Assembly (NCBI GenBank): GCA_024235615.1
Contig: JACKMB010000001.1
Location: 372,001-436,000 of the forward strand
Direction of reading: 5' to 3'
Source: Thauera sp.
GTDB lineage: Bacteria > Pseudomonadota > Gammaproteobacteria > Burkholderiales > Rhodocyclaceae
DNA length: 64,000 bases
The notes beneath the pieces were generated by a model. The model made no database searches. It was not told where the DNA came from and was given only the letters and a program-made list of their open reading frames with translations. The position numbers and the translations under genes are program-made. Shown here in pieces: positions 1 through 64,000 of the stretch (its first letter is position 1; each line of letters begins with the position of its first letter).

Positions 1-766
1 CGAAGTTGTAGGCCTTGCCCGACTCGAGCTTCACGTCGCCATCGCCGGCGGCGAGCTTGCGAGTGAACACCACCGACCAGCTGTCGCCGTCCTTCTTGCC
101 TTCGGCGCTGACCAGGGCGTTGCCGCCTTCCATCACGCGCTTGTCGGCGACGTAGCCGTTGTAGCCCTTGTTCTCGCCGCTACGCCACTGGTAGAGATCG
201 TAGAACTTGCCCTCGGCGAGCGAGCCGCCCTTGACGTACTTGGTCTTGGCCTCGTCCGCGCCCGGCATGGTGCGCGAATCAGTGTGGCAGGTCGCCCAGC
301 AGCCGCTCTGGTCGGCGAGTTCGACCTTGCCGCCCGACTCGAGCATGAACGCGATCTTGACCGGGTTCTTGTCGTCCATCTTCGCGGCGCCCGAGGCAGC
401 CGGCTGCTTCCAGGAGAAGCGGACGTAGAGGTTCTCGCCGTCGTGCGCGGCCTGCACCTTCACCGGGATGAAGGCGGCCTTGCCGGCGATCGGGGTGGGC
501 TCGATCTTCTGGCCGCTGGCCATCTTCTTGCCCATGTCCGCCGCCTCGTCGCTATGGCAGTCGGCACAGGTCTCGCCCTTCTTGAGTGCGCGCGCGCCAC
601 CGTGCTCGGTCCCCTTCTGGATCCACTCCATCGGCGAGACGCCGGGATAGAAGGCGGTGATGTCCTTGCCCTCCACCTTGCTCCAGTCGGGCGCAGCCGC
701 GAGCGCGCTACCCGTACCGAGAGCCAGGAGAGCACCGACGGCGCCGGCAATCATCGTTTTTTTCAT
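1..766 (-). CDS. Cytochrome c-552-like haem protein (partial, C-terminus beyond window)
   Basis: About 255 residues are visible; the gene runs off the left edge. The start at 766 gives a Lys-rich n-region, a hydrophobic stretch and a signal-peptidase-like site near residue 24, so export to the periplasm is likely. A canonical CADCH haem c site lies at residues 67-71. The rest resembles the cytochrome c-552/DMSO-reductase-like haem-binding domain family (the family of the ethylbenzene dehydrogenase gamma subunit). A second cysteine pair is spaced Cys156-X3-Cys160-His161, one residue longer than a normal CXXCH site. It follows the tetraheme NirT-like gene in the same direction, so a role in moving electrons from the quinol dehydrogenase toward nitrite reduction is inferred. 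The family call is from memory of its pattern; the exact electron partner is unknown. Confidence 0.72.
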   Translation of the reverse strand, partial: MKKTMIAGAVGALLALGTGSALAAAPDWSKVEGKDITAFYPGVSPMEWIQKGTEHGGARALKKGETCADCHSDEAADMGKKMASGQKIEPTPIAGKAAFIPVKVQAAHDGENLYVRFSWKQPAASGAAKMDDKNPVKIAFMLESGGKVELADQSGCWATCHTDSRTMPGADEAKTKYVKGGSLAEGKFYDLYQWRSGENKGYNGYVADKRVMEGGNALVSAEGKKDGDSWSVVFTRKLAAGDGDVKLESGKAYNF

Positions 767-814
767 CGTCATATCCTCGCTGTGCTTGGGTTGGCCTGTG
801 ATGCACGAGGGATC

Positions 815-1426
815 TTACTCCTCGTCTTCCTCGGTCATGCCTTCCGGCTTGTGGTGGGCGATACCCTTGTGGCAGTCGATGCAGGTCATGTTGTCCTCGA
901 GCGCCATCTCGTGCTGCTTGCGCGCGCGCTGCTTCTGCGAATCCTTGTTCATGCTTTCGAAGCTGTGGCAGTTGCGGCACTCGCGCGAGTCGGAGGCCTT
1001 CATGCGCTTCCACTCGTTGCGCGCCAGCTCCAGGCGCTTGGCCTCGAACTTCTCGCGCGTGTCGATGGTGCCCACCATCTTGCCCCACAGTTCCTTGGAC
1101 GCCTGAACCTTGCGGATCATCTTGTGCGTCCAGTCCTTGGGAACGTGGCAATCCGGGCAGGTCGCACGTACGCCCGTCCGGTTGTTGTAGTGAATGGTTT
1201 CCTTGTATTCCATGTACACGTTGTCATACATCTCGTGGCACGAAATACAGAACTTCTCGGTGTTCGTGGCTTCCAGCGCGGTGTTGAAACCACCCCAGAA
1301 CAGCACGCCCACCACGAATCCAACAGCCAACAGACCGCCCAGCGACTTACCGGAAGGACGGCGCAGGCGTGCCCACAGGCCGCCCGAATTTTCTTGTTTG
1401 GAGTTGTCGCTGTTTTGTTCAGACAT
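815..1426 (-). CDS. nirT: NapC/NirT-family tetraheme c-type cytochrome (membrane quinol dehydrogenase)
   Basis: 203 residues. A short cytoplasmic N-terminus is followed by one membrane anchor (about residues 29-47) and a periplasmic domain with exactly four CXXCH haem sites, at residues 60-64, 90-94, 150-154 and 182-186. This is the NapC/NirT layout. Family members oxidise membrane quinol and pass electrons to periplasmic reductases. It lies 68 bp downstream of nirS in the same direction and is followed by a c-552-like cytochrome, so the three form a likely nirS-nirT-cytochrome unit that feeds cd1 nitrite reductase independently of the bc1 complex. The C-terminus is acidic (ends EEDEE). NapC would be the alternative name, but no nap genes are in view; the symbol rests on the neighbourhood. 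Confidence 0.85.
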
Positions 1427-1444
1427 GGAACTCTTCCCCTCGGT

Positions 1445-1472
1445 CCCCCGCGCCAGGGGCGCGGGGGTTTTT
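1445..1472. other. Perfect 10-bp GC hairpin between nirS and nirT
   Basis: CCCCCGCGCC at 1445-1454 pairs with GGCGCGGGGG at 1458-1467 across a 3-nt loop. On the plus strand it is followed by TTTTT (1468-1472), so it would act as an intrinsic terminator for rightward (antisense) transcription. In the leftward nirS-nirT direction there is no U-tract after the stem, so it is more likely an mRNA-stabilising or processing element, or only a partial terminator that lowers nirT output. Confidence 0.6.
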
Positions 1473-1494
1473 CAAAGCTTGACCGGAAGATCGA

Positions 1495-3276
<1,782 letters not shown>

Positions 3277-3430
3277 TCAACTCCGAGGATAAAGTTCGGG
3301 GACGCCGGAACGACGTCGCCATGCGCCCGCACGAGGATTTCGCGGTGTCGTGGACAAGCGGTTTTCCGGCCCCTGGCGGAGTTCTTTTTCGCCGCAACGG
3401 ATTTCAAGAGACGGTGCTGGAGCCCACATC

Positions 3431-4321
3431 ATGCAGGCAGGAACCTTTCGATCGGATGCTTCGCCGGCAGGCGCGGTCAAGTCGCGCTTCCTTCGCGCCA
3501 GTCGCGCCGCCCTGCCGCCCCGCGGCGCTCCGGAGGGCCCCGGCGAACGCCCGCAGCCCATGCGCGCCCACGGCCACGGCAAGGTCCATCTGGTCGGCGC
3601 GGGCCCCGGCGACCCCGACCTGCTGACCGTCAAGGCGCTGCGCCTGATCACCGGCGCCCAGGCCGTCGTCTACGACCATCTCGTCGGCGAAGCCGTGGTC
3701 GCGCTGATCCCGCCCGGCGCCCGCCGTCTCTACGCGGGCAAGGAGGCCGGCAACCACGCGCTGCCCCAGCACGAGATCAACCGCCTGCTGGTCGAGCTCG
3801 CACGCGAAGGGCAGGACGTGGTGCGGCTCAAGGGCGGCGACCCCTTCATCTTCGGGCGCGGCGGCGAGGAGATGCAGGCGCTGCTGGACGCCGGCATCGA
3901 GTGCGAGATCGTCCCCGGCATCACCGCCGCAGCAGGCGCGGCCTCGGCGACCGGCATTCCGCTCACCCACCGCGAGCACGCGCAGACGCTGGTGTTTGCC
4001 ACCGGCCATCTCAAGGACGACACCGTCGACCTTGACTGGCCGGCGCTCGCCCGCCCGCGCCAGACGGTGGTGATCTACATGGGCCTGGGCGCGCTCGAGA
4101 TCATCTGTACGCAGCTGATCTCGCACGGCCTCGCGGCGGACACGCCGGCGGCGGTGATCCACGCCGCCACCACGCCGCGCCAGTGCGGCGTCCACGCCAC
4201 GCTCGCGACCCTGCCCGGAGCGGTACGCGCGGCGGGCATCCGCGCGCCGGCGCTGATCATGGTGGGTGAGGTGGTCGCGCTCGATCCCGGTTTGGTGCTT
4301 GCAGCCGCGGCGACGGGCTGA
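3431..4321 (+). CDS. nirE: Uroporphyrinogen-III C-methyltransferase (SUMT, NirE/CobA type)
   Basis: 296 residues from the ATG at 3431, which has GGAG 8 nt upstream. An inner ATG at 3560 (253 residues) would start right before the conserved core and remains possible. SAM-dependent methyltransferase signatures are present: VHLVGAGPGDPDLLTVKALR at the core N-terminus, then VVRLKGGDPFIFGRGGEE and PGITAAAGAASATGIPLTHR. The enzyme methylates uroporphyrinogen III at C2 and C7 to give precorrin-2, the entry to sirohaem and haem d1. It diverges from nirS across a 253-bp region, which is why NirE is preferred over a CysG or CobA role. The 43-residue Arg/Ala/Pro-rich N-terminal extension has no recognisable domain. 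Confidence 0.88.
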   Translation: MQAGTFRSDASPAGAVKSRFLRASRAALPPRGAPEGPGERPQPMRAHGHGKVHLVGAGPGDPDLLTVKALRLITGAQAVVYDHLVGEAVVALIPPGARRLYAGKEAGNHALPQHEINRLLVELAREGQDVVRLKGGDPFIFGRGGEEMQALLDAGIECEIVPGITAAAGAASATGIPLTHREHAQTLVFATGHLKDDTVDLDWPALARPRQTVVIYMGLGALEIICTQLISHGLAADTPAAVIHAATTPRQCGVHATLATLPGAVRAAGIRAPALIMVGEVVALDPGLVLAAAATG

Positions 4322-4331
4322 AGCGGCCGCG

Positions 4332-4366
4332 CCCGGGTAAAATGACGCATTCGATGCGTCCCCGGG
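4332..4366 (+). other. Nested inverted repeat overlapping the Shine-Dalgarno of the DUF294 gene
   Basis: GACGCAT (4344-4350) pairs with ATGCGTC (4354-4360) over a TCG loop. Outside it, CCCGGG at 4332-4337 can pair with CCCGGG at 4361-4366, with a TAAAAT bulge on the left. The right outer arm overlaps the ribosome-binding sequence GGGAG (4364-4368) of the ATG at 4374, so folding could hide the start in a read-through transcript from nirE. If TAAAAT (4338-4343) is instead a -10 element, the 5' arm would be lost. Function is inferred. Confidence 0.4.
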
Positions 4367-4373
4367 AGCAGCC

Positions 4374-5816
4374 ATGGCAGAAGAAAACGAGTTCTTTCGT
4401 CCGATCCGGGACATCGAGCAGCGCCGCGTGGTGAGCTGCGGCGCCGACGACGTGCTGGTCGACATCGTCGGCCGCATGCGCGAGATGAGCATCTCCTGCG
4501 TGGTCGTCGTCGAGGGCGAGCGCCCGACCGCGATCCTCACCGACCGCGACCTGCGCAACAAGGTGATCGCCGCCGGCCGCGACCCGGCGGGGCTCAGGGT
4601 GCGCGACGTGATGAGCGCGCCGGTGATCACCATCGGCGAGGAAGACGTACTCTACGAGGCGCTCTACCGCATGTCGCGCCACGGCATCCATCGCCTGGTG
4701 GTGGTCGACCGCAAGGGTGCGCTCGCCGGCATCGTCACCGTCACCGACCTGCTGCGCCTGCAGGCGCACTCGCCCCACCAGCTCGTGCTCGACATCGAGA
4801 AGGCGGACTCGATCGATGCACTGCGCGAGCTCCACCAGCGCATCCAGAAGCTGATCGTGCACCTCGCCGGCACCGGCATCGCGATACGCGACACCGTGAA
4901 GCTGATCGCCAACCTCAACGACCAGGTGCTGATCCGCCTCATCGACCTGCTGCGCCGCGACCGCTACCCGGACCTCACCGCGGATTTCGCCTTCGTGGTG
5001 ATGGGCAGCGAGGGGCGCGGCGAGCAGACGCTCTCCACCGACCAGGACAACGCGATCCTCTACGCCGACTCGGTGCAGGGCGAGGAGCTGGCCCGGCTCG
5101 AGGCCTTCTCCCACGAGCTCATCGAGGCCCTGATCTCGATCGGCGTGCCGCCCTGCCCCGGTGGCATCATGGCGCGCAATCCGGCCTGGCGGCGCAGCCT
5201 CACGGCCTGGAAGCGCGAGCTCACGCAGTGGCTGTCCGCACCCACGCCCGAGAACGTGATGACCGGCAGCATGTTCATGGACCTGCGCCCGCTCTACGGT
5301 CGGCGCGAGCTCGCCGACACCCTGCGCGAGCACGCGCTGCACTACATGAGCCACGAACAGGGCTTCCTCGTGCGCATGGCGCAGAACATGGTCAACTTCG
5401 CGCCGCCGCTGGGCTGGTTCGGCCGCATCAAGGTGGACAAGTCCGGCGAGCACCGCGGCGAGGTCGACCTCAAGAAGGCCGGGATCTTCGCCATCACCGA
5501 CGGCATCAAGGCGCTGGCGATGGAGGCGCGCCGGCTCGACGGCAGCACGCACGACCGCATGGAGGCGCTCATCGAGGCCGGCGTGCTCAAGGCGGAACAG
5601 GTCGCCGACCTGCGCGCAGCCTTCGACTTCCTCGTGCGGATGCGCCTGCGCGGCCAGGTCGAGGCCCTGCGCGCAGGGCGCAAGCCGGGCAACTACATCG
5701 CGCTCGACCAGCTGAACGCGATGCAGCAAGGCGAACTGCGCCTCGCCTTCGAGGGCGTCGCCAGCTTCCAGTCCTTCATCCAGCAGCACTTCAAGCTGCA
5801 GCTGCTGCGCAACTGA
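4374..5816 (+). CDS. CBS-domain DUF294 putative nucleotidyltransferase
   Basis: 480 residues. Two CBS domains lie at about residues 15-130. They are followed by a DUF294 nucleotidyltransferase-like domain with GSEGRGEQTLSTDQDNAI near residue 210, which matches the GS-X3-R-X-EQ-X3-TDQDN signature of GlnD-like enzymes, and then by a DUF294 C-terminal domain (about 320-475). No cyclic-nucleotide-binding domain precedes the CBS pair, unlike many relatives. The protein is soluble. CBS pairs usually bind adenine nucleotides, so energy-state sensing coupled to protein nucleotidylation is a family-level guess; no substrate is known. In other proteobacteria this family often sits beside a DnaQ-type exonuclease and an ActP-like symporter (from memory). 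Here those partners lie about 40 kb away (44470-48844), and this gene follows nirE by 52 bp. Confidence 0.85.
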   Translation: MAEENEFFRPIRDIEQRRVVSCGADDVLVDIVGRMREMSISCVVVVEGERPTAILTDRDLRNKVIAAGRDPAGLRVRDVMSAPVITIGEEDVLYEALYRMSRHGIHRLVVVDRKGALAGIVTVTDLLRLQAHSPHQLVLDIEKADSIDALRELHQRIQKLIVHLAGTGIAIRDTVKLIANLNDQVLIRLIDLLRRDRYPDLTADFAFVVMGSEGRGEQTLSTDQDNAILYADSVQGEELARLEAFSHELIEALISIGVPPCPGGIMARNPAWRRSLTAWKRELTQWLSAPTPENVMTGSMFMDLRPLYGRRELADTLREHALHYMSHEQGFLVRMAQNMVNFAPPLGWFGRIKVDKSGEHRGEVDLKKAGIFAITDGIKALAMEARRLDGSTHDRMEALIEAGVLKAEQVADLRAAFDFLVRMRLRGQVEALRAGRKPGNYIALDQLNAMQQGELRLAFEGVASFQSFIQQHFKLQLLRN

Positions 5817-5846
5817 ACGTCGCTGCGCCGCGCGCCGCGGCCGCGG

Positions 5847-6761
5847 TCAATCCTCGATCAGCTGCCGATGCACCAGCACCGCCGTGGCGCGCGGGCGCAC
5901 GGCACAACCGCACGCCTCGAGGTAGGCGCGGGTGAAGGCGGCGCCGAAGAGCAGGATCAGCGAGGAATAATTCACCCACAGCAACAGCAGCACCAGCGAG
6001 CCCGCCGCGCCGTAGGTGGACGCGGTCGCGGTGGTCGACAGGTAGATAGCGATCAGCGCGCGCCCGAGGGCGAACAGCAGCGCGGTGACGAAGGCGCCCG
6101 GCAGCACGTCGCGCCAGCGCAGCACCACGTCGGGCAGCACGCGGAAGATGGTCGCGAAGAGCAGCGTGACCACCAGCAGCGCGATCGCCCAGTCCAGCCC
6201 GATGATCAAGCCCACCGGCACCGGCAGCCAGTCCTGCGCGAAGGCGACGAGCGCGCGCACGAAGATGCTCAGCGACAACGAGACCAGCAGCACGAAGCCG
6301 ATGCCGAGCACCACGGCGAGCGAGAGCAGGCGGGTCTTGAGATAGATGAACACGCTGCTGCGCGTGGGTCGCGGCGCCACTCCCCAGATGGCGTTGAGCG
6401 CGTTCTGCATCTGCGTAAACACCGTGGTCGCACCAAACAGCATCGCGGCGAAACCGGCGACGGTGGGCAGCAGCCCGCTATGCTGGATGCGGCTGTTCTG
6501 CACCGCGGTCTGGATCGTCGCGGCCGCCTCCGGCCCGATCGCCACCTCGAGCTGCTCGGCGATCCGTCCCTCGGCCGCGCTCTCGCCGAGCACCAGGCCG
6601 ACCACGGTGACCGCCACGATGACCACCGGCGCGACCGAGAACACGGTGAAGAAGGCGAGCGCCGCGGCGTGCACGAAGACCTGGGCTTCCAGCCACAGCT
6701 TGACGGTGGTGCGGACGATCGCGGACCAGTCGCGAAACAGGCGGGGGCGGAGTTCGTTCAT
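5847..6761 (-). CDS. YihY/BrkB-family inner membrane protein
   Basis: 304 residues with about six hydrophobic segments and the family start pattern: a cytoplasmic N-terminus ([15 protein letters not shown]), then a first helix containing [16 protein letters not shown]. The line [28 protein letters not shown] and the late [30 protein letters not shown] are typical of YihY/UPF0761 proteins. Older annotation calls the family ribonuclease BN, which is incorrect for this fold. Its function is unsettled; a membrane transport or envelope role is assumed. It converges with the DUF294 gene (30 bp apart) and diverges from the recQ remnant. Nothing links it to denitrification. Confidence 0.88.
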
Positions 6762-6900
6762 GGCCGGATCTTACCTCGATCGCCGTGGCCGCAAGCCTCC
6801 ACGCACCCAAGGGGCCCTTGTGCCAATGTCCTTGTCATTCTTGATCGAGCATATCCCGTTACTGGTGCGACGCCTCGCAGCTTCGCAACGTCATCCCCTA

Positions 6901-8593
6901 TGAGCACATCCGAGCCGATCCTCAGCGCGCTGCAGCAACACTTCGGCCACAGCCGCTTCCGCCCCGGCCAGCAGGCGGTGATCGAGCACCTCATGGCGGG
7001 CAGATCGGCCGCGGCCGTATTCCCCACGGGCGGTGGCAAGTCCCTGTGCGATCAGCTGCCGGCGCCGCTGCCGGTGTGACCGTGTTGGTCTCCCCCCTGA
7101 TCGCGCTGATGAAGGACCCGATCGATGGGCTGGCCGCGCGCGGCATCGCAGCGGCCCAGTTCGACTCGACCCTGGGCACCAACGAACACCGCGCCCTGAT
7201 GGCGGCCTTGCGCGACGGCAGCCTGCGCCTGCGCCACGTTGCCCCCGAGCGCTCCGGCTTCTACCGCCCGAACCTGCAGCTGCTCGTCTCCGCGGTCGAT
7301 GCCGGCCGACGCGGCGACACCCTGCTCGGCCTGCTGGCACAGCGTGCCCCCGGCCCGACCATCGTCTACGTCAGCCTGCAGAAGACCGCCGAGACGCCTG
7401 CCGCCACCCTCGCCGCCGCGGCGTGGCCGGCGCGCGCCTACCACACCGGCATGAAGGACGACGAGCGCGCTGCGGTGCAGGAGTGGTTCATGGCCTCGGA
7501 CCGCGCCATCGTGGTGGCGACGATCGCGTTCGGCATGGGCGTGGACAAGGCCGACATCCGCTGCGTCTACCACTACAACCTGCCCAAGAGCCTGGAGAAC
7601 TACGCCCAGGAGATCGGCCGCGCCGGACGCGACGGCAGGCCCTCGACCTGCCACCTGCTGCTCGTCATCCGCGACGTCAACGTGCTGGAAGACTTCATCC
7701 ACTGCGACACGCCCGACAAGGCGGCGTTGGGCAGCCTCCCCGACGAACGCTTCGCCGAGGCAGGGAGCGAGCTCGAGCTCGCGCTCACCGACCTGGCCGC
7801 ACGCCACGACCTGCGCCTGCTGGTGCTGCGCACGCTGCTCACCCACCTCGAGCTCGATGGCTTCCTCGAGGGCGGCACGCCCTTCTACGCCGACTACCGC
7901 TTCAAGCCGCTCATGAGCTCGGCGCAGATCCTCGCCCGCTTCGACGGCGAGCGCCGGCATTTCCTCGCGCATCTGCTCCGCCTCGCGGTCAAGGAGCGGC
8001 TCTGGTTCCGCATCGATCCCGCCGCAGCTGCGCGGGTCCTCGGGTGCGAGCGCGAGCGGGTGGTGCGCGCGCTCGACTGGCTGGGCGAACAGGCCATGCT
8101 GAAAGTGAAGGTGACCGGGGTGCGCCACCGCTACCGGCTTCTGCGCGCGCCCGACGACCGCGAGGCCCTCGCCACCGCGCTGCACCGACGGATGTTGCAG
8201 CGCGAGAAGGCCGAGCACGCGCGGCTGATACAGGTCCTCGACTCTGCCGGGCTGTCGGCTTGCCACAGCGCCGCGCTCGCCGCCCACCTCGGCGAGATCC
8301 TGCCCCAGCCCTGCGGCCAATGCACCGGCTGCCAGGGCCTGGCCGCCTCGGTATGCGAGCGCGGCACGTCGGCGATCCCCGAGACCCTCGCCGTCGAACT
8401 CGGCGCGCTGCGTGCGGGCACGGGCCAGGCGCTGGCCTCGCCCCGGGCCGTCGCGCGCTTGCTGTGTGGCCTCCCCTCCCCCTCGCTCACGCGCGCACGC
8501 CTCGCCAGCCACACGCTGTGCGGCCGCTGCGCCGAGGTCCCCTCCGAGCAGGTGATGCAGTGGGCAGAGGATCGGCTCGGTGCAGCGGCCTGA
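6901..8593 (+). pseudogene. recQ: RecQ-family DNA helicase, frameshifted and internally deleted
   Basis: The first frame (6901-7079) encodes the RecQ N-terminus with Walker A FPTGGGKS and stops at 7077-7079. A second frame, open from 7046, continues with [16 protein letters not shown] (motif Ia). The junction is explained by loss of one C in a CCC run near 7068-7072. A second lesion is in frame at about 7251: motif Ib APER is joined directly to SGFYRPNL, so the roughly 85-95 residues that carry motif II (DEAH) and motif III are missing compared with E. coli RecQ. Motifs V-VI (ATIAFGMGVDK, QEIGRAGRDG) and a zinc-binding-like C-terminal region with CGQCTGC remain. Without motif II the product could not hydrolyse ATP normally. 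Odd replacements (SLCDQLPA for SLCYQLPA, KDPID for KDQID) also suggest decay rather than a sequencing error. Confidence 0.85.
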
Positions 8594-8682
8594 TCGGCGG
8601 AGGGGGGCTGCAGGCGACCACGGCCGCATCGACCGCGCCGGCGGAGCAGGACGGCGCGGGCCGCCGCCGAGGCGCCCGACAC

Positions 8683-8714
8683 AAAAAAGCCCGACGTCCT
8701 CAGGCGTCAGGCTT
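8683..8714 (-). terminator. Rho-independent terminator after guaA
   Basis: On the minus strand an 8-bp stem GCCTGACG / CGTCGGGC (one G-U pair) with an 8-nt loop is followed by TTTTTTG. It starts about 28 bp after the guaA stop codon and ends the guaB-guaA transcript. Confidence 0.8.
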
Positions 8715-8741
8715 TGACTCCAGGGCGTCAGGCCCGGTCGA

Positions 8742-10307
<1,566 letters not shown>

Positions 10308-10338
10308 GGGGCGGAAATCTCGAACGTCGAAAAAGGAA

Positions 10339-10358
10339 GGGCGGCCTCGCAGCCGCCC
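10339..10358 (-). terminator. Hairpin between guaB and guaA (possible partial terminator)
   Basis: GGGCGGC at 10339-10345 pairs with GCCGCCC at 10352-10358. Read leftward, the stem is followed by TTCCTTTTTC, an imperfect U-tract. It lies between the guaB stop and the guaA start, so it could reduce read-through or protect the guaB 3' end rather than stop transcription fully. Confidence 0.5.
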
Positions 10359-10379
10359 GGATGTCTCGAAGGAGCGCGC

Positions 10380-12417
<2,038 letters not shown>

Positions 12418-12501
12418 GCGCTGGACGCCCCCCTCGAAAGGCCGCTTCCGCCATCTACGGCCGGGCGCGCACCGCGCCGGGCTCCCTGCAGCGACGACGC
12501 T

Positions 12502-12828
12502 TCACTCGGCCGCTTCGGCCGGTCCCCCGCCCTTTTTCATGACCTTGCCTTCGTCGGCGCGCTTCTTGCGCACCGCCTTCGGATCGGCGATCAAGGGGCG
12601 ATAGATCTCCACCCGGTCACGGTCGCGCACCTCGGTGTCGAGCTTGACCAGCTTCGCATACACGCCCAGCTTGTTGGCGCGGTCGGGCTGGATGTCGGGA
12701 TATTTCTGCAACAGGCCGGACGCCTCGAGCGCGTCGCGCACCGTCGCCCCCTCGGCGAGACGCACATGCACCAGCTCCTGGCGCTGCGGCAGCGCGTACA
12801 CCACTTCCACGTTGATCAACCCGCTCAT
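12502..12828 (-). CDS. rnfH: RnfH-family ubiquitin-like protein
   Basis: 108 residues. The beta-grasp family pattern [13 protein letters not shown] at the start, then [11 protein letters not shown] and [16 protein letters not shown], identifies RnfH/UPF0125. A Lys/Arg-rich, then Ala/Glu-rich tail extends beyond the core. The start overlaps the ratA stop in an ATGA, so the pair is translationally coupled. The ratA-rnfH pair next to a divergent smpB is a widely conserved arrangement. RnfH has no proven role; despite the name, no rnf genes are in this window. Confidence 0.92.
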
Positions 12829-13277
12829 GCTGCACTCCCCTGCCCTGCCCGGTAGACCTGGCCGGCACGCTTGACGAAGGAATCGACGAAGGTGTTCGCG
12901 ATGTGGTTGAACACCGGCCCGAGCACCTTTTCCAGCAGCTTGCTCGCGAACTGGTAGCGCAGTTGGAACTCGACCTTGCACGCCGTGTCGCCGAGCGCGG
13001 TGAAGCGCCAGAGGCCATCGAGATGGGTGAAGGGCCCATCGGTCAGGCGCAGCTTCATCTCCTGCGGGTAGCGCTTCGTGTTCTCGGTGCTGAAGTGCGC
13101 CTTGATGCCGTGGTAGTTGATGTGCAGCGTCGCGGCGGTGATCGTCTCGGTACGCTCGATCAATTCGGTGCCGCCGCACCAGGGCAGGAACAGCGGGTAC
13201 TCCTCGCAGCGATCGACGAGCTCGAACATCTGCTCGGGGGTGAACTCTATCAGGACGAGCTTATTGACTTCGGCCAT
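12825..13277 (-). CDS. ratA: RatA-type START-domain protein (COQ10-like)
   Basis: 150 residues, a single polyketide-cyclase/START-like domain. The signatures are the N-terminal [31 protein letters not shown] and, later, [15 protein letters not shown] and [24 protein letters not shown]. coli RatA was reported to block association of ribosomal subunits; yeast Coq10 relatives bind ubiquinone and help respiration. Which role applies here cannot be told from sequence. It overlaps rnfH by 4 bp and diverges from smpB across 122 bp. Confidence 0.92.
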
Positions 13278-13399
13278 GGGCAAGGTCGCGGGCGGCACCA
13301 CCACGACGGAACGGAGGTGCGGCCGAACTGTTAAAATCCGCGATTCTACCGCATACGGATGCGCCGGCTCAGGGCCGCGCCGCCACGAGACGCCCAACC

Positions 13400-13846
13400 A
13401 TGAGCATCATCGAAAACCGCAAGGCCTTTCACGACTACTTCATCGAGGAGAAGCACGAAGCCGGCATCGTCCTCGAAGGCTGGGAGGTCAAGGCGATCCG
13501 CGCCGGTCGCTCGAACATCAAGGAATCCTACGTGGTGATCCGTGGCGAGGAGATCTTCCTCTTCGGCATGCACATCACCCCGCTCACCACCGCGTCCAGC
13601 CACGTGCGCCACGACCCCACGCGCACGCGCAAGCTGCTGCTGCACAAGAAGGAAATCGCCCGCCTGATCGGCAAGGTCGAGCGCGCCGGCTATACGCTGG
13701 TGCCGCTCGACCTGCACTACAAGAAAGGGCTGATCAAGCTCGAGATCGGGCTCGCCAAGGGCAAGAAGCTGCACGACAAGCGCGAAGACGAGAAGAAGAA
13801 GGACTGGGAGCGCGAGAAGCAGCGCCTGATGCGGGTCAAGGCCTGA
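13400..13846 (+). CDS. smpB: SsrA-binding protein SmpB
   Basis: 148 residues, normal size. Family motifs are the start [15 protein letters not shown], then [18 protein letters not shown], and the basic C-terminal tail ([17 protein letters not shown]) that inserts into the ribosomal decoding centre. SmpB binds tmRNA and directs rescue of stalled ribosomes; the ssrA RNA itself is not in this window. A TAAAAT about 65 bp upstream is a candidate -10. It diverges from ratA-rnfH. Confidence 0.98.
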
Positions 13847-13861
13847 GCGTACCGAGGCGCC

Positions 13862-14434
13862 TCACAGCAGCATCACCGCGCCCGCGGCGATCGAGAGCAG
13901 CACCAGCCAGGTCAGCACGCCGAAGCTGGTGACCTGCATCGCCACCTCGCTCGCCTCGACGTCCTCCTCGATGCCGAGCAGGCGATCGACGCCGTGGCGG
14001 ATGAGCATGGCCGAGGCGCCGAGCGCGACGAGGCCGACGAGCACCACGAACCACGCGCTGCCGAACACCACCGCGAGCGAGGACAACCACAGCGGCACCG
14101 GCGCGATCGCCGCCACCGCGTAGGCATCCTCGAGCCGATTGCTGCCGTCCTTGGCCATCGAGGCCTGGCGGATCGAGTTCGCCATGATCGGCACGCTGAA
14201 ATGCTCGGCCACGAAGAACAGCACCGCGGCGATCAGCCAGTTGCCGAAACCCGCCTCGGGGAACACGCGCTCGCCCACGCCCCCCGAAGCAAGCAGGATC
14301 ATCAGCGGCGGCAGCAGGGACATCGGCAGCACCAGGCGACGGAACAGCCAGTCCATCGGGGGCCGCGCCTGCGCGACCAGATCCCAGCCGTCTCGGCTCG
14401 AAACGACCATGCGGGGAAATTGCATCACGTCCAT
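13862..14434 (-). CDS. Yip1-like multi-pass inner membrane protein
   Basis: 190 residues from the ATG at 14434, which has AGAGGAG 8 nt upstream. Five hydrophobic segments follow a short amphipathic start with an aromatic/basic mix (SSRDGWDLVAQARPP). The pattern (cytoplasmic start, W-X-L near residue 16, PXXLLPPLMILL helix, then GNWLIAAVLFFVAEHF) resembles the bacterial Yip1/DUF1282 family. Function is unknown. It converges with smpB, ending 15 bp from it, and diverges from a MarR-type regulator that may control it; that link is inferred from layout alone. Confidence 0.6.
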   Translation of the reverse strand: MDVMQFPRMVVSSRDGWDLVAQARPPMDWLFRRLVLPMSLLPPLMILLASGGVGERVFPEAGFGNWLIAAVLFFVAEHFSVPIMANSIRQASMAKDGSNRLEDAYAVAAIAPVPLWLSSLAVVFGSAWFVVLVGLVALGASAMLIRHGVDRLLGIEEDVEASEVAMQVTSFGVLTWLVLLSIAAGAVMLL

Positions 14435-14521
14435 GATTCGGTCTCCTCTTTCGGGTGGGAATCCGGCCGCCACCTTGTGGATCTGTTCGAATCGGCGGCC
14501 GCTCTTTTTTTACATCACGAT

Positions 14522-14535
14522 TTGATATTAATCCC
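14522..14535. promoter_or_regulatory. Possible FNR/Dnr-type half-perfect box
   Basis: TTGAT-ATTA-ATCCC matches 8 of 10 conserved positions of TTGAT-N4-ATCAA. It lies in the AT-richer divergent region between the Yip1-like gene and the MarR gene. No convincing -10 is seen at the class II distance in either direction, so this is a weak call. Confidence 0.25.
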
Positions 14536-14611
14536 CAAGCGCCGGATTGCAAGCACGATCTCGCGATCGGGCTGCCGAAGCAACGGCGGAAGAAGATAAA
14601 ATCCGCACACG

Positions 14612-15019
14612 ATGAACACTCCACTCGACAAGTCCGAATTCGAGGCCCTCGCCGATTTCCGCTACCAGTTGCGCCGCTTCCTGCGCTTCTCCGAGCTGCT
14701 CACCCGGCGTCACGGCATCACCAACCTTCAATACCTGCTGCTGCTCCAGGTCAAGGGCTATCCCGGACGCGAATGGGCCTGCATCGGCGAGCTCGCCGAG
14801 CGCCTGCAGGCTCATCAGCACGGTGTGGTGTCGCTGGTCTCGCGCTGTGAGAAGCTGGGGCTGGTCGAGCGTCGCCCAGGGCGCGAGGATCGGCGCGCGG
14901 TCGAGGTGCACCTCACGGCCGAAGGCGAACGCCTGGCCGAGACGATCGCACTGCACCATCGCGAGGAAGTCAAGCTGCTCGGCGGCGTGTTCCGCGACCT
15001 CGCCTCACAGCTGCGCTGA
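14612..15019 (+). CDS. MarR-family transcriptional regulator
   Basis: 135 residues. The winged-helix core is clear: GITNLQYLLLLQVKG, then the helix-turn-helix around WACIGELAERLQAHQHGVVSLVSRCEKLGLVERRPGREDRRAVEVHLTAEG, with the DRR wing motif typical of MarR. No cysteine other than those in the HTH region suggests redox sensing, and the ligand is unknown. It diverges from the Yip1-like gene across 177 bp and converges with narL, ending 36 bp from it. Likely targets are itself and the divergent gene. Confidence 0.92.
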   Translation: MNTPLDKSEFEALADFRYQLRRFLRFSELLTRRHGITNLQYLLLLQVKGYPGREWACIGELAERLQAHQHGVVSLVSRCEKLGLVERRPGREDRRAVEVHLTAEGERLAETIALHHREEVKLLGGVFRDLASQLR

Positions 15020-15055
15020 GCCCGGGGCGCGACCGCCGACCTGCGGCGCCGAGCC

Positions 15056-15784
15056 TCAGGTCTCCGGCCCCTGCCCAAGGCCCTTCTCCACCGCGAACAC
15101 CGCCGCCTGCACGCGGCTGCTCAGGTTGAGCTTGCGCAGCATGTTCTGCACATGGATCTTCACCGTGCTCTCGGCGAGCTCGAGTGCGCGCGCGATCTCC
15201 TTGTTGCTCTGCCCGCGTGCGATGAATTGCAGGGTCTCGCGTTCGCGCGGCGACAGCTTGTCCAGTTCGGCGGCTTCGGCCCCGGTGACGGACGTGCTCC
15301 TCCCCTGCGGCGCCGGCGCAGGCGGGAGCCCGCCGCTCGCCGCCCTGCCCGGGGTGCCGCGCACGCCGCTCAAGAGCTTGCCCATCATCTGTGGCGACAC
15401 CACCGACTCTCCCTGCGCCGCCGTCTTGATCGCGGACACCAGGGTCTCGGCCTGGATGTTCTTCAGCAGGTAGCCACAGGCCCCCGCGCGCAGCGTCTCG
15501 ATGAGGTCGTCCGCATCCTCCGAGACGGTCAGCATCAGCACGCGCGTCTCCGGAGCCTCCTCGAGCATCAGGCGGGCAGCCTCGCGGCCGGAGAGCCCGG
15601 GCATGTTGTTGTCGAGCAGCACCACGTCCGGCCGCAGCTGGCCGGCGAGGCGGATGCCCTCGCGCCCGTCGCCGGCCTCGCCCACCACCTCGAAGCAGGC
15701 GTAGCTCTGCAGCAAGGAACGGATGCCGCTGCGGAACAGGGTGTGATCGTCCACCAGCAGGACGCGGATCTTGGCTTCGGTCAT
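15056..15784 (-). CDS. narL: Nitrate/nitrite response regulator NarL
   Basis: 242 residues. The receiver domain (about 5-125) has the acidic pair VDDH and the phospho-acceptor Asp58 in LLDNNMPGLSG. A Gly/Pro/Ala-rich linker (about 145-175), longer than in E. coli NarL, leads to a LuxR-type HTH (about 178-240) with LSPRERETLQFIARGQSNKEIARALELAESTVKIHVQNML. The start codon overlaps the narX stop by one base (TGATG), so the pair is coupled. Its place as the last gene after narI and narX indicates control of the nar operon in response to nitrate. Confidence 0.93.
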   Translation of the reverse strand: MTEAKIRVLLVDDHTLFRSGIRSLLQSYACFEVVGEAGDGREGIRLAGQLRPDVVLLDNNMPGLSGREAARLMLEEAPETRVLMLTVSEDADDLIETLRAGACGYLLKNIQAETLVSAIKTAAQGESVVSPQMMGKLLSGVRGTPGRAASGGLPPAPAPQGRSTSVTGAEAAELDKLSPRERETLQFIARGQSNKEIARALELAESTVKIHVQNMLRKLNLSSRVQAAVFAVEKGLGQGPET

Positions 15785-17751
15785 CAGGCTTCCACCTCGT
15801 TGGTTCGCGGCAGCTCCAGGCGGATCTCGGTGCCGCGCCCGGGCGAGGAGCGCACCGCGAAACGTCCGCCGATCCGCAGCGCGCGTTCACGCATGATCTG
15901 CAGCCCGATGTGCGCCTCGCCGTCGGTGGTGTCACGATCCTCGGCAAAGCCGACCCCGTCGTCGCGCACCGTCACCGCCAGTCCGTCGCGGCCGCGGCGC
16001 ACGCTCACCGACACCGTGCCGGCGCCGGCGTGCTTGCGCACGTTGGACAGCGCCTCCTGGACGATGTAGAGCACCTGGGTCTCGGCCTCGGGATCGAGCG
16101 GCGCGCCGTCGCCCTGTACGTCGAGATCGGTGGCGATGCCCGTCTGCTCCGCGAGCCGGCGCAGCGCCGCCGCGATCGCGGCATCGAGGTCCTGCTGCTC
16201 GACCCGGGTGCGGAAATGCACCAGCAGCTCGCGCACGTCCTCGTAGCTCTCCTGGATGCCGCGGCGCAACATCTCCACCGTCGTGCGCACGTCCTCGGCG
16301 CGCTGCTCGGCGAGCGCGCGCTCGAGCATCTGCACCTGCAGGTTCAGGAAGGCCAGGCCCTGCGCGATCGAATCGTGCAGCTCGCGCGCGAGCAGGTTGC
16401 GCTCCTCCGAGACCGCGAGCTCACGCTCGCGTGCATGCAGGCGCTGGTTCTCGATCGCGATGCCGAGCTGCTGACCGAGCGTCTCGAGGAGCTGGCGGTC
16501 GGCGTCGCCGATCGGCTGCGAATGATCGAAGTACAGGTTGAACACGCCGAGCGCGCGCTTGTTGGCGGTGATCGAGGTCGCCGAGACCGTGCGGAAGCCG
16601 GCGCGCAGGCAGGCATCGCGGGTGACCGCGAGTGAGGCGTTGCGCACGTCCAGGGTCAGCGACAACCCGCTGCCCTGCGCCGCCTCGCCGCACACGCATT
16701 CGCCGCAGGCGAGGACCTCCTCGCGATCGAGGAAGTCCTCGCCCAGCCCGTCGTGAACGATCATGCACAGGTTGCGAGACTCGAGGTCGAGCAGGCGCGC
16801 CGAACTCGCGCTCGCACCCAGCGTCTTCTGCACGCGCTCGAGGAAGCCCTTGCACAGCGTATCGACGTCGTTGGGCTCGCGCAGGAAGGCGACGATGTCG
16901 TAAAGGATCTCGAGCTCGCGGTTCTTCTCTTCCAGGCTGCGCGTCTTGGCCGCGACGCGCTCCTCGAGCGTGTCGTAGACGCTCTGCAGGTGGGCGGCCA
17001 TGCGATTGAAGCCGGCCGAGAGCTCGCCGAACTCGTCCTTGGACAATACCGGCACGCGGGCGTCGAAATCTTCCTGGCCCATGCGCTTGACGCCCTCGTG
17101 GAGCTCGAATACGGGGCGGATCACGGTGAGGAAGAAGAAGCGCAGCAGCAGGATCGTGCCGATCACTGCGAGCGCGATCAGGATGACCTGCGAGGTGCGC
17201 AGGATGTTGGTGTTGCGCGCGTAGCTCTGCTCCATGCGCAGCACGAGTTGATTGATCGAGTCGACGCAGGCCTCGGCGGCGGCATCGAACTCGAGCCCGC
17301 GCAGGTGCAGGTTCTGCGGGCTCGGGTCGGCGACGATCGCGCTCAGGATCGGGCGGCTGCGCGTCGCCCAGTTGTCGGCCATCTTCGCCAGGTCTTCGGG
17401 GATGCCGTCCTCGCGTGGCACGAACAGCGGCCGTGAGGGATCTCCGCGGCGCAGCACGGAGAGGACGGCGTCGAAATCATCGATCCGCTCCTGCAGGTCG
17501 GCGGCGAACGCGCTGCGGTCGATCTTCTCGACGTCGGCGCGCGCGAGGTGATGAGCGAGGCGGTACACCCGCATGCGCAGGCTGCCGGCATCGTTGATCG
17601 CCGCCGCCGCGCCCTCCAGGTGCCAGGAGATGAACAGGGTCAGCGCGATCGCGGCGAGCGCCACGAGGAAGAAGCCGAGCAGCATGCCGGTGATCTTGAC
17701 CGACAGGCCCGAGCTGCGGATGAACATGAGAATCGGTGCTTTCTTGCGCAT
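15784..17751 (-). CDS. narX: Nitrate/nitrite sensor histidine kinase NarX
   Basis: 655 residues. The first membrane helix (about 20-42) is followed by a periplasmic ligand domain with the P-box-like LRMRVYRLAHHL (about 58-69), a second helix near 185-205 and a HAMP domain. A coiled coil leads to a GAF-like module (about 290-435) that holds a cysteine cluster CGECVCG (Cys349, Cys352, Cys354). The HisKA_3 dimerisation domain has ARELHDSIAQGLAFLNLQVQ with His459, and an intact ATPase domain has DDGVGF and a glycine-rich GLQIM region. It senses nitrate/nitrite across the membrane and phosphorylates NarL. It begins 80 bp after narI and is co-directional, so it is likely co-transcribed with the nitrate reductase. 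Confidence 0.93.
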   Translation of the reverse strand: MRKKAPILMFIRSSGLSVKITGMLLGFFLVALAAIALTLFISWHLEGAAAAINDAGSLRMRVYRLAHHLARADVEKIDRSAFAADLQERIDDFDAVLSVLRRGDPSRPLFVPREDGIPEDLAKMADNWATRSRPILSAIVADPSPQNLHLRGLEFDAAAEACVDSINQLVLRMEQSYARNTNILRTSQVILIALAVIGTILLLRFFFLTVIRPVFELHEGVKRMGQEDFDARVPVLSKDEFGELSAGFNRMAAHLQSVYDTLEERVAAKTRSLEEKNRELEILYDIVAFLREPNDVDTLCKGFLERVQKTLGASASSARLLDLESRNLCMIVHDGLGEDFLDREEVLACGECVCGEAAQGSGLSLTLDVRNASLAVTRDACLRAGFRTVSATSITANKRALGVFNLYFDHSQPIGDADRQLLETLGQQLGIAIENQRLHARERELAVSEERNLLARELHDSIAQGLAFLNLQVQMLERALAEQRAEDVRTTVEMLRRGIQESYEDVRELLVHFRTRVEQQDLDAAIAAALRRLAEQTGIATDLDVQGDGAPLDPEAETQVLYIVQEALSNVRKHAGAGTVSVSVRRGRDGLAVTVRDDGVGFAEDRDTTDGEAHIGLQIMRERALRIGGRFAVRSSPGRGTEIRLELPRTNEVEA

Positions 17752-17831
17752 CCGCGCAAGCTAGGGGCAAAAAGGTCGAAAGGCAAGGCCGGCGGCCGTG
17801 TCGGCCGCCCGCCCTGCCCTTCGCTTCAGCC

Positions 17832-18524
17832 TCAGGCCAGGCGGCGCTTGGTCCGGACGATCTGGTAGGCGCGCGTCAGGTAGCTGAACGGCGCGGTCAG
17901 GATGTGCACCAGGCGGGTGAAGGGGAACACCAGGAACACCGTCATGCCGAAGAAGATGTGCGCACGGAAGATCGGATCGACCTTGGTCATCAGCTCGGGT
18001 TGCGGGTTCAGCAGCAGGATGCTCTTGACCCACTCGGCCAGCGCAAGCATCACGGCCGGATCACCCTTGGCGGCGTGACCGATCGAGAACGGCACGGTCA
18101 GCAGGCCGAGGATCAGCGTGGCCATCAGCCAGGTGATGATGAACACGTCGCTGCGACGGCTGTTGATGCGCACGCGCGGGTTGTACATGCGGCGATACCA
18201 CAGCATGGAGCCACCGACCAGGCACATGATGCCGAAGATCACGCCGGCGATGATGGCGATCCACTGGTGCGCCAGGTCGGAGATCCCCAGGCCGAGCCAG
18301 AGCCCGTGCGGCAGCACGAGACCAGCGAAGTGGCCGAAGAAGATCATGATGATGCCGACGTGGAACAGGTTGCTCGCCAGCATCATGCCCTGCTTGGACA
18401 GCAGCTGCGACGAATCGGTCTTCCAGGTGTACTGCTCGTTGTCGTAACGGATCCAGCTGCCGATCACGAACACGGTCAGCGCAATGTAGGGATAGACCCC
18501 GAAAATCAGGTTGGTCAGGGACAT
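17832..18524 (-). CDS. narI: Respiratory nitrate reductase gamma subunit (cytochrome b)
   Basis: 230 residues with five membrane helices and the NarI layout (start LIFGVYPYIALTVFVIGSWIRYD). Two His pairs for the two b haems are visible, in LFHVGIIMIFFGHFAG and in the last helices around FRAHIFFGMTVFLVFPFTRLVHI. It oxidises quinol on the periplasmic side and passes electrons inward to NarH and NarG. It starts 10 bp after narJ and is the last structural gene before narXL. Confidence 0.97.
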   Translation of the reverse strand: MSLTNLIFGVYPYIALTVFVIGSWIRYDNEQYTWKTDSSQLLSKQGMMLASNLFHVGIIMIFFGHFAGLVLPHGLWLGLGISDLAHQWIAIIAGVIFGIMCLVGGSMLWYRRMYNPRVRINSRRSDVFIITWLMATLILGLLTVPFSIGHAAKGDPAVMLALAEWVKSILLLNPQPELMTKVDPIFRAHIFFGMTVFLVFPFTRLVHILTAPFSYLTRAYQIVRTKRRLA

Positions 18525-18534
18525 CGTCTTCTCC

Positions 18535-19083
18535 TCAGGCGGCCATGCGGGCCAGCGAGCTGTGGTTTTCGATCACGCGAACGAGCGCCGCATAGGGGCT
18601 CTCCGCCTTTTCCAGGTTGGTCGCGAGCACGTTGAACACCTTCACCGCGTCGGTCAGGAACACGCGCGCCTCGGTCTCCTCGAGTTGCGACACGAACTCC
18701 ATCATCATCGGCAGGTAGTCCGGGATCTCGTGTTCGTCGTGCTGCAGTCCGTAGGACTTGTAGAACTCCGACAGGTCGATCAGCGCCGGACCACGGTTCT
18801 TGTCGTCGCCGAACACGTGGTGTGTCAGGTGCAGGCTGTGCTCGGGAGTGAGGTCGAAGGTCTTGACGAAACGGCCTTCGAGCTCGGTCTGGTCCTGAGC
18901 GAGCATCCAGTCGATGAAACCGGCGATGCTCTCGTGCTCAGCCTCGGTGAACACCTTGTCGGTGTCCACCGAGCGCACCAGACCCCGCGCGCCGCCCTGC
19001 TCCGAGACCGCGGCGCGCAGGTCGCCGACGATCTCGCTGCCCGGGTAGTCGAGCAGCACGGCAAGCAGCTTGTAGGTCTGCAT
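18535..19083 (-). CDS. narJ: Nitrate reductase assembly chaperone NarJ
   Basis: 182 residues. The start YKLLAVLLDYPGSEIVGDL and the middle FVKTFDLTPEHSLHLTHHVFGD are characteristic of NarJ (TorD/NarJ superfamily). It is a cytoplasmic chaperone needed for Mo-bis-MGD and Fe-S insertion into NarG before membrane docking, and is not part of the final complex. It sits between narH and narI with 10-12 bp gaps. Confidence 0.97.
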   Translation of the reverse strand: MQTYKLLAVLLDYPGSEIVGDLRAAVSEQGGARGLVRSVDTDKVFTEAEHESIAGFIDWMLAQDQTELEGRFVKTFDLTPEHSLHLTHHVFGDDKNRGPALIDLSEFYKSYGLQHDEHEIPDYLPMMMEFVSQLEETEARVFLTDAVKVFNVLATNLEKAESPYAALVRVIENHSSLARMAA

Positions 19084-19095
19084 GGTTCAGTCTCC

Positions 19096-20667
19096 TCAGT
19101 AGCGTTCGCCGGTGACGTCGTGCATCTCGTCGGCGTGCGGGACCGGCTTGCGCGGCTCCATCGACTCCTTGCGGCGCTCGGGGAACAGCGAGTTCGGCGA
19201 GATGCCGACCGACGAGGCGCTGCCGAAGCTGAAGCCGGCCTGGCCCTGGAAGCCGTGGTAGTCCTCGAGGCGCATCTCTTCCTTGGAGGTCGGGATCACG
19301 AAGCGGTCTTCGTAGTTCGCGATCGCCAGGTAGCGATACATCTCCTTGGCCATGTCCTCGGTCATGCCCACCGCGTCGAGCGCGCGCGTGTCGGGCGTGC
19401 CCTCGACGTGCACCGAGCGCTGGTAGGAGCGCATCGCGATCATGCGGTTGAGCGCGTCGACGATCGGCTGCTCCTTGCCGGCGGTCATCAGGTTGGCCAG
19501 GTACTTGACCGGCAGGCGCATCGCGGAAGCCTTCGGGATCACGCCGTCGGCCTCGGTCGGCAGCGCCTTCTGGTCGATCTGCGACTGCACCGGCGAGAGC
19601 GGCGGCACGTACCAGATCATCGGCAGCGTGCGGTACTCGGGGTGCAGCGGGAAGGCGATCTTCCACTGCACGGCCATCTTGTAGATCGGCGATTTCTGCG
19701 CGGCGAGGATCCAGTCGTCGGTGATGCCGTCCTTCTTGGCCTGCTCGATCACGGCCGGGTCGAAGGGATCGACGAACATGTCCAGGTGCTCCTGGTACAG
19801 GTCCTGGACGTTGTCGGCGCTGGCCGCGGCCGAGACCTTGTCGGCGTCGTACAGGATGATGCCGTTGTAGCGGATGCGACCCACGCAGGACTCGGAACAG
19901 ACGGTCGGCATGCCGTTCTCGACGCGCGGGTAGCAGCCCACGCACTTCTCGGCCTTGGACGACTCCCAGTTGAAGAACACCTTCTTGTACGGGCAGCCCG
20001 AGATGCACATCCGCCAGCCGCGGCAGCGGTCCTGGTCGGCGAGCACGATGCCGTCTTCCTCGCGCTTGTAGAGCGCGCCGGACGGGCACGAGGCCACGCA
20101 CGCCGGGTTGATGCAGTGGTTGCAGATACGCGGCAGGTACATGTGGAAGGTGTTTTCGAACTGCTTGTACATTTCCTTCTCCATGTTGGAGAAGTTCTTG
20201 TCACGAGCACGGGAGGCGAACTCGCCGGCGAGGTCGTCTTCCCAGTTCGGGCCCCAGGTGATCTTGTCCATCTTCTCGCCGGTGATCTGCGAGACCGGAC
20301 GCGCGGTCGGCGCGGCCTCGGACAGCGGCGCGTTCTGCAGACGGGCGTAGTCGTAGGTGAAGGGCTCGTAGTAGTCGTCGATCTCGGGCAGGTTCGGGTT
20401 GGAGAAGATCTGCACGATCTTCTTCAGACGACCGCCGGCCTTGAGCTCGAGCTTGCCATTGAGCTTGGTCCAGCCGCCCTTCCACTTGTCCTGGTTCTCC
20501 CACTCCTTCGGGTAACCGATGCCGGGCTTGGACTCGACGTTGTTGAACCAGGCGTACTCGACGCCCTTGCGGTTGGTCCACACGTTCTTGCAGGTCACGG
20601 AGCAGGTGTGGCAACCGATGCACTTGTCGAGGTTGAACACCATCGCGAATTGCGCGCGGATTTTCAT
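19096..20667 (-). CDS. narH: Respiratory nitrate reductase beta subunit (iron-sulfur)
   Basis: 523 residues. Four ferredoxin-type cysteine groups are visible: CIGCHTCSVTC near residue 16, CNHCINPACVASCPSG near 184, CRGWRMCISGCP near 217, and CVGC with CSESCVG near 244-265. Trp in CRGW replaces one cysteine, as expected for the [3Fe-4S] cluster next to three [4Fe-4S] clusters. The protein wires NarI to NarG on the cytoplasmic face of the membrane. It starts 35 bp after narG. Confidence 0.98.
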   Translation of the reverse strand: MKIRAQFAMVFNLDKCIGCHTCSVTCKNVWTNRKGVEYAWFNNVESKPGIGYPKEWENQDKWKGGWTKLNGKLELKAGGRLKKIVQIFSNPNLPEIDDYYEPFTYDYARLQNAPLSEAAPTARPVSQITGEKMDKITWGPNWEDDLAGEFASRARDKNFSNMEKEMYKQFENTFHMYLPRICNHCINPACVASCPSGALYKREEDGIVLADQDRCRGWRMCISGCPYKKVFFNWESSKAEKCVGCYPRVENGMPTVCSESCVGRIRYNGIILYDADKVSAAASADNVQDLYQEHLDMFVDPFDPAVIEQAKKDGITDDWILAAQKSPIYKMAVQWKIAFPLHPEYRTLPMIWYVPPLSPVQSQIDQKALPTEADGVIPKASAMRLPVKYLANLMTAGKEQPIVDALNRMIAMRSYQRSVHVEGTPDTRALDAVGMTEDMAKEMYRYLAIANYEDRFVIPTSKEEMRLEDYHGFQGQAGFSFGSASSVGISPNSLFPERRKESMEPRKPVPHADEMHDVTGERY

Positions 20668-20702
20668 TTGTTTCTCCTGAATCTCTGGTCTCGAGTCGGC
20701 GC

Positions 20703-23700
20703 TTACTTCTTGCCGATGCCCACGGGGTTGCGCTGGGCTTCGCGTTCGGGCGTGAGCGGACGCTCCAGCCAGTCGATGTCCTGGTCCTCGATCTTGTGGA
20801 TGACCACGACTTCGTCACGCTGGCAACCGACGGTGCCGTAGTAGTTGAAGCTGTAGGCCAGTTGCGCATAGCCGCCGACCATGTTGGTGGGCTTGACGAT
20901 GACGCGGGTGACCGAGTTCAGGATGCCGCCACGCTTGCCGGTGGTGTTCGAGCCGGGCACGTTCACGTTCTTTTCCTGGGCGTGGTACATGATCGCCATG
21001 CCACGCGGGATGCGCTGCGAGACCACCGCGCGGGCCACCGTGGCGCCGTTGGCGTTGATCGCCTCGACCCAGTCGTTGTCCTTGATGCCGATGGTCGCGG
21101 CCTCTTCCTCGGACAGCCACACGTACGGGCCACCGCGGAACAGGTTCAGCATGCGCAGGTTGTCCTGGTAGCTGGAGTGGATGCCCCACTTGGAGTGCGG
21201 GGTGATCCACGACAGGGTCAGGTGCGGCTTGTTGCGCACGCTGTCGGGCACCTTCTCGTGGGCCTTGAGGTCGACCGGCGGCTTGTAGGTGCAGAAGCCT
21301 TCGCCGAAGTCGAGGAACCACTCGTGGTCCTGGTAGAAGTGCGCACGGCCGGTCAGGGTACGGAACGGGATGTGCTCGTGGATGTTGGTGTAGCCCGCGG
21401 TGTAGGACACGGTCTCCGACTCGATGCCGGACCAGGTGGGCGCGGTGATGATCTTGCGCGGCTGGGCGACGATGTCGCGGAAGGTGATCTTGTCCTCGTG
21501 GCGGCCGGCATACAGGTGGTGGTGGTCGATGCCGGTCTTCTTCGACAGCGCGCTCCACGACTTGTGTGCCACCTCGCCGTTGGTCTCGGGCGCCATGCGC
21601 ATGACCGAGTCGCAGACGTAGATGTCTTCCTCGAGCGAAGGCATGCCCTTCGAGACGCCCTCGACCTGCACCGGGTAGTTGCACTTCTTGAGCTCTTCGT
21701 ATTCCTGGGTGGTGTCCCAGTCGAGGCCCTTGACGTTGTTCCCCAGCTTGACCATCAGCGGGCCGAGCGCGATGTACTTGTTGTAGATCTGGCCATAGTC
21801 GCGCTCGACGAGCTTGAGCATCGGCATGGTCTTGCCCGGGATGGGCTCGCACTCGCCGTGCTTCCAGTCCTTGCCGACGCCCATCGGGGTGGCGAGCTCG
21901 GTCGGCGAGTCGTGCTGCATCGGCAGCGAGACCACGTCCTTGCGGGTGCCGAGGTGCTTGGCGCCGAGCGCGGTGAAGGTCTTCGCCAGCGTGCGGAAGA
22001 TCTGCCAGTCGGACTTCGACTCCCAGCCCGGCGTCACCGCCTCACCCAGCGGGTGGATGAAGGGGTGCATGTCGGTGGTGTTGAGGTCGTTCTTCTCGTA
22101 CCAGGTCGCGGTCGGCAGGATGATGTCCGAATAGGCACCGGTCGAGTTGAGGCGGAAGTTGACGTCCACCATCAGGTCGAGCTTGCCGGTGGGGCCGTGC
22201 TCGCGCCACTTCACTTCCTTGCAGTTGTTGCCCGCGCCGCCTTCCTGCATCACGCCGTTCTGCGCGCCCAGCAGGTGCTTGAGGAAGTACTCGTGGCCCT
22301 TGGCCGACGAGCCGATCAGGTTGGCACGCCACACGATCAGGTTGCGCGGCCAGTTCTCCTCGGCGTCCGGGTCGGCGAAGGACACGTCGAGCGCGCCCGA
22401 CTTGAGCTGGTCGACCACGTACTTCGACACGCTCGCCTCGTCGGTCGCTCCGGCACGCGCCGCCTCCTCGGCCAGCTCGATCGGGTTGCGGTTGAAGTGC
22501 GGGGCGGACGGCAGCCAGCCCATGCGCACGGCCTTGACGTTGTAGTCGGCGAGCGAGGAGCCCTTGTTGCGGCAGGGGCCGGCCGGCGACAGCAGCGAGT
22601 CGGCGTCCACCGTCTCGTAGCGCCACTGGTCGGTGTGGAAGTACCAGAACGAGGTCGAGTTCATGTGGCGCGGCGGACGCTGCCAGTCGAGCGCGAACGC
22701 GATCGGCGCCCAGCCGGCCTGCGGACGCAGCTTCTCCTGACCCACGTAGTGCGCCCAGCCGCCACCGGTCTGACCCACGCAGCCGCACATGTGCAGCAGG
22801 TTCATGATCGCGCGATAGGCGAGGTCGTTGTGGTACCAGTGGTTGATCGCCGCGCCCATGATGACCATGGAACGACCGCGGGTCTTGGAGGCGTTCTCGG
22901 CGAACTCGCGGCCGGTGCGCTCGAGGTCGGCGGCCTTGACGCCGGTCTGCTTGGCAGCCCAGGCCGGGGTGTAGGCGACGTTGGCGTCGTCGTAGGACGA
23001 GGCCACGTTGCCGCCGCCCAGACCGCGGTCGATGCCGTACTGCGCGACCTGCATGTCGAACACGGAGGTCACGAAGGCCTCTTCGCCATTGGCGAGCTTC
23101 AGGCGGCGGGCCGGCACGTTGCGGTACAGCAGTGCGGGCTCGCCCGGCACGAAGTGCGGGAAGCCCACCGAGACGACCTCGTCATGGCTGCCCATGCAGG
23201 TGAGCTCGGCCTCGGTCTCGGCCTGGTCGGCACCGGCCTTCTCGAGCAGGTTCCACTTGCCCTCCTCGCCCCAGCGGAAGCCGATCGTGCCGTTCGGCGC
23301 GATGAAGCGGCCGCTCTTCTTGTCGAAGACGATGGTCTTCCACTCGGGGTTGTTGGCCTCGCCGAGGTTGTTGTCGAAGTCGGACGCGCGCAGGTTGCGG
23401 TCGGACACGTAGCCCTCGCCATACTTGCGCAGCACGACCTGCATCGGCAGGTCGGTGTACTTGCGCGCGTACTCGGTGAAGTACGGGTCCTGCTTCTCGA
23501 CCAGGAACTCCTTCAGCGCGACGTGGCCCATGGCCAGGAAGGCGGCGGCGTCGGTGCCCTGCTTGACCGGCATCCACAGGTCGGCGAACTTGACGTACTC
23601 GGCGTAGTCCGGCGCCATCGACACGATCTTGGTGCCCTTGTAGCGCACTTCGGTGGCGAAGTGGGCGTCGGGGGTACGGGTCATCGGCAGGTTGGCGCCG

Positions 23701-24458
23701 GTGATGATCAGGTAGGTCGAGTTGTACCAGTCGGCGGCCTCGGGCACGTCGGTCTGCTCGCCCCAGGTCTGCGGCGACGCGGCGGGCAGGTCGCAATACC
23801 AGTCGTAGAACGAGCCGCAGGCGGCGCCGATCAGCGACAGGTAGCGGGCACCGGCGGCGTACGAGATCATCGACATCGCGGGAATCGGCGAGAAGCCGTA
23901 GATGCGGTCCGGGCCCCACTTCTTGATCGTGTACACGTTGGCCGCGGCGACGATCTCGGTGACCTCGTCCCAGCTGGTGCGCACGAAGCCGCCCAGGCCA
24001 CGCACGTGCACGTACTTCTCGCGCTTGGCGGGATCCTTCTGGATCGCCTCCCAGGCCTCGACCGGGTCACGACCGGCCTTGCGCTCGGCGCGGTACAGGT
24101 CGAGCAGACGGCCGCGGATCATCGGGTACTTGATGCGGTGCGGCGAGTACAGGTACCACGAGAACGAGGCACCACGCTGGCAGCCGCGCGGCTCGTGGTT
24201 GGGCAGGTCCTCGCGGGTGCGCGGGTAGTCGGTCTGCTGCATCTCGAACGACACCAGTCCGTTCTTGACGAAGATCTTCCAGGAACAGCCGCCGGTGCAG
24301 TTCACACCGTGGGTGGAGCGCACCACCTTGTCGTGGCGCCAGCGGTTGCGGTAGGCATCCTCCCAGTTGCGGTCTTCATTGGTGACGATACCGTGTCCGT
24401 TCGAGAAGGTCTCCTTGACCTTGTCGAAAAACCTCAGGCGATCGAGAAAATGACTCAT
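20703..24458 (-). CDS. narG: Respiratory nitrate reductase alpha subunit (molybdenum)
   Basis: 1251 residues, the expected size. The FS0 iron-sulfur ligand set is present: His and two Cys in STHGVNCTGGCSW (about residues 48-60) and a further Cys in NHEPRGCQRGASF. The Mo-bis-MGD binding region includes TGANLPMTRTPDAHFATEVR, where the conserved Asp ligates Mo, followed by DLWMPVKQGTDAAAFLAMGH. The N-terminus lacks a cleavable Tat signal, as for cytoplasmic NarG enzymes. It reduces nitrate to nitrite in the cytoplasm, hence the need for the NarK transporters encoded just upstream. GAGGAG lies upstream of the ATG. Confidence 0.98.
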   Translation of the reverse strand: MSHFLDRLRFFDKVKETFSNGHGIVTNEDRNWEDAYRNRWRHDKVVRSTHGVNCTGGCSWKIFVKNGLVSFEMQQTDYPRTREDLPNHEPRGCQRGASFSWYLYSPHRIKYPMIRGRLLDLYRAERKAGRDPVEAWEAIQKDPAKREKYVHVRGLGGFVRTSWDEVTEIVAAANVYTIKKWGPDRIYGFSPIPAMSMISYAAGARYLSLIGAACGSFYDWYCDLPAASPQTWGEQTDVPEAADWYNSTYLIITGANLPMTRTPDAHFATEVRYKGTKIVSMAPDYAEYVKFADLWMPVKQGTDAAAFLAMGHVALKEFLVEKQDPYFTEYARKYTDLPMQVVLRKYGEGYVSDRNLRASDFDNNLGEANNPEWKTIVFDKKSGRFIAPNGTIGFRWGEEGKWNLLEKAGADQAETEAELTCMGSHDEVVSVGFPHFVPGEPALLYRNVPARRLKLANGEEAFVTSVFDMQVAQYGIDRGLGGGNVASSYDDANVAYTPAWAAKQTGVKAADLERTGREFAENASKTRGRSMVIMGAAINHWYHNDLAYRAIMNLLHMCGCVGQTGGGWAHYVGQEKLRPQAGWAPIAFALDWQRPPRHMNSTSFWYFHTDQWRYETVDADSLLSPAGPCRNKGSSLADYNVKAVRMGWLPSAPHFNRNPIELAEEAARAGATDEASVSKYVVDQLKSGALDVSFADPDAEENWPRNLIVWRANLIGSSAKGHEYFLKHLLGAQNGVMQEGGAGNNCKEVKWREHGPTGKLDLMVDVNFRLNSTGAYSDIILPTATWYEKNDLNTTDMHPFIHPLGEAVTPGWESKSDWQIFRTLAKTFTALGAKHLGTRKDVVSLPMQHDSPTELATPMGVGKDWKHGECEPIPGKTMPMLKLVERDYGQIYNKYIALGPLMVKLGNNVKGLDWDTTQEYEELKKCNYPVQVEGVSKGMPSLEEDIYVCDSVMRMAPETNGEVAHKSWSALSKKTGIDHHHLYAGRHEDKITFRDIVAQPRKIITAPTWSGIESETVSYTAGYTNIHEHIPFRTLTGRAHFYQDHEWFLDFGEGFCTYKPPVDLKAHEKVPDSVRNKPHLTLSWITPHSKWGIHSSYQDNLRMLNLFRGGPYVWLSEEEAATIGIKDNDWVEAINANGATVARAVVSQRIPRGMAIMYHAQEKNVNVPGSNTTGKRGGILNSVTRVIVKPTNMVGGYAQLAYSFNYYGTVGCQRDEVVVIHKIEDQDIDWLERPLTPEREAQRNPVGIGKK

Positions 24459-24546
24459 GGTTTGCTCCTCTCAAGTCGTCGCTTCGTTCATCAAGCGCGA
24501 TCGGTAAAAGTCTGGTTGAAAAGGGAATCCGTCGGTCGGGCGGGAA

Positions 24547-26202
24547 TCAGGGGTTCTGGATGTACGCGTCTTTGCGCAGGTAGAACCACCAGTTGAGGAC
24601 TACGCACAGCGCGTAGAAAACGGCGAAGCCGTACATCGCATATTCGGGCGTGCCGGCCTTGATCTGGCCGCCGATCACCACCGGGGCGATGAAGGAGCCG
24701 TAGGCCGCCACCGCCGAGGTCCAGCCCAGCACCGGACCGCGTTCGTCCTTGTCGAACACGAAGCCGACGGTGCGGAAGGTCGAGCCGTTGCCGATGCCCG
24801 AGGCCGCGAACAGCAGCACGAACAGGGCCATGAACACGAAGAAGTACTCTTCCGGCGTCGCCGAGTGGTAGGCCAGGAACATCACGTAGCCGGTCACCGC
24901 GGAGGCGATCACGAGCACGATCGAGATCCACTGGGTCACGATCGAGCCGCCCAGCTTGTCCGAGATCCAGCCGCCCACCGGACGGATCAGCGCACCGACG
25001 AAGGGGCCGATCCAGGCGAACATCAGCGCCGACGGGGCGTTCGGGTTCTTCGCATGCACCCAGGCCTGGGTGGCCGGGTCGAGGACGTGGGTGTTGCCGA
25101 AGATCACCGTGATCGACAGCGGCAGCGCCATCGAGAAGCCGATGAAGGAGCCGAAGGTCACCACGTAGAGCGCGGTCATCGACCAGGTGTGCTTGTTGCG
25201 GAAGATCGCGAACTGCTTGTCGAGGTTGGTCTTCATCTCGCCGCTGGCGGCGAACTTCATGCCGTACAGGGTGCCGAGGATGACCAGCGGCAGCATGATC
25301 CACATCCCGCCTCCAGCCAGCACGCCGAGCCCGCTCGGCAGGTAGAGGTAGAGGCCGATCGCCGAGACCACCAGGGCGATGCCGTAGAACAGGATGATCT
25401 TGCCCAGCGCCGCGCCGGTGGAGCCGATGTTGGGCGACACGGTGAGCAGGTTGTTCATGCCGAACCAGCCGACGACCGCGAGCGGCACCAGCAGCAGCAG
25501 CCACACGAAGCCGGCGTTCTGCACGTAGGTGGGCGTGCCGGCGGCGATCTTGCCGATCAGCGTGGCCGAGTCCTTGACCAGCGGGATCGCGTCGCCGCCG
25601 AGCGCGCCGAACACGCCCATGGTCATCACCGCGGGAATCAGCAGCTGCGAGGTGGTCACGCCGAAGTTGCCCAGGCCGGCGTTGAGGCCGAGCGCGGTGC
25701 CCTGCAGGCGCTTGGGGAAGAAGGTGGAGATGTTGGCCATCGAGCAGGCGAAGTTGCCGCCGCCCATGCCCGACAGCAGCGCCATGAGCTGGAACACCCA
25801 CAGCGGCGTCTCCAGGCTCTGCAGCGCGATGCCGGTGCCCACCGCCGGGATCATCAGCAGGGCGGTGGTCAGCCACACCGTGTTGCGGCCGCCGCAGATG
25901 CGGATGAAGAAGGACGCCGGGATGCGCGTGGTGGCACCCGCCAGACCCGCGATCGCGGCGAGCGAGAAGAGCTGGTCGGGCGCGAAGGGGAAGCCCGCGT
26001 TGGCCATCTGCACCGTGATGATCCCCCACATCAGCCACACGGCGAAGCCGCACAGCAGGCTGGGGATGGAGATCCACAGGTTGCGGTTGGCGATCCGCGA
26101 GCCCTTCTCCTTCCAGAAGGTCTCGTCCTCGGGGCGCCAATCGACGAGGTCGACGCTGCTGGTGACCGCCGGGCTCGACGCCGCGACATTGCTTGCTTGC
26201 AT
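24547..26202 (-). CDS. narK2: NarK2-type nitrate/nitrite transporter
   Basis: 551 residues from the ATG at 26202, which has GAGGAG 9 nt upstream; an in-frame GTG three codons earlier is possible. It is a major facilitator of the nitrate/nitrite porter family, with the NS-type signatures GMGGGNFACSMANISTFFPKR and GLNAGLGNFGVTT. It is about 80 residues longer than typical NarK2, from extra hydrophobic sequence in the middle (about residues 190-310), so there may be 14 rather than 12 helices. The expected role is exchange of nitrate for nitrite, to bring in substrate and remove toxic product. It is encoded 27 bp after narK1 and 88 bp before narG. Confidence 0.9.
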   Translation of the reverse strand: MQASNVAASSPAVTSSVDLVDWRPEDETFWKEKGSRIANRNLWISIPSLLCGFAVWLMWGIITVQMANAGFPFAPDQLFSLAAIAGLAGATTRIPASFFIRICGGRNTVWLTTALLMIPAVGTGIALQSLETPLWVFQLMALLSGMGGGNFACSMANISTFFPKRLQGTALGLNAGLGNFGVTTSQLLIPAVMTMGVFGALGGDAIPLVKDSATLIGKIAAGTPTYVQNAGFVWLLLLVPLAVVGWFGMNNLLTVSPNIGSTGAALGKIILFYGIALVVSAIGLYLYLPSGLGVLAGGGMWIMLPLVILGTLYGMKFAASGEMKTNLDKQFAIFRNKHTWSMTALYVVTFGSFIGFSMALPLSITVIFGNTHVLDPATQAWVHAKNPNAPSALMFAWIGPFVGALIRPVGGWISDKLGGSIVTQWISIVLVIASAVTGYVMFLAYHSATPEEYFFVFMALFVLLFAASGIGNGSTFRTVGFVFDKDERGPVLGWTSAVAAYGSFIAPVVIGGQIKAGTPEYAMYGFAVFYALCVVLNWWFYLRKDAYIQNP

Positions 26203-26229
26203 GAAACCCACTCCTCGTTGTCTTGCGAA

Positions 26230-27492
26230 TCAGGCCCTGGACGAGTCGACCGCGGTCTCGTGACCGTCGAACATGTCGACACGACGCACTTCCGTCAGGT
26301 ACATCCAGATCAGGGAAACCCAGGTCACGCCGTAGAGCAGCATGAAGGCGCTCGAGCGCACGCCGGTGAGGTCGACCAGGGCGCCGAACATGATCGGCAG
26401 CAGGAAGCCGCCCATGCCGCCCACCAGGCCGACGATGCCGGAGACCGCGCCGATCTCCTTGGGGAACTCGTTGGAGATGTACTTGAACACCGAGGCCTTG
26501 CCGAAGGCGAAGGCGATGCCGACGATGAAGAGCAGGAAGGTGAACACCCAGACGTTGAGGTGGATGCTGAAGGTGCGCGGCCCCTCCACCGTCTGCACGG
26601 TGAATTCGGTGTTCGGGTAGGAGAGCAGGAACAGGCAGATCCACGACGCCCACATCACCCACCAGGTGACCTTGTGCGCGCCGTAGCGGTCGGACAGCCA
26701 GCCGCCCACCGCGCGCAGTACGCCGCCGGGCAGCGAGAAGCAGGCCGCGAGCAGGGCCGCCGTCTGGATGCCCATGCCGAACTCGTTGACGTAGTACTTG
26801 GTGAGCCACAGCGACAGGCCGACGTAGCCGCCGAACACGATCGAGTAGTACTGGCAGTACTTCCACACGCGCGGATCCTTGAGCACGCGCAGCTGGTCGC
26901 GGAAGGTCACCGAGGAGTGCACCCGGTGCTCGGGGTCGTCATAGGTGAAGAACCAGAACGCGATCGCGGTGATCAGCATCGCCGCGGCATACACCTGCGG
27001 CACCATCTGCCAGCCGAACATCACCACCAGCGTGGGGGCGACGAACTTGGTGACCGCGGCGCCCGAGTTGCCGGCGCCGAACACCCCCATCGCGAAGCCC
27101 TGGTTCTGGCGCTCGAACCAGCGCGCGCAGTAGGCGATGCCCACCGAGAAGGAGCCGCCCGCGAAGCCGACGAAGAGGCCGGCGACGAGGAACTGCCAGT
27201 ATTCGGTGGCGTGGCCGATGAGATAGATCGGCAGCACCGTGCATAGCATGAGCACGAAGAAGACGATGCGGCCGCCGAACTTGTCGGTGAGCATGCCGAG
27301 CGGCAGCCGGATCAGCGAGCCGGTCAGCACCGGCGTGGCCGCCAGCAGGCCGAACTGGGTTTCGTTGAGCGCGAGGACTTCCTTGATCGGGATGCCGATC
27401 ACCGCGAACAACATCCAGACGGCAAAACAGACGGTGAAAGCGGTGGTGCTCATCACGAGCACGGACATCTGCTGAAACTTTCGACTAGCCAT
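26230..27492 (-). CDS. narK1: NarK1-type nitrate transporter
   Basis: 420 residues with 12 hydrophobic segments, a major facilitator of the nitrate/nitrite porter family. The signatures are FAGGSFSVGIAYCARWFERQ followed by FGAGNSGAAVTKFVAPTLV, the NarK1 version of the nitrate signature. NarK1 proteins are thought to act as nitrate/proton symporters that start respiration before nitrite builds up. It is the first gene of the leftward narK1-narK2-narGHJI-narXL array. In some bacteria the two modules are fused in one protein; here they are separate genes. I found no convincing FNR/Dnr box in the 150 bp upstream. Confidence 0.9.
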   Translation of the reverse strand: MASRKFQQMSVLVMSTTAFTVCFAVWMLFAVIGIPIKEVLALNETQFGLLAATPVLTGSLIRLPLGMLTDKFGGRIVFFVLMLCTVLPIYLIGHATEYWQFLVAGLFVGFAGGSFSVGIAYCARWFERQNQGFAMGVFGAGNSGAAVTKFVAPTLVVMFGWQMVPQVYAAAMLITAIAFWFFTYDDPEHRVHSSVTFRDQLRVLKDPRVWKYCQYYSIVFGGYVGLSLWLTKYYVNEFGMGIQTAALLAACFSLPGGVLRAVGGWLSDRYGAHKVTWWVMWASWICLFLLSYPNTEFTVQTVEGPRTFSIHLNVWVFTFLLFIVGIAFAFGKASVFKYISNEFPKEIGAVSGIVGLVGGMGGFLLPIMFGALVDLTGVRSSAFMLLYGVTWVSLIWMYLTEVRRVDMFDGHETAVDSSRA

Positions 27493-27604
27493 TTCCCACT
27501 GCGCTCCGGAAAGGTCCGACGGTCACGAATTTTCCGGGGTGAGGATAGGCTCGGGCGTGGCGTCGCACCATTCGCCAAAAGCACGGGATGGGCCGTATCG
27601 ACGA

Positions 27605-27635
27605 GGGGCTGGACTAGTGCTTAGTGACTAGCCCC
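27605..27635 (-). terminator. Weak hairpin after the dnr-like gene
   Basis: GGGGCT (27605-27610) and AGCCCC (27630-27635) can pair; inner CTAGT/ACTAG sequences may extend the stem with a bulge. It sits 8-38 bp after the regulator stop codon, but there is no U-tract, so termination is uncertain. It may instead be an operator-like palindrome upstream of narK1. Confidence 0.3.
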
Positions 27636-27642
27636 ATTGAGC

Positions 27643-28458
27643 TCAGAGGGGTAGAACCGCCTCGTCGTGCGTCAGCAGGCGGGCGAGCTGCGCACGGTTG
27701 CGCACCCGGATGCGGCGGCCGCTCACCGTGAGCACGCCCTCCTCGACCAGGTTGCGCAACACCCGCGAGAGCGTCTCGGGGGTCAGGTTGAGCAGGGAGG
27801 CGATGGTCTTCTTGGGCGCCGGCAGGATGATGCAGCCGTCGCTGCGCGCACCGCGCTCGAGCTGTTCCAGCAGGTAGCTCGCCACGCGGACCGCCGCCGG
27901 GCCGCCGGCGGTGCTGCCGATCGCGTCGATCAGGCGCTGGATGCGCGCGCACACCGCGACCAGCATGCGGTTGGAGAGCGCGTTGTCCAGCGCGACCGCG
28001 GCCAGCACGCGCTCGCGCGGCACGTGTATCAGCACGACCGACCCCACCGCCTGCGTCCAGGTACGGTAGCGCGCGCCGGTGAACACGCCGATCTCGCCGA
28101 ACATGCCGCCGGGCTCGAAGAGCTCGACGACCTTGTCCTTGCCCTCGGGCCCGCTCACCATCAGCCGCACCGCGCCGTTGCAGACGAAGAACAGGCCGGT
28201 GGGCTGGGAGCCGCGCTCGAAGACCGTGGCCGAGGAGGACAGGCGCACGAACTCGGCGCCCTGCGCGAGTTCGTCGAGCACCGCGGCCCCGCTGCCGAGC
28301 AGGATCGGCATGCGCGCCAAGGCGTCGCGTGGCGAAGTGGCCTTGCGCGGCAGCGCCGGACGAACATGCGACTCGTCGGCTTGGGTCAGGACGATTGTGG
28401 ACACGGTTCTTTTTCGTTCCGTCGGCGTGGGTTGCGACGGTTCCTCCTCCGATTCCAT
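27643..28458 (-). CDS. dnr: Dnr-type Crp/Fnr transcriptional regulator
   Basis: Up to 271 residues; a GTG at 28404 (253 residues) is an alternative start and neither has a strong Shine-Dalgarno. A cyclic-nucleotide-binding-like beta-roll (about 55-165) has GLFFVCNGAVRLMVSGPEGKDKVVELFEPGGMFGEIGVFTG. A long dimerisation helix leads to a Crp-type HTH with PKKTIASLLNLTPETLSRVLRNL. The recognition helix carries E-X2-SR, which reads TTGAT half-sites, the same half-site seen upstream of nirS. The N-terminal cysteines that ligate the FNR [4Fe-4S] cluster are absent, so a haem/NO-type Dnr sensor is the best guess. It lies just upstream of narK1 in the same direction. Confidence 0.85.
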   Translation of the reverse strand: MESEEEPSQPTPTERKRTVSTIVLTQADESHVRPALPRKATSPRDALARMPILLGSGAAVLDELAQGAEFVRLSSSATVFERGSQPTGLFFVCNGAVRLMVSGPEGKDKVVELFEPGGMFGEIGVFTGARYRTWTQAVGSVVLIHVPRERVLAAVALDNALSNRMLVAVCARIQRLIDAIGSTAGGPAAVRVASYLLEQLERGARSDGCIILPAPKKTIASLLNLTPETLSRVLRNLVEEGVLTVSGRRIRVRNRAQLARLLTHDEAVLPL

Positions 28459-28587
28459 CCTAGACCGTGGCAGGACCGATAGCCATTGGCCGATCGAAGG
28501 AGCGCTACTCCGAAAGGACTATCCCGCCCGTCCGGTCCGCCCGCAGGAGGCATGCGCTGGCGGTAACCCGCGCCGGCCCACCGGCGT

Positions 28588-30162
28588 TCAGGAGCTGCAG
28601 GACAGCATCGAGCAGCCGGGCCGGTCGCGCGCCCAGTCCGGTCGGCGCGCGGCGAAGCGCTCGCGCCCGGGCTGCTCGTCGTAGGGCCGGCGCAGCACCT
28701 CGAGCAGGGTCTCGAGCTCCGCAGTGTCGCCCGCCTCCGCAGCGTCGATCGCCTGCTGCGCCAGGTAGTTGCGCGGCACGTAGAGGGGGTTGACCCGGTT
28801 CATCGCCGCACGCCGCGCCGCGGCCGGCTGGCCCTCGGCGAGCACGCGCGCGCCGTGCTCGCGCAGCCAGCCGAGCAGCTCGGCGTCCGCCGTAGCCCGC
28901 CGCGCGGGGTCGTAGAAGGCCTCGGCGAGCGGCTCGAGCGCCGGCGCCGCCGGATCGACCTCGGCGAGGCGGCGGAAGAACAGGCTCATGTCCACCTCGC
29001 CGGCCGCGAGCAGGCGGTGCAGGCGCTCGAGCAGGCCGTCGTCGCCCTCCTGCCCGACGCGCCATTTGGCCAGGCCGAGCTTGGCGCGCATCATGTCGCG
29101 ATAGCTCGCATCATGCACTTCGGCATAGGCGGCGAGCGCACGTTCCAGCGGCTCGACCTCGCGCACCACCGGGTAGATCGCGTTGGCGAGCTGCCACAGG
29201 TTCCAGTGCGCGATGTAGGGCTGGTTGCCGAAGCGGTAGCGCCGGCCGCCTGCGTCGGTGGTGTTGGGCGTCCACTCGGGGTCGAAGTCGTCCACCCAGC
29301 CATAGGGGCCGTAGTCGATCGTGAGGCCGAGGATGGACATGTTGTCGGTGTTCATGACCCCATGCACGAAGCCCACCCGCATCCAGTGCACCACCAGCAC
29401 CGCGGTGCGCCGGCACACCTCGTCGAACCAGCGGATGCGCCGCGCCGCGGCGTCGGTCTCGGCGGCCAGCTCGGGGAAATCGCGCGCGATGGTGAAGTCG
29501 ATCAGGCGCTCGAGCAGCGCCTCCTCGCCGCGCGAGGCGAAGATCTCGAAGTTGCCGAAGCGGATGAAGGACGGCGCCACCCGGCACACCACCGCGCCCG
29601 GCTCGGCCCGGGGGTTGCCGTCGTAGAGCATGTCGCGCACCACGGTCTCGCCGGTGCCCACCAGGCTCAAGGCGCGCGTGGTCGGCACGCCGAGGTGATG
29701 CATCGCCTCGCTGCACAGGAACTCGCGCAGCGAGGAGCGCAGCACCGCGCGGCCGTCGGCGAAGCGCGAATACGGCGTCGGCCCGGCGCCCTTCAATTGC
29801 AGCTCCCAGCGCTCGTCGCGCGCATTGATCGACTCGCCGAGCGTGATCGCGCGCCCGTCGCCGAGTTGCCCCGCCCAGTTGCCGAACTGGTGGCCGCCGT
29901 AGCACGCGGCGTAGGGCTCCATGCCGGGCAGCAGGCCATTGCCACCGAAGACGCGGGCAAACTCGGCGCTGCGCACGTCGGCCTCGTCCAGGCCGAGGAT
30001 CTCCGCCACCTCGCGCGACCACGCCAGCAGGTGCGGTGCCTTTACCGGCGTGGGCATCACGCGCGAGTAGCACGCGCCATGGACCGGGCGGACGTGGTTG
30101 TCGGGCTCGGGATCGGCGGGCAGCTCGCGCACGAAGCGGTTGTCGAAGCGAAGCGCTCTCAT
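28588..30162 (-). CDS. selO: Protein adenylyltransferase SelO (YdiU family)
   Basis: 524 residues from the ATG at 30162; longer in-frame versions would run into the transporter gene. The pseudokinase-fold family is identified by [22 protein letters not shown], the [30 protein letters not shown] region and the late [25 protein letters not shown], which includes metal-binding Asp/Asn. SelO transfers AMP to protein Ser/Thr/Tyr residues and has been linked to oxidative stress. The C-terminus ends CSMLSCSS, so the position often held by selenocysteine in eukaryotes is cysteine here. It follows the permease gene by 49 bp and may be co-transcribed. Confidence 0.95.
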
Positions 30163-30211
30163 CGGGGAATCCTCGTCATGGTCGGCCCGGCGGATGCGGG
30201 CGAGGGCGTGC

Positions 30212-31675
30212 TCAGGCGCGGCGCGGATCGAAGGCGTCGCGCACCACGTCGGCGAACAGGTTGGCGGCGAGCACGAGCACGAACATGAACGCGAAGGCCG
30301 CGGCCAAAGACCACCAGACCATCGGCTCGCGCGCGAGTTCGGCACGCGCCATGTTGATCATGGTGCCGAAGCTGATCGTCGACGGATCGACGCCGATGCC
30401 GACATAGGACAGCACGGCCTCGGCCAGCACCAGTCCGGAAAAGTCCATCACCAGCGCGATCAGCACGATGTGCATGAGGTTGGGCAGGATGTGGCGGCGC
30501 AGGATCGCCGGGGTGCGCACCCCGAAGGCGCGCGCCGCCTGCACGTACTCGAGCTCGCGCAGCTTGAGCGTCTCACCGCGCAAGAGACGCGCCAGCCCGG
30601 TCCAGCTGGTGATGCCGAGGATGAAGCACAGCGCCAGCAGGCGCGCGTCCGAGCGCTCGGCGGCGGTGTCGAACCACTGCGGGTGGGTATCGATGACGAC
30701 CTGCATCATCAGCACCGCCGCGGCGATCAGCAGCACGCCGGGGATGGCGTTGAGCACGGTGTACACATACTGCACGGCGTCATCCACCCAGCCGCCGAGG
30801 TAGCCCGCGGCGATGCCGAGCGCGACCGCGAAGGGCATCATCACCAGCGTGGTCAGGGTGCCGATCACCAGCGCGGTGCGCACGCTCTTCAATGCCAGGT
30901 AGAGCACGTCCTGCCCCACCTTGTCGGTGCCGAGCACGTGGTAGAGCGGCGCCAGTTCCACGCACACCGCCGCCACCGCGAGCAGCACCGCCAGCGTCAC
31001 CAGCGCCGCGCGCCAGGCCAGCACGGTACGCCCGGCGAGCATCGCCCGCGCCACCTCGCCCCAGCGCAGCCCGCTGCCGCGCCACACCAGGCTGGCGAGC
31101 ACGAGGAAGGCGACGAGCCACGCGAGCGCCGCCTGCGCGAGCGCGCTCACCAGCCGCAGCGCCACGTCGCCACCGCGTGCGGCGGCCACGTCCGCGCCGA
31201 GGTGGGCGGCGCCGTAGGTGAGGCGCGGGTAGTCGCGCACCTGGCCGCCGTCGGCCGTCTCCACCGTCTCGCGCTGGTACAAGGTCCACGCAAAGGGCGC
31301 GGAGTAGGTCTTCTCGGTACGCAGGCGCAGCGGCGCGAGCAACGCGTCGAGCGCGGACAGCACCTCGGTGGACACCACCGGCGCCGCAGGCGCCGAGCCG
31401 GCCGGCGCACCGACGCCCGCCACGCGCTCCACCGCCGACAGCAGCGGCCGGTAATGCAGGCTGTCGACCAGGCCGACGGCCAGGAAGGCGAGCAGCACGG
31501 TGGCCGCCGCCATCCCGGCCGGCCGCCGCCCGACCTTGCGCCAGGCCGCGCGCAGCGGCGCCTGCGTACGGGCGCGCAAGGCCGAGAGCAGCGCCAGCGC
31601 GACGAGCACGAAGAGCAGCGCGTCGGTCCATAGCACGACCGGCTGGAAGCCGAGGATCCCGCTCGATGTGCTCAT
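30212..31675 (-). CDS. Peptide ABC transporter permease, YejE-like
   Basis: 487 residues, longer than a standard DppC because of a large periplasmic stretch between the first helices (about residues 70-200), a feature shared with YejE. The permease core shows the coupling region around [33 protein letters not shown], the EAA-like loop that contacts the ATPase. The start overlaps the upstream permease stop (ATGA). It belongs to a binding protein-permease-permease set for oligopeptides or microcin-C-like compounds. No ATPase gene follows; the next gene is selO. Confidence 0.88.
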
Positions 31676-32649
31676 TGCAGCCTCACCCGCGGATCGGCCA
31701 GGGTGTAGGACAGGTCGGTGAGCATCAGTCCCACGATGTAGAGCACCGAGCCGATGAACACCATCGCGCGCACCACCGCGAAGTCCTGCGCGTTGATCGC
31801 GTCGATGGTGTAGCTGCCCAGTCCGGGGATCGCGAAGAAGGACTCCACCAGCAGGCTGCCCATGAAGAGCAGCGGGATCACCACCACCACCCCGGTGAGG
31901 ATCGGGATCAACGCGTTGCGCAACACGTGGCGGAACAGCACCGCAAGCTCGGACAGGCCCTTGGCGCGCGCGGTGCGCACGTAGTCCTTCGAGATCTCCT
32001 CGAGGAAGATCGTGCGGTACCAGCGCGCCGACGAGCCGATGCCCGCGATCACGCTGATCAGCACCGGCAGCACGAGGAAGCGCGCCGCGTCCAGCCCCGG
32101 CGCATAGCCCGAGATCGGCACCAGCGCCCACAGCTTGGAGACCAGCCACTGCCCGCCGATGATGTAGAACAGGCTCGAGATCGACATCATCGCCACGCAC
32201 AGCACCACGCCCCAGAAATCCAGGTAGGTGGCGCGGAAGAACACCAGCAGCAGCGCGAAGCTGATCGACACCGCGAGGCTGAGCAGGAAGGTCGGCAGCG
32301 CGATCGCCAGCGACGGCCCCATGCGGTCGCGGATCTCCTGGCCGATGTCGCGGCCGTCGTCGGCGCGGCCGAACTCGAGCGCGAACATGCGCAGCGACTT
32401 GTCGAAGAAGATGGTCTCGGTGAAGCGCGCACTGCCGCTCGCGGCGTCGTTGAGGAACATCGGCCTGTCGTAGCCGCGCTCGGCCTTCCAGCGCTCGATG
32501 GCCTCGGGCGTCGCACGCTTGACGCCGATGTGCATGCGCGCCATGTCGTCGGGGGAGTTCACCACGAAGAAGAGCACGAAGGTGAGCAGATTCACCCCGA
32601 TCAGAATCGGCACCGCGTACAGCAGGCGGCGCAGCAGGTAGGCCAGCAT
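31672..32649 (-). CDS. Peptide ABC transporter permease, YejB/DppB-like
   Basis: 325 residues. The start MLAYLLRRLLYAVPILIGVNLLTFVLFF is the DppB/YejB pattern. Six membrane helices and the EAA-type loop YVRTARAKGLSELAVLFRHVLRNALIPILTG are present. It overlaps the binding-protein stop by one base (TGATG) and the next permease by four, which implies strict co-translation. It forms the heterodimeric channel with the 487-residue permease. Confidence 0.92.
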   Translation of the reverse strand: MLAYLLRRLLYAVPILIGVNLLTFVLFFVVNSPDDMARMHIGVKRATPEAIERWKAERGYDRPMFLNDAASGSARFTETIFFDKSLRMFALEFGRADDGRDIGQEIRDRMGPSLAIALPTFLLSLAVSISFALLLVFFRATYLDFWGVVLCVAMMSISSLFYIIGGQWLVSKLWALVPISGYAPGLDAARFLVLPVLISVIAGIGSSARWYRTIFLEEISKDYVRTARAKGLSELAVLFRHVLRNALIPILTGVVVVIPLLFMGSLLVESFFAIPGLGSYTIDAINAQDFAVVRAMVFIGSVLYIVGLMLTDLSYTLADPRVRLQ

Positions 32650-34964
32650 CAGCGCCCTCCTCCCGCGCCGGGCCCGGCCGCGCTCGGCGCCGCGGTGGCG
32701 GTCTCGCGCCGACGCCAGTGGATCGCCGCCGGCGCCACCAGCGCGGCGAGCAGCGCCGCTACCAGCAGCAGCGGCCAGGTCACCGGCTCGTTCCACGCCG
32801 CGCGCGCGGCGGCGCGACGCTCGAGGTCGATGCGCTGGTACTTCATGGTGTTGCGCACCATGGCGCCGGTCTTGCGGTTCAGCACCCAGCCGTGCTGCAG
32901 CGAATACGACATGGGGTGGAAGGCGAAGATCCACGGCGCGTCCTGCTGCAGCATCGCCACCATGCGGTCGATGAGCTGCTGGCGCGCGGCTCCGTCGGGC
33001 ATGGCCTTCATGCGCTCGAAGAGGGCGTCGTATTCCGGGTTCTCGTAGTTGGCCGCGTTCTGGCCGTTGAACTTCACCTTGCCCTGCGCACCGTGGAGCA
33101 GGAAGAGCAGGTTCTCGGGATCGGGATAGTCGGCGTTCCAGCCGAAGAAGAAGAGCTGCGCGTTGCCTTGGCGGATCTTGTCCTGGAAGCGATTGAAGTC
33201 GGTCGGGCGCACCACGAACTGCACGCCCAGATCGCGAAACTTCTTCGCCAGCCAGTCCGAGCGCGCCTTGTCGCCCAGCCCGCCGGGCGTGGTGTCGAGG
33301 TTGATCACCAGCGGCTCGCCGGTCTGCGCGTTGCGCCCGTTGGGCCAGCCGGCCTCGGCGAGCAGGCGGCGCGCCGCGTCGACGCCACGGCGCAGCGGGC
33401 GCCCGTCCGCGTCGCCGCCCTGCCATTCATAGACCACCGGGTTCATCCCCGCCCGCCCCTCGCGCGCACCGAAGATGCCCGGCGGCAGCGGGCTCATCCC
33501 CGGCAGGCCGCGGCCGTTGAGGAAGATCGACACGAACTCCTCCATGTCGAGCGCGATCGAGATCGCCTGGCGCAGCTTGCGCGCGCGCTCCTTGTCCGCC
33601 TTCGACGCGCCGCCACCCACCAGCGGGTCGAGCATGTTGAAGCCGAGGTAGAAGATCGACGGCGACACCGAGGTGAGCAGGCGGATGCCCTTGTCGCGCA
33701 TGTCGTCCGACAGCGTGACCTCGCCCTGGCTGGTGAGGCTGACGGCCTGGTCGAAGTTGTCCGAGGACACCCCGGAGGCGTCGTAGTAGCCCTGCAGGAA
33801 CTTGTTCCAGTAGGGAATGCCCTCGCGCTCGCGCGAGAACACCACCTTGTCGATGAAGGGCATGGGCTTGCCGCAGTCGGCGAGCAGCCCGGCCTCGGCG
33901 TCACCGGGCTCTCCGGCGCAGGGATAGGGGTCGCCGCGGTAGTTCGGGTTGCGCGCCAGCACCATGCGCGCGTTGGGATTGTTCTCGACCAGCATGTAGG
34001 GCCCGGTGCCCACCGGCCACCAGTCGAGCGTGAGGTTGCGCTCGGCCATGCCGGGCTGGGCGAAGAAGCGGTCCACCTCGCGCGGCACCGGGCTGAAGAA
34101 AGGCATCGACAGCCAGTACAGGAACTGCGGATAGGCGCCCTGCAGGCTGATGCGCCAGGTGTGGCGGTCCACCACCTCGACGCCCGGCAGGTCGAAACGG
34201 TCCAGATCCAGCCAGCCGGGCGGCCCGTCCCCGCCTCCCTGCGCCGCGTCCGCCGCATCGGCCGCGGCCAGCGCCGCCTGCAAGTCCTTGAGCCCGGGGA
34301 GGTACTCCGCCATCAGCTCGAAGATCGGCGAATGCAGGCGCGGATGCGCCAGGCGCTTGATCTGGTAGACGTAGTCGCGCGCCTCGAGCTCGCGCGTGCC
34401 GGTCACGGCGAAGTCGCCGAGGCCGCGCACGCCGTCCAGGTCGGCCTCGCCGAGGCCGAGGTAGCGCGGGCTGCCGGCTTCGTCGAGCGCGAACGCCGGG
34501 TGCGGCTGGTACAGGATGCCCGGGCGGATGCGCACCTCGACCACGGTCCGGACCACCTTGGCCGGGTCGGCATTCGGCGGCAATTCACGTCCGCCGGCGT
34601 CGAGCCGGCGCAGCCGCGGCATGGCCTCGGCGGTTGCCGGTTCGAGCACATAGGGGCGCTTCAGGTAGTGGTACTGCAGCGGCGGCTCGACGATCTGGTA
34701 CAGGAAGCTCGCCTCGTCCTCGCTATAGGACTGCACCGGATCGAGATGCTTGGGACGCTCGGTGAAGGCGGTATACAGGATGTGCTCGCCGCGCTCGGCC
34801 GCCGGATAGGGGTCGTTCCAGACCGGCCCGCAGCCGGCCACCGCCAGCCCTGCGGCCAGCGCGGCCCCCGTTGCGCGCAAGCATGCGGCCGCCCTGCGCA
34901 GATGCGCAGACGGGCTCGGGCGGGCTTGGGCGAGGATCCGGAGAGGACTGGAGAACCGGCGCAC
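32649..34964 (-). CDS. Peptide ABC transporter substrate-binding lipoprotein (SBP_bac_5)
   Basis: About 771 residues from a GTG at 34964; the start is uncertain because no ATG with a Shine-Dalgarno precedes the signal. A lipobox (GLAVAGC, with Cys lipidated) about 45 residues in marks it as a lipoprotein. The mature part has the family 5 solute-binding fold: PKHLDPVQSYSEDEASFLYQIVEPPLQY at the start, GTGPYMLVENNPNARMVLARNPNY in the middle and FFGWNADYPDPENLLFLLHG near the end. A Trp-rich C-terminal helix (AAWNEPVTWPLLLVAALLAALV, about 740-760) looks like a membrane segment, unusual for this family. Long substrate-binding proteins of this kind (YejA type) bind oligopeptides. It diverges from fabI. 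Confidence 0.85.
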   Translation of the reverse strand: MRRFSSPLRILAQARPSPSAHLRRAAACLRATGAALAAGLAVAGCGPVWNDPYPAAERGEHILYTAFTERPKHLDPVQSYSEDEASFLYQIVEPPLQYHYLKRPYVLEPATAEAMPRLRRLDAGGRELPPNADPAKVVRTVVEVRIRPGILYQPHPAFALDEAGSPRYLGLGEADLDGVRGLGDFAVTGTRELEARDYVYQIKRLAHPRLHSPIFELMAEYLPGLKDLQAALAAADAADAAQGGGDGPPGWLDLDRFDLPGVEVVDRHTWRISLQGAYPQFLYWLSMPFFSPVPREVDRFFAQPGMAERNLTLDWWPVGTGPYMLVENNPNARMVLARNPNYRGDPYPCAGEPGDAEAGLLADCGKPMPFIDKVVFSREREGIPYWNKFLQGYYDASGVSSDNFDQAVSLTSQGEVTLSDDMRDKGIRLLTSVSPSIFYLGFNMLDPLVGGGASKADKERARKLRQAISIALDMEEFVSIFLNGRGLPGMSPLPPGIFGAREGRAGMNPVVYEWQGGDADGRPLRRGVDAARRLLAEAGWPNGRNAQTGEPLVINLDTTPGGLGDKARSDWLAKKFRDLGVQFVVRPTDFNRFQDKIRQGNAQLFFFGWNADYPDPENLLFLLHGAQGKVKFNGQNAANYENPEYDALFERMKAMPDGAARQQLIDRMVAMLQQDAPWIFAFHPMSYSLQHGWVLNRKTGAMVRNTMKYQRIDLERRAAARAAWNEPVTWPLLLVAALLAALVAPAAIHWRRRETATAAPSAAGPGAGGGR

Positions 34965-35165
34965 GGGCAGGCAGGAGCTTTGATCGAAGCGCGGATTCTG
35001 GCAGGTTTCGCACGCGCTTGCGATCCGCGCGCGGCGCCGGACCGGCAGCCGAACTCCAGCCGCAGCGCCGCGGCAGCCCCCCGCAGAACCCGCTCCACCG
35101 CCCGCCCTTCGTTCCACCACGGTGCGGAAAGTCCTGTCCCTCGCAGGGTTTTGACGGTTTTTCGC

Positions 35166-35171
35166 TATAAT
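35166..35171 (+). promoter_or_regulatory. fabI -10 element
   Basis: A perfect TATAAT lies 29 bp upstream of the fabI ATG. TTGACG at 35151 is only 9 bp away, too close to be its -35, so the -35 is weak or an activator is used. Transcription would start near 35178. Confidence 0.55.
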
Positions 35172-35200
35172 CGCCGTCTTGTCATTCGGAGTCATCTCTC

Positions 35201-35998
35201 ATGGGCTTTCTCGCCGGCAAACGAATCCTCATCACCGGTCTGCTCAGCAACCGTTCGATTGCCTACGGCATCGCCAAGGCCATGCACCGCGAAGGCGCCG
35301 AGCTCGCCTTCACCTATCAGAACGACCGCTTCAAGGACCGCGTCGCCAAGCTCGCCGCCGACTTCGGCAGCAGCCTGATCTACCCGCTCGACGTGCAGGA
35401 CGACGCGCAGATCACCGGCCTCTTCGAGCAACTCGGCCAGCAGTGGGACGGTCTCGACGGGCTGGTGCATTCGATCGCGTTCGCACCCGGCGAGGCGCTC
35501 GAGGGCGACTTCCTCGACGGCCTCACCCGCGAGGCCTTCCGCATCTCGCAGGAGGTCAGCACCTACAGCTTCCCGGCGCTGGTGAAGGCCGCGCGCCCGC
35601 TGATGCAGGGCCGCAACGCCAGCGTGCTGACACTGTCCTATCTCGGCGCCGTGCGCACCATGCCCAACTACAACATCATGGGGCTCGCCAAGGCCAGCCT
35701 GGAGGCGTCGGTGCGCTACCTCGCCGTCACCCTCGGCCCGGAAGGCATCCGCGCCAACGCGATCTCCGCCGGCCCGATCAAGACGCTCGCGGCGTCCGGC
35801 ATCGGCAGCTTCGGCAAGCTGCTCGCGTTCAATGAGCACAACGCCCCGCTGCGCCGCAACGTGACCATCGAGGAAGTCGGCAACGCTGCCGCCTTCCTGT
35901 GCTCGGATCTCGCCAGCGGCGTCACCGGCGAGGTGATGTATGTGGACGGCGGCTTCAACACCACCGCACTCGGCAACGCGCTGCCGCTGCCGCAATAA
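35201..35998 (+). CDS. fabI: Enoyl-[acyl-carrier-protein] reductase (NADH)
   Basis: 265 residues, a short-chain dehydrogenase-fold enzyme. The start [39 protein letters not shown] is the FabI nucleotide-binding pattern. The active site Tyr-X6-Lys is in [21 protein letters not shown], with the upstream Tyr in [11 protein letters not shown]. It performs the last reduction of each fatty-acid elongation cycle. It stands alone, divergent from the peptide transporter and convergent with ppiD, with a strong shared terminator. Confidence 0.98.
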
Positions 35999-36022
35999 GG
36001 CCGCCGCCCGCCTGCAGCAGGC

Positions 36023-36066
36023 GGAAACGCAAAAGCCCGGTCTCGAAACCGGGCTTTTGCGTTTCC
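36023..36066. terminator. Bidirectional terminator between fabI and ppiD
   Basis: A perfect 19-bp inverted repeat (36023-36041 with 36048-36066) flanks a 6-nt CTCGAA loop. The A-tract on the left arm and T-tract on the right arm (AAAAGCCCGGT / ACCGGGCTTTT) let the GC core with its U-tail work in both directions. It sits 25 bp after fabI and 46 bp after the ppiD stop. Confidence 0.92.
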
Positions 36067-36111
36067 GTGCCGCCCTCGCCGCAACGGCGACAGGGCGGAT
36101 GCCGAAGGGGA

Positions 36112-38007
36112 TCAGCGCTGCTCGACCTGCAGCGCGGTCGGGTTGATCGTCACCTCGTAGCGCTGGCGCAGCTCGCTCAGGAAGGCGCCGAAGTCGCGCC
36201 CGGCAAGCAGCTGCCGGTACTGCCCGGCCACCGCGGCGACGCGCGGATCCTCGTCGCCGATCTGCGCACGCTCGACCGCCTCGATACGGTACAGCACGTA
36301 GTCGCCCTCGGCGGACTGCACGCCGACGTGCGCCGGCAGGGCCCCGGCGGGGGCCGAGAACACCGCCTGCATCGCCGCCGCCGGCAACCCGGGGGCGCCG
36401 CGCTGCAGCTTGCGCACCTCCCCCCAGCTGGCCGCCGCCGGCTCGCCCTTGCGCAGCGCGGCCAGCATCGCCTCGCCCCCGCTCGCGGCCTTCACCCGGC
36501 CCTGCTCGACGCGGACGAGCTCGACGATGCGCTCGCGCACCTCTTCCAGCGGCAGCCGGCGCGCCGGCTCGAAGGCCTTGACCCGCGCCGAAACCAGGGT
36601 GCCGTTGCCGATCTCGATGGCCTCGGTGTTGCGGTTCTTCTGCACCGCCTCGTCGCTGAACAGGGCAGAGATCACGCGCTCGTCAGCGAGCGCCGCGGGG
36701 GCGGAGTCGCGACTGATCCAGTCGGTGGTGGCGGTCTTCAGGCCGAGCGCCTCGGCGGCAGGCTGCAGGCTGTCGGGCTGCTCGTAGACCGTGTTGGAGA
36801 ACTGTTCGGCCAGCTCGGCGAAACGACGGCCGGCCTCCTGGGCGCGCAGCTCGGCGACGATCTCCTCGCGCACCTCCTCGAAGGGCTTCACCGCGGATGG
36901 CTTGACGTCGGTGACCTGGACGACATGCACGCCGAACTCGCTGCGCACGGGCTCGCCGATCGCGCCCTTGTCCAGTGCGAACACCGCATCCTCGAAGGCG
37001 CCGACCATCATGCCGCGGGCGAAGAAGCCGAGATCGCCGCCATTGCCGGCCGAGCCGGGGTCCTGCGACTTCTCCTTCGCCAGCGCGGCGAAGCGCGCCG
37101 GGTCGGCACGCAGCGCTTCGACGAGCGCACGCGCCTCGGCCATCACGCGATCGACCTCGGCCTGCTCGGCCCCTTGGTCGAGGGCGAGCAGGATGTGGCG
37201 CGCCTGGCGCTCCTCGGCCACGCCGAAGCGCTGCGGGTTGCCGTCGTAGAACGCCCGCACCTCGTCGTCCGCGACCGCGATGCCACGCTCGACCGCCGCG
37301 CGGTCGAAGACGAGGTATTCGGCCTGCAGCCGCGCAGGCTGCTCGAAGCGCGCCGGGTTGGCGTCGTAGTAGGCCTTGATCTGCGCGTCGTCGACCTTGA
37401 CGTCCGCCGCCAGCGCCTTCGCCGAGAGGCGGAACTCGCGCACGCTGCGCGACTCGAGCTGGGCATCGAGGAAGCGCCGCGCCGACTGCTGCGGGACGAT
37501 GCCGGCATCGCCCACCGCCGCGACGATCTGCTGCACCCGCACGTCCTGCGCCAGGCGCGCCTCGAAGCTGGCGGGCGTCATGCCCTGGGCGCGCAGCAGG
37601 TTCTCGTAGCGCTGCAGCGAGAAGCTGCCGTTCTCCTGGAAGGACGGCACGCCGGCGATGGTCTCCTGCAGTTGCTGCGGCGTCACCACGAGGCGGTTTT
37701 CGGCGGCGTAGAGGGCGAGCACGCGCTGGTTGATCAGGTTCTCCAGCACCGCGCGGCGCAACTCGGCCGATTCCAGGAGCGCGCGGTCGACCTGGCCACC
37801 GCCGTCCTGGCGCAGGCGGTCCTGCTGTTCGCGCAGGGCCTGGTCGAACTCCCACGCGCCGATGCTGGTGCCGCCGACGCGCGCCGCCTCGTTCGCGGAA
37901 CCGGAGTCGCTGAAGTAGGCGTCCATTCCGAAGAAGGCGAAGGGGACGATCAGGATCGCCAGGATCACCTGCGCGACGCGTTTGTTGTTGCGAACAGCCT
38001 CGAACAT
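36112..38007 (-). CDS. ppiD: Membrane-anchored periplasmic chaperone / peptidyl-prolyl isomerase PpiD
   Basis: 631 residues. The N-terminal MFEAVRNNKRVAQVILAILIVPFAFFGMDAYF gives a single membrane anchor (about 12-30). A SurA-like chaperone domain follows (about 35-230). The parvulin domain (about 265-365) shows RQARHILLALDQGAEQAEVD, then DPGSAGNGGDLGFFARGMMVGAFEDAVFAL and SEFGVHVVQV. A second, degenerate C-terminal region completes the usual length. It assists folding of proteins leaving the Sec translocon. In many proteobacteria it lies near lon and hupB; here it stands alone and converges with fabI. Confidence 0.95.
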   Translation of the reverse strand: MFEAVRNNKRVAQVILAILIVPFAFFGMDAYFSDSGSANEAARVGGTSIGAWEFDQALREQQDRLRQDGGGQVDRALLESAELRRAVLENLINQRVLALYAAENRLVVTPQQLQETIAGVPSFQENGSFSLQRYENLLRAQGMTPASFEARLAQDVRVQQIVAAVGDAGIVPQQSARRFLDAQLESRSVREFRLSAKALAADVKVDDAQIKAYYDANPARFEQPARLQAEYLVFDRAAVERGIAVADDEVRAFYDGNPQRFGVAEERQARHILLALDQGAEQAEVDRVMAEARALVEALRADPARFAALAKEKSQDPGSAGNGGDLGFFARGMMVGAFEDAVFALDKGAIGEPVRSEFGVHVVQVTDVKPSAVKPFEEVREEIVAELRAQEAGRRFAELAEQFSNTVYEQPDSLQPAAEALGLKTATTDWISRDSAPAALADERVISALFSDEAVQKNRNTEAIEIGNGTLVSARVKAFEPARRLPLEEVRERIVELVRVEQGRVKAASGGEAMLAALRKGEPAAASWGEVRKLQRGAPGLPAAAMQAVFSAPAGALPAHVGVQSAEGDYVLYRIEAVERAQIGDEDPRVAAVAGQYRQLLAGRDFGAFLSELRQRYEVTINPTALQVEQR

Positions 38008-38158
38008 CTCGTATTCCGTGGAAAGGACAATGAAGCGCAGCACGGTGGAACGGGCGCCGGCGCGAAAGTTCCGCAGTTTAGCGCAATGCCCCGGCTTCGG
38101 GTCCGCAGCATGCCATCCGTCACACCGGGGTGCGAACTACTCTCAATATACTGCGCGG

Positions 38159-41100
38159 ATGCGCGCTCGCCTTCTCCCCGGACTCGGATTCGCCCTGCTC
38201 TATTGGGCGGTGGGCTACCCCGCGATCCACCTCGCCATCCCGCCGGGGTATACCGCTCCATTCTTTCCGCCAGCCGGCATCGCGCTCGCGGCGCTGTTCG
38301 TGTTCGGGCTGCGCCTGTGGCCGGCGGTGTTCGCCGGCTCGGCGCTGATCCAGCTCGCCACCGCCTGGCCGCTGCTCGGCAGCCCGGGCTGGAACCTGCT
38401 CGGCCCGCTCGCCGTCCCGGCAGGCGCCGCGCTGCAGGCAGTCGTCGGCGCAGTGCTCGCGCGCCGGCTGCTCGCCCCCGAAGACAAGCTCGATACGGCC
38501 GGCTCGGTGATGCGCTTCCTGGGCGTCTGCGTGCCGCTGAGCGGCCTGGTCTGCTCGACGATCGGCGTCTCCGCGCTGGTCCAGGCGGGTGTCATCCCGG
38601 CAGCCGATGCATTCTTCAACTGGTGGACCTGGTGGACCGGCGACACCCTGGGCATGCTCGTCGCCGCGCCGCTGACCCTGGTCTTCATCGGCCGCCCGGC
38701 GCAGGACTGGCGCCCGCGCCGGCTCGGCGTCGCACTGCCGATGTCGATCGCACTCGTGCTGCTCGCGCTGGCCTACCAGCAGGTCGTGAGCTGGGAGAAC
38801 TCGCGGCTGCGCGCGCAGTTCGAGCGCGACAGCGTCCACCTCTCGGGCCTGCTGCAGAAACGCCTCGAAGAGCAGGTCGACATGGTGCGCTCGATCGAGC
38901 GCCTGCTGCTCGCGAGCGATCACGTCTCGCGCAGCGACTTCCACGAGTTCGTCGCGCCATGGATGCAACGCCACCCCGGCACGCGCAGCTTCACCTGGAA
39001 CCAGCACCTGCCGCACGCCGCACGCACCGCGTTCGAGGAGGCGATGCGCGACGAGTACCAGACGGATTTCCGCGTCCTCGACCGCGACGCCGCCGGACAG
39101 ACCTCGCCTGCCGCCGAGCGTCGGGTGTACTTCCCGGTCACCCGCGTCGAGCCCGAGGACGGCAACCGCACGGTGCTGGGCATGGACCCGCTCTCCTTCC
39201 CGATCTCCGGCGAGGCGATCCGGCGCACACTCGCCGACGGTCAACCCGCCGCCACCGCCCGCATGCGACTCGTGCAGGCGCATGGGGAGCAGCACGCCGT
39301 CGTGCTCTACCAGGCCGTGCTCGCCTCCACCGCGGACGCATCCCGCCGCGAACCGCTCGGCCTCATCTCCGCGGCACTGGGCATGGACGACCTGCTCGCT
39401 GCGATATCGCGCCAGGCAGAGGAGCAAGGCATCGACGTCCGCCTCTCCGATGGCGACGCCCCGCCCGAAGCGGCCCTGCTCGCCGGCGACCACCCCGCGA
39501 AGGATTCGGTCTGGCCGGACCACGCACTGACGCAGGTCACTTCCATCGATTTCGCCGGTCGCCACTGGGCGCTGGAAACCCGTGCCTTGCCCCAATACAC
39601 CGAGGGCCTGCGCAGCTGGGCGGCCTGGGGCACGATCGCAGTCGGTGTACTCGCCAGCGGCATGCTCGGTGCGCTGTTGCTGATCACCACGGGCAACCGC
39701 CGCCGCATCCAGGCCCTGGTCGAGCTTCGCACCGCCGAGCTCGAGGCCGCGGGTGCGCGCCTGCAAGAGAACCGCGCCGCACTGGTCGACGCGCAGCGCA
39801 TCGCCCGCCTGGGCAGCTGGGAGACGCTCTCAGGGCGCGTCGGCCTGCAAGCCTCGGACGAGCTCCGCCTCCTGCTCGACCGCAGCCAACAGCGGCTCGG
39901 CTCGCTCGCCGACCTGATCGAATCGATCGCGCCGGCCAGCCGCGCCGCGCTGAGCGGCGCGATCGAGCGTGCCGCCACCGAGCCGGGCCGGATCATGCTC
40001 GACTGCAATACCGACAGCCTGCCGATGCGGACCCTGCAGTTCCGCATCGAAGGCGAGCATGTCGACGGCCGCCTGCGCCGCATCCGCGGCACCGCGCAGG
40101 ACGTCACCGCGCTGCGCGAAGCCGAGACGCGCATCCGCTACCTCGCCCGCTTCGACCCGCTCACCGGGCTGCTCAACCGCAGCGCCTGGCAAGACCACGC
40201 CCAGGACGTGCTGCGCCACGCGGTGCGTCATGACGACCGCTGCGCGGTGCTGTTCCTCGACCTCGACCACTTCAAGACGGTCAACGATTCGCTCGGCCAC
40301 GCCGCCGGCGACCGTCTGCTCGCCCAGGTGGCCTGCCGCCTGAGCGGCTGCGTGCGCGAGGAAGACCTGGTCGCCCGCCTCGGCGGCGACGAATTCGTGA
40401 TCCTGCTGTCGCGCCTTGCACACACCGAAGAGCCGGCACGCGTGGCCGAACGCGTCCTGGAAGCGCTCGCCCGGCCGCTGCAGATCGACGGCCAGCCGCT
40501 GCATCTCGGCGCGAGCGTCGGCATCGCGCTCTACCCGGCCGACGGCGGCGAGATCGACACGCTGCTCAAGCATGCCGACACGGCGATGTACGAGGCCAAG
40601 GAGTCCGGGCGCAACGCCTATCGCTTCTTCCTCCCCGAGATGACCCAGCGCGTCACCCGCCGCCTGCAAACCGAGGCCGAGCTTCGACGCGCGATCGAGA
40701 TCGGCGAGTTGCGTCTGCACTACCAGCCCCAGGTCGACGGCGCGACCGGCCGGGTCTGCGGGTGCGAGGCGCTGGTGCGCTGGCAGCACGCAGAACGCGG
40801 CCTGCTCTCGCCCGACCAGTTCATCCCCTTCGCCGAGCAGAGCGGGCTGATCGTGCCGCTCGGCGAATGGGTGCTTCGCGAGGCCTGCCTGCAGCAGGTG
40901 CGCTGGCGCGACGCGGGCCTGCCGCCGCTGGACGTCGCGGTGAACATTTCCGCGCTGCAGTTCCGCCGGCGGGACTTCGTCGCCACGGTGGCGCGCGTGC
41001 TCGCCGAGACCGGCGCCGACCCCGCGCGGATCGAGCTGGAGATCACCGAGAGCGCGCTGATGGACGCGACGCCCGAGCTGGTCGCGAGCTTCGACCAGCT

Positions 41101-41440
41101 CGTGGCGCTCGGGTTGACGCTGGCCCTGGACGATTTCGGTACCGGCTATTCCAGCCTGTCCTACCTGAAGCGCCTGCCGCTGCGCCGGCTCAAGATCGAC
41201 CGCTCCTTCGTCGACGGCTTGCCGGACAACCCGGAGGACGTGGCGATCACCTCGGCCACACTCTCGCTCGCCCGCGACCTGGGCATGGAAGTGGTCGCCG
41301 AGGGGGTGGAGACCGAGGAGCAGCGCGCCTACCTGCGCAGCCGGGGGTGTGGTGCGATGCAGGGTTACCTGTTCTCGCGGCCGCTGGGGGTGAAGGCGTT
41401 CGAGGAGTGGGCCTGGGAGCGTGCAACCGCGCTCGCCTGA
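38159..41440 (+). CDS. MASE1-sensor GGDEF-EAL cyclic-di-GMP enzyme
   Basis: 1093 residues. A MASE1-type membrane sensor with about eight helices (residues 1-215; FFPPAGIALAALFVFGLRLWPAVFAG is typical) leads to a CHASE-like periplasmic domain (about 225-485), another helix near 500 and a coiled coil with a degenerate PAS region. The GGDEF motif is intact at residues 742-746, with an RXXD inhibitory site (REED) just before it. EAL is intact at 870-872, and DDFGTGYSSLSYL is also present. Both synthesis and breakdown of c-di-GMP are therefore possible. TATACT lies only 7 bp before the ATG, so the message may be nearly leaderless. It diverges from ppiD and ends at the repeat array. Confidence 0.93.
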   Translation: MRARLLPGLGFALLYWAVGYPAIHLAIPPGYTAPFFPPAGIALAALFVFGLRLWPAVFAGSALIQLATAWPLLGSPGWNLLGPLAVPAGAALQAVVGAVLARRLLAPEDKLDTAGSVMRFLGVCVPLSGLVCSTIGVSALVQAGVIPAADAFFNWWTWWTGDTLGMLVAAPLTLVFIGRPAQDWRPRRLGVALPMSIALVLLALAYQQVVSWENSRLRAQFERDSVHLSGLLQKRLEEQVDMVRSIERLLLASDHVSRSDFHEFVAPWMQRHPGTRSFTWNQHLPHAARTAFEEAMRDEYQTDFRVLDRDAAGQTSPAAERRVYFPVTRVEPEDGNRTVLGMDPLSFPISGEAIRRTLADGQPAATARMRLVQAHGEQHAVVLYQAVLASTADASRREPLGLISAALGMDDLLAAISRQAEEQGIDVRLSDGDAPPEAALLAGDHPAKDSVWPDHALTQVTSIDFAGRHWALETRALPQYTEGLRSWAAWGTIAVGVLASGMLGALLLITTGNRRRIQALVELRTAELEAAGARLQENRAALVDAQRIARLGSWETLSGRVGLQASDELRLLLDRSQQRLGSLADLIESIAPASRAALSGAIERAATEPGRIMLDCNTDSLPMRTLQFRIEGEHVDGRLRRIRGTAQDVTALREAETRIRYLARFDPLTGLLNRSAWQDHAQDVLRHAVRHDDRCAVLFLDLDHFKTVNDSLGHAAGDRLLAQVACRLSGCVREEDLVARLGGDEFVILLSRLAHTEEPARVAERVLEALARPLQIDGQPLHLGASVGIALYPADGGEIDTLLKHADTAMYEAKESGRNAYRFFLPEMTQRVTRRLQTEAELRRAIEIGELRLHYQPQVDGATGRVCGCEALVRWQHAERGLLSPDQFIPFAEQSGLIVPLGEWVLREACLQQVRWRDAGLPPLDVAVNISALQFRRRDFVATVARVLAETGADPARIELEITESALMDATPELVASFDQLVALGLTLALDDFGTGYSSLSYLKRLPLRRLKIDRSFVDGLPDNPEDVAITSATLSLARDLGMEVVAEGVETEEQRAYLRSRGCGAMQGYLFSRPLGVKAFEEWAWERATALA

Positions 41441-41458
41441 CGAGCCCGCCGCGCCTAT

Positions 41459-41796
41459 GTGGGAGCGCCGGCAGGCGCGAAGACGGCGCCGACCGAAGGC
41501 GACGCGCGTCGACGACCCGACCGCCATGTTCGCAGCTGCCGCAGCTCCTGCAGCGCGGCCCGGACACGCGGCGGTTTATGTAGGAGCGCCGGCAGGCGCG
41601 ATGGCGGCGCCGACCGAAGGCGACGCGCGTCGATACCCCGACCGCCATGTTCGCAGCTGCCGCAGCTCCTACAGGGGCGGCCGGGATGCGCGGCGGTTCG
41701 TGTAGGAGCGCCGGCAGGCGCGAAAGCGGCGCCGACCGAAGGCGACGCGCGTCGATACCCCGACTACCATGGTCGCAGCTGCCGCAGCTCCTGCAG
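41459..41796. repeat. Three tandem ~121-bp REP-like palindromic repeats
   Basis: Units start at 41459, 41580 and 41702 (spacing 121 and 122 bp). Each begins G(T)GGAGC or GTAGGAGC followed by GCCGGCAGGCGCGA, runs through a conserved core (GGCGCCGACCGAAGGCGACG, then GCGTCGATACCCCGAC) and closes with CGCAGCTGCCGCAGCTCCT. The outer GTAGGAGC and GCTCCTAC/GCTCCTGC are inverted, so each roughly 95-bp unit can fold on itself; about 25-30 bp separate units. The array fills nearly all of the 367-bp gap between the convergent GGDEF-EAL gene and clpB, a usual site for REP/BIME elements. Small open frames through it repeat the same peptide and are not genes. No other feature is seen in the gap. Confidence 0.88.
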
Positions 41797-41807
41797 GGCG
41801 TTCCGGC

Positions 41808-44399
<2,592 letters not shown>

Positions 44400-44434
44400 G
44401 GGGACGATCCTCGGGATTCGTTGAACTAAACCCT

Positions 44435-44462
44435 ATGTGGGGCGCATCCGCCGCGCTTCAAG
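44435..44462 (-). promoter_or_regulatory. Sigma-32 heat-shock promoter of clpB
   Basis: On the minus strand CTTGAA (44462-44457) and CCCCACAT (44442-44435) are separated by 14 bp, matching the sigma-32 pattern CTTGAA-N13/15-CCCCATNT with one change. The element lies 36-63 bp upstream of the clpB start, in the 70-bp gap after the symporter stop. Confidence 0.85.
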
Positions 44463-44469
44463 TACCCGC

Positions 44470-46515
44470 TCAGTGATGCGGCCGGTTCTGACCTGGAATG
44501 TCGGGGTAGCGCACGTAGTCGACCAGGTCCTGGATCTCCTGAGGCGGCGGCTTGGTCAGCAGGCTGACCACGACGATGGTTGCGAAGCCGAGCGGCACGC
44601 CGAACACACCTGCCGAGATCGAGTTGATGTCGAACCAGGCGTTCACCATCGAGCCGCCGAAGAAGGGGTGGGTGTGCACCACGTAGAAGACCGTGACCGC
44701 CAGCCCCGCGAGCATGCCGGCGACCGCGCCGGGACGATTGGCGCGCTTCCAGAAGATGCCCAGCACGAGCGCCGGGAAGAAGGCCGAGCCGCCGATCGAG
44801 AACGCCAGGCCGACCATGAAGAGGATGTTGTCCGGCCGCATCGACGCAACCCAGGCCGCCACCACCGCCACCACCAGCAGCTGCGACTTGGAGATCACCA
44901 GCCGGCGGTGGGTCGTGGCCTGGGGATTGATCACCTTGTAGTAGAGGTCGTGCGACAACGCGTTCGAGATCGTCAGCAGCAGACCGTCGGCGGTGGACAG
45001 CGCGGCGGCCAGCCCCCCCGCCGCGACCAGGCCCGAGACGACGTAGGGCAGGCCGGCGATCTCCGGCGTGGCGAGCACGATCACGTCGGTATTGAGGCGC
45101 AGCTCGGCCAGTTGCAGGATGCCGTCGCCGTTGAGGTCCTCGATGCGCACCAGCCCCACCCTGCCCCAGGACGCCACCCAGTCGGGCAGGATCGCGATGC
45201 TCGAGCCGACCAGGTTGTTATAGACCTCCCACTTGGCGAACACGGCGTAGGCCGGCGCGGTGACGTAGAGCAGGAAGATGAAGAACAGCGACCACAGCAC
45301 CGAGCGACGCGCCTCCATGACGCCGGGCGTGGTGTAGTAGCGCATCAGGATGTGCGGCAGCGCCGCCGTACCCACCATGAGCACGAACATCAGCGCGAGG
45401 AAGTTGTTGCGCGCGGTGGCGGACTCGTCCGCGGTGGCGCCCGGATGCGCCTCGGCGTGGCGCGGCGGCGGTCGGGCGCGCTCGAGGGCCTCGGCGCGGG
45501 CGCGCTGCCAGGCCTCGCTTGCCTGCGCCGGCGTGCGCGGCAGGTCACGCAGGGCGCGCTCGGCAAGCGCGATGTCGCGCGCCGGCGCGTTGCCCAGGCG
45601 CATGCCGTTGAGCTCCTCGATCATGCGCCGGCGCTCGTCCTCGAGCGAGGCGGGCAGCGCAGCGATCTTGTCGGCGTAGTCTTGCGCGCGCGCGGTGTAG
45701 AGATCGCGCACCTCGCGCTCGGAGGGAGCCTCGAAGAGCGCGTCCTCACGCGCGCTGATCTGCTGCAGCACCGTCCCGTAGACCGCCTGCGGGATCGGAA
45801 TTCCGGTGAGCTTGTAGGACAGGATCACCACAGGCACCAGGTAGGCGATGATCAGGATCACGTACTGCGCCACCTGGGTCCAGGTCACCGCGCGCATGCC
45901 GCCGAGGAAGGAGCACACCAGGATGCCGGCCAGCCCGATGAAGAGTCCGATCTCGAACTCCACGCTGACGAAGCGGCTGGTCACCAGGCCGACGCCGTAG
46001 ATCTGCGCCACCAGATAGACGAAGCTCGCCAGCACCGCGGCGGAGAGGCCGACCAGGCGGGCGACGTTGCCCTGGTAGCGCGCGCCGAGGAAGTCCGGGA
46101 TGGTGTATTGGCCGAACTTGCGCAGGTAGGGCGCGAGCAGCAGGGCCACCAGCACGAAGCCGCCGGTCCAGCCGGTCACGAAGGCCAGGCCCTCGAAGCC
46201 GCTGAAGTACAAGGTTCCGGCCAGCCCGATGAAGGACGCCGCGCTCATCCAGTCGGCAGCGGTCGCCATGCCGTTGAACAGCGCCGGCACGCGACGCCCG
46301 GCGACGTAGTACTCGGAAACGTCGGAGGTGCGCGAGAGCACGCCGATGGTGGCGTAGATCGCGATCGTGACGAACAGGAAGACGTGGCCGATGAGCTGCT
46401 GCGAAAGCCCCATGCTCTCGCCGATCGCCAGCAGCACGACGAAGACCGCGAAGCCGAGGGTATAGATCCCGTAGTAGCGGCGCAGCTGGCGCGCGAAGCC
46501 GAGGTTGCGCCTCAA
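44470..46515 (-). CDS. Sodium/solute symporter of the ActP/VC_2705-like group with an EF-hand-like loop
   Basis: 681 residues from a TTG at 46515, preceded by GGAGAG 8 nt away and placed after the upstream stop; the longer in-frame extension to 46605 would overlap the exonuclease and looks spurious. Twelve or more helices and SSS signatures are present (GMATAADWMSAASFIGLAGTLYFSG; ALSTADGLLLTISNALSHDLYY). A charged cytoplasmic insert of about 120 residues (near 255-370, Arg/Glu/Ala-rich) separates helices, as in VC_2705-type relatives. Residues 460-471 read DLNGDGILQLAE, a full EF-hand calcium loop pattern. Acetate or a related carboxylate is the expected substrate, judged from acs and the CrbS-type kinase in the same cluster. 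Confidence 0.85.
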   Translation of the reverse strand: MRRNLGFARQLRRYYGIYTLGFAVFVVLLAIGESMGLSQQLIGHVFLFVTIAIYATIGVLSRTSDVSEYYVAGRRVPALFNGMATAADWMSAASFIGLAGTLYFSGFEGLAFVTGWTGGFVLVALLLAPYLRKFGQYTIPDFLGARYQGNVARLVGLSAAVLASFVYLVAQIYGVGLVTSRFVSVEFEIGLFIGLAGILVCSFLGGMRAVTWTQVAQYVILIIAYLVPVVILSYKLTGIPIPQAVYGTVLQQISAREDALFEAPSEREVRDLYTARAQDYADKIAALPASLEDERRRMIEELNGMRLGNAPARDIALAERALRDLPRTPAQASEAWQRARAEALERARPPPRHAEAHPGATADESATARNNFLALMFVLMVGTAALPHILMRYYTTPGVMEARRSVLWSLFFIFLLYVTAPAYAVFAKWEVYNNLVGSSIAILPDWVASWGRVGLVRIEDLNGDGILQLAELRLNTDVIVLATPEIAGLPYVVSGLVAAGGLAAALSTADGLLLTISNALSHDLYYKVINPQATTHRRLVISKSQLLVVAVVAAWVASMRPDNILFMVGLAFSIGGSAFFPALVLGIFWKRANRPGAVAGMLAGLAVTVFYVVHTHPFFGGSMVNAWFDINSISAGVFGVPLGFATIVVVSLLTKPPPQEIQDLVDYVRYPDIPGQNRPHH

Positions 46516-46552
46516 GGGGAACGCTCTCCGCTCGGCCCGCGCGCCCGGGTCA

Positions 46553-48844
46553 TCAGTACTTGATCCGCGCGTAGTAGGTCTTCTCGGCGGCCTCGCGCGC
46601 GTCACGCAGCGTGCGGATGCCCTTCTCGGCGAGCAGCGGGATCAGCTTGAGGAAGACCTCGGCGGTCACGATCGCGTCACCGAGCGCGGTATGACGCCCG
46701 ATGATGGTCAGCCCGAGGCGCTCGGCGATCGCCTCCAGGCGGTGCGACTCCTGGTTGGGGTGCACGACCGCCGACAGCAGCAGGGTGTCGATCACCGGGT
46801 GATCGAAGCGCAGCCCGGTCTGTTCTTCCTTGAGCTGCAGGAAGCGCATGTCGAAGGCGGCGTTGTGCGCGATCAGCACGGTGTCGGCGGAGAAGGCGTG
46901 GAAGGCGGGCAGCACCTTGTCGATGGTGGGCTGGCCGCGCAGCATCTCGGAGGTGATGCCGTGAATCTTCGCCGACTCGGGTGCGAGCGGACGCTCCGGG
47001 TCCACCAGCTGCTCGAAGGACTCGGCGCGCAGCAGCTTGCCGTTGAGGATGCGGGTCGCGCCGATCTGGATGATCTCGTCGCCCTGCGAGGGGTTGAGCC
47101 CGGTGGTCTCGGTGTCGAACACCGTGTAGCTGAGCTCGGAGAGCAGGCGGTCGTCGAGCGCGTGGGACTTCTCCGACCAGGCGAAGAGGTCGAAGTCGTA
47201 GTACTCGGGCCGGCTCTCGCCGCGCAGGTAGGTCTCGGCCTCGGCCTGCTCCTGGGGCGTCGCCGCCGGCAGCAGGATGCGGAAGAAGGCGCGGTGGCGC
47301 ACCTTCTCGCGCTCGAGCCACATCTCGCCGTCGTGGCGGTCGATCACGTCGCGTACGGTGAGCGGGCTGCTCTCGTCCTCGATCTTCATCGGCTCGAGCT
47401 CCCAGCTCATCACCGTCTCGGTGCTCATCGCCTGCCCGGACCAGATCAAATCGAGGTGCACCAGGCGACCGGCCGCGGTGAGCCGGAAGCGCACCTCGCG
47501 CACCTCGAACTCGTCCGACAGCCGGCTGGCAAGGTAGGTGATGGCCTGGATCAGCGAGAAGCTGTCGACCTTCACCCACAGCGTCTCGTCGACCTCCTCG
47601 AGCTTGGTGGGCAGGCCGATGCGGGCCTCGATGCGGCGCTGCGCCGCGGCGATCAGGTCGGCGCCGAACATTTCCTCGAGCGGCCAGCGCGCCTTCAGCG
47701 AATCGGCGAACTCGTTGGCGGTCTGGTCGAGGCGCTGGCTCATCGACTGCACCTCGTCGCGAACCACCTTGCGGAAGCGCGTGCGCATCTCGTCGGGGAG
47801 GTCCTCGAATTCCAGCATGTCGGCCGCTGCGCGCACGTTGGCGAGCGAGGCGCGGCTGCCCTCGGTGAGGTTGTGCAGCATCTGGTCGCGGCGCGACTCG
47901 GTCTCGAAGTTGCGCGTGATGTTGTCGAGCATGAGGATGAAGCCGGTGAGCGTGCGCTCCGGGGCGCCCTCCGCAGCCGCGGCTGCCGCTGTCGCCGGCA
48001 AGGTCTCGTCCGCCGCGCCGACCACACCCGCGTCACCCTGCTCCGCGCCCTGTCCGCCCGCGGTCTCGCCCTCCGCCGCGGCCGCAAGGGCCGGCGCCGC
48101 CAGCGACAGCACCGGCGCCATCTGCACGCGCAGCAGCTGGCCTGCCCGGGTGGTGGTGACGAAGTTGGCCTGCGCCTGCGTGGCGCCGCGGCGCAGGCGC
48201 TGCTGGATGGTGTCGAGCGCGTGCGCGATCAGGTTGCGCTCGAATACGCCGTAGATCGAACGCCCGAGGCCGATCAGCTCGCCGCCGCCGGCCACGCCCG
48301 GGGCCTCGGAGAGCGCGCGGAACTGCGCGCGCGCACGGTTGTTGTAGAGCAGCACGCGGCCGTCGAGGTTGCACACCACGACGCTCTGGGTGAGCTCGGA
48401 CATCAACGCGGCGAGGCGGTCCTTCTCGAGTTCGACCGAGGCCTTGGCGCGCGCGATCTGCGCCTCCACGTCCTCCAGCAGCGCATCGCGCTGGCTGGCG
48501 AGCTCGTTGGCGGCGACCGCGAGTTGCTGAACCTCGGGCGGCCCCTCGGGCTGCACGCGGAAGCCGCGGTTGGCGCCGAGCATCAGGCGCAGGTTCTCCG
48601 ACATGCGCAGCAGCCCCTGTACGTACTGGCGGAAGAGCACCCGCACCACGCCCACGCCGGCCGCGAAGCCCATCGCGGTGAGCAGCGTGCCGAGCGTGAG
48701 GTGAGGCGACAGCACCTTCACCAGCATTTCGCGCGCCTCGCCTGCGGTCTCGACCCAGACGATCAGCGCAGTGAGCAGGAAGGGTCCGGTCATCAGCAGG
48801 AACAGCACGACGACCGCGAGCATGAATCGCGTACGTGCCTGCAT
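46553..48844 (-). CDS. Membrane PAS-pseudokinase fused to a DEDDh 3'-5' exonuclease
   Basis: 763 residues. Two membrane helices (about 8-30 and 52-72) are followed by a HAMP-like/coiled-coil stretch (75-145) and a PAS-like domain (about 145-310) broken by an Ala/Gly-rich insert (248-295). A kinase-like region follows (315-530), but no HELR-type H-box His is visible at the expected helix (LTEGSRASLANVRAAADML). The ATPase part lacks clear DXGXG and GXGXG boxes, so it looks inactive. Residues 570-763 form a complete DnaQ-type exonuclease: Asp577 and Glu579 in FDTETTGLNP, Asp665 in HNAAFDMRF, His718 and Asp723 in HTALGD. Such exonucleases remove 3' nucleotides from DNA or RNA. It starts 3 nt after the receiver gene and ends 37 bp before the symporter. 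The substrate is unknown. Confidence 0.88.
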   Translation of the reverse strand: MQARTRFMLAVVVLFLLMTGPFLLTALIVWVETAGEAREMLVKVLSPHLTLGTLLTAMGFAAGVGVVRVLFRQYVQGLLRMSENLRLMLGANRGFRVQPEGPPEVQQLAVAANELASQRDALLEDVEAQIARAKASVELEKDRLAALMSELTQSVVVCNLDGRVLLYNNRARAQFRALSEAPGVAGGGELIGLGRSIYGVFERNLIAHALDTIQQRLRRGATQAQANFVTTTRAGQLLRVQMAPVLSLAAPALAAAAEGETAGGQGAEQGDAGVVGAADETLPATAAAAAAEGAPERTLTGFILMLDNITRNFETESRRDQMLHNLTEGSRASLANVRAAADMLEFEDLPDEMRTRFRKVVRDEVQSMSQRLDQTANEFADSLKARWPLEEMFGADLIAAAQRRIEARIGLPTKLEEVDETLWVKVDSFSLIQAITYLASRLSDEFEVREVRFRLTAAGRLVHLDLIWSGQAMSTETVMSWELEPMKIEDESSPLTVRDVIDRHDGEMWLEREKVRHRAFFRILLPAATPQEQAEAETYLRGESRPEYYDFDLFAWSEKSHALDDRLLSELSYTVFDTETTGLNPSQGDEIIQIGATRILNGKLLRAESFEQLVDPERPLAPESAKIHGITSEMLRGQPTIDKVLPAFHAFSADTVLIAHNAAFDMRFLQLKEEQTGLRFDHPVIDTLLLSAVVHPNQESHRLEAIAERLGLTIIGRHTALGDAIVTAEVFLKLIPLLAEKGIRTLRDAREAAEKTYYARIKY

Positions 48845-48847
48845 GGC

Positions 48848-49216
48848 TCAGTGCTCCAGCAGGCTGCGCACCTTGTCCACCAGCTCGCGGGTGGAGAAGG
48901 GCTTGGTCATGTAGGCGTCGGCACCGAGCGCCAGGCCCTTGGCGACCTCGGTGTCGCGGCCCTTGGCGGTGAGCATCAGGATCCGGATCCCCGCCATCTC
49001 GGGATCGGAGCGGATCTCCTGGCAGACCTCGAAGCCGCTCTTTTTCGGCATCATGACGTCGAGCAGCACCAGATCGGGCCGCGAGGCGCGGATCCGGCGC
49101 ACGGCCTCCTCGCCGTCGTTGGCCACCTCGACCTGATAGCCCTCGCGCTTCATGAGGAACTCCAGCGAAATGACGATGTTCTGTTCGTCGTCGGCAATCA
49201 GTACTTTCTTGTCCAT
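48848..49216 (-). CDS. Receiver-only response regulator
   Basis: 122 residues, a single CheY-like domain with no output domain. The acidic pair (ADDE), the phospho-acceptor Asp in LVLLDVMMPKKSG, the Thr in MLTAKG and the Lys in TKPFS are all present, so it should be phosphorylated normally. GGAGGAG precedes the ATG. It is encoded 30 bp after the symporter-kinase and 3 bp before the exonuclease fusion, so these two are the likely partner pair. The CrbR regulator of the comparable Vibrio/Pseudomonas system carries a LuxR-type DNA-binding domain; this protein does not. Confidence 0.95.
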   Translation of the reverse strand: MDKKVLIADDEQNIVISLEFLMKREGYQVEVANDGEEAVRRIRASRPDLVLLDVMMPKKSGFEVCQEIRSDPEMAGIRILMLTAKGRDTEVAKGLALGADAYMTKPFSTRELVDKVRSLLEH

Positions 49217-49246
49217 CAGCGTCTCCTCCCCGCCCGATATTCTATG

Positions 49247-51988
49247 TCATCCCTCGCCCGCCGCCGACTTCAGCGGCAGCTCGAAGGAGAATGTCGCGCC
49301 CTCGCCCGGCACGGACTCCAGCCACAGCCGACCGCCGAAGTGCTCGACGATCTGGCGGCTGATCGGCAGGCCCAGGCCGGTGCCCTGCGGCCGCGAGCGC
49401 TCGTCCCCGCCCTGGCGGAACTTCTCGAATACAACCGGCTGCTGGGCCGGCTCGATCCCCGGTCCGTTGTCCTTCACCGCGACGCGACAGCGCTCGCCGT
49501 CGCAGCTCAGCGTCACGTCCACCCGACCGCTGCCCGTGGGCACGAACTTCGCCGCGTTCGACAGCAGGTTGAGCATCACCTGCAGCAGGCGGTCGTGATC
49601 GGCACGCAGCGTCGGCACCGACTCCGGCAGGTGCAGGTGCAGCTCGGCGCCGCGGTCCCGGAAGAGCTGCAGCGTGGCGTCGCCGGAGTGGCGCACGAGC
49701 TCGCACAGGTCGATGTCGGTGTTGTGCCACTCGGCGTGGCCGGATTCGATCTTGGCCATGTCGAGCACCTGGTTCACCAGGCGCGACAGGCGCACCGTCT
49801 CCGACACGATGATGCCCAGGAAGCGCTGGCGATCCTCGACGTCGATGTCGGGATCGTCGAGCATCATCTCGGAGAGCGCGCGGATCGAGGTCAGCGGCGT
49901 GCGCAGCTCGTGCGTCACCGAGGACATGAAGTCGTCCTTCAGGCGGTCGAGCTCCTGCAGGCGCTCGTTGGCGGCGCGCAGCTCGGCGGTCGCGGCCTCG
50001 AGCGCGCGCGACTTCTCCTCGAGCTTGTGCGAGTAGGCGCGGACCTGCGAGGCCTCGTCGAGGATGTCCATGACCTCGCCGAGCCCGAGCGGCTCCGCCT
50101 GCACCACGGTCGACACCATCACCCGCGCCGAGGCGCTGCCGATGGCGCCGGCGAGAAGGGTCTCGGCGAAGTGGACCAGCTCGGGATCGGCCTTGAGCTC
50201 GGAGACCCGCTGCAGGCCATGCGAGCGCGCGTAGGCGCCGAAGGCCTCCTCGGTGCGGCGCTGGCCGAGGAAGCGCGCCACCAGCGGCACCAGCTCGCCG
50301 GCCTCGGCGCCGGTGCGCCAGAAGCTGGCCGGCGGCGCGTCACCACGCCGGAACACATCGACGAAGAGCGCGCCCTGGGTGGCCTCCGGCCCGGTCGGCA
50401 CGCGCAGCATCGACACCGCGACGTAGCAGCCGATGTTGGCGAGGAGGCTCCAGAACAGCGCGTGGCTGATGTTGTCCAGGCCGGTGAGCCCGAAGAGCTG
50501 CTCGGGCCTGAGCCAGCCTAGGCCGAGCACGCCGTGCTCGAGGAAGCCCGGATCGAGCCAGCCCGACTTGGCGAACGACGGCAGCAGCAGCGTGTAGACC
50601 CACACCGCGAAGCCCGCGAGCAGGCCGGCGAGCGCGCCCTCGCGGGTGCCGCCACGCCAATACATGCCGCCGATCACCACCGGGGCGAACTGCGCCACCG
50701 CGGCGAAGCTGATGAGGCCGATGCTGACCAGCGCGTAGGCCTCGCCGGCGAGGCGGAAGTAGAGATAGCCGAGCAGCAGCAGCACCACGATCGCGCCGCG
50801 GCGGATGCCGAGCAGGAGCCCGGTGAGGTCGCGCTCGCGCGCGAGGTCGAGCCGCCGGCTGCGCAGCAGCATCGGCATCACGAGGTCGTTGCACACCATC
50901 GTGGACAGCGCGATCGCCTCCACGATCACCATGCCGGTGGCTGCGGACAGGCCGCCGATGAACACGAGCAAGGCGAGCGCATTCTGCCCATGCGCGAGCG
51001 GCAGGGTCAGCACGAAGGTGTCCGGGTCCACCGTGCCGCTGCCAAAATGCAGCAGCCCGCCGATCGCGACCGGGATCACGAAGAGGTTGATCGCCAGCAG
51101 GTAGGCGGGAAAGACCCAGGTGGCGCGGCGCAGGTGCTGCTCGTTGACGTTCTCCACCACCGCGATCTGGAACTGCCGCGGCAGGAAGATGATCGACAGC
51201 ATCGCCAGCAGGACGTGGGCGAACCAGCCGCCGTAGCCGAGCCGGCCGGCGCCGTCGAAGGCGAGCAGGCGTTGCAGCTCGGGCACCGCCGCGGCGCGCG
51301 CGTAGAGGTCGCCGAAGCCGTCGTAGAGCCAGTAGGTGACGTAGACGCCGACCGCGAGGAAGGCCAGCAGCTTGACGACCGACTCGAAGGCGATCGCCGC
51401 CACCATGCCCTCGTGGCGCTCGGTGGTGTCGAGGTGGCGGGTGCCGAACAGCACGGTGAAGGCGGCGAGCGCGAGCGCGATGTAGAGCGTGCCGTCCTGC
51501 CACCAGCCGGACTGGCTCTCGATGCGGAACAGCGTGTCGTGCTCGCCCACCAGCAGCGCGTAGCCGCTGGAGATCGCCTTCAGCTGCAGCGCGATGTAGG
51601 GCACGATGCCCACCACCGCGATCAGCGTGACCAGCCCGCCGAGCAGGTGGCTCTTGCCGTAGCGCGAGGCGACGAAGTCGGCGATCGAGGTGACCCGGTA
51701 GCTGCGCGCGATGCGGATCATCTTGAGCACGACCAGCCAGGCCAGGGTGAGGCCCAGCGTGGGCCCGAGATAGGTCGGCAGGAACCACGGCCCGCCCGAG
51801 GCGGCGCGACCGACGCTGCCGAAATAGGTCCACGCGGTGCAATACACCGCGAGCGATAGACTGAAAACCCAGGGATTGTCGATGACCGAGCGCCCGGCGT
51901 CCGCGCGCCGGTCGCCGAAGTAGGCCACCGCGAACAGCAGCAGCAGGTAGGCGAACGAGGCGCCGACGATCAGCCAGCCCGGCAGCAT
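49247..51988 (-). CDS. Symporter-linked hybrid sensor histidine kinase (CrbS type: SSS-STAC-HisKA-HATPase)
   Basis: 913 residues from the ATG at 51988, which has GGAGG 5 nt upstream. Residues 1-525 form a full sodium/solute-symporter module of about 13 helices (VYCTAWTYFGSVGRAASGG; GLSAATGMVIVEAIALSTMVCNDLV). A STAC-like linker (about 560-650; HFAETLLAGAIGSASARVMVSTVV) and a coiled coil lead to the kinase. The H-box FMSSVTHELRTPLTSI holds His693, and the ATPase domain has the N-box MLNLLSNAAKF, DNGPGIE and GTGLGLPIS, all intact. There is no receiver domain. CrbS proteins sense acetate-related signals and control acs, and acs is the gene at the head of this cluster. Confidence 0.92.
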   Translation of the reverse strand: MLPGWLIVGASFAYLLLLFAVAYFGDRRADAGRSVIDNPWVFSLSLAVYCTAWTYFGSVGRAASGGPWFLPTYLGPTLGLTLAWLVVLKMIRIARSYRVTSIADFVASRYGKSHLLGGLVTLIAVVGIVPYIALQLKAISSGYALLVGEHDTLFRIESQSGWWQDGTLYIALALAAFTVLFGTRHLDTTERHEGMVAAIAFESVVKLLAFLAVGVYVTYWLYDGFGDLYARAAAVPELQRLLAFDGAGRLGYGGWFAHVLLAMLSIIFLPRQFQIAVVENVNEQHLRRATWVFPAYLLAINLFVIPVAIGGLLHFGSGTVDPDTFVLTLPLAHGQNALALLVFIGGLSAATGMVIVEAIALSTMVCNDLVMPMLLRSRRLDLARERDLTGLLLGIRRGAIVVLLLLGYLYFRLAGEAYALVSIGLISFAAVAQFAPVVIGGMYWRGGTREGALAGLLAGFAVWVYTLLLPSFAKSGWLDPGFLEHGVLGLGWLRPEQLFGLTGLDNISHALFWSLLANIGCYVAVSMLRVPTGPEATQGALFVDVFRRGDAPPASFWRTGAEAGELVPLVARFLGQRRTEEAFGAYARSHGLQRVSELKADPELVHFAETLLAGAIGSASARVMVSTVVQAEPLGLGEVMDILDEASQVRAYSHKLEEKSRALEAATAELRAANERLQELDRLKDDFMSSVTHELRTPLTSIRALSEMMLDDPDIDVEDRQRFLGIIVSETVRLSRLVNQVLDMAKIESGHAEWHNTDIDLCELVRHSGDATLQLFRDRGAELHLHLPESVPTLRADHDRLLQVMLNLLSNAAKFVPTGSGRVDVTLSCDGERCRVAVKDNGPGIEPAQQPVVFEKFRQGGDERSRPQGTGLGLPISRQIVEHFGGRLWLESVPGEGATFSFELPLKSAAGEG

Positions 51989-52001
51989 CACGACCTCCGC
52001 A

Positions 52002-52199
52002 TCAGCGCGCCCCGCGCTCGACGATCCACGCCACGACCAGGATCAGCGCGATCCACACCGCGAACAGATAGACGTGGAGCAGCGGCAGCCCGAGGACGGT
52101 CTGCGGGCGGTCGAACAGGGACAGAATGGGATAGTTCAGCAACACCAGGCCGGCGATGAACACGGCCACCAGGCGCTGCCCGGCCAGACCCTTGCGCAT
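52002..52199 (-). CDS. Small two-helix membrane protein of the symporter-kinase cluster
   Basis: 65 residues from the ATG at 52199, which has GGGAG 7 nt upstream. A basic start (MRKGLAGQR) is followed by a helix (VAVFIAGLVLLNYPILSLF), a short loop (DRPQTVLGLPL) and a second helix (LHVYLFAVWIALILVVAWIV) ending in ERGAR. Small proteins of this shape are often encoded directly before CrbS-type kinases or ActP-like symporters, and an accessory role for the adjacent transporter is assumed. It ends 13 bp before the kinase start. Confidence 0.8.
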   Translation of the reverse strand: MRKGLAGQRLVAVFIAGLVLLNYPILSLFDRPQTVLGLPLLHVYLFAVWIALILVVAWIVERGAR

Positions 52200-52363
52200 C
52201 CTGTCGCTCCCATGAAACGAGCCACGGCAAACGAAATGGCGCAGCACCGCCCTGCTCTTTGCGGCAGGGTCGGCGCGACGCACGAACAGGGGCACGCCTT
52301 GCGCGTACCCGGTCTCCCCCCGGCACCGGCTCGCTGGCCGGCTTCCTCCTGTCGTTCAGGAGC

Positions 52364-52386
52364 GGCCGGGCGCGGGGCGCCCGGCC
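52364..52386 (-). other. GC-rich hairpin just after acs
   Basis: GGCCGGGCG (52364-52372) pairs with CGCCCGGCC (52378-52386), a 9-bp stem with a 5-nt loop, 9 bp after the acs stop. No U-tract follows leftward, so it may protect the acs 3' end or set the ratio of acs to downstream signalling genes. A second stem, CTCCTG/CAGGAG, lies next to it at about 52345-52362. The remaining roughly 150 bp up to the small membrane gene shows nothing clear. Confidence 0.5.
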
Positions 52387-52395
52387 TGCACTGCA

Positions 52396-54360
52396 TCAGC
52401 CCTTGAGCTGCTCGAGGATGTGCGGGTTCTCGAGCGTCGAGGTGTCCTGGGTGACATCCTCGCCCTTGGCGAGCTGGCGCAGCAGGCGGCGCATGATCTT
52501 GCCGGAGCGGGTCTTGGGCAGGTTCTCGCCGAAGCGGATGTCCTTCGGCTTGGCGATCGGCCCGATCTCGTGGCCGACCCAGTTCTGCAGTTCCTTGACC
52601 ACCTTGGCGGCTTCCTCGCCGGTGGGACGCGCGCCCTTCAGCACCACGAAGGCAACGATCGCCTCGCCCGTGAGGTCGTCCGGGCGGCCGACCACGGCGG
52701 CCTCGGCCACCTTCTCGTGCGCGACCAGGGCCGACTCGATCTCCATCGTGCCCATGCGGTGGCCGGAGACGTTGAGCACGTCGTCGATGCGGCCGGTGAT
52801 GGTGAAGTAGCCGGTCTCGGCGTCGCGGATGGCGCCGTCGCCCGCGAGGTAGAGCTTGCCCTTGAAGTCCTCGGGGTAGTAGGTCTTCTTGAAGCGGTCG
52901 GGGTCGCCCCACACCGTGCGGATCATCGACGGCCACGGCTTGGTGACCACCAGGATGCCGCCCTGGCCCCAGGGCACCTCGGTGCCGGTCTCATCGACCA
53001 CCGCGGCCATGATGCCCGGGAAGGGCAGCGTGCACGAACCCGGGATCATCGGGGTCGCACCCGGCATCGGGGTGATCATGTGCGCGCCGGTCTCGGTCTG
53101 CCAGAAGGTATCGACGATCGGGCAGCGTCCGCCGCCGACGTTCTCGTAGTACCACTCCCAGGCCGCCGGGTTGATCGGCTCGCCGACCGAGCCGAGGATG
53201 CGCAGCGAGGACAGGTCGTACTGCTTCGGATGCACGGCCGGGTTGTTGTCGGCGGCCTTGATCAACGAGCGGATCGCGGTCGGCGCGGTGTAGAAGATGC
53301 TGACCTTGTGGTCCTGGATCATCTTCCAGAAGCGGCCGGCGTCCGGATAGGTCGGCACGCCTTCGAACACGATCTCGGTCGCGCCGCAGGCGAGCGGACC
53401 GTAGGTGATGTAGGTGTGACCGGTGACCCAGCCGATGTCGGCGGTGCACCAGTAGACGTCGTTCGGCTTGATGTCGAAGGTGTACTTCATCGACAGCACG
53501 GCCTGCAGCAGGTAGCCGCCCGAGGAGTGCTGCACGCCCTTCGGCTTGCCGGTGGAGCCCGAGGTGTAGAGGATGAACAGCGGGTGCTCGGCCTCGACCC
53601 ACTCCGGCTCGCAGGTCTCGGACTGGTTGGCGACCGCGTCGTGGTACCAGGTGTCGCGACCGGCGACCATGGCGACGTCGGCACCGGTGCGCTTGACGAC
53701 GATGACGTTCTTGACCGAGTCGCAGCCGCCCAGCGACAGCGCCTCGTCGGCGATCGGCTTGAGCGGCAGCGCCTTGCCGCCGCGGAACTGGCCGTCGGAG
53801 GTGATCACGGCCACCGCGCCGGCGTCCTCGATGCGGTCGCGCAGGGCCTGGGCGGAGAAGCCGCCGAACACGATCGAGTGGGTCGCGCCGATGCGGGCGC
53901 AGGCCTGCATCGCGACCACGCCTTCGATCGACATCGGCAGGTAGATGATGACGCGATCGCCCTTCTTGACGCCCATGCCGCGCAGGGCGTTGGCGAACTT
54001 GCTGACGCGGGCGAGCAGGTCCTTGTAGGTGATGCGGATGACTTCGCCGCCGTCGGCTTCGAAGATCAGCGCGACCTTGTCGCCGAGGCCGTTATTGACG
54101 TTGCGGTCGAGGCAGTTGTAGGAGACGTTGAGCTTGCCGTCTGCGAACCACTTGAAGAAAGGCGCGTTCGACTGGTCGAGGACCTGGGTGAAGGGCTCCT
54201 TCCAGTCCAGCAACTCCTTGGCGCGGCGGCCCCAGTAACCCTCGTAGTCGTCCTCGGCCTCCTTGCACAGCGCGCGATAACCGTCCATGCCGGACACCGC
54301 TGCGTTCTTGACCATCTCTTCCGAGGGGTTGTAAATGCGGACTTGTTGCTCGTTGGACAT
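52396..54360 (-). CDS. acs: Acetyl-CoA synthetase (AMP-forming)
   Basis: 654 residues from the ATG at 54360, with AGGAG 8 nt upstream; a GTG two codons earlier is possible. ANL-superfamily motifs are present: [15 protein letters not shown] (phosphate loop), [27 protein letters not shown] and the C-terminal [14 protein letters not shown], whose Lys is the classic acetylation site that switches the enzyme off. It turns acetate, CoA and ATP into acetyl-CoA. It leads a leftward cluster with the symporter-kinase, receiver, exonuclease fusion and symporter, so it is probably their control target or partner. Confidence 0.98.
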
Positions 54361-54379
54361 GCTCACCTCTCCTCAACTG

Positions 54380-54393
54380 TTCAAATGGTTGAA
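54380..54393. promoter_or_regulatory. Small palindrome upstream of acs
   Basis: TTCAA-ATGG-TTGAA lies 20 bp upstream of the acs ATG. A related TTGAACC occurs at about 54416-54422. It could be an operator or a leader-RNA element, but no matching factor is identified. The rest of the 289-bp acs-fumA gap shows no clear promoter. Confidence 0.3.
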
Positions 54394-54649
54394 GCTACCC
54401 GTTGCGGGTGGGCTGGTTGAACCCAGCCTTTGATTTGCCCGAACGCCGACGCCCCCTTGCGGGCCCTCCCCGTCCGGACACTCGGATGCCGTTCGAAACG
54501 CCGGCATTAGAGAACAGCTATCTTACACAGGACTTACACCGCCTCGCCAGCGACGGCCGGCGGGGCCGGTGGTAGAATCCGGCGCCACTCCGGGCCTCGC
54601 GGCCCGGTCGCGTCATTCTGCCCCCATGTCATTCCGGAGACCAAGCGCC

Positions 54650-56182
54650 ATGACGATCATTCGCCAGGAAGACCTCATCCAGTCGATCGCGGATGCCTTC
54701 CAGTACATCAGCTACTACCACCCGCTCGACTACATCCAGGCGCTCGGCGAGGCCTACGCGCGCGAGGAGAGCCCGGCCGCGAAGGACGCGATCGCGCAGA
54801 TCCTGACCAACTCGCGCATGGCCGCCGAAGGCCACCGCCCGATCTGCCAGGATACCGGCATCGCGGTGGTCTTTCTCAAGGTCGGCATGAACGTGCAGTG
54901 GGACGCCAAGATGAGCGTCCAGGAGATGATCGACGAGGGCGTGCGCCGCGCCTACAACCACCCCGACAACAAGCTGCGCGCCTCGGTGCTGCTCGACCCG
55001 GCCGGCAAACGCCAGAACAGCAAGGACAACACCCCGGCGGTGGTGCACTACGAGATCGTCGCGGGCGACGACGTCGAGGTCATCTGCGCGGCCAAGGGCG
55101 GCGGCTCCGAGAACAAGACCAAGATGGTCATGCTCAACCCCTCCGACTCGATCGTCGACTGGGTGCTCAAGACCGTGCCGACCATGGGCGCGGGCTGGTG
55201 TCCGCCGGGCATCCTCGGCATCGGCATCGGCGGCACCCCGGAGAAGGCGATGCTGCTGGCCAAGGAATCGCTGATGGAGCCCGTCAACATCCACGAGCTG
55301 CGCGAGAAGGCCGCCTCCGGCGCCGCACTCAGCCGCGTCGAGGAGCTCCGCCTCGAGCTCATGGACAAGGTCAACGCGCTCGGCATCGGCGCCCAGGGCC
55401 TGGGCGGCCTCACCACCGTGCTCGACGTCAAGATCATGGACTATCCGACCCACGCCGCCTCGCTGCCGGTGGCGATGATCCCCAACTGCGCCGCCACCCG
55501 CCACGTGCACTTCCACCTCGACGGCTCGGGCCCCGCGCACCTGCCGACCCCTAAGCTCGAGGACTGGCCGCAGGTCACCTGGAAGGCCGACACCAACGTC
55601 GCCACCCGCGTGAACCTCGACACCCTCACCAAGGAAGAGGTCGCCTCCTGGAAGCCGGGCCAGATCCTGCTCCTCAACGGCAGGATGCTCACCGGCCGCG
55701 ACGCCGCGCACAAGCGCATCGCCGACATGCTGGAGAGGGGCGAGAAGCTGCCGGTCGACTTCACCAACCGCGTGATCTACTACGTCGGCCCGGTCGACCC
55801 GGTGCGCGACGAGGTCGTCGGTCCCGCCGGCCCCACCACCGCCACGCGCATGGACAAGTTCACCCGCATGATGCTGGAGAAGACCGGCCTCATCTCGATG
55901 ATCGGCAAGTCCGAGCGCGGTCCGGTGGCCATCGAGGCGATCAAGGACAACCAGTCGGCCTACCTGATGGCGGTCGGGGGCGCAGCCTATCTGGTGTCGA
56001 AGGCGATCAAGGAAGCCAAGGTCGTCGGCTTCGCCGACCTCGGCATGGAAGCGATCTACGAATTCACCGTGCAGGACATGCCGGTGACGGTCGCGGTCGA
56101 CGCCAAGGGCACCAGCGTGCACAACACCGGGCCGAAGGAATGGCAGGCGAAGATCGGCAAGATCCCGGTCGCCGTCGCCTGA
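54650..56182 (+). CDS. fumA: Class I fumarate hydratase ([4Fe-4S])
   Basis: 510 residues from the ATG at 54650, with GGAGA upstream. The alpha-type part carries Cys in GHRPICQDTGIAVVF, in GAGWCPPGILGIGIGG and in MIPNCAATRHVHFH, the three ligands of the labile [4Fe-4S] cluster. The beta-type part has GQILLLNGRMLTGRDAAHKR and later YYVGPVDPVRDEVVGPAGPTTATRMD. The single chain resembles E. coli FumA/FumB and converts fumarate to malate. The oxygen-sensitive cluster suits low-oxygen growth; no class II fumC is in this window. It diverges from acs. Confidence 0.97.
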   Translation: MTIIRQEDLIQSIADAFQYISYYHPLDYIQALGEAYAREESPAAKDAIAQILTNSRMAAEGHRPICQDTGIAVVFLKVGMNVQWDAKMSVQEMIDEGVRRAYNHPDNKLRASVLLDPAGKRQNSKDNTPAVVHYEIVAGDDVEVICAAKGGGSENKTKMVMLNPSDSIVDWVLKTVPTMGAGWCPPGILGIGIGGTPEKAMLLAKESLMEPVNIHELREKAASGAALSRVEELRLELMDKVNALGIGAQGLGGLTTVLDVKIMDYPTHAASLPVAMIPNCAATRHVHFHLDGSGPAHLPTPKLEDWPQVTWKADTNVATRVNLDTLTKEEVASWKPGQILLLNGRMLTGRDAAHKRIADMLERGEKLPVDFTNRVIYYVGPVDPVRDEVVGPAGPTTATRMDKFTRMMLEKTGLISMIGKSERGPVAIEAIKDNQSAYLMAVGGAAYLVSKAIKEAKVVGFADLGMEAIYEFTVQDMPVTVAVDAKGTSVHNTGPKEWQAKIGKIPVAVA

Positions 56183-56246
56183 GCCCGCTCCCATCCTGAA
56201 GCACCCTGCCCGCTCCCTCGCACGGGGGGGCGGGCGCGGCGCCGGC

Positions 56247-59200
56247 TCAGGCCCGCGCCAGGCGCCACGGCGCGGGGGGCGACCAGCTCGCCGCCCAGGC
56301 GGGGATCCTCTCCGCCGGCATCGGCCGCGCGATCCCGTAGCCCTGCGCCACCTCGCAACCGAGCTCCAGCAGCAGGCTGCCATGCTCCACCTCTTCCACG
56401 CCCTCGGCGACCACCTCGCGCTTGAAGGCATGGGCGAGCCCCATGATCGCCTTCAGGATGGCGAGATCCTCGGCGTCATCCACCATCCCGCGCACGAACA
56501 GCTGGTCGATCTTGAGGCGCGCCGCCGGTAGCCGCTTGAGATACGCGAGCGAGGAATACCCCGTCCCGAAGTCGTCGAGCGCGAAGGACACGCCGATGCC
56601 TGCGCAGGCCTCGACGATGCGCGTGACCTGGGTGATGCTCTCCAGCGCGCTGGTCTCCAGCACCTCCAGTTCCAGTGCACCCGGTCCCAGTTCGGGGTGA
56701 CGCGCGAGCGCCGCCTGCAGCCGCAGCATGAAATCCGCCGCCTGCAGATGACGCGCGCCCACGTTCACGCTCACCGGCAGGAACAAGCCCCCACGCTGCC
56801 AGGCGGCAACCTGCGCGAGCGCCTGCTCGATGACCCAGTCGCCGATCTCGACCGCGAGCGGGTGATCGGCCACCGCCGGCAGGAAGGCCGCCGGCTCGAG
56901 CTCGCCCTGGCGCGGATGGCGCCAGCGGATCAGCGCCTCGACCCCTACCACCGCGCCGCTGCGCATGTTCACCTTGGGCTGGTACAGGAGCTGGAACTCG
57001 CTCGCGCGCAAGCCCCCGCGGATCGCCGCCAGGGTCTGGTGGCGGCCGCGCTGGGAGCGATCGTGCGCGGTGTCGAAGACGTGGTAGCGGTTCTTGCCGG
57101 CAAGCTTGGCCTGGTACATCGCGAGGTCGGCCTGGCGCAGCAGCTGGTCGGCATCGACCTCCTCAGCCTGGGGGTAAAGGGTGAGCCCGACGCTTGCCGA
57201 GACCTTCACCTCCTGCCCCGCGAGCGCAACCGCCTGCGACACCGCGCAGAGCAGGCGGCGCACGAGCAATTCACAGGCCTCGACGTCGGGCAGATCGAGC
57301 AGCAGCGCGACGAACTCGTCGCCCCCCAGGCGCGAGATGCTGTCGCCCTCGCGCAGCGCCGCCTTCATGCGCGCCGCCACCACCGTGAGCAACTGGTCGC
57401 CAGCCTGGTGGCCGAGGGTGTCGTTGATCGACTTGAAGCCGTCGAGGTCGATGTAGGCGAGCGCGAGCTGCTGGCCGCGCCTGCGCGCCTGCGCCATCCC
57501 CCGCTGCATGCGGTCGCTGAGCAGGACGCGGTTGGGCAGCCCGGTCAGTGCATCGTAGTGCGCGATGTACTCGAGGCGGGACTCGTGCTCCTTCTGCCGG
57601 GTGATGTCGGTCAGCGTGCCGGAGAGCCCCACGACCCGGCCCTGCGCATCGAGCGCACGCCGCGCGCTCATCTCCAGCCAGCGAAAGCCGCCGCCGGCGC
57701 AGCGGTAGCGCGCGGCGTGGGTGCAGGACTCGAGTTCGCCCGCGAGCACCTGCTCGACCATCTCGCCGTGCTGCTCGCGATCGTCGGCATGCACGTGGGC
57801 GAGAAAATGGCGGCCGAGGCTCTCCTCCAGGGGATGGCCGGTGATGTCGGCCCAGGCCTTGTTGAGGAAGGTCCAGCGCCCCTCCCCGTCGAGCAGGAAG
57901 ATCACCTCGCGCACGCTCTCCACCACCGACCGGTAGCGTGCCTCGCTCGCCAACAGCCCGTCGTGCGCGCGCTTGCGCTCGATGACCCCGCTGAAGGCGT
58001 TGCCCACCAGGGTCATCAGGGTCTTGTCCTCGTCGGTCCAGGAGCGCTCGCGGCACACCGCGTCGAGCCCTATGATGCCGCGCACCTGCCCGTCCACCAC
58101 CATGGGCACCCCGAGCACCGACCGGATCGACTGCGCCTCGAGCAGCACGCGGTCGGCCTCGGCCTCGGCCGGCAGCGCGGCGACGCTGGGGTAGTCGACG
58201 ATCCCGAGCTGCTTGATGGTGCGCAGGAAGAGCAGCGAGTCGTCGAAGGGCAGGCCCTGGAGCTTGTCGATCTGCGGCTCGATGCCCTCGGCGCACCACT
58301 CGTGGGTGTTGTCGAGCTGGCAGCCGTCCTCGGAGACCTGGAACACATAGGCGCGATCGGCCTCGGCGAAGCGGCCGAGTTCGCCGAGGGCCTGGTCGAG
58401 GTGCCCGTCCAGCTCGGCAGGCGCGGCCAGGATCAGCTCGGACGAGATCCGCCCCACCAGGCGCTCGAACGCGATCCGCCCGGTCAGCACGCGCTCGGCG
58501 CGCTCGCGCACCAGCTCGGCCGCCACCCGGTCGTCGAAGATCTCGAGCAGGGTGCGCACTGCCGCCTCGTCGTCGAAAGGCTTGCGGCGCAGCGCCACCA
58601 TCAGGCCGAGTACGCCCCCCTCGCGGTCGAACAGCGGCACGCCGGCATAGGCGTCGATGCCCATGCGCACGAGTTCGCGGTCGCGCGGAAAGCGTTCATG
58701 CACCCCACGCGGGTAGATGCACGCCCCCCGCCCGACCGTGCCGTCGCAGGGGGACTCGGCGAGCGCGTAGCGGAACGGACGTATGACGCCGCCGTCGCCC
58801 CAGCCCGCGCGCACCTCGACGTGCGCCCCATCGGCGCAGAGCTGGCCGACGAAGGCGATATCCAGATCGAGCGCCTCGACGACGTGCCGGCACACCGCCT
58901 CGTAGAAGCCCTCGCCCGACAGCCGCGCATAGCGCGCCGCGAGCGCATCGAGCGCGAGATCGCCGCGCTTGCGCTCGGTGATGTCGTAGCAATAGCCGAT
59001 GTAGCCGAGGAAGGTGCCGTCGGGGTCGCGGCGCGGATTGCCCTCGTCCGAGATCCACCGGAAGCCGCCGTCGGCATGGCGCAGGCGGTATTCCATCCGG
59101 AACGGCTCCCGGCGCGCGAAGGCCTTCCTCCAGGTGTTCAGGCAACCCTCGGCGTCGTCCGGATGCAAGTCGGCCGCCCAGCCCGTGCCCCGGGACTGCT

Positions 59201-60002
59201 CCAGCGTGCGGCCGGTGAACTGCAGCCAGGTGTCGTTGAAGTAGTTGCACCCGCCCTCGGCATCCGATGTCCAGATCAGCGCCGACTTGCTGTTGGCGAG
59301 CTCGCGGAAGTGGCGCTCGCTCTCTTCCAGGGCGCGACGCGCGGTCTTGCGGTCCTCCTCGGTGCGCAGCGCGATGATCATGCTCGCGCAGGTGACCAGC
59401 ATGGGCTCGAGCTCGACGATCAAGGCCTGGTCGTAGCCCTGCTCCGCATTCGCCAGCCCGACCATGCCGATCAAATGCCCGCCGTGGAACAGCGGCAGGC
59501 CGAGAAAGGCCCGCAGTTCGGGGTGTCCGGGCGGCAGCCCCGCGCCGCGGGGATCGCCGGCGGGCGCATTGCAGATCACCGGGGCGGCGGTCCGCACGAC
59601 CGCACCGAACAAGGTGTCGAGGTTGTGGAACTCGAAGCCACCGGTACGCATGCGCTCGAAGAGGGTGCGCGACTCCGGACTCCACGAGATGTCGCTGAGC
59701 CCGTGCATGCGCAGGAAGGACTCCCCGGCTTCATCGTGCAGGACCTCGCCGATGAAGCCGTACTCGCTGCCGGTCAGCGCGAGGAGGTGGTCGAGCATCG
59801 CCGAGAAGGTGTCGGAGGAGGAGCGCCCCACCAGCATGCCGCGCTGCAGGGCAGACAGCACCGACAGCATCTGCGCCTGCCGTGCAACGCGCGCCTCCAG
59901 CTCCGCGAGCGCAGCCGAGGCGCGCCGTGGCGCCGCTTGCACCCCCTCCTGCCCTGGCTCGACGGGCACGTCACCCGGCAACTCGTTCCCCAAGCCCGAC
60001 AT
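56247..60002 (-). CDS. Soluble multi-sensor GAF/PAS GGDEF-EAL cyclic-di-GMP enzyme
   Basis: 1251 residues from the ATG at 60002 (GAGGGG upstream), with no membrane helix. Modules in order are GAF (about 50-190), PAS (210-330; LIWTSDAEGGCNYFNDTWLQFTG), GAF (345-495), GAF (505-680), PAS (690-815), GGDEF (825-980) and EAL (1000-1240). GGDEF is intact at 893-897 with an RXXD site (REGD) before it. EAL is intact at 1022-1024, with DDFGTGYSSLAYL following. It may make or degrade c-di-GMP in response to up to five cytoplasmic inputs. It converges with fumA (64 bp between stop codons) and follows ppsA, separated by that gene's terminator. Confidence 0.94.
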   Translation of the reverse strand: MSGLGNELPGDVPVEPGQEGVQAAPRRASAALAELEARVARQAQMLSVLSALQRGMLVGRSSSDTFSAMLDHLLALTGSEYGFIGEVLHDEAGESFLRMHGLSDISWSPESRTLFERMRTGGFEFHNLDTLFGAVVRTAAPVICNAPAGDPRGAGLPPGHPELRAFLGLPLFHGGHLIGMVGLANAEQGYDQALIVELEPMLVTCASMIIALRTEEDRKTARRALEESERHFRELANSKSALIWTSDAEGGCNYFNDTWLQFTGRTLEQSRGTGWAADLHPDDAEGCLNTWRKAFARREPFRMEYRLRHADGGFRWISDEGNPRRDPDGTFLGYIGYCYDITERKRGDLALDALAARYARLSGEGFYEAVCRHVVEALDLDIAFVGQLCADGAHVEVRAGWGDGGVIRPFRYALAESPCDGTVGRGACIYPRGVHERFPRDRELVRMGIDAYAGVPLFDREGGVLGLMVALRRKPFDDEAAVRTLLEIFDDRVAAELVRERAERVLTGRIAFERLVGRISSELILAAPAELDGHLDQALGELGRFAEADRAYVFQVSEDGCQLDNTHEWCAEGIEPQIDKLQGLPFDDSLLFLRTIKQLGIVDYPSVAALPAEAEADRVLLEAQSIRSVLGVPMVVDGQVRGIIGLDAVCRERSWTDEDKTLMTLVGNAFSGVIERKRAHDGLLASEARYRSVVESVREVIFLLDGEGRWTFLNKAWADITGHPLEESLGRHFLAHVHADDREQHGEMVEQVLAGELESCTHAARYRCAGGGFRWLEMSARRALDAQGRVVGLSGTLTDITRQKEHESRLEYIAHYDALTGLPNRVLLSDRMQRGMAQARRRGQQLALAYIDLDGFKSINDTLGHQAGDQLLTVVAARMKAALREGDSISRLGGDEFVALLLDLPDVEACELLVRRLLCAVSQAVALAGQEVKVSASVGLTLYPQAEEVDADQLLRQADLAMYQAKLAGKNRYHVFDTAHDRSQRGRHQTLAAIRGGLRASEFQLLYQPKVNMRSGAVVGVEALIRWRHPRQGELEPAAFLPAVADHPLAVEIGDWVIEQALAQVAAWQRGGLFLPVSVNVGARHLQAADFMLRLQAALARHPELGPGALELEVLETSALESITQVTRIVEACAGIGVSFALDDFGTGYSSLAYLKRLPAARLKIDQLFVRGMVDDAEDLAILKAIMGLAHAFKREVVAEGVEEVEHGSLLLELGCEVAQGYGIARPMPAERIPAWAASWSPPAPWRLARA

Positions 60003-60089
60003 CCGATCCCCTCGAATCCGCAAGCAAGACAAGCGCGCATCTTAGCGGGAAGCCTTTCCCGGCGGCATGACTGCAACGCCTGGATGCAT

Positions 60090-60120
60090 AAAAAAGGCGC
60101 CGACCCTGCCGGTCGGCGCC
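60090..60120 (-). terminator. Rho-independent terminator after ppsA
   Basis: GGCGCCGACC (60096-60105) pairs perfectly with GGTCGGCGCC (60111-60120) over a 5-nt loop. Leftward it is followed by TTTTTT. It starts 29 bp after the ppsA stop codon. Confidence 0.92.
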
Positions 60121-60149
60121 CTCGATGCGACAGCCCGCGTGGGCGAGGT

Positions 60150-62516
<2,367 letters not shown>

Positions 62517-62653
62517 GGGTGGCTTCCGCAAATGTTGGGGAGAAAGCAGAATATCGCGAACGGCAGTGTACGATTTTTTGTGCTGTGCCGCATCACAGGG
62601 TTTGCCCCAATACACGCCCCGCCTCCCCGGTCGGGGCCGCAAGGTCCGAAATC

Positions 62654-63487
62654 ATGAACGACATCGCCCGCCGCACCGTCTTCTTCGTCTCCGACGGCAC
62701 CGGCATCACCGCCGAAACCCTTGGCCACAGCCTGTTGGCGCAGTTTCCGGAGGCGCGCTTCCGGCAGGTGCGCGCGCCTTTCATCGACGACATCGACAAG
62801 GCGATCGACTGCGCGACGCAGATCCGCGAGGCCGCAGCCGAGGACGGCGTGCGCCCGATCGTGTTCAGCACGCTGGTCAATCAGGCCACGGTTGATGCAC
62901 TGCACAAATCCGATGCGCTCTTCCTCGACCTCTTCGAGCGCTTCATCGGACCGCTCGAGGCCGAGCTCGGCCAGCGCTCCACCCATGCCGTGGGTCGCTT
63001 CCACGGCATCGCCGACAGCCTCAACTACAAGCACCGCATCGAGGCGATCAACTTCGCCATGGCGCACGACGACGGCATCTCCAGCGAGGGCGAGCTCGCC
63101 GAGGCCGACGTGATCCTGGTCGGCGTGTCGCGCTCGGGCAAGACTCCCACCAGCCTGTACCTGGCCATGCAATTCGGCGTCAAGGCGGCCAACTATCCGC
63201 TGATCCCCGAGGACTTCGAGCGCAACAAGCTGCCCGGCGAGCTGCACAAGTACCGCGGCAAGCTCTTCGGCCTCACCATCGCCCCCGAGCGCCTGTCGCA
63301 GATCCGCCAAGAACGCCGCCCCAACAGCCGCTACGCCTCGCTGGAAAACTGCCGCTACGAGATCGACGCCGCGCACAAGCTCATGCGCCGCGAGAACATC
63401 CGCTGCCTCGACTCCACGGCAAAGTCGATCGAGGAGATCTCCGCCACCATCCTGCAGACCATCCGGGTCGATCGCCCGGGTTTCTGA
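62654..63487 (+). CDS. ppsR: PEP synthase regulatory protein (kinase/pyrophosphorylase, DUF299)
   Basis: 277 residues. The start [27 protein letters not shown] and the P-loop-like [15 protein letters not shown] (about residues 155-169) define the family. These proteins inactivate PpsA by ADP-dependent phosphorylation of a Thr and reactivate it by phosphate-dependent pyrophosphorolysis. The divergent neighbour ppsA is the expected target, an arrangement shared across proteobacteria. Confidence 0.96.
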
Positions 63488-63593
63488 GCGCACGGCGGGT
63501 GCTTCGACCGGCGTTTTCCTGCGGCATTGGTAGAATGCGGGGTCATGGGTGTCGCCCAAGCCGGCACCCCGAACAGCGCAACAGGAACCCGAC

Positions 63594-64000
63594 ATGAAAA
63601 GAACGCGCCTCAAGCGCCGCGGCGGCCTCGGCCGCACTGCCGAACAACTCGCCTGGCTCGCCGGCGGGCTGGCCCAGTCCGGCAGCCGGATCGAGGACCA
63701 CTACTGGGAGACGCAGCTCGCCAGGCTGATCGACGAGACCCTGGCCGACAACGACGAGGAAGTGCTCAACGCCGCGCTCGACCATCTCTTCAGTGCCGAC
63801 GCTCGCGCCTACGACGAGCTCGCCGACAACATCGAGTCGCGTGCCGAATGTGCCGCCGGCAGCATCGCCGGGCACGACGTCGTGCTGATCGCTGCACCGG
63901 TGCTGGCATGGTCGCGCTACCGCATCCCGGCCACCAACATCCCCGCCGCGGTGCTCGCCAACCTGCGCGTGCACCTGCAGGCCCACGTGCTCGCCAAGGG
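63594..64000 (+). CDS. DUF2863-family protein (partial, C-terminus beyond window)
   Basis: The first 135 residues are visible. The start RLKRRGGLGRTAEQLAWLAGGLAQSGSRIEDHYWE and the later CAAGSIAGHDVVLIAAPVLAWSRYRIPAT fit the DUF2863 family, which is largely restricted to betaproteobacteria and has no known function. AGGA lies 9 nt upstream of the ATG. The visible part looks soluble with no signal peptide. It follows ppsR by 106 bp in the same direction. Confidence 0.82.
   Translation, partial: MKRTRLKRRGGLGRTAEQLAWLAGGLAQSGSRIEDHYWETQLARLIDETLADNDEEVLNAALDHLFSADARAYDELADNIESRAECAAGSIAGHDVVLIAAPVLAWSRYRIPATNIPAAVLANLRVHLQAHVLAK

What the first reader, a model, noticed from the sequence alone, without database searches (positions are those of the whole stretch)
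44470..54360. Acetate-sensing cluster in which the apparent output is a nuclease, not a DNA-binding regulator
One tightly spaced leftward block encodes acs, a 65-residue membrane protein, an intact CrbS-like symporter-STAC-kinase, a receiver-only regulator, a membrane PAS-pseudokinase-DEDDh exonuclease and an ActP-like symporter. In the known CrbS/CrbR system the regulator has a LuxR-type DNA-binding domain; here it has none, and the next gene (3 bp away) is the exonuclease fusion. A testable model is kinase to receiver to exonuclease protein, which could act on RNA or DNA to adjust acetate metabolism. What is seen: domains, spacing, and the missing output domain. The signalling path is inference.
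Basis: partly seen in the sequence, partly recalled or inferred. Interest (0 to 1): 0.75.

Follow-up and report, generated by a model that had tools for sequence, protein, structure and literature searches.

The report
Two-component system wired to a nuclease
Next to an acetate-activation gene lies a conserved signalling unit in which a transporter-like sensor kinase and a bare receiver protein appear to control, instead of a DNA-binding protein, a membrane protein made of a dead kinase fused to a nucleic-acid-cutting enzyme.

Summary
The cluster is real: acs, a 65-aa membrane protein, an SLC5-STAC histidine kinase (KIN), a receiver-only protein (REC), EXOF (TM, PAS, dead histidine-kinase core, intact DEDDh exonuclease) and a VC_2705-family symporter. 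Profile and fold searches support EXOF's kinase fold; the acceptor histidine is absent in the 94 homologues with a residue there. The three genes recur in permuted order in other families and as an overlapping operon in Paracoccus denitrificans. New evidence for docking: in six EXOF genomes without KIN and REC (about four lineages) the pseudo-DHp helices are decayed or gone; in nine EXOFs merely unlinked from KIN-REC, and in one genome with REC but no KIN, they are conserved. But the exonuclease is not the only output: 27 of 53 KIN genomes lack EXOF. Nor is this CrbS/R with a lost regulator: short and CrbS-size kinases coexist elsewhere. Best model: REC~P docks on the dead kinase core and gates the nuclease, as DivK does on DivL. 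Substrate and signal are unknown.

The parts
52396..54366 (-). acs, acetyl-CoA synthetase, 656 aa
   Evidence: TIGR02188 over cut-off; acs 70-84% identical on the same strand upstream of KIN in 14 of 20 relatives' loci
52002..52199 (-). small membrane protein, 65 aa; probable accessory subunit of the SLC5 part of the kinase (inference)
   Evidence: homologue found in 60 of 80 named loci; no Pfam or NCBIfam family
49247..51991 (-). KIN: SLC5 symporter-like domain, STAC, HisKA, HATPase; 914 aa, no PAS, no receiver
   Evidence: phospho-acceptor motif THELRTPL present in the ORF
48848..49216 (-). REC: receiver-only response regulator, 122 aa; phosphorylation Asp D53 invariant among the 36 aligned
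   Evidence: no output domain
46553..48844 (-). EXOF: two N-terminal helices (TM), linker helix, PAS (about 141-250), pseudo-DHp (about 309-379), pseudo-CA (about 386-535), DEDDh exonuclease (about 566-745); 763 aa
44470..46605 (-). VC_2705-family sodium/solute symporter (true start may lie further in)
   Evidence: TIGR03648, 779 bits

Best explanation
KIN, REC and EXOF are a two-component system whose local output is a nuclease. The SLC5-STAC part senses or carries a short-chain acid (acetate the leading guess). KIN phosphorylates REC. REC~P docks on the pseudo-DHp helices of membrane-bound EXOF as a receiver docks on a kinase; EXOF cannot autophosphorylate, so docking (read together with its PAS domain) switches or positions the C-terminal DEDDh exonuclease, which trims a nucleic acid 3' end. 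Shown: genes, conserved linkage, dead kinase core, intact nuclease residues, decay of the pseudo-DHp where KIN and REC are missing. Inferred: phosphotransfer, docking, the direction of the effect, the substrate, the signal. REC probably also has other partners.
For: Linkage: in 399 genomes of the order EXOF occurs in 29, KIN in 53, both in 26 (Fisher p=6e-23, not corrected for kinship); adjacent in 24 of the 26 by the coordinates listed. REC at >=50% identity just upstream of EXOF in 69 of 80 named loci, gap -4 to 466 nt, median 22, overlapping or abutting in 21. Permuted order REC-EXOF-KIN in 9 of 10 loci of other families, the tenth cut by a contig end. Paracoccus denitrificans PD1222: five overlapping genes PDEN_RS25395-RS25415 = DUF294, small ORF, KIN, REC, EXOF. 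Dead kinase: acceptor His replaced by E, D or Q in the 94 of 95 aligned rows with a residue there (one of the 94, L064, has lost the region). HK fold: profile hits to VicK-like 4i5s (E=4e-9) and weakly 4u7n (E=8.5e-4); Foldseek aligns a WalK model, 4i5s and ThkA, the last solved with its response regulator (3a0r), though with low whole-chain TM-scores. Nuclease: PolC/DnaQ-like; D577, E579, D665, H718, D723 kept in each row with a residue there. Co-evolution: six EXOFs from genomes without KIN and REC have pseudo-DHp alpha1 at z -2.8 to -6.0 against their own nuclease, -3.7 to -8.7 in a stricter rerun with the tested proteins and their close kin out of the reference; nine EXOFs unlinked from a KIN and REC present in the genome are at -0.1 to 0.7, -0.7 to 0.1. 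Noviherbaspirillum denitrificans (L184, genome G773) has REC-EXOF but no KIN with a kinase core at E<=1e-60 and keeps the pseudo-DHp (z 0.9): this favours REC as the partner. Precedent: DivL, a pseudokinase that binds DivK~P through the docking surface (PMC4211667, Discussion read).
Against: 27 of 53 KIN genomes lack EXOF, so REC must have another role there. G100 keeps KIN-REC next to an EXOF that has lost the pseudokinase region. The six decayed cases are only about four lineages, and one protein of the 86 KIN-linked reference also reaches z -4.4. The REC-without-KIN case is one genome. REC diverges more in EXOF-less genomes, but this is not seen inside two of three families where it could be compared. 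The full-length model is of modest confidence (pLDDT 73.8, pTM 0.42). In the permuted loci the pseudo-DHp is only 24-32% identical or without a BLAST hit (L226). No complex could be modelled.
Confidence: 0.59

Rival explanations
1. EXOF's pseudo-DHp heterodimerises with the kinase KIN itself, so that EXOF is a co-sensor or brake of the kinase and REC is only the phosphate partner or sink; the nuclease answers to the kinase directly.
For: In the six decayed cases KIN and REC are both missing, so the decay fits this too; both are membrane proteins of one operon; the DHp part of EXOF and the KIN DHp match by tblastn at 28-41% identity.
Against: REC is the immediate upstream neighbour of EXOF in both gene orders seen, though KIN is the downstream neighbour in the permuted one. 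L184/G773 has REC and a conserved pseudo-DHp without KIN (one genome).
Confidence: 0.18
2. REC signals mainly to something unlinked (another regulator or a phosphorelay partner) and EXOF is a passenger or target gene of the acetate regulon, like the RNase_T exonuclease PP_0353 that MxtR/ErdR controls by transcription in Pseudomonas putida.
For: 27 of 53 KIN genomes have no EXOF. PP_0353 is in the MxtR/ErdR regulon and its deletion slows growth on pyruvate (PMC9927547, sections 7 and 8 read). In two loci tested REC-KIN sits beside a ScfR-family DNA-binding protein (L230, L235); in G022 a REC-LuxR protein directly follows KIN.
Against: A passenger would not be expected to keep a dead kinase core that decays where KIN and REC are missing. 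PP_0353 is stand-alone; the stand-alone exonuclease-like protein of L054 is only 29% identical to EXOF's nuclease, has no Pfam match, and coexists with EXOF there. No ScfR and no close CrbR in this genome.
Confidence: 0.18
3. REC is simply the receiver domain of a CrbS-type hybrid kinase split off as its own gene, and a CrbR-like LuxR regulator elsewhere does the work.
For: CrbS carries a C-terminal receiver that is not needed for acs transcription (PMC5436829, abstract passage).
Against: At least eleven genomes in the rows listed carry both a short kinase of about 840-950 aa and a CrbS-size hybrid of about 1180-1340 aa (G447, G482, G606, G632, G683, G692, G705, G729, G732, G750, G761), so the two are parallel systems; most alignments to the hybrids end near residue 660, before the kinase core; the best own-genome CrbR candidate is 34-39% identical to CrbR-like proteins.
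Confidence: 0.05

Closest known systems
CrbS/CrbR (MxtR/ErdR) acetate two-component system
   Same: SLC5-STAC sensor kinase; linkage with acs; an exonuclease and a CBS/DUF294 protein occur in the same neighbourhood or regulon
   Different: KIN has no PAS and no receiver and a different kinase core; partner is a receiver-only protein; no LuxR-type regulator in the cluster; some genomes carry both kinase types
DivL-DivK of Caulobacter
   Same: a catalytically dead histidine kinase with PAS domains receiving a single-domain response regulator (proposed here, shown for DivL)
   Different: acceptor position is Tyr in DivL and Glu/Asp/Gln here; EXOF carries its own enzyme; unrelated pathway; docking not shown here
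PP_0353 exonuclease of Pseudomonas putida (MxtR/ErdR target)
   Same: RNase_T fold exonuclease in an operon with a CBS-domain gene (PP_0354); tied to organic-acid use
   Different: stand-alone and controlled by transcription; EXOF is membrane-bound, fused to a pseudokinase and linked to a receiver
WalK/VicK-type sensor kinases
   Same: TM, linker, PAS, DHp, CA order (Foldseek ranks 1 and 2)
   Different: EXOF lacks the phospho-acceptor and, by eye, the ATP-binding motifs, and ends in an exonuclease
PolC/DnaQ DEDDh exonucleases
   Same: fold and catalytic residues
   Different: not a polymerase part; fused to a signalling module

Membership tests
CrbS/CrbR | SLC5 plus STAC at the N-terminus of the kinase | tested here: met
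   residues 2 to about 657 align at about 41-47% with long hybrid kinases; STAC stretch 28-40% in the ten long-type loci read; no Pfam STAC model matched. The hybrids are called CrbS-type by length and, in 4 of 10, by a LuxR-type neighbour; no named CrbS was compared
CrbS/CrbR | kinase is a hybrid with PAS and C-terminal receiver | tested here: not met
   914 aa, no PAS or receiver match
CrbS/CrbR | cognate LuxR-type regulator CrbR | tested here: not met
   none in the cluster; best genome hit 34-39% to four CrbR-like proteins that share 51-58%
CrbS/CrbR | controls acs transcription in response to acetate | not testable with these tools
   needs experiment
DivL-like pseudokinase receiving a response regulator | histidine-kinase fold without acceptor His | tested here: met
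DivL-like pseudokinase receiving a response regulator | binds a phosphorylated receiver through the DHp surface | tested here: inconclusive
   co-evolution only; binding not tested
DEDDh exonuclease | D, E, D, H, D catalytic residues | tested here: met
   kept in 94 of 95 (D577, E579, D665) and 93 of 95 (H718, D723) rows, the rest gaps
ActP acetate permease (symporter gene) | NCBIfam equivalog cut-off | tested here: not met
   169 bits against 1099; TIGR03648 VC_2705 family met instead
single-domain response regulator | receiver with phospho-Asp, no output domain | tested here: met

The most novel reading that the evidence does not exclude
A transcription-independent two-component system that works on nucleic acid 3' ends: the receiver gates a membrane-tethered 3'-5' exonuclease through a dead kinase, and the CBS/DUF294 nucleotidyltransferase that often shares the operon (GS.GR.EQ...DQD pattern intact in the eight proteins read) is its antagonist, adding what the nuclease removes, on an RNA or on a nucleotidylated protein, so that short-chain-acid supply is matched to acid activation without a DNA-binding regulator.
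Probability: 0.15. Interest if true: 0.92.

Novelty: new variant of a known kind. Interest (0 to 1): 0.72.

Why it matters
If right, it would be a two-component system with an RNA- or DNA-cutting enzyme as effector, and a further natural case of a pseudo-histidine-kinase used as the receptor of a response regulator, in a module present in many Rhodocyclales and Burkholderiales, in Paracoccus and in other Pseudomonadota. It would also offer a handle on the unexplained role of exonuclease and CBS/DUF294 genes in organic-acid regulons (PP_0353 and PP_0354), which the authors of PMC9927547 left open. P. denitrificans PD1222, a harmless laboratory strain, carries the five-gene operon.

Tried and rejected
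Rejected: a CrbR orthologue in this genome; the ScfR-family regulator as the missing output here (none); the opposite-strand REC gene near the module in relatives as a hidden CrbR (the one scanned, in L047, is OmpR type, Response_reg plus Trans_reg_C); stand-alone exonuclease and EXOF being the same lineage (29%, and both present in L054).

Led nowhere or weak: co-divergence of REC with loss of EXOF looked strong against a consensus (p=9e-7) but fades inside families f36 and f11; the SLC5 column's per-locus table failed (nan), so only its other columns and its within-class pair means are used. Promoter scan gave nothing. Paper searches with exonuclease plus signalling terms gave no paper on this architecture (0 papers each; one paper, on PP_0353). 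The 2015 paper that defined STAC is cited in passages I saw but was not among the papers my searches listed, so I did not see it. A complex of REC and EXOF was not modelled: the structure tool takes single window or locus proteins.

Full report
OBSERVATION. The closest named relatives of the fusion protein include Thauera (79-95% identity in the best segment), so the window is probably Thauera or close kin (inference; the genome is 4.01 Mb in 14 contigs). Two names need correction: the symporter is VC_2705 family, not ActP, and KIN is a short SLC5-STAC kinase without PAS and receiver.

THE FUSION PROTEIN (EXOF). Pfam finds RNase_T in 40 of 40 homologues scanned, PAS_4 in 19 and HisKA in one. 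A profile of the 40 hits PolC, DnaQ and DinG exonucleases and, over positions 254-498, a VicK-like histidine kinase (4i5s, E=4e-9). The AlphaFold2 model (pLDDT 73.8, pTM 0.42) has two long N-terminal helices, a PAS-like domain, a two-helix DHp (309-344, 351-379), a CA-like domain and the nuclease. Foldseek ranks a WalK model first and lists VicK-like 4i5s, ThkA with its response regulator, a NifL-NifA entry, and PolC/DnaQ exonucleases. The kinase hits have low TM-scores (0.15-0.18 of the query) and large rmsd over the full alignment, as for flexibly joined domains; the nuclease hits superpose well. In an alignment of 95 proteins the acceptor position is E in 68, D in 20, Q in 6 and a gap in 1, never H (one of the E rows, L064, has lost the region); catalytic D577, E579, D665 are kept in 94 of 95 and H718, D723 in 93 of 95, the rest gaps. 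The same holds by eye in the rows of other families visible in the cut output and in P. denitrificans.

CONSERVATION. Sample 1, 150 genomes of the order: KIN in 21. Of the 20 other genomes' loci, REC follows KIN directly in 19, and likewise in the window; in G022 REC is about 5 kb away and a REC-LuxR protein follows KIN. acs lies close upstream on the same strand in 14 of those 20 and in the window. EXOF follows REC in 10 of the 20 and in the window. Sample 2, 399 genomes: EXOF in 29 (searched with residues 1-560, so variants without the pseudokinase can be missed), KIN in 53 at E<=1e-100 (two of them, G176 and G267, CrbS-size hybrids), both in 26; EXOF without KIN in G020, G150, G270. Of the 26, 24 are adjacent by the listed coordinates; G083 is unlinked and G170 has the two on different contigs. 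Fisher p=6e-23, not corrected for kinship. KIN in 68 of 80, the small membrane gene in 60, acs in 33, DUF294 within 3.5 kb downstream in 31; contig ends lower these counts.

OTHER GROUPS. In 398 genomes of the phylum KIN-like proteins occur in 175 at E<=1e-60, of two lengths: about 840-950 aa, aligned along nearly the whole length, and about 1150-1340 aa, aligned mostly over SLC5 and STAC only (CrbS size; not compared with a named CrbS). I fetched 20 short-type regions, picked by hand for spread over families (19, one), and 10 long-type regions. Short type: one KIN-REC-EXOF (L219); nine REC-EXOF-KIN and one cut by the contig end; eight REC-KIN without EXOF in the fetched stretch; one KIN-REC without EXOF (L238). 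In the permuted loci the nuclease is 47-61% and the pseudo-DHp 24-32% identical to the window, with no BLAST hit for the latter in L226; the KIN of L228 has in-frame stops. Long type: a REC-LuxR protein beside the kinase in 4 of 10 (L239, L241, L244, L245). G750 carries both systems (L224, L244), and at least eleven genomes in the listed rows carry both kinase lengths. So the nuclease module and CrbS/CrbR are parallel systems. In P. denitrificans PD1222 plasmid 1 the five genes DUF294, small ORF, KIN, REC, EXOF overlap by 4-11 bases and no acs or acetate symporter is annotated beside them; P. methylovorus shows the same order. On plasmids EXOF occurs in 16 records, 14 Paracoccus and 2 Cupriavidus.

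CO-EVOLUTION TEST. Six EXOFs come from genomes without KIN (G020, G150, G270, G102, G771, G772). A REC profile finds in these only generic receivers (best hit per genome 98.9-106.1 bits), as in G224, a KIN-negative genome added for comparison (97.9 bits), against 169.6-209.6 bits in G764, G030, G083 and G140. I scored each EXOF domain by agreement with KIN-positive homologues and regressed it on the score of its own nuclease. Pseudo-DHp alpha1 in the six (L070, L250, L249, L071, L186, L188): z -5.6, -6.0, -5.7, -4.3 (region missing), -2.8, -3.2. PAS: -2.5, -2.8, -0.8, -2.5, 1.0, 0.7. Pseudo-CA: -2.3, -2.7, -3.5, -2.3, 0.0, -0.3. Nine EXOFs unlinked from, but sharing a genome with, KIN and REC (seven Accumulibacter, G083, second copy of G030) score -0.1 to 0.7 for alpha1; they were part of the reference. 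In a stricter rerun the six, the nine and L064 were kept out of the reference of 86 and close kin (nuclease identity 85% or more) were skipped: the six score -6.7, -6.9, -6.9, -8.7, -3.7, -4.0 and the nine -0.7 to 0.1; PAS in the six -3.0 to 0.9. Against: L064 (G100) has KIN and REC beside an EXOF without pseudokinase region (z -9.1); one reference protein reaches -4.4; the six are about four lineages. Five rows (L116, L151, L053, L072, L189) were set aside as truncated or absent. A discriminating case: L184 (Noviherbaspirillum denitrificans, G773) has REC-EXOF, no KIN before REC, and in its genome only an SLC5-STAC match to residues 2-635 inside a 1067-aa frame whose end reads by eye as an EAL domain; its pseudo-DHp is conserved (z 0.9), which favours REC over KIN as partner, though another kinase may feed REC there. 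The converse test on REC is weak: REC diverges more in ten EXOF-less loci (and in L064), but inside families f36 and f11 the effect is absent or small; in f6 it is present. Pair means agree with relaxed REC: 57% REC identity at 75% SLC5 identity without EXOF (45 pairs), 63% at 70% with EXOF (78 pairs of other families).

MECHANISM. A receiver without output domain must act by binding; docking on a histidine-kinase fold is one way. EXOF has such a fold, dead, with the docking helices the part most tied to the presence of REC and KIN. DivL gives the precedent: it binds DivK~P through the usual docking surface and its PAS domains tune phospho-specificity (PMC4211667, Discussion read). I therefore favour REC~P to EXOF (0.59), with KIN-EXOF pairing as a rival (0.18). 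What the nuclease cuts is unknown; a PolC/DnaQ-like fold fits DNA or RNA. PP_0353 shows that an RNase_T protein in an organic-acid regulon matters for pyruvate growth, and its authors guess mRNA decay (PMC9927547, sections 7-8). The recurrent DUF294 neighbour keeps a nucleotidyltransferase motif in the eight proteins read (that this motif is the active site is recalled), which suggests the bolder writer/eraser reading. In the window's own genome two DUF294 genes lie elsewhere.

KNOWN OR NEW. Literature seen: PMC9927547 (two sections and passages), PMC5715377, PMC5436829, PMC9100948 (passages), PMC4211667 (outline and Discussion); others as listings and abstract starts only. None of the text I saw describes the KIN-REC-EXOF architecture; searches. 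Most subscription papers are not covered. Each part is of a known kind; the wiring is the novelty.

Noticed in passing
window 4374-5816 (+) and G000:C2 (L106 6843-8741): Two CBS/DUF294 nucleotidyltransferase-like proteins with intact GSEGR..EQ...DQD motif; the C2 copy is 59% identical to the one in the acetate cluster of L054. In many relatives such a gene sits beside EXOF; here it does not.
   Followed up: partly
   Followed up: partly
NC_020548.1 202152-204050 (hit H46, Azoarcus sp. KH32C); L265 1501-4704: A KIN-like SLC5-STAC stretch (55% identity) lies in a protein annotated as EAL domain-containing: the same sensor apparently joined to a c-di-GMP enzyme. L265 (G773) and a second copy in G336 match residues 2-635 or 4-635 in frames of about 1065 aa; L265's end reads by eye as EAL.
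   Followed up: partly
L064 (G100) and L071 (G102): EXOF variants that lost the pseudokinase region but keep TM-PAS-nuclease; G100 still has KIN and REC.
   Followed up: partly
L054 951-3583, L127, L132, L133 and others: A stand-alone exonuclease-like gene plus cNMP/CBS/DUF294 gene plus symporter after KIN-REC-EXOF: two different exonuclease lineages in one acetate cluster.
   Followed up: partly
L061 7853-8488 (G022): A REC-LuxR protein directly follows KIN where REC has moved about 5 kb away.
   Followed up: no
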